From positions 1 through 6,648 of the forward strand of contig JAFWKS010000272.1 of assembly GCA_017511325.1 (NCBI GenBank): a stretch of DNA of 6,648 nt. Reading direction: 5' to 3'. The notes under the pieces were generated by a model. That model made no database searches and was not told where the DNA came from. It was given only the letters and a program-made list of their open reading frames with translations. Made by a program: the position numbers and the translations under genes. The DNA comes from Erysipelotrichaceae bacterium. Its GTDB lineage: Bacteria > Bacillota_I > Bacilli_A > Erysipelotrichales > Erysipelotrichaceae. The first letter of the stretch is position 1. The number at the start of each line of letters is the position of its first letter. Shown here piece by piece: positions 1 to 6,648 of this stretch.

Positions 1-128
1 ACTACCAGCCGGCACCAATTAAAAACAAGAAAAAATCTGAGAGTGGATTTGTCATTGAAAAGACAAATACCAGGATCGGAGAAAACTATCAGAAACTTAC
101 TGATGAAATAAGGGGTATCGTCTTATGA
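1..128 (+). CDS. C-terminal end of a probable ParA/Soj-type partition ATPase (partial)
   Basis: An open frame enters from the left edge (first full codon at base 3) and runs 41 codons to a TGA at 126-128. It ends in a charged tail with the segment TNTRIGENYQKLTDEI, which resembles the last helix of ParA/MinD-like ATPases. None of the Walker motifs are in view, so the assignment rests mainly on position. The stop overlaps the start of the ParB gene as ATGA, the usual arrangement of translationally coupled parA-parB pairs. The promoter and most of the gene lie outside the window. It could instead be another gene placed before parB. Confidence 0.6.
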   Translation, partial: YQPAPIKNKKKSESGFVIEKTNTRIGENYQKLTDEIRGIVL

Positions 129-868
129 GTGAAACTATTATCAAAGGATTATTTAATCCTGATTCATTAAACGAAGCTTCAAAAGGTACTATACACTATA
201 TCGATATAGACTTAATTGAAGATAATGAACTAAATTCTCTTTACTCTCAAAATGATATCGAAGGTCTTAAAGACAATATTAAAGAGTTCCATCTGAAAGA
301 ACCCTTGATAGTACATAAAAACAATAATGGGACATATCGTCTGATGTCAGGACATCGAAGATTAAAAGCCTGCAAACTTTTATGTGAAGAGGGAACAAGT
401 ATCATCTATTCAGATAAAGAACTTAAAGATAAGTTACCTTGTATCTTTGATGAAACGGAATATGCTGACGAAGATGATGAACTGCTTGCGATCATAAGTT
501 CAAATACGCAAAGAATACTTTCAAAACAAGAAAGAATTAAAATTTTCGAAGCATTAAAAGAGATATATGTTCGCAAATGTGAAAAAGGTCAAAAGCCAAA
601 AGGAAGAGAAAGAGAAATTATATCCAAATGGCTAGGAGTTAGCGAAAGAACCATTCAAAACTACAAGAGTGAATCAGTTGCTGAACAAGTCCAGACCCAA
701 AACAATAAGGGCAAAATCATAAAAAGATTTTCTTCATTGGAAAAATATTTTACTGACTTTGATGACGACAGATATAACGATGATGAAATAAACGAAATCA
801 AGGCTGCTGCCATACCGGCAATCAACATCATATTGAGTCGACTTAATATCAGTATTTCAGAGTTATAG
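125..868 (+). CDS. parB: ParB/RepB/Spo0J-family partition or nucleoid-binding protein
   Basis: This 247-aa protein has the ParB N-terminal fold order. A beta-rich start (residues 23-35) is followed by EPLIV (59-63), the SGHRR box at 75-79 (the GxRR motif that contacts CTP in ParB proteins), and SSNTQR (125-130) in the place of the family's ENxQR motif. A helix-turn-helix lies near 164-184 (ISKWLGVSERTIQNYKSE). The C-terminus (about 200-247) is short and acidic and may serve dimerisation. ParB proteins load on a parS site and, with ParA, segregate plasmids or integrated elements. AAGGGG at 110-115 lies 9 bases before the ATG, and the start overlaps the upstream stop, implying coupling. A perfect palindrome two bases after the stop is a natural candidate binding site. 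A role as transcriptional regulator of the element rather than true partition is possible. Confidence 0.88.
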   Translation: MSETIIKGLFNPDSLNEASKGTIHYIDIDLIEDNELNSLYSQNDIEGLKDNIKEFHLKEPLIVHKNNNGTYRLMSGHRRLKACKLLCEEGTSIIYSDKELKDKLPCIFDETEYADEDDELLAIISSNTQRILSKQERIKIFEALKEIYVRKCEKGQKPKGREREIISKWLGVSERTIQNYKSESVAEQVQTQNNKGKIIKRFSSLEKYFTDFDDDRYNDDEINEIKAAAIPAINIILSRLNISISEL

Positions 869-869
869 G

Positions 870-895
870 ACAACGTGGCAAATTTGCCACGTTGT
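870..895. promoter_or_regulatory. Perfect 26-bp palindrome, candidate parS or operator
   Basis: The left arm ACAACGTGGCAAA is followed without a gap by its exact reverse complement. It begins one base after the parB stop codon and ends just before the AAAGGAGG ribosome binding site (898-905) of the next gene. No run of T follows, so it is not a standard intrinsic terminator. It is unlike the Bacillus parS (TGTTCCACGTGAAACA) except for the generic GTGG/CCAC arms. Its position suits a ParB-binding site or an operator controlling the downstream genes. As RNA it would form a hairpin beside the ribosome binding site and could also tune translation. Only one copy is seen in the window. Confidence 0.6.
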
Positions 896-908
896 GGAAA
901 GGAGGAAA

Positions 909-1274
909 ATGATAATAGCGTTTGAAAAGAATCTTATTATCGGTTTATATCATAATGATCCAACAAGTTACTTTATTCTGACATTTCCAAAAACATCAAT
1001 GTTCAGAGAATACTATTGGAGCATTCCAACAAGTAAAATAACCTTTAATTATTCAGCTGAAGAAGCTGATTATATAAAAGGTTTTAACAACGATAAATGC
1101 TGGATTGGTGTTGATGATGATACAAGATTCAAAGTATACAGATTTAACAGCATTTCAAATAAAACAGACAGAAATACCATTAACGATGTAATTGAAGTAA
1201 CAGCTGAAGAAATGCTGGAATCATTGAAACCAAAATATCCTTATGGTGAACATTTTCTGTCTGGTGAAGATTAA
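909..1274 (+). CDS. Hypothetical protein, 121 aa
   Basis: I do not recognise this protein. It is soluble-looking, with no signal peptide or membrane segment, rich in aromatic and acidic residues. It has a beta-rich first half (MIIAFEKNLIIGLYH; SYFILTFP; YYWSIPTSKITFNY) and an acidic C-terminal helix (VTAEEMLESL). The frame is open from a GTG at 894, inside the palindrome, but the ATG at 909 is preferred because AGGAGG lies at 900-905. The 3-base spacing is short. The stop (1272-1274) lies 16 bases before the next start, so the two are probably co-transcribed. Its place between parB and the mobilization genes suggests an element-maintenance or regulatory role, but this is only context. Confidence 0.7.
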   Translation: MIIAFEKNLIIGLYHNDPTSYFILTFPKTSMFREYYWSIPTSKITFNYSAEEADYIKGFNNDKCWIGVDDDTRFKVYRFNSISNKTDRNTINDVIEVTAEEMLESLKPKYPYGEHFLSGED

Positions 1275-1290
1275 AGAAAAGGCGGATATG

Positions 1291-2265
1291 ATGAAAAGAA
1301 TTGAAAATATTATAAATAATATCGACTATTCATATTATTACAACGACTATGAACCGATAAAAAGATTACTTTATGCAGCTAAGAAACTTGGCGATGTTTC
1401 CAAATATAATGGCCTAGTTTATTTATCTGAAAAAACAGAGGATAAACTTACCAATTATATGTTTCCTAATGGTCTTCAACACGACGGCTTAGATTATCTT
1501 TATGATTTTATATTTAAGCTTGAAAAAGAGGGAGCGTTGTTTGTAAATCGTACTAGCAGTGATTTATTATCGATCCGTTTTAGGAAAGATGTAGATTATC
1601 AGTTTCTTAATACACTAAACTATGAAGACCCCATCAGTTATGAACCGCTATTAAGAATTAATAGAAATGTAAGTATATTTGAATCCGGCCTGTATGGTGG
1701 TATTGGCAATGTTGAATTGACAGACCATGGCTATGAAAAAGTATATGAATACCTTAAAGAAAATGGTATCAACATTTATTCCTATAATAGGCAATGCTAT
1801 GGCTGTAAAAGAAATGCTCCGATATACACCTATTATCTGACCAGACAAATAAATCAATATCTTGGTGCTGAGTATCTATATCACATTGATCGGGAATTTC
1901 AGACAGTTGATAGAATCTGCTTAGGATATCTGGAGGAACTGGATAAACAGCTTGCAAAAAAGTATCGAACCATAAGGAAATGTTACTCCAGGACTATGAA
2001 AGAAGAGTATTATGCAAACTGTTGTGAACATTGTGATTGTTTTACCGGATATAACTTTATTGCGTTTTATAATGATGAATCTATACCTGATGATATCTTC
2101 ACCACCAAAGATTTTATTGTAGGAAAGATTGATATCGATGAAAGTATTTTAACGATAGATAAACTGAAGAGTTTGTATATTCCTAAAAAAGGAAGAAGCA
2201 AAAATACTGAGGAAGTTTATTCTTATACAAATAACAAGAACTTCGATGGAGGCATGAGTCTTTAA
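1291..2265 (+). CDS. Hypothetical protein with two CxxC knuckles, possible zinc-binding domain, 324 aa
   Basis: The family is not identified with certainty. The first two thirds (1-165) show no motif I can name. After it come C169-Y-G-C172 and, about 70 residues on, C244-C-E-H-C248-D-C250. The two CxxC pairs, followed by PIYTYYL and TGYNF respectively, suggest a zinc ribbon or treble-clef fold split by a helical insert. That layout is common in uncharacterised phage and mobile-element proteins. The frame is open from an ATG at 1243 that overlaps the previous gene. I chose 1291 because AAGG (1279-1282) lies 8 bases before it; the adjacent ATG at 1288 is equally possible. The C-terminus is basic then asparagine-rich. 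Its stop overlaps the next start (TAATG), so it is probably translationally coupled to the 78-aa gene. No transmembrane segment is seen. Confidence 0.75.
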   Translation: MKRIENIINNIDYSYYYNDYEPIKRLLYAAKKLGDVSKYNGLVYLSEKTEDKLTNYMFPNGLQHDGLDYLYDFIFKLEKEGALFVNRTSSDLLSIRFRKDVDYQFLNTLNYEDPISYEPLLRINRNVSIFESGLYGGIGNVELTDHGYEKVYEYLKENGINIYSYNRQCYGCKRNAPIYTYYLTRQINQYLGAEYLYHIDREFQTVDRICLGYLEELDKQLAKKYRTIRKCYSRTMKEEYYANCCEHCDCFTGYNFIAFYNDESIPDDIFTTKDFIVGKIDIDESILTIDKLKSLYIPKKGRSKNTEEVYSYTNNKNFDGGMSL

Positions 2266-2501
2266 TGAAAACCTACAAGGAAAAACTTGATGAAATCAAA
2301 AGAAAGCAAGAACTTCTGAAAGAAAAACAAAAGCAACTTATGAATCAATTCAATGAAGAAAAGCGAAAAACAACTCTTCGCAGACAATCTGAAATAGGTA
2401 AGATTCTTGAAGAAACAATTGAATGTGAAATTGAAGAAATTGAGTCATTGAAATCTTTCTTTGAAACTCATGCAGCAGAATTAAGGGAAACGCAGTTATA
2501 G
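2265..2501 (+). CDS. Small charged helical protein, possible mobilization accessory
   Basis: This 78-aa protein is almost entirely predicted helix. Residues 1-40 are a lysine/glutamate coiled coil (KLDEIKRKQELLKEKQKQLM), then RRQSEIGKILEETI, then an acidic helical tail. Small coiled-coil proteins with an R-rich turn followed by a 'LIxIG' type helix are often encoded next to MobA/MobL-type relaxases (for example the DUF3847 and TraD-like groups), and some help load the relaxase at oriT. The resemblance here is in layout and not proven by sequence. The start overlaps the previous stop (TAATG). GGAGG at 2248-2252 is 12 bases away, long for direct initiation but adequate with coupling. It directly precedes the candidate oriT, which strengthens the accessory idea. 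Confidence 0.6.
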   Translation: MKTYKEKLDEIKRKQELLKEKQKQLMNQFNEEKRKTTLRRQSEIGKILEETIECEIEEIESLKSFFETHAAELRETQL

Positions 2502-2524
2502 GAAAGCTATTTGGTTTACTTTGA

Positions 2525-2572
2525 CATGTGCACTTAGGACAGACAATCTTCCTTCGTCGATTCTCCGTCCTA
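2525..2572 (-). other. Candidate MOBQ-type origin of transfer (oriT) with nic site
   Basis: Read on the minus strand, TAGGACGGA (2572-2564), a mismatch, AATC, a 10-base loop, GATT, a mismatch and TCTGTCCTA (2543-2535) form an interrupted 14-bp stem containing one G-T pair. The right arm runs directly into TAAGTGCACATG (2536-2525). RSF1010/pIP501-type origins have the same order: an inverted repeat immediately 5' of TAAGTGCG|CCCT or a close variant. By alignment the nick would fall between the A at 2529 and the C at 2528 of the minus strand. The site lies just before a MobA/MobL-family relaxase. With this polarity the relaxase gene would enter the recipient last. TTGACA at 2521-2526 on the plus strand overlaps the nic region and may be the -35 of the relaxase promoter. 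Confidence 0.7.
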
Positions 2573-2627
2573 GTCGTTTAAAAATCGTTAATAATGATTC
2601 GTTAAAGAAATCATAAGAAAAAATCAT

Positions 2628-4016
2628 ATGTATCATTTACAATTTAAAAGCCTTCTTAGAGAAAAGGGAAGATCATGCATTCAATATGCTGCGTATATAT
2701 CTGGAAGTGTATTGAAAGATAATCGTACCGGTATAATACATAATCATCTTTCTAAAGATGAAGTTTGTAATTCAATGATCTATCTTCCGGAAAACGCTCC
2801 TATTTCGTTAAAGAACGAATTAGCTATAGCTTCAAAAAACGCAGACACACTTAATAAGTTTAGAGAGAAATTGTGGAACTCATTAGAAGAAAGAGAAAAG
2901 AATACTCATTGTCTTTTAGGCAAATGTTTGGATATTGCTTATCCATATGAGTTTGATGAAACTGATAGGAAAGTCTGCCGAGACCAGATAATAAAAATCT
3001 TAACTGATAAAGGTTACGCGGTTGATATCGCTGATCACTTAAAAGAAAACAATCCTCATATGCAAGCTTTAATATCGGCAAGAACGATGGATCCTGAAAA
3101 AACCTGGGCAGATATCAAAGAAATAAAAGGATATTTATGTAGAAATCATTATGGCTCAAGAAGAATCTTCAGGAGTATCAAAGATCTTAAAGAGTATAAC
3201 AAAGACGCCAAATATGATTTCCTTAAATATTCAAGAATTCCGGTAATAGATAAAAAGACAGGCAAGCAGAAAATATCGAAGAAAAAGAATGAACGCTTAT
3301 GGCAAAGAAAATCAATTTCAATCAATCCTATTACCAGCAAAGAATTCTTATTAAACCTTAGAAAATCATGGGAAGAGATTGCCAATGAGAGATTACCTGA
3401 AGGTTCAAGAATTTCTTGCAAGAGTTATATGGATCTTGGCATTAATAAAATACCGCAAATATATGAAGGCTATTGGGCTAGAAAACTAGGTCCTGATTCT
3501 GATCGAGTTCAATATAATATAGCAATAAAAGAAGCAAATGAGCAACTTGAACAGTTTCAAGAACTATATGATTCTTTGGAAGATGAATATAACGAATTAT
3601 ATGATGAACAGTTTAACAGTGATGATATCAGCACAGATGCAGCTATTGATCTATTACTTCACAACGATGATGATTCCTGGTTTAAAGATTTAAAAGAAGA
3701 AATTACCGAAATGGAGAATTGGGGATCAGATGATTTTACTTTCTGGAAGAATACAATTGATAAAAACGAATACTGGCTGGAACACACAGATTATGGTGAC
3801 AATAAGAATTATTTTGAACATCACGGGTTTAATTCGGCTGGGTTAATCGATGCAGTAAGTGGCGTTTGTACATACCTAAGAAATAATAACTATAAGGATT
3901 TTAAACAGAATAACCATAGGCATATCTCACTATCCGGTTTAAGCAAAAGACAAAGAGAAATTGAAGAAGAAATTGAAGAATATTTAAAAGAAATTTCAAG
4001 CACCTATTCGTATTAG
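2628..4016 (+). CDS. MobA/MobL-family (MOBQ) conjugative relaxase with HUQ active-site variant
   Basis: Relaxases nick oriT and carry the strand covalently on a tyrosine into the recipient. The 462-aa protein follows the MobA/MobL pattern from its first residues. MYHLQFK and GRSCIQYAAYISGSVL contain the expected catalytic Tyr23. IYLPENAP (51-58) follows, then AYPYEFD, DIADH (133-137) and NPHMQ (142-146). These align with the family's DIAIH and NPHxH, so His137 and His144 are kept while the third ligand is Gln146. LRKSWEEIANERL (244-256) and LGINKIPQIYEG (270-281) match the usual end of the domain. Residues about 295-365 are an acidic coiled coil, and 366-462 is an unrecognised tail ending in a charged helix (SKRQREIEEEIEEYLK). 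The ATG start matches the family's first residues, but no good ribosome binding site precedes it. It is shorter than RSF1010 MobA, with no primase domain. Confidence 0.88.
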   Translation: MYHLQFKSLLREKGRSCIQYAAYISGSVLKDNRTGIIHNHLSKDEVCNSMIYLPENAPISLKNELAIASKNADTLNKFREKLWNSLEEREKNTHCLLGKCLDIAYPYEFDETDRKVCRDQIIKILTDKGYAVDIADHLKENNPHMQALISARTMDPEKTWADIKEIKGYLCRNHYGSRRIFRSIKDLKEYNKDAKYDFLKYSRIPVIDKKTGKQKISKKKNERLWQRKSISINPITSKEFLLNLRKSWEEIANERLPEGSRISCKSYMDLGINKIPQIYEGYWARKLGPDSDRVQYNIAIKEANEQLEQFQELYDSLEDEYNELYDEQFNSDDISTDAAIDLLLHNDDDSWFKDLKEEITEMENWGSDDFTFWKNTIDKNEYWLEHTDYGDNKNYFEHHGFNSAGLIDAVSGVCTYLRNNNYKDFKQNNHRHISLSGLSKRQREIEEEIEEYLKEISSTYSY

Positions 4017-4058
4017 GAAACAAATTTCAATAAGTTTATAATTATAGAGGAGATATAA

Positions 4059-4239
4059 ATGCCTGAAAATCAAAACATAGAATATTGATGATGATATTTC
4101 AAAGCGTCAAAACGGCGCTTTGGATGGCGCTTTAGATGATGCTTAAAAAGCAACGTAACGTTCTTGCTCAAGTGTCACTAAATGGTAAAAAGGGAAATGG
4201 ATCGTAAAAATCAATAACGATTCTAATAAAGCAGAATAA
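4059..4239 (+). pseudogene. Remnant of a small gene (about 60 codons) with three frame changes
   Basis: A good ribosome binding site (GAGGAG, 4047-4052) sits 6 bases before an ATG, but the frame stops after 9 codons (MPENQNIEY, TGA at 4086-4088). Protein-like coding continues in the other frames: IDDDISKRQNGALDGALDDA (from 4084), then LKKQRNVLAQVSLNGKKGN (from 4142), then KWIVKINNDSNKAE ending in TAA at 4237-4239. Joined, these give a plausible hydrophilic protein of roughly 60 residues. The last two shifts lie beside runs of five A, so mutation at homopolymers or sequencing error are both possible. The second piece contains a 12-bp tandem duplication (4114-4125 and 4126-4137, GALD-GALD). The intact protein's function is unknown. 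The 4017-4378 gap otherwise holds only the fic promoter. Confidence 0.55.
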
Positions 4240-4305
4240 ATAACTACATATAATACGGTATTGTTTATCACGCATTTGGTATCACAAACCACACAAAGAA
4301 ATATT

Positions 4306-4335
4306 TTGACACTTTGGAAAGTAGAAAAAAATACT
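4306..4335 (+). promoter_or_regulatory. Probable sigma-A promoter for the fic gene
   Basis: A perfect TTGACA (4306-4311) is followed 18 bases later by AATACT (4330-4335), which matches TATAAT at four of six positions. Transcription would start near 4342, giving a leader of about 35 bases before the TTG start. A perfect TATAAT at 4352-4357 lacks a -35 and would leave almost no leader, so it is less likely. The promoter suggests that fic is transcribed apart from the mobilization genes. Confidence 0.5.
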
Positions 4336-4365
4336 GTAACATATTACTTAATATAATCATAAATA

Positions 4366-4371
4366 GGGAGG
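4366..4371 (+). promoter_or_regulatory. Ribosome binding site that fixes the TTG start of fic
   Basis: GGGAGG ends 7 bases before the TTG at 4379. The protein that follows (MNKDPFKEYI) has the expected N-terminal segment for this Fic group, and no in-frame ATG lies near this site. The rare start codon may keep expression of a possible toxin low. Confidence 0.7.
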
Positions 4372-4378
4372 CAAAGAA

Positions 4379-5512
4379 TTGAATAAAGACCCTTTTAAAG
4401 AGTATATACAAGAATCTGAACCAGATAAACGTGATAAAGGATATGCCTGGCATACTGCAATCGGCTTACAGGCTGTTGATGGTTTAAAAACATCAGAGTA
4501 TTTAGCTGATACGGCTATTCGAAATATTAAAGGCGAGATCTCAATTGATGAGGCTAATAAACTTCTTGAATCATATTATGAAGAAAACTCTTCTCGTGAA
4601 TCAGGAGATCGCACAGAAGAGGCTGATAAAGTCAGTGCAAGGATTGCAAAACTTTTATCAGAAAAAGCCTTCAGTTTCACTCCAAACGAATATCTGTCTA
4701 TTCATAAAAAACTGTTTACTGGTATTTTTAATCATGCCGGTCAGATAAGAAATTACAATATTACAAAAAAGGAATGGGTACTGAATGGAGCTACTGTAAT
4801 ATATGGAAGCGCCAGCGAACTGTCAGCTACCCTTGATTATGATTTTCTTCAAGAACGTCAATATTCATATCGTAATAGATCTATGGATGAAATAATTCAT
4901 CATCTTGCCTTATTTGTTTCCAGGCTGTGGCAGATTCACGTATTTAGCGAAGGAAACACCAGAACTACGGCGGTATTCTTCATAAAATATCTCCGCGCCC
5001 TTGGTTTTGATGCTACAAATGACATTTTTGCTGAAAACGCTTGGTATTTCAGAAATGCTCTTGTGAGGGCAAATTATAACGACATCACGAACGGTATTAC
5101 TGAAACTACCGAATATCTTGAGCTGTTTTTAAGAAACCTTTTATTGAATGAAAACCATTCCTTGCATAATCGAACATTACATATCAGTAATACCTTTAAA
5201 GAAAACGAAAAACCGGACATTGGAACTGAAAAACCGGACATTGGAACTGAAAAACAGGACATTGAAACTGAAAAACCGGACATTGAGAGAATAAAACCGT
5301 ACATTGAAAAGTCATTCCGGTCTAAAACTGCGGAAAATATCATAAAACTGTACCAGGAATTATCAAATCAAACGGTTTTTGGTCGAAGCGATGTAATGAA
5401 AATACTGGGCCTGAAACACTCTCGAGCATCTGGCTTGTTAAATGACATGTTAAGCAACAAGATCATTGAACCTGTTTCTGGATATGGAAAAGGAAAATAT
5501 CGATTCAGATGA
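4379..5512 (+). CDS. fic: Fic-family (filamentation induced by cAMP) protein with winged-helix C-terminus
   Basis: Fic enzymes usually transfer AMP from ATP onto hydroxyl side chains of target proteins. Some bacterial Fic toxins modify DNA gyrase and topoisomerase IV. In this 377-aa protein residues 22-70 (TAIGLQAVDGL, then NIKGEISIDEANKLL) resemble the inhibitory VbhA-type antitoxin segment, with VDG where the inhibitory motif has EG. The Fic core spans about 85-255, with KKEWVLNGATVIYGS as a flap-like stretch. The active motif is H187-V-F-S-E-G-N-T-R195, against the usual HPFxxGNGR; His, Phe, Gly, Asn and Arg are kept, and GNTR is known in other Fic proteins. Residues 277-311 are a tandem repeat linker. 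Residues 315-377 (FGRSDVMKILGLKHSRAS, then GKGKYRFR) form a winged helix. It begins at TTG with its own promoter. It may be an addiction or regulatory module, or an effector carried with the mobilization genes. Confidence 0.92.
   Translation: MNKDPFKEYIQESEPDKRDKGYAWHTAIGLQAVDGLKTSEYLADTAIRNIKGEISIDEANKLLESYYEENSSRESGDRTEEADKVSARIAKLLSEKAFSFTPNEYLSIHKKLFTGIFNHAGQIRNYNITKKEWVLNGATVIYGSASELSATLDYDFLQERQYSYRNRSMDEIIHHLALFVSRLWQIHVFSEGNTRTTAVFFIKYLRALGFDATNDIFAENAWYFRNALVRANYNDITNGITETTEYLELFLRNLLLNENHSLHNRTLHISNTFKENEKPDIGTEKPDIGTEKQDIETEKPDIERIKPYIEKSFRSKTAENIIKLYQELSNQTVFGRSDVMKILGLKHSRASGLLNDMLSNKIIEPVSGYGKGKYRFR
5207..5311 (+). repeat. 21-bp tandem repeat (five units) inside the fic linker
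   Basis: Units start at 5207, 5228, 5249, 5270 and 5291. The first two are identical (GAAAAACCGGACATTGGAAC plus T), the third and fourth differ at a few bases, and the fifth is degenerate. Each encodes a seven-residue step (EKPDIGT, EKPDIGT, EKQDIET, EKPDIER, IKPYIEK) between the Fic core and the winged helix. Because the unit is a multiple of three, gain or loss of units changes only linker length. Confidence 0.93.
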
Positions 5513-5570
5513 ATCTGTATTTTCTGATATCATCATTAAATAAATATAACGGAAATATCCTAGTATAAGA

Positions 5571-5586
5571 TGGCTTGTAAAAGCCA
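5571..5586. repeat. Short perfect hairpin after fic
   Basis: TGGCTT, loop GTAA, AAGCCA form a 6-bp stem 58 bases after the fic stop. Neither strand has a T run after the stem, so it is a poor intrinsic terminator. It may still end or process the fic mRNA, or be a recombinase-linked site. Purpose unknown. Confidence 0.45.
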
Positions 5587-5644
5587 AGAATAATCCTGAT
5601 AACAAAGTTCAATCATTAACTATAAAAATAATTAGGATAAATAA

Positions 5645-5707
5645 TTCTTATAAACACCTTTTCAAGGAGTTGCGTTTTCTTATGCAAGTAAAATTGTCTT
5701 ATAAGAA
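5645..5707. repeat. 9-bp inverted repeat in the recombinase leader
   Basis: TTCTTATAA (5645-5653) and TTATAAGAA (5699-5707) are perfect inverted copies around 45 bases; a further partial copy, TTCTTAT, is at 5677-5683. The right arm touches the AAGGAGG ribosome binding site (5709-5715) of the recombinase. It could be a protein-binding site, a weak RNA structure affecting translation, or chance in AT-rich DNA. No convincing promoter was found in 5513-5724. Confidence 0.35.
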
Positions 5708-5756
5708 AAAGGAGGAGAAGAAAAATGGACTACTACAGGCAGATCATGCTTTTTAA
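5682..5756 (+). CDS. Possible 24-codon leader peptide overlapping the recombinase start
   Basis: ATG at 5682 opens MQVKLSYKKKEEKKNGLLQA and four more residues, ending with TAA inside the recombinase gene in a different frame. AAGGAG at 5664-5669 is 12 bases upstream, too far for strong initiation. If translated, its lysine-rich codons would move ribosomes across the recombinase ribosome binding site and start. Coding is doubtful; the overlap makes a chance ORF likely. Confidence 0.2.
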   Translation: MQVKLSYKKKEEKKNGLLQADHAF

Positions 5757-6558
5757 GTGCGAACTTGAACTAAATGAGAAAAGTGAAGCAACAATAAAGA
5801 AATATGTAAGAGATATTAAAGAATTCATTGATTATATCGGTAATGACGATCTAAGCAAAAATCTAGTTATATCTTATAAAAATATACTGGTAAATAAATA
5901 TAAACCCGCAACCGTTAATGTTAAAATAATCGCAATCAACAAATTTCTTAATCATATAGGTAAACAGGATTATAAAATCAGATTGTTAAAGATACAATCT
6001 CAGATATTTGCAAGCGAAGAAAAAGAACTTACAATCGCGGAGTATAAAAGGCTACTTGAAGCTGCCAAAGATGAAAGAATTGGGATCATCATTAAAACAA
6101 TAAGCTCTACCGGTATAAGAATATCAGAGTTAAGATACATTACTGTTGATGCAGTTAAAAAATGTAAGGCTGAAATTAATTTAAAAGGAAAGAATCGGAT
6201 AATTTTGATCCCAGTAACATTAAGAAGGGTTCTAATGGAGCATATAAATAAGAACAATATAAAAGAAGGTCCAATATTTATTACAAAAAACGGAAAACCG
6301 ATTGATCGTTCAAATTTGTGTAAAGAAATGAAACGGATATGTGATAAAGCGCATGTCGATAAATCGAAAGTATTTCCACATAACCTGAGGCATCTGTTTG
6401 CCAGAGTCTTCTATGAAGAAGAAAAAGATATTGTAAGGTTAGCAGATGTCTTAGGACATTCAAGCATAAACACAACAAGGATTTACACTATGGAGACAGG
6501 AAAAAAGCACTTTGAAGTTCTTGAAAGAGTGACTGGATTATTGATAGCAACAACATAA
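5725..6558 (+). CDS. Tyrosine recombinase / phage-type integrase (XerC/D-like size)
   Basis: This enzyme cuts and rejoins DNA at paired core sites through a phosphotyrosine, for integration, excision or multimer resolution. The 277-aa protein has an N-terminal SAM-like core-binding domain (about 1-90, with SEATIKKYVRDIKEFIDYI) and a catalytic domain from about 100. The full set is present: Arg132 (TGIRISELR), Lys156 (LKGKNR), His219 and Arg222 (PHNLRHLFA), His245 (LGHSSINTTRIY) and Tyr254. It lacks the extra N-terminal arm-binding domain of lambda- or Tn916-type integrases, so it is nearer in build to XerC/D and small element recombinases. AAGGAGG at 5709-5715 lies 9 bases before the ATG. It is the last gene in the window, a common place for an integrase at an element end. 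A phase-variation invertase is an alternative, but no clear invertible promoter is seen. Confidence 0.93.
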   Translation: MDYYRQIMLFKCELELNEKSEATIKKYVRDIKEFIDYIGNDDLSKNLVISYKNILVNKYKPATVNVKIIAINKFLNHIGKQDYKIRLLKIQSQIFASEEKELTIAEYKRLLEAAKDERIGIIIKTISSTGIRISELRYITVDAVKKCKAEINLKGKNRIILIPVTLRRVLMEHINKNNIKEGPIFITKNGKPIDRSNLCKEMKRICDKAHVDKSKVFPHNLRHLFARVFYEEEKDIVRLADVLGHSSINTTRIYTMETGKKHFEVLERVTGLLIATT

Positions 6559-6600
6559 TACTTATTCTGTTGCCTAAAATCGCTATAGACAAGGAAACAA

Positions 6601-6637
6601 AGATAAAGAAAAAGCCCAAACAAACGATTATTTGGGC
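6601..6637 (-). terminator. Intrinsic terminator for minus-strand transcription
   Basis: GCCCAAA (6614-6620) and TTTGGGC (6631-6637) form a 7-bp stem with a 10-base loop. On the minus strand the stem is followed by TTTTTCTTTATC, a good T-rich tail; on the plus strand the following bases are not T-rich at once. It probably ends a convergent gene lying beyond 6648. It may also give weaker termination after the recombinase. Confidence 0.65.
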
Positions 6638-6648
6638 AAATGAATTTC

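What the first reader, a model, noticed from the sequence alone, without database searches (positions are those of the whole stretch)
2525..2572. MOBQ-like oriT hidden in a 126-base gap, on the minus strand
Seen: a 38-base interrupted inverted repeat (9 bp, one mismatch, 4 bp, 10-base loop) whose right arm runs into TAAGTGCAC on the minus strand. Known: RSF1010- and pIP501-type origins place an inverted repeat immediately 5' of TAAGTGCG|CCCT or close variants. Inferred: nick between 2529 and 2528, with the bases after the nick (CATG) diverged from CCCT, suggesting a new subgroup of this origin.
Basis: partly seen in the sequence, partly recalled or inferred. Interest (0 to 1): 0.72.

Follow-up and report, generated by a model that had tools for sequence, protein, structure and literature searches.

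The report
MOBQ transfer origin with altered nick
This gap most likely holds the spot where a small mobile DNA element is cut to start its transfer between bacteria; it is a recognisable but slightly altered version of a well-known cut site, beside a cutting enzyme whose active site is also altered.

Summary
The 126-bp gap 2502-2627 carries a hairpin (2535-2572) running on the minus strand into TAAGTGCA|CATG. The next gene (2628-4016) is a MOBQ-type relaxase (MobA_MobL, E 4e-38; closest solved folds NES and R1162 MobA). Of 67 relatives with enough upstream DNA, 49 have, on the same strand 72-339 bp before the relaxase gene, their own hairpin followed by [T/C]AAGTGCG|C; controls gave 1 of 67 coding stretches and 0.2% of shuffled ones. 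The divergence needs restating: CA at +1/+2 recurs in relatives (CACT, CATT), but A immediately 5' of the nick is unique here (G in 49 of 49). The relaxase belongs to a deep MOBQ clade, and its HUH metal motif reads HUQ, as in only three other proteins found, all of that clade (4 of 108 read). Whether the HUQ site and the A|C nick belong together rests on one origin. A 78-aa neighbour is probably a MobC-like relaxosome protein. Nicking itself is untested: a new variant of a known kind.

The parts
2502..2627 (.). 126-bp non-coding gap that holds the proposed oriT
   Evidence: ORFs end at 2501 and start at 2628
2559..2572 (-). 5' arm of the oriT hairpin (minus-strand reading)
2549..2558 (-). 10-base loop of the hairpin
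2535..2548 (-). 3' arm of the hairpin; its last two bases (TA) are also the first two of TAAGTGCA
2528..2536 (-). nic core TAAGTGCA|C; inferred nick between 2529 and 2528, eight bases 3' of GTCC, the spacing of RSF1010
   Evidence: relatives; RSF1010 nick site in PMC4814116
2628..4016 (+). MOBQ-type relaxase, 462 aa, N-terminal relaxase domain about 1-267
2694..2696 (+). codon of Tyr23, putative nucleophile (invariant in A1)
3036..3065 (+). metal-binding motif: His137 (3036-3038), His144 (3057-3059), Gln146 (3063-3065) where relatives have His (HUQ instead of HUH)
2265..2501 (+). 78-aa ORF, probable MobC/TraD-like relaxosome accessory protein
   Evidence: indirect: no Pfam match of its own

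Best explanation
The gap 2502-2627 is the origin of transfer of a mobilizable element and is the substrate of the relaxase encoded just downstream. The relaxase domain binds the minus-strand hairpin 2572-2535, Tyr23 attacks the single-stranded TAAGTGCA|C tail with a metal held by His137, His144 and Gln146, and stays bound to the 5' phosphate of C2528. The minus strand is then exported 5' first, so the 78-aa gene and the genes before it enter first and the relaxase gene last; a conjugative helper must supply the pore, as no T4SS gene was recognised in the 6.6 kb seen. Shown: hairpin, motif, gene order, family of the relaxase, conservation in relatives. Inferred: binding, nick position, polarity, use of Gln as metal ligand, need for a helper.
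Against: A at -1 and G at +4 are in none of the 49 relatives with a site. No DNA of the same relaxase clade could be fetched, so conservation is shown only across 23-33% identity. Hairpin stability is modest. 18 of 67 relatives had no such site within the upstream DNA held (three of these had only 216-337 bp, and L098 has the motif with a hairpin just under the threshold). NCBIfam MobQ scores 96.6, under its cut-off of 200. No transfer or nicking data.
Confidence: 0.87

Rival explanations
1. The site is a decayed oriT: the G to A change at -1 and T to G at +4, with the His to Gln change in the relaxase, mark a mobilization module that no longer works.
For: Both DNA departures sit at positions otherwise constant in the sample (G at -1 and T at +4 in 49 of 49), and the third metal ligand is His in 104 of 108 proteins read.
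Against: The relaxase ORF is intact and its domain folds confidently like NES. HUQ is kept in a well supported set of three proteins that differ by about 25% (P0002, P0034, P0035), so it is not a fresh lesion. The hairpin and TAAGTGC remain.
Confidence: 0.07
2. It is an oriT, but cut by a different relaxase in trans (a mimic), or at a position other than 2529/2528.
For: Trans-acting relaxases and oriT mimics are described in staphylococci (PMC10333310 passages; PMC8136818 abstract start in a listing). The -1 base differs from the consensus.
Against: The relaxase gene is 91 bp away, inside the range of the relatives (72-339 bp), which needs no second enzyme.
Confidence: 0.04
3. The inverted repeat is a regulatory site or transcription terminator of the neighbouring genes and the TAAGTGC is accidental.
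For: TTGACA lies at 2521-2526, against the nick; in pIP501 the tra promoter overlaps oriT and the relaxase represses it (PMC4981023 passages), so a double role is possible.
Against: No terminator-like and no promoter-like site by the scan of 2440-2680; no Rfam family at the gathering threshold; the hairpin plus motif recurs upstream of 49 of 67 relatives.
Confidence: 0.02

Closest known systems
oriT of RSF1010/R1162 with MobA (MOBQ1)
   Different: A instead of G at -1; CATG instead of CCCT; loop of 10; HUQ instead of HUH; only MobA_MobL matched above cut-off by Pfam, so no sign of MobA's primase part (that part: PMC4981023 passage)
NES relaxase of pLW1043 (solved as 4ht4) and its oriT
   Same: Closest solved relative by sequence and fold; hairpin + TAAGTGCG|CCCT (site recalled, from no call)
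   Different: Third metal His is Gln; nick core diverged
pIP501 oriT with TraA (MOBQ3)
   Same: Inverted repeats, cut at a GpC just before the relaxase gene (PMC4981023 passages; MOBQ3 label PMC6856555 passage; the TAAGTGCGCCCT string for pIP501 is recalled)
   Different: pIP501 is conjugative; here the cut would be between A and C; no T4SS gene recognised in the window
MobQ plasmids of gut Firmicutes, e.g. pRUMAL04 of Ruminococcus albus and a Mediterraneibacter gnavus plasmid
   Same: Hairpin + TAAGTGCG|C on the minus strand, relaxase gene downstream, small MobC-like ORF nearby
   Different: MobC-like gene divergent there, co-directional here; relaxases only about 30% identical; G at -1

Membership tests
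MOBQ relaxase (MobA_MobL, PF03389) | Match to the family profile above the curated cut-off | tested here: met
   131.9 bits against a cut-off of 26.7
MOBQ relaxase (NCBIfam MobQ, NF041496) | Score above NCBI's equivalog cut-off | tested here: not met
   96.6 bits against 200; so a divergent relative, not an equivalog by that model
MOBQ relaxase | Fold of NES/MobA relaxase domain | tested here: met
MOBQ relaxase | N-terminal catalytic Tyr | tested here: met
   Tyr23 invariant in A1, aligned to the same place in 4ht4 (that this place is the catalytic one, and that the crystal chain carries Phe there as an inactive mutant, is recalled)
MOBQ relaxase | Three-histidine metal motif (H...HUH) | tested here: not met
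   NPHMQ: third His is Gln, in 4 of 108 proteins read; circovirus Reps use HUQ to hold Mn (PMC9973303 passages)
MOBQ oriT | Inverted repeat immediately 5' of the nic core | tested here: met
MOBQ oriT | Core TAAGTGCG|CCCT (published consensus NWACCNNTAAGTGCGCCCTYNN, PMC3832669 passage) | tested here: inconclusive
   TAAGTGC and C at +1 kept; A at -1 and CATG depart from it; relatives also vary at +2 and +3 but not at -1 or +4
MOBQ oriT | Relaxase-dependent nick between -1 and +1 | not testable with these tools
   needs biochemistry

The most novel reading that the evidence does not exclude
The window belongs to a MOBQ clade, undescribed in the papers seen, in which the relaxase holds its metal with His-His-Gln (HUQ, as in circovirus Rep) and cuts after A instead of G (TAAGTGCA|C); the change in the metal site and the change in the base at the scissile bond evolved together.
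Probability: 0.2. Interest if true: 0.55.

Novelty: new variant of a known kind. Interest (0 to 1): 0.42.

Why it matters
It gives a candidate oriT, the only one found here, for a deep MOBQ clade seen otherwise only as database proteins, so the mobilization of these elements becomes testable. The pairing of a HUQ active site with an A|C nick would show whether a relaxase's metal ligands and its scissile dinucleotide can drift together, and it shows that oriT searches with the strict TAAGTGCGCCCT string can miss sites.

Tried and rejected
Thermodynamic significance of the whole gap: not significant, so not used as main evidence. Promoter and terminator scans of 2440-2680: none found, so the TTGACA at 2521-2526 is only mentioned. 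Rfam at gathering threshold: no match. Exact search for CCTAAGTGCACATG in IMG/VR: 24 stretches; the 40 bases before each match, printed and judged by eye, showed no hairpin like the window's, so treated as chance. Searches of IMG/VR with A1, the relaxase, the recombinase and P0034 confirmed no relative. DNA search of the gap in plasmids: four records at E 1 to 4, none meaningful. The second TAAGTGC of the window (5754-5760, plus strand) lies inside the recombinase gene start; not pursued. The idea that CATG after the nick is the decisive divergence was dropped, because CATT and CACT occur in relatives. One origin of HUQ was asked of a tree: the quick tree needs two changes, but its well supported branches do not force more than one, so undecided. 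The string AGTAAGTGCACAT in a predicted MOBV oriT of pMOS2 (PMC3832669 passage) shows that the window's core is not exclusive to this clade; a MOBV reading was rejected because the relaxase is PF03389 and NES and MobA fit it far better than MobM.

A fault of my own: searches counted L016 among the usable relatives although it has no upstream DNA (a negative coordinate made the script take most of the contig). One search repeats the count without it; the numbers given (49 of 67, controls 1 of 67) are those.

Literature: searches (eight in all; most printed only part of their hits, e.g. 10 of 244) showed in their titles and abstract starts no HUQ MOBQ relaxase and no MOBQ oriT with TAAGTGCA|C; the library lacks most subscription journals, and three papers sought were not held. 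Papers named here were seen as passages only, except PMC8136818 (listing).

Full report
What is there. The 6648-bp window encodes, all on the plus strand, a ParB-like protein (125-868), two proteins without a family match above cut-off (909-1274, 1288-2265), a 78-aa protein (2265-2501), a relaxase (2628-4016), a Fic-domain protein (4379-5512) and a tyrosine recombinase (5725-6558). No whole genome is held for it, and in the plasmid collection only three records match it at DNA level, over 64-70% identical stretches of the Fic and recombinase genes. Strong Shine-Dalgarno-like stretches before several genes (by eye) suggest a Firmicute host; that is inference.

The observation. TAAGTGC with an adjoining hairpin of score 9 or more appeared once in 40,000 strand readings of shuffled gap sequence; the observed score is 11.

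Conservation. Of 99 loci, 27 were dropped as duplicates or without a tblastn match and five for lack of upstream DNA, leaving 67. On the minus strand, 49 of 67 have a hairpin (score 6 or more) directly followed by [T/C]AAGTGCG, at 72-339 bp (median 178) from the relaxase start; the window lies at 91. On the plus strand of the same stretches it is 1 of 67, in equally long coding stretches 1 of 67, and in mononucleotide-shuffled upstream stretches 0.2% (minus) and 0.4% (plus). Eighteen of 67 fail; three of these had only 216-337 bp upstream, and one (L098) has the motif with a hairpin just under threshold. The relatives are not independent: 37 distinct hairpin sequences among 49. In the 12 distinct 19-nt hairpins, seven of eight pair positions occur as more than one pair type, and 91 of 96 cells are Watson-Crick, the other five G.T or T.G. 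Since the hairpins were found by their pairing, only the variety of letters is informative there; the excess over controls carries the argument.

What is unusual. Post-nick tetramers in the 49: CCCT 37, CACT 4, CCTT 3, CATT 3, CCGT 1, CCAT 1. C at +1 is constant and the window keeps it; A at +2 and T at +3 are both seen. Only A at -1 (G in 49 of 49) and G at +4 (T in 49 of 49) are private to the window.

The relaxase clade. P0001 (the window) with P0002-P0009, P0034 and P0035 forms a group of 11 with full SH-aLRT support on a branch of 1.2 changes per column, apart from the 29 other rows of a 40-row quick tree. No DNA of these proteins came up in the collections searched. The protein table gives them no organism, except P0035, named by its source as from a Bacteroidales MAG. 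In the window, P0002, P0034 and P0035 the metal motif reads NPH[ML]Q, where 104 of 108 proteins read have His. The 108 include near-copies; the pattern gave nothing for L090 (a broken copy) and P0013, whose sequence by eye has PHAH. Circovirus Reps use HUQ and hold Mn with that Gln (PMC9973303, passages seen), so HUQ need not mean a dead enzyme. The tree does not settle whether HUQ arose once.

Relaxosome partner. The 78-aa protein has no Pfam match of its own at E below 0.01, but against 3934 ORF stretches from the relatives it best matches small ORFs near their relaxase genes (best E 3.9e-7; positions checked for L004, L056, L057, L069 and L084). Two of these, from L069 and L004, resemble DUF3847 (under its cut-off), and the first also TraD (above its cut-off); in L057 the homologous ORF is annotated as relaxasome subunit MobC. 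A MobC-like role is therefore likely but indirect.

Mechanism. Best reading: hairpin bound, Tyr23 cuts TAAGTGCA|C between 2529 and 2528, strand exported with C2528 leading, relaxase gene last; helper pore needed. In pIP501 the relaxase also represses its own promoter overlapping oriT (PMC4981023, passages seen); the TTGACA at 2521-2526 would fit a similar loop, but the promoter scan found nothing, so this is a bare suggestion.

Verdict. A real oriT of MOBQ type in all likelihood, diverged at the nick, with a diverged enzyme. It is a new variant of a known kind. The bolder claim, that the HUQ site and the A|C nick evolved together, rests on one origin and can be tested by reading the contigs of three known proteins.

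Noticed in passing
window 3057-3065 (relaxase His144-Met145-Gln146): HUH metal motif reads HUQ; shared only with P0002, P0034 and P0035 among 108 proteins read.
   Followed up: partly
L020, L023, L056, L058 upstream of the relaxase gene; L005 with an imperfect partner (TAAGTGCT): Two-faced oriTs: the hairpin is flanked on both sides by outward-facing TAAGTGCG, so either strand could in principle be nicked. In L003 the second copy is only the palindromic core read from the other side.
   Followed up: partly
window 2265-2501: 78-aa ORF resembles DUF3847/TraD-like MobC proteins near relaxase genes in relatives, though it has no Pfam match itself.
   Followed up: yes
window 5754-5761, plus strand: A second TAAGTGCG, inside the start of the tyrosine recombinase gene, with no evident hairpin by eye.
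   Followed up: no
window 4379-5512: Fic-domain protein with a stretch of repeated 'EKPDIGT'-like units near 5206-5290; DNA of its Fic part is 64-68% identical to Fic genes on Bacteroides finegoldii and Treponema saccharophilum records.
   Followed up: no
PMC3832669 (plasmid pMOS2): A published predicted MOBV oriT contains AGTAAGTGCACAT, nearly the window's core, suggesting convergence or a shared nick preference across MOB families.
   Followed up: no
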